A stretch of DNA of 7,311 nt from an uncultured Verrucomicrobia subdivision 3 bacterium (GTDB lineage: Bacteria; Verrucomicrobiota; Verrucomicrobiae; Limisphaerales; CAMLLE01), in the NCBI GenBank assembly GCA_946480555.1, contig CAMLLE010000142.1, positions 1-7,311 on the forward strand. Reading direction: 5' to 3'. Shown piece after piece: positions 1 through 7,311 of the stretch. The notes under the pieces are model-generated. The model did no database searches, was not told the DNA's origin, and saw only the letters and a list, made by a program, of their open reading frames with translations. Both the position numbers and the translations under genes were made by a program. Each line of letters begins with the position of its first letter. Position 1 is the stretch's first letter.

Positions 1-3000
1 CTCGGCCAGCTCTTCGATCGAGTAAATGTCGTGATGCGGAGGAGGCGAAATGAGCCCGACGCCGGCAGTGGTGCCGCGGGTTTTCGCGATTTCCGGAAAC
101 ACCTTCTTGCCGGGCAATTCGCCGCCTTCGCCGGGCTTCGCGCCCTGGGCCATCTTGATCTGCAGCTCGCGGGCGTTGACAAGATAATGGCTCGTCACAC
201 CGAAGCGGCCCGATGCGACCTGCTTGATCGCGGAGTTCTTCGAATCACCCTTCTCGTTCGTCCAAGTGAAACGTTCCGGATCTTCGCCGCCTTCGCCGGT
301 GTTCGATTTGCCGCCGAGACGGTTCATCGCAATCGCCAAAGCTTCGTGCGCTTCCTTCGAGATCGAGCCATAGCTCATCGCGCCGGTCTTGAAGCGTTTC
401 ACGATCGAATCGACGGATTCGACTTCTTCGATCGGCAGCGGCTTCTCAGCCCACTTGAAGTCGAGCAAACCGCGCAGAGTGCAAAGGTTCTTGGACTGGT
501 TGTTCACCAGCTCCGAGTATTCCTTGAATATCTTGTAGCTGCCGAGGCGCGTGCCAATCTGCAGCTTGTGAATCGTCTGCGGATTGAACAGGTGATACTC
601 GCCGTTGTCGCGCCATTGGTACTGACCGCCGGCTTCGAGTTCGCCATTCACTTCGCGGTCTGGGAACGCGTGGCGATGACGGGTGATCGCCTCTTCGGCA
701 ATCACATCGAGCCCGACACCCTGAATGCGCGAAGGCGTCCAGGTGAAATACTTGTCCACCACATCGCTGTTCAGGCCGACCGCTTCAAAGATCTGCGCGC
801 CACGATAGCTTTGAATCGTGGAGATGCCCATCTTGGCCATCGTCTTCACGACGCCTTTGATCGCGGCTTTAATGTATTTTTTCACCGCGGTCTTGTGGTC
901 GGTGTTGACCAGCAAACCTTCGGCGATCAGGTCGTCGATGGTGTCGTAAGCGAGATAAGGATTGATCGCGCTCGCACCGTAACCGATCAGCAATGCGAAG
1001 TGATGCACTTCGCGCGGCTCGCCCGATTCGAGAACCAGGCCGCAGCGTGAGCGTGTGCCTTCGCGGATCAAATGATGATGCAGGCCGGCAACTGCGAGCA
1101 GCGCCGGGATCGGAGCCATTTCGCGCGAAATGCCGCGATCGGAAAGAATCAGAATCGTCGCGCCGTCTTTGATCGCTTTGTCGGCGGCTTCGAACAGTGC
1201 GTTCAGCGCTGCTTCGAGATTCTGTGCGGGAGAGCACGCGTCTCGCGTGCTCTGCGAGGCGTCTCGCCGAGCAGCTTCGGTGGAATTTTGTGCGGAAGAT
1301 GTTTCCGGCGCGACGCCGGAAACGGCACGCGAGACGCGTGCGCTCCCCACATTGAACAAGATCGGCAGCGTCGCCGCTTTGAATCCGGGACGATCCACGT
1401 GACGCAGCTTCTCGAGCTCTTCGTCCGTGAGCAGCGGGTGTTCGAGCTTAATCAACGCGCAGCTTTCCGGCGTCGGCTTCAGCAAACCGCCGCGCGCGCC
1501 AACCATCGTCTCGGTCGAGGTGATGATCTCTTCACGGATCGGATCGATCGGCGGATTGGTCACCTGCGCGAACAGCTGTTTGAAATAGTTGTAGAGCAGC
1601 TGCGGCTTGTTCGAGAGAACGGCCAGCGGCGTATCGGTGCCCATTGAACCAAGCGGCTGCACGCCGTCGTTCGCCATCGGTCCGACAATGAAACGCAAGT
1701 CTTCGAACGTGTACCCAAAACACTGCTGGCGCTGGAGAATCTTGCGATGCTCCGGCTGCGTCTCGATGTTCGGCTCCGGCAGGTTTTCGAGAAGGACGTG
1801 ATGCTCATCCAGCCACTTCTGGTAAGGATGCGCGCTCGCGTATTTCTTCTTCAGCTCTTCGTCAGCGACGATGCGGCCTTCGATCGTGTCCACGAGGAAC
1901 ATGCGGCCGGGCTGCAGGCGGCCCTTGGTCGCCACGCGTTCCGGAGCGATCGGCAGCACGCCGGCTTCCGATGCCATGATGACAAGATCGTCCTTTGTGA
2001 CGTAATAACGCGACGGACGCAGACCGTTACGGTCAAGGCAAGCGCCGATGCGGAAACCGTCCGTGAACGCGACCGAAGCCGGTCCGTCCCACGGTTCCAT
2101 GAGGCACGAATGATATTCGTAGAACGCGCGCCGTGCGGGATCCATGGTCTCGTGGTTTTCCCACGGCTCAGGAATCATCATCATCATCGCGTGCGGCAAT
2201 TCGCGGCCTGCCATGACGAGAAGTTCCACCGCATTGTCGAACATGGCAGAGTCGCTGCCGTCGGTGTTGACGACGGGCAGAAGTTTCTTGATGTCCGGTC
2301 CGAAGAGTTCGGAGACGAAATTGGACTGCGCGGCGTGCATCCAGTTGATGTTGCCGCGGAGCGTGTTGATTTCGCCGTTGTGCGCGATGTAGCGATACGG
2401 ATGCGAACGATCCCAGCTCGGGAAAGTGTTCGTCGAAAAGCGCGAATGAACCAGCGCCAGCGCGGTGGTCATCTCCGGATTTCGCAGGTCAGGGAAGTAT
2501 TTACCGACCTGCTCCGGCATCAGCATGCCTTTGTAGATCGCGGTCTTGGACGACAGGCTGGAAACGTAAAACCACTTTCCGCCGGCTATTTTCGCGCCGT
2601 TGCCATAGCGGATGCGCTGTTCGGCGACCTTGCGGATGACGTAAAGCTTGCGCTCGAATGCAGCGTTGTCCTTCAACGCCGGATTGCGTCCGATGAACAC
2701 CTGCATCATGTGCGGCTCGGCGGCCTTCGCAGTGTTGCCGAGCGAGGAGTTGTCCGTCGGGATGTCGCGCCAGCCGAGCAGCATCTGGCTTTCTTCGCCG
2801 ATGATCTTGGCGACTTCAGCCTTCACCGCTTCGCGTTCCGCCGAGTTCTTCGGCATGAAAAGCATTCCGAGCCCGTACTGGCCGAATGCCGGAAGTTTGA
2901 AACCGAGCTTTTCCGTTTCCTTGGAGAGAAACTCGTGCGGCAGCTGCATCAGGATGCCCGCGCCGTCGCCGGTGTTCACTTCACAGCCGCAGGCGCCGCG

Positions 3001-3195
3001 ATGGTCGAGATTCACCAGGATCTGGAGCGCGTCGGTGACGATCTGATGGGACTTCTTGCCTTTGATGTGGACGATGAAGCCGACGCCGCACGCGTCATGC
3101 TCGAACTGTGGATCGTAAAGACCCTGCTTTTTCGGCGGCCCGAGTAGAACCGGCTGGTCGCTGTTATGGCCCGCAATGTTGCTGCTCATCGTCAT
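1..3195 (-). CDS. gltB: Glutamate synthase (GOGAT) large subunit, 3' end beyond the window
   Basis: This is the large chain of glutamate synthase, a cytoplasmic enzyme that hydrolyses glutamine and transfers the ammonia to 2-oxoglutarate to make glutamate. About 1065 codons are visible, against roughly 1500 for the family. In order they hold: a short leader ending before Cys36 in HDACGVGF, the expected N-terminal nucleophile after propeptide removal; a class II glutamine amidotransferase domain with HSRFSTNT (about 250-257), NGEIN (273-277) and [12 protein letters not shown]; the central domain with ILSDRG and [12 protein letters not shown]; and the start of the FMN-binding barrel with GAMSYGSIS (about 938-946) and [10 protein letters not shown]. 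The 3Fe-4S cysteines and the C-terminal beta-helix lie outside. Two in-frame ATGs, at 3195 and 3189, are possible. I chose 3195 because a weak AGAAG lies 12 bases upstream. An in-frame stop occurs further up. A palindromic element adds about 39 residues near 618-656. The partner gltD is not visible. Confidence 0.97.
1211..1295. repeat. Imperfect direct repeat pair at one edge of the gltB insert
   Basis: Two related segments, 1211-1229 and 1274-1295, share GCTTCG at one end and GTGCGG at the other, with a similar AT-containing middle. They differ in length by one codon. The first is ordinary gltB sequence encoding AQNLEAA; the second lies inside the insert and encodes AQNSTEAA. The pair could be a target-site duplication or a slipped duplication made when part of the element arrived. 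It could also be chance similarity, since the match is imperfect. Confidence 0.4.
1228..1348 (-). repeat. Nested palindromic repeat element inserted in frame within gltB
   Basis: About 121 bp inside gltB are built from palindromes. The ends form an inverted repeat of about 23 bp: 1228-1250 matches the reverse complement of the 1325-1348 end almost perfectly, and each end is itself a hairpin. The arms are AGAGCACGCG/CGCGTGCTCT at 1231-1240 and 1244-1253 (10 bp, 3-base loop), and GCACGCG/CGCGTGC at 1325-1331 and 1335-1341. A central hairpin has perfect 10-bp arms GTTTCCGGCG/CGCCGGAAAC at 1301-1310 and 1314-1323. A smaller one, GGCG/CGCC, spans 1258-1268. The core CGCGTCTCGCG occurs at 1237-1247, inverted at 1328-1338, and as a variant at 1258-1268. 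In the gltB frame it encodes about residues 618-656, with ARVSRA near one end and STRDACSP near the other. Conserved gltB sequence (LPILFNV before, [15 protein letters not shown] after) flanks it. A mobile or dispersed origin is inferred; no transposase is present. Confidence 0.8.
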
Positions 3196-3213
3196 TATCG
3201 AATTATTCTTCTG

Positions 3214-3229
3214 GCTCAGAAAACTGAGC
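3214..3229 (-). promoter_or_regulatory. Stem-loop in the gltB leader
   Basis: A perfect 6-bp inverted repeat, GCTCAG (3214-3219) and CTGAGC (3224-3229), encloses four bases. It lies between the putative -10 hexamer and the gltB start codon, so it would fall in the 5' untranslated leader. On the minus strand no T-run follows it, so it does not look like an attenuator terminator. It may be a regulator site or an mRNA structure; the role is unknown. Confidence 0.35.
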
Positions 3230-3236
3230 AAAAATT

Positions 3237-3263
3237 TTTATAGTTTTGGCGTAAATAAAACAA
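3237..3263 (-). promoter_or_regulatory. Possible sigma-70-type promoter for gltB
   Basis: Read on the minus strand, a TTGTTT (3258-3263) precedes a TATAAA (3237-3242) with a 15-base gap, in an AT-rich pocket about 42 bases upstream of the gltB start. The hexamers are good matches, but the spacing is shorter than the usual 17. The -35 hexamer overlaps a small dyad, AACTG/CAGTT at 3262-3266 and 3272-3276, which could be an operator. Assigned by pattern only. Confidence 0.35.
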
Positions 3264-3339
3264 CTGCGCAACAGTTCATTTCGAAAAATTGTTCACTGAG
3301 GGCGGACTCCTGTTTCCTGGAAAATCAAGGCCGCGTTCC

Positions 3340-3365
3340 CCCGGACTTTCGGACGCCCGGACTTT
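3340..3365. repeat. Short 16-bp-period tandem repeat upstream of the membrane/TPR gene
   Basis: The decamer CCCGGACTTT occurs at 3340-3349 and again at 3356-3365, exactly 16 bases apart, with GGA following each copy after one base. It lies 60-85 bases upstream of the GTG start at 3426. The near 1.5-turn spacing would suit a regulator site but proves nothing. A short dyad, TGGCG/CGCCA, follows around 3369-3388. No convincing promoter hexamers for the downstream gene were seen. Confidence 0.45.
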
Positions 3366-3425
3366 GGATGGCGTGCACCGAGCGCCACGTTTGCCTGCGT
3401 TCCGTCACTCGGATAGCATCCTGCC

Positions 3426-5795
3426 GTGAATTTGAGCGACGAACAGCGGAAGACCCTGGCCCTGGCCATCGGACTCGCCCTGCTGACATTGGCGGTGTAT
3501 GCGCGCGTGGCGACCTTCGACTTCATCAACTTCGATGATCCGATGTATGTTTCCGCGAATTCCCTGGTGCAGGAGGGCCTCACTTGGGATGGCATCATAT
3601 GGGCACTCCAGTTCCAGGTGGCGAACTGGCATCCGCTCACCTGGTTTTCGCACATGCTCGATTGTGAGTTATTCGGCGTGCGGCCGGGATGGCATCACCT
3701 GGTAAACGTCCTCTTCCACTGCCTGAACTCATCGCTGCTGTTTGTGCTGCTCCAGCGTCTCACGCAGGCAACCTGGCGGAGCCTGATTGTCGCGGCTTTG
3801 TTTGCCTTGCATCCGGCGCATGTTGAATCGGTCGCCTGGATTTCCGAACGCAAGGACGTGCTCAGCACGTTTTTCGGAATTCTATCGATGATTTCCTACG
3901 TGAACTGGGTTCAACGGAAAACCACACGCCTGCCAGTGGCCGGGCTGGTTCTTTTTGCGCTCAGCCTGCTGGCGAAACCCATGCTGGTGACCATGCCTTT
4001 TCTACTGCTGCTGATTGACCTCTGGCCAATGCAGCGCTTGGAAAATCGCGGCTGGCGGACGGTGCTGGAGAAATCTTTCTGGAAACTTGTCGTCGAAAAG
4101 GCGCCGTGGTTTGCGCTGACGATTGGAATGAGCATCATCGCTTTCATCGCGCAGAAAGAAGGCGGCGCCGTGATGAAGACGGAGGCCCTTTCGATCTTTG
4201 TGCGCGCCGCAAATGCCGTCACGGCGTACGCGGCTTACCTCGGAAAACTGTTCTGGCCCACCAAGCTCGCGCTCTATTATCCACTGCCGCGGGTTCGGCT
4301 GATTGACGTGACGCTGATTTCGGCGGCGGTGTTCCTCACGTTGTGGTTTCTCGCGATCCGATGGGCGAAATCCCGTCCGTCGTTCAGCCTCGGCTGGTTC
4401 TGGTATTTTGGCACGCTGGTTCCAGTGATCGGGCTGGTCCAGGTCGGCGGCCAGGCGATGGCGGATCGTTATACCTACATCCCGTCCATTGGCGTGTTCA
4501 TCGCCGTAATCTGGCTGGCGCACGAGATCCTGGTCCGCTTCAAAGCGCAGGGAACCGTGGTTTTCAGCGTGAGCGCCAGCGTCGTCCTGGCCTGCGCCTG
4601 GCTGACGTCGGTTCAACTGGGTCACTGGCAAAACAGCGCCACGATCTTCAGCCATACGCTGCGAGTGACGGAAAACAATCCCGTCGCGGCGAATCTGCTG
4701 GCGGCAGCCTACACGGAGATGGGCCGCAACGAAGATGCGCTGAAGCTGAATCTCGTTTCGGTTGAGCTGGCGCCCGGCGAGCCCCTGTTTCTGGCCAACA
4801 CCGGCGAACTGTTGTTGAAGATGGATCGCCGCGAAGAAGGTTTGAAATTCCTGAATCAGGCGGCGGCCTTCGGCACGAACGACGCGAAGATCCAGAATCG
4901 CTTCGGGCAGGCGGTGGCGGAACACGGTGAAACAAACGCAGCGCTCCAGGCCTTTCACCGGGCCATTCAGCTCGATCCAAAATCAGCATCCGGTTACTGC
5001 AATCTCGGCGGCATGCTGATCTCCCTTGGCCAGGTGGATGCGGCCATCACAAACATTCAACAGGCGCTCAAGCTGGATCACCGCTACATGGAAGCCTACA
5101 ACAATCTCGGTGCCGCCTACACGAAACAGCAGAAGCATGAGGAGGCGGTGAAGCAATACCGGCACGCGCTGAAGTTTAATCCCACCAACGCCGTTACCCT
5201 GTTCAATCTCGGTTCCGCGCTGGACAAACTCGGAAAAACGCAGGAAGCCATGATCCGGCTGGACGCGGCCCTCCAAAGCGATCCCAAACACACGGAAGCG
5301 CGTTTCACCCTGGCCCGCCGGCTGTTCACCCAGGGCGAGTTGAAGTCCGCACACGCCCATTTGATGGAGGTTCTTCGGATCAGACCCGATCATGCGAACG
5401 CGCGCCTGTTCCTCGGTCTGACGCAGTTCGAAAGTGGAGACGAAGAGACGGCAATTCAGAATCTGAAGGAGGCCGTCAATGTGCAGCCTCGTTCGGTCGA
5501 AGCCCATAACGCGCTCGCCTGGAGCCTGGCGACCGCGAAAAAACCGGAGTTGCGCGACGGCCAGACCGCGGTGCTGCTCGCCGAAAAGGCCGCCGCACTG
5601 ACGCAATGGAATCGCCCCGCGGTTCTACACACGCTGGCGGCAAGTTACGCAGCGGCGGGACGATTCTCCGATGCAGCCCGCGTGGCGGAACAGGCGCTGG
5701 CACTCGCCAATGCCGGGCAGCAAAAACAACTCGCGCGCCAGTTGGAACTGGCGCTGGAGTCCTACCGCGCAGGCAAAGCACTGGACCGGCCGTGA
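3426..5795 (+). CDS. Polytopic membrane protein with C-terminal TPR array, GT-C/TMTC-like
   Basis: A 789-residue protein with two halves. Residues 1 to about 400 hold around ten hydrophobic membrane segments. They also carry conserved-looking loops: NFDDPMYV (35-42, with the Asp pair 37-38), NWHPLTWFSHMLDCELFG (67-84), HPAHVESVAWISERKD (129-144) and ADRYTYIPSIG (346-356). This layout is typical of bacterial TPR-containing GT-C-fold proteins related to eukaryotic TMTC O-mannosyltransferases, where an acidic pair in the first external loop serves catalysis. Residues about 418-765 form roughly ten TPR-like repeats (for example near 523, 557 and 589) ending in a helical tail, probably facing the periplasm. 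Transfer of a lipid-linked sugar onto a protein is plausible, but substrate and activity are unknown. The GTG start is forced by an in-frame TAG at 3414, and no clear ribosome binding site is seen. It is divergent from gltB. The next gene is 92 bp downstream, so co-transcription is possible. Confidence 0.93.
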   Translation: MNLSDEQRKTLALAIGLALLTLAVYARVATFDFINFDDPMYVSANSLVQEGLTWDGIIWALQFQVANWHPLTWFSHMLDCELFGVRPGWHHLVNVLFHCLNSSLLFVLLQRLTQATWRSLIVAALFALHPAHVESVAWISERKDVLSTFFGILSMISYVNWVQRKTTRLPVAGLVLFALSLLAKPMLVTMPFLLLLIDLWPMQRLENRGWRTVLEKSFWKLVVEKAPWFALTIGMSIIAFIAQKEGGAVMKTEALSIFVRAANAVTAYAAYLGKLFWPTKLALYYPLPRVRLIDVTLISAAVFLTLWFLAIRWAKSRPSFSLGWFWYFGTLVPVIGLVQVGGQAMADRYTYIPSIGVFIAVIWLAHEILVRFKAQGTVVFSVSASVVLACAWLTSVQLGHWQNSATIFSHTLRVTENNPVAANLLAAAYTEMGRNEDALKLNLVSVELAPGEPLFLANTGELLLKMDRREEGLKFLNQAAAFGTNDAKIQNRFGQAVAEHGETNAALQAFHRAIQLDPKSASGYCNLGGMLISLGQVDAAITNIQQALKLDHRYMEAYNNLGAAYTKQQKHEEAVKQYRHALKFNPTNAVTLFNLGSALDKLGKTQEAMIRLDAALQSDPKHTEARFTLARRLFTQGELKSAHAHLMEVLRIRPDHANARLFLGLTQFESGDEETAIQNLKEAVNVQPRSVEAHNALAWSLATAKKPELRDGQTAVLLAEKAAALTQWNRPAVLHTLAASYAAAGRFSDAARVAEQALALANAGQQKQLARQLELALESYRAGKALDRP

Positions 5796-5800
5796 CGCCA

Positions 5801-5822
5801 CCGGGTGAGTCAGCCGACCCGG
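5801..5822 (+). other. Weak stem-loop after the TPR gene
   Basis: CCGGGT (5801-5806) and ACCCGG (5817-5822) form a perfect 6-bp stem with a 10-base loop, starting 5 bases after the stop codon at 5795. No T-tract follows, so this is not a convincing intrinsic terminator. It could protect the mRNA 3' end or be chance. The rest of the 92-bp gap holds no recognisable promoter. Confidence 0.25.
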
Positions 5823-5887
5823 GACAACAATTCGCGCTTTGAGATGAAACGGCTTGAGTCGGCGAAAGCATCTCTGAAAATGCACGC

Positions 5888-6952
5888 GTGTTCAGGTTGG
5901 ATCGTATCGCCTTCTGTTGTGCCGGCATTCTCGCCGGGTGTTCTTCTGTTCCCGAGCACGCGGATTACGACCACGCCGAACCTCCATTGACGCAGGAACA
6001 CGTCACGGAACTGCCCGGCGTGTTTCGGCCCGTAGAACAAGGCGTCATTCTGCCCACCGCCCCAACTAATGTGCCGGTTGCCTGGGTTTCGTTTCCAGAT
6101 TGGGTCGATCAACACCAGCTGGGGACGCTCACCCGCATTGGCACGAGTTCCAATTCCATTTATCAACTCGACACAAGCAACGGCCAGCTCGAACTGCGGT
6201 CCAACAGCCGCGTCGCAAAATGGGAAGGCGCCGAGGTTCATCTTGGATTTGGCAGCCGGGTTGTGAACGACATTCCACTGGTCCATCCGCTCGATCTGGA
6301 AAAGAACATCCTCCCGCTGCTCACTCCAACCACGTTGCCAGCGCCCGGTCAGCGCGTCGTCGTCATCGACCCGGGACATGGCGGCGGCAATGGCGGGACG
6401 AAGAGCGTCCTGAACGGCGCGAACGAGAAAGAATTTACGCTGGATTGGGCACTGCGCTTACGGCCTTTGTTGGAAGCGAACCAGTGGCAGGTGCATTTGA
6501 CTCGGACGAACGACAGCGAAGTTCCCTTGTCGGACCGCGTCGCACTGGCGGAACGCTGCCGCGCGGATCTGTTCATCAGTTTGCACTTCAATTCAGCCGC
6601 CCCAAGGCGCGATCAGAACGGCGTGGAGACTTTCTGCCTCACGCCCGTCGGCATGAAGTCCACGCTGACGCGCGAATACGAGGACAATCCCGCCGCGGAG
6701 TTTGCAAACAACCGATTCGACTCCGAAAACCTCCAATACGCCATGCGCTTGCACCGCGCGTTGCTGAAGGAGTGCGATTTTGCCGATCGCGGCGTGCGGC
6801 GGGCGCGGTTTCTAGGCGTTCTCCGCGGACAAAACCGGCCGGCCGTGCTGCTGGAAGCAGGCTTCCTTTCAAACCCGAACGACGCCGCGCAGATCGCGAA
6901 TCCAGCCTTTCGCCAAAGACTCGCCGAAGCTGTCGCGCGCGCACTGCAATGA
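5888..6952 (+). CDS. Lipoprotein N-acetylmuramoyl-L-alanine amidase (Amidase_3 family)
   Basis: A 354-residue zinc amidase predicted to cut the amide bond between N-acetylmuramic acid and L-alanine in peptidoglycan, acting in cell separation or wall turnover. The N-terminus is a lipoprotein signal peptide: a short hydrophobic stretch ends in the lipobox LAGC, with Cys18 as the lipidation site. Residues about 65-145 (LELRSNSRVAKWEGAEVHLG, then DLEKNILPLL) resemble the copper-amine-oxidase-like N-terminal domain often joined to such hydrolases. The catalytic domain (about 156-353) has IDPGHGG (zinc ligand His164), GANEKEF (Glu180 likely ligand), SLHFN (His233) and LLEAGFLSN (catalytic Glu323), so all key residues are present. 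GTG at 5888 is the first start codon after an in-frame TGA; TTG at 5897 would also keep the signal peptide. No clear Shine-Dalgarno site. The stop overlaps the next gene's start by four bases, implying a shared transcript. Confidence 0.94.
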   Translation: MFRLDRIAFCCAGILAGCSSVPEHADYDHAEPPLTQEHVTELPGVFRPVEQGVILPTAPTNVPVAWVSFPDWVDQHQLGTLTRIGTSSNSIYQLDTSNGQLELRSNSRVAKWEGAEVHLGFGSRVVNDIPLVHPLDLEKNILPLLTPTTLPAPGQRVVVIDPGHGGGNGGTKSVLNGANEKEFTLDWALRLRPLLEANQWQVHLTRTNDSEVPLSDRVALAERCRADLFISLHFNSAAPRRDQNGVETFCLTPVGMKSTLTREYEDNPAAEFANNRFDSENLQYAMRLHRALLKECDFADRGVRRARFLGVLRGQNRPAVLLEAGFLSNPNDAAQIANPAFRQRLAEAVARALQ

Positions 6953-7311
6953 ACTCTGAACCGCACATTCTGGTCACCGGTGGAGCTGGCTTCATCGGAT
7001 CGCATCTGGTCGAACGCCTGCTGCGCGACGGACACCGCGTCGTCGCATTGGACGATCTTTCCACCGGCAGTTTGAACAATCTTTCCGTGGCGTTGAAGCA
7101 TCCGAGGTTTCGTTTTGTTCAGTCGCGAATCTCGGATTGCGCGGAACTTAACGAAATCGCCGCAAACGCATCAGCGGTGTATCACCTCGCGGCGACTGTA
7201 GGTGTCGATCTGGTGGTTCAGTCTGCGTTGAACGTTTTGGAATCGAGCTTCCATGAGACGGAGGTTCTCTTCCAGGCGATCGCACCACACAAAGTTCCGC
7301 TCGTTCTCACG
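6949..7311 (+). CDS. NAD-dependent sugar epimerase/dehydratase (extended SDR), N-terminal part
   Basis: The first 121 codons of an extended short-chain dehydrogenase/reductase; the gene continues past the right edge. The Rossmann dinucleotide motif TGGAGFIGSH is at residues 10-19, with glycines 11, 14 and 17. An acidic pair, Asp35-Asp36, in ALDDLSTG closes the second beta strand and suits NAD binding to the ribose. YHLAATVGV (78-86) is the usual segment after the fourth strand, and its 'VGV' ending recalls the UDP-glucuronate decarboxylase and GDP-mannose dehydratase-like branches. The catalytic Ser/Thr and YxxxK lie beyond the window, so the exact reaction cannot be set. A nucleotide-sugar substrate is the family norm. 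The ATG overlaps the amidase stop as ATGA, and no ribosome binding site is seen, so translation is probably coupled to the amidase. Confidence 0.93.
   Translation, partial: MNSEPHILVTGGAGFIGSHLVERLLRDGHRVVALDDLSTGSLNNLSVALKHPRFRFVQSRISDCAELNEIAANASAVYHLAATVGVDLVVQSALNVLESSFHETEVLFQAIAPHKVPLVLT

Follow-up and report, generated by a model that had tools for sequence, protein, structure and literature searches.

A REPIN-like element in frame in a verrucomicrobial gltB gene and its apparent link to RAYT transposases nested in host enzymes

REPINs are miniature units formed by two inverted REP-like hairpins, which occur in many copies and are linked to RAYTs, enzymes with an HUH motif and a catalytic tyrosine. 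Inteins with homing endonucleases carry a DNA-cutting mobile domain placed in frame in conserved proteins. The REPIN/RAYT system, the subject of PMC3116915, is among the nearest known systems to the element described here, with which it shares paired inverted hairpin ends, a linked RAYT and many copies. In the passages of Di Nocera et al. 2013 (PMC3733652) that deal with intragenic repeats, GTAG and CGTC REPs inside genes are reported to encode 20-30 residues (43-82 in clusters), intragenic GTAG REPs being most numerous in the verrucomicrobium Opitutus terrae and present also in uvrA genes, and intragenic REPs are noted in tRNA synthetase genes of other species. The same passages mention some RAYT-like genes (TIRtrons/TIRYTs) with double-palindromic terminal repeats, and cite the Rickettsia palindromic elements (RPEs) as palindromic repeats in frame in protein genes, those of R. 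conorii ending in CGTC. According to the portion that concerns us here of a phylogenomic survey of the transposase family (PMC6006769), a few unexpectedly long proteins were taken for gene fusions or errors of annotation and discarded.

In the present study we have analysed a stretch of 7,311 nucleotides from an uncultured Verrucomicrobia subdivision 3 bacterium, referred to as the window, in which gltB is interrupted by a double-hairpin inverted repeat of 120 nt, that is, exactly 40 codons. The features are the following:

1..3231, minus strand: gltB, glutamate synthase large subunit, first 1077 codons (ORF and Pfam), with the 3' end outside the window
1228..1347, minus strand: in-frame REPIN-like element, delimited by arms, folding and family alignment, encoding GltB residues 629-668
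1301..1347, minus strand: 5' end of the element in the coding sense, with the tip GGGAGC and then two hairpins
about 1325-1341, minus strand: 5' hairpin GCACGCG-TCT-CGCGTGC
1301-1323, minus strand: 5' hairpin GTTTCCGGCG-TCG-CGCCGGAAAC
1270..1300, minus strand: spacer between the two ends, the place occupied by the RAYT in autonomous relatives
1228..1269, minus strand: 3' end in the coding sense, an inverted copy of the 5' end with two hairpins and the tip CTCTCCC

The original prediction of an in-frame palindromic element at 1228..1348 of gltB turned out to be real, as judged by the inverted arms, the hairpins and the length of 40 codons; the right boundary is 1347 and moves to 1348 when the minus-strand tip is taken to include its fourth G. 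The arms (1228-1269 and 1306-1347) are 42 nt each, 81% complementary and separated by a gap of 36 nt, and perfect hairpins are formed by 1231-1240/1244-1253 and 1301-1310/1314-1323. Folding of 1220-1355 gave z values of -9.1 as DNA and -8.1 as RNA when compared in each case with 200 dinucleotide shuffles, none of which was as good. The family alignment gives the layout in the coding sense as the tip GGGAGC, hairpin 1, hairpin 2, the spacer and the mirror image of the whole. The insert is open in all three frames of the coding strand, in agreement with the earlier claim that the frame stays open with three frames to choose from; the residues proposed at that time, 618-656, fit a count from an ATG located 12 codons later, and become 629-668 when counted from the TTG start.

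The gltB ORF matches the Pfam families GATase_2, Glu_syn_central and Glu_synthase. The expectation that homologues would lack the insert was confirmed by its absence from 80/80 related GltB loci compared, some of which contain extra residues of their own in the same loop, whose length varies, and by chain G of PDB 7mfm (one of five matching solved sequences), in which query residues 627 and 670 align to residues 590 and 591. One further GltB, P0002, carries the insert at the same place. The location in a loop, also predicted, is supported by an AlphaFold2 model of GltB (34 sequences, mean pLDDT 63.5), in which residues 631-665, situated between strands 617-627 and the helix 668-688, lack secondary structure and have a pLDDT below 50; the insert is a disordered loop as modelled. 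Elsewhere in the window, the plus-strand ORF at 3426-5795 looks by eye like a membrane/TPR-like protein and the one at 5888-6952 like an N-acetylmuramoyl-L-alanine amidase-like protein, with nothing unusual in either.

The suspicion, present from the outset, that the insert belongs to a family of coding palindromic repeats dispersed in Verrucomicrobiota was borne out at both the peptide and the DNA level. In a search with GltB that was scored on residues 600-680 and admitted only proteins of 0.55-1.75 times the query length, the insert peptide was present in 29 of 96 proteins (local BLAST E <1e-4), namely 15 AlaRS, 9 ThrRS, 2 AddA-type helicases, a ClpB, a methylase and the GltB P0002. A profile of nine inserts matches 20 of the 141 genomes (E up to 0.01) in the class of G002, the genome of locus L002, which is recorded as an uncultured Verrucomicrobia subdivision 3 bacterium. 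At the DNA level a profile yielded 81 matches, 73 of them unique, in loci of relatives (L111-L179), and this family shows the same double-hairpin ends as the window element. In 16 of the 73 copies the match is partial or without full ends, and 51 near-full copies were used for the tip and phase counts.

A search of Verrucomicrobiota for copies both within and between genes had been proposed. Among the 73 unique DNA copies of the relatives, 44 lie outside any ORF of >250 aa that extends 60 aa beyond the copy on either side. Pfam scans of ORFs surrounding copies from these and other loci placed 24 copies in frame inside recognised host proteins of unrelated genes:

radical SAM proteins of the CofH/MqnC type: L113, L268
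CarB: L115, L173
UbiD: L122
ValRS or other class I synthetase: L117, L133, L265 (twice), L273
MetH: L143, L275
UvrA: L200, L204
PurL-type protein: L201
PriA: L202
ClpB: L267
MmeI-type restriction enzyme: L269
polyketide synthase: L270 (twice)
DUF7133 proteins: L271, L272
DnaE: L274
squalene-hopene cyclase: L276

The matches in L173 and L202 are partial, and in L269, L271 and L272 the element stands behind the recognised domain, within a long ORF. All 24 copies are read in the phase that gives GSARVSRA, part of them having been selected by that phase. As a check on this bias, 18 genomes were also searched with profiles of both other phases. Among the matches listed, the used phase gave 13 stop-free frames of at least 690 aa, of which 10 were confirmed by Pfam, two RAYT copies included; the second phase gave 0 and the third 2, one being the RecG of G121 and the other an N-terminal extension that is doubtful. 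The 45 copies not verified as genic have open phases in 21, 31 and 36 cases on one strand and in 23, 22 and 20 on the other; thus, stop codons alone seem not to explain the phase preference.

Several candidates were rejected as insertions. The element lies outside the recognised domain in L154, L157, L167 and L169, and in L216 it occupies residues 21-72 and precedes the MacB domain; there is no Pfam match or a one-sided match only in L146, L150, L151, L159, L172, L125, L137, L152, L207 and L266, and a short half match in an alpha-2-macroglobulin-like protein in L203. The scans left out L205, L206, L217 and L219 (of 20 regions) together with the 730-aa antisense frame of L144.

In relatives, ends of this family flank a RAYT in L158 (RecG, genome G111) and L119 (AlaRS, genome G037), and the ThrRS P0069 shows a RAYT between the same ends at the protein level. 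The clade to which these RAYTs belong has the HUH motif and the catalytic tyrosine of the Y1 family, H63-V-H65 and Y133 being invariant in 10/10 members; its closest solved relative is TnpA-REP (PDB 4er8, E 6e-6), and Pfam Y1_Tnp is reported in 7 of the 12 clade ORFs scanned (L180-L182, L185 and L258-L260) and not in L183, L184, L186, L187 and L188. The end profile is found on both sides of 17/44 RAYT copies, some of the matches being weak, and not on both sides in 27/44; upstream it occurs in 21 of the 44 copies (18 in the usual phase and 3, weak, in a different one), and the 22 copies that have it downstream divide by phase into 14, 4 and 4. Several RAYTs of the clade visibly have different end sequences. 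Other end peptides (GSAGCQPAVSGSLPD, GGTGYQPV, GEHTRPRV) can be seen in L245, L235, L248, L243, L223 and L181, which suggests several coding end families. L126 was discarded as a cleanly bracketed RAYT, its end-like matches on both sides being in an unexpected order and the end profile giving none at the same gene (L183).

The element in the window resembles a REPIN in its two inverted REP-like palindromes forming one unit (arms and family alignment), in its relatives being dispersed mostly outside genes (44/73) and in the cognate RAYT found between the same ends of L158, L119 and P0069. It differs from the REPIN/RAYT system in that copies are in frame within core genes, that every strong RAYT match of the clade is inserted in frame within a host gene, and that each end has two hairpins and a tip that is mostly GGAG, not GTAG. 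Both tips of the window element read GGGAG from the outside in, and neither the GTAG tip, which is present in 4/51 near-full relatives, nor the CGTC end of the REPs in the cited passages of PMC3733652 was found in it; the tips GGGGAGCG and CGGGAGAG each differ by eye at one position or more from the TIRtron sequence GGGGWSAS. A RAYT within a host ORF is not described in those passages, either for REPs or for TIRtrons. The window element is best regarded as a variant of the REPIN/RAYT system, and the nested RAYT clade is the main surprise.

A RAYT profile built from nested members was searched in 384 genomes of the class, apparently mostly drafts, with the best 9 candidates per genome scored; the E cut-offs of the RAYT searches, controls included, were 1e-18, 1e-16, 1e-12 and 1e-8. 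All 44 strong matches (E up to 7.5e-52; 36/384 genomes) lie in stop-free frames of 698-1513 aa, the hosts being AlaRS (22), RecG (13), ThrRS (5) and MetH (4, in three ORFs), and the next RAYT match after this group appears at E 6.5e-25. Two RAYT matches within one host gene were observed in L249 (alaS of G103) and L258 (metH of G346), the first match of L258 being truncated by the contig start. Near Pfam position 263 of AlaRS, the other insertion site in this enzyme, L182 and L187, from two genomes, display short tandem peptide repeats (PSPNVGT-like and THPAGQTPSDSPVG-like) and no RAYT.

Outside this clade, the more distant RAYTs are frequently, or for the most part, free-standing; in the 384 genomes 47/83 rows are in frames of at least 500 aa and 30/83 in frames of at most 320 aa. 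Distant RAYTs in frame in large proteins were noticed among L208-L214, L191, L196 and L218, with HsdR (L209, L212), DnaE (L191), ClpB (L196, L213), an Eco57I-type enzyme (L214), a helicase (L211) and a NUDIX protein (L218) as hosts. A control on 294 genomes, drawn from the phylum to which a Planctomycetota genome belongs, gave a best E of 6.7e-40. The frames of its six nearest rows (E 7e-40 to 6e-36) measure 161-632 aa, with four shorter than 300 aa, and 15/83 rows are in stop-free frames of at least 500 aa. Such frames contain 0/31 rows in 274 genomes from the class of a Steroidobacteraceae genome and 0/7 in one Verrucomicrobiaceae genome. The short frames of the nearest Planctomycetota relatives indicate that nesting is not general to the wider RAYT group.

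A tree of 43 RAYTs, in which four AlaRS rows carried a '?' label, requires 13 changes of host/site label, the minimum being 6. The members of supported sister pairs have different hosts or sites: two alaS sites are occupied in G330 and G002, which share there a 622-bp element, 84% identical and with inverted ends; G264 (ThrRS) pairs with G361 (AlaRS), and G346 (MetH) with G052 (RecG). As sister RAYTs are at different sites, the sequences indicate that the element has moved between sites in the past, and the family may be active at present. Element and RAYT tend to occur together, a RAYT being present in 19/35 element-positive and 17/349 element-negative genomes (p 2.5e-13, in a test that ignores kinship), and in 17/33 and 19/351, again ignoring kinship, after removal of G162 and G099, whose listed element matches are at or near the RAYT. 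No RAYT of the clade was detected in 16 of the 35 element-positive genomes, the copy-rich G108 included.

The gene alaS is generally essential in bacteria. No second intact alaS was seen among the PF01411 matches of the 21/21 genomes with a RAYT in AlaRS, these matches being all consistent with one interrupted gene; those on two contigs in G077 and G294 are read as a gene cut by contig ends. The essentiality of alaS and the lack of a second intact copy suggest that the RAYT-interrupted AlaRS probably works. Near the start of the RAYT domain, GTG or TTG is found in 25/43 cases, ATG in 2/43 and none of these in 16/43, with a Shine-Dalgarno-like motif before the candidate start in 4/43. The GTG, TTG and ATG codons leave room for internal translation starts in nested RAYTs; the 16/43 lacking such a codon and the 4/43 with the motif favour translation as part of the host protein, short of proof. 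A structure model of a ThrRS-RAYT protein, with a mean pLDDT of 42.6, was set aside.

Thus, we propose, with a probability of roughly 0.83, that the insert is a REPIN-like miniature element moved by a RAYT and translated as a linker of GltB, its ends being compatible with coding since the autonomous version is nested in important genes. Owing to what is established for IS200/IS605-type transposases, we infer that the RAYT would move the element, with its two inverted double-hairpin ends, as single-stranded DNA. The element would have landed in a loop of the central domain of gltB, in a stop-free phase and with a length divisible by three, and would be translated into a hydrophilic disordered linker of 40 residues which the enzyme tolerates. 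The autonomous version, comprising the ends and the RAYT, would stay in frame in AlaRS, RecG, ThrRS and MetH and be expressed within the host protein, and the short copies would inherit coding-compatible ends from it; the ends probably remain translatable because the autonomous element is itself in frame in important genes. We lean, with less assurance, to the further view that this RAYT clade has no gene of its own and exists only as an in-frame domain of these four enzymes, where it would be expressed and shielded, and from which it would hop and seed translatable linkers.

The original prediction had likened the insert to the RPEs, and the likeness holds in effect, a palindromic element being in frame in protein genes as in the RPEs cited in PMC3733652. 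That it belongs with them as an independent family of in-frame palindromes whose mobiliser is unknown is very improbable: the R. conorii RPEs end in CGTC according to the same passages, the window tip is GGGAGC and GTAG occurs in 4/51 relatives, the phylum is a different one, and in relatives the same ends enclose a RAYT, which points to a mobilising transposase. Because of this RAYT the REPIN/RAYT system fits better, and a REPIN-like miniature element dependent on a RAYT, not a Rickettsia RPE, is the best reading of the window element. The original prediction had overlooked both the link to a RAYT and the in-frame position of the transposase copies in important genes. The variable length of the GltB loop could suggest an ordinary lineage-specific expansion of non-mobile origin, which is hardly credible given that both the peptide and the DNA of the insert turn up again in unrelated genes and at other places in genomes.

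The insert might also be missing from the mature protein through RNA or protein splicing or ribosome skipping, as the interruption of important enzymes and a strong RNA hairpin that draws the ends together would allow. We regard this as improbable, since the frame is kept without stops in 44/44 RAYT copies, which skipping would not need, and no intein splicing (Hint) family was among the Pfam matches of the 12 clade ORFs with a RAYT that were scanned. Less remote, albeit still unlikely, is that the nested clade has been domesticated and is useful to the host enzyme or cell, with the short copies as by-products, a reading compatible with the RAYT-moved linker preferred here; the recurrence of host genes and sites and the catalytic residues retained in 10/10 speak for it, and the sporadic presence (36/384 genomes) and the switching of sites by sister copies against it.

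Among the best-ranked matches in the open-licence literature we recognised no report of RAYTs nested in AlaRS or RecG. Proteins of this kind would belong to the class of long proteins discarded, according to the portion cited above, in PMC6006769, which is of consequence for annotation. If the view of a clade confined to host enzymes is true, its lifestyle would be intein-like without splicing: as in inteins with homing endonucleases, a DNA-cutting mobile domain is in frame in conserved proteins, but the splicing domain was not found, the enzyme is a RAYT and short enzyme-less copies exist. The finding ties in-frame palindromic inserts, known from the Rickettsia RPEs, to a likely mobiliser, and a transposase clade appears to maintain itself inside important enzymes. 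Furthermore, it makes testable how selfish DNA survives in core genes and whether REP-type elements are a source of new protein segments.
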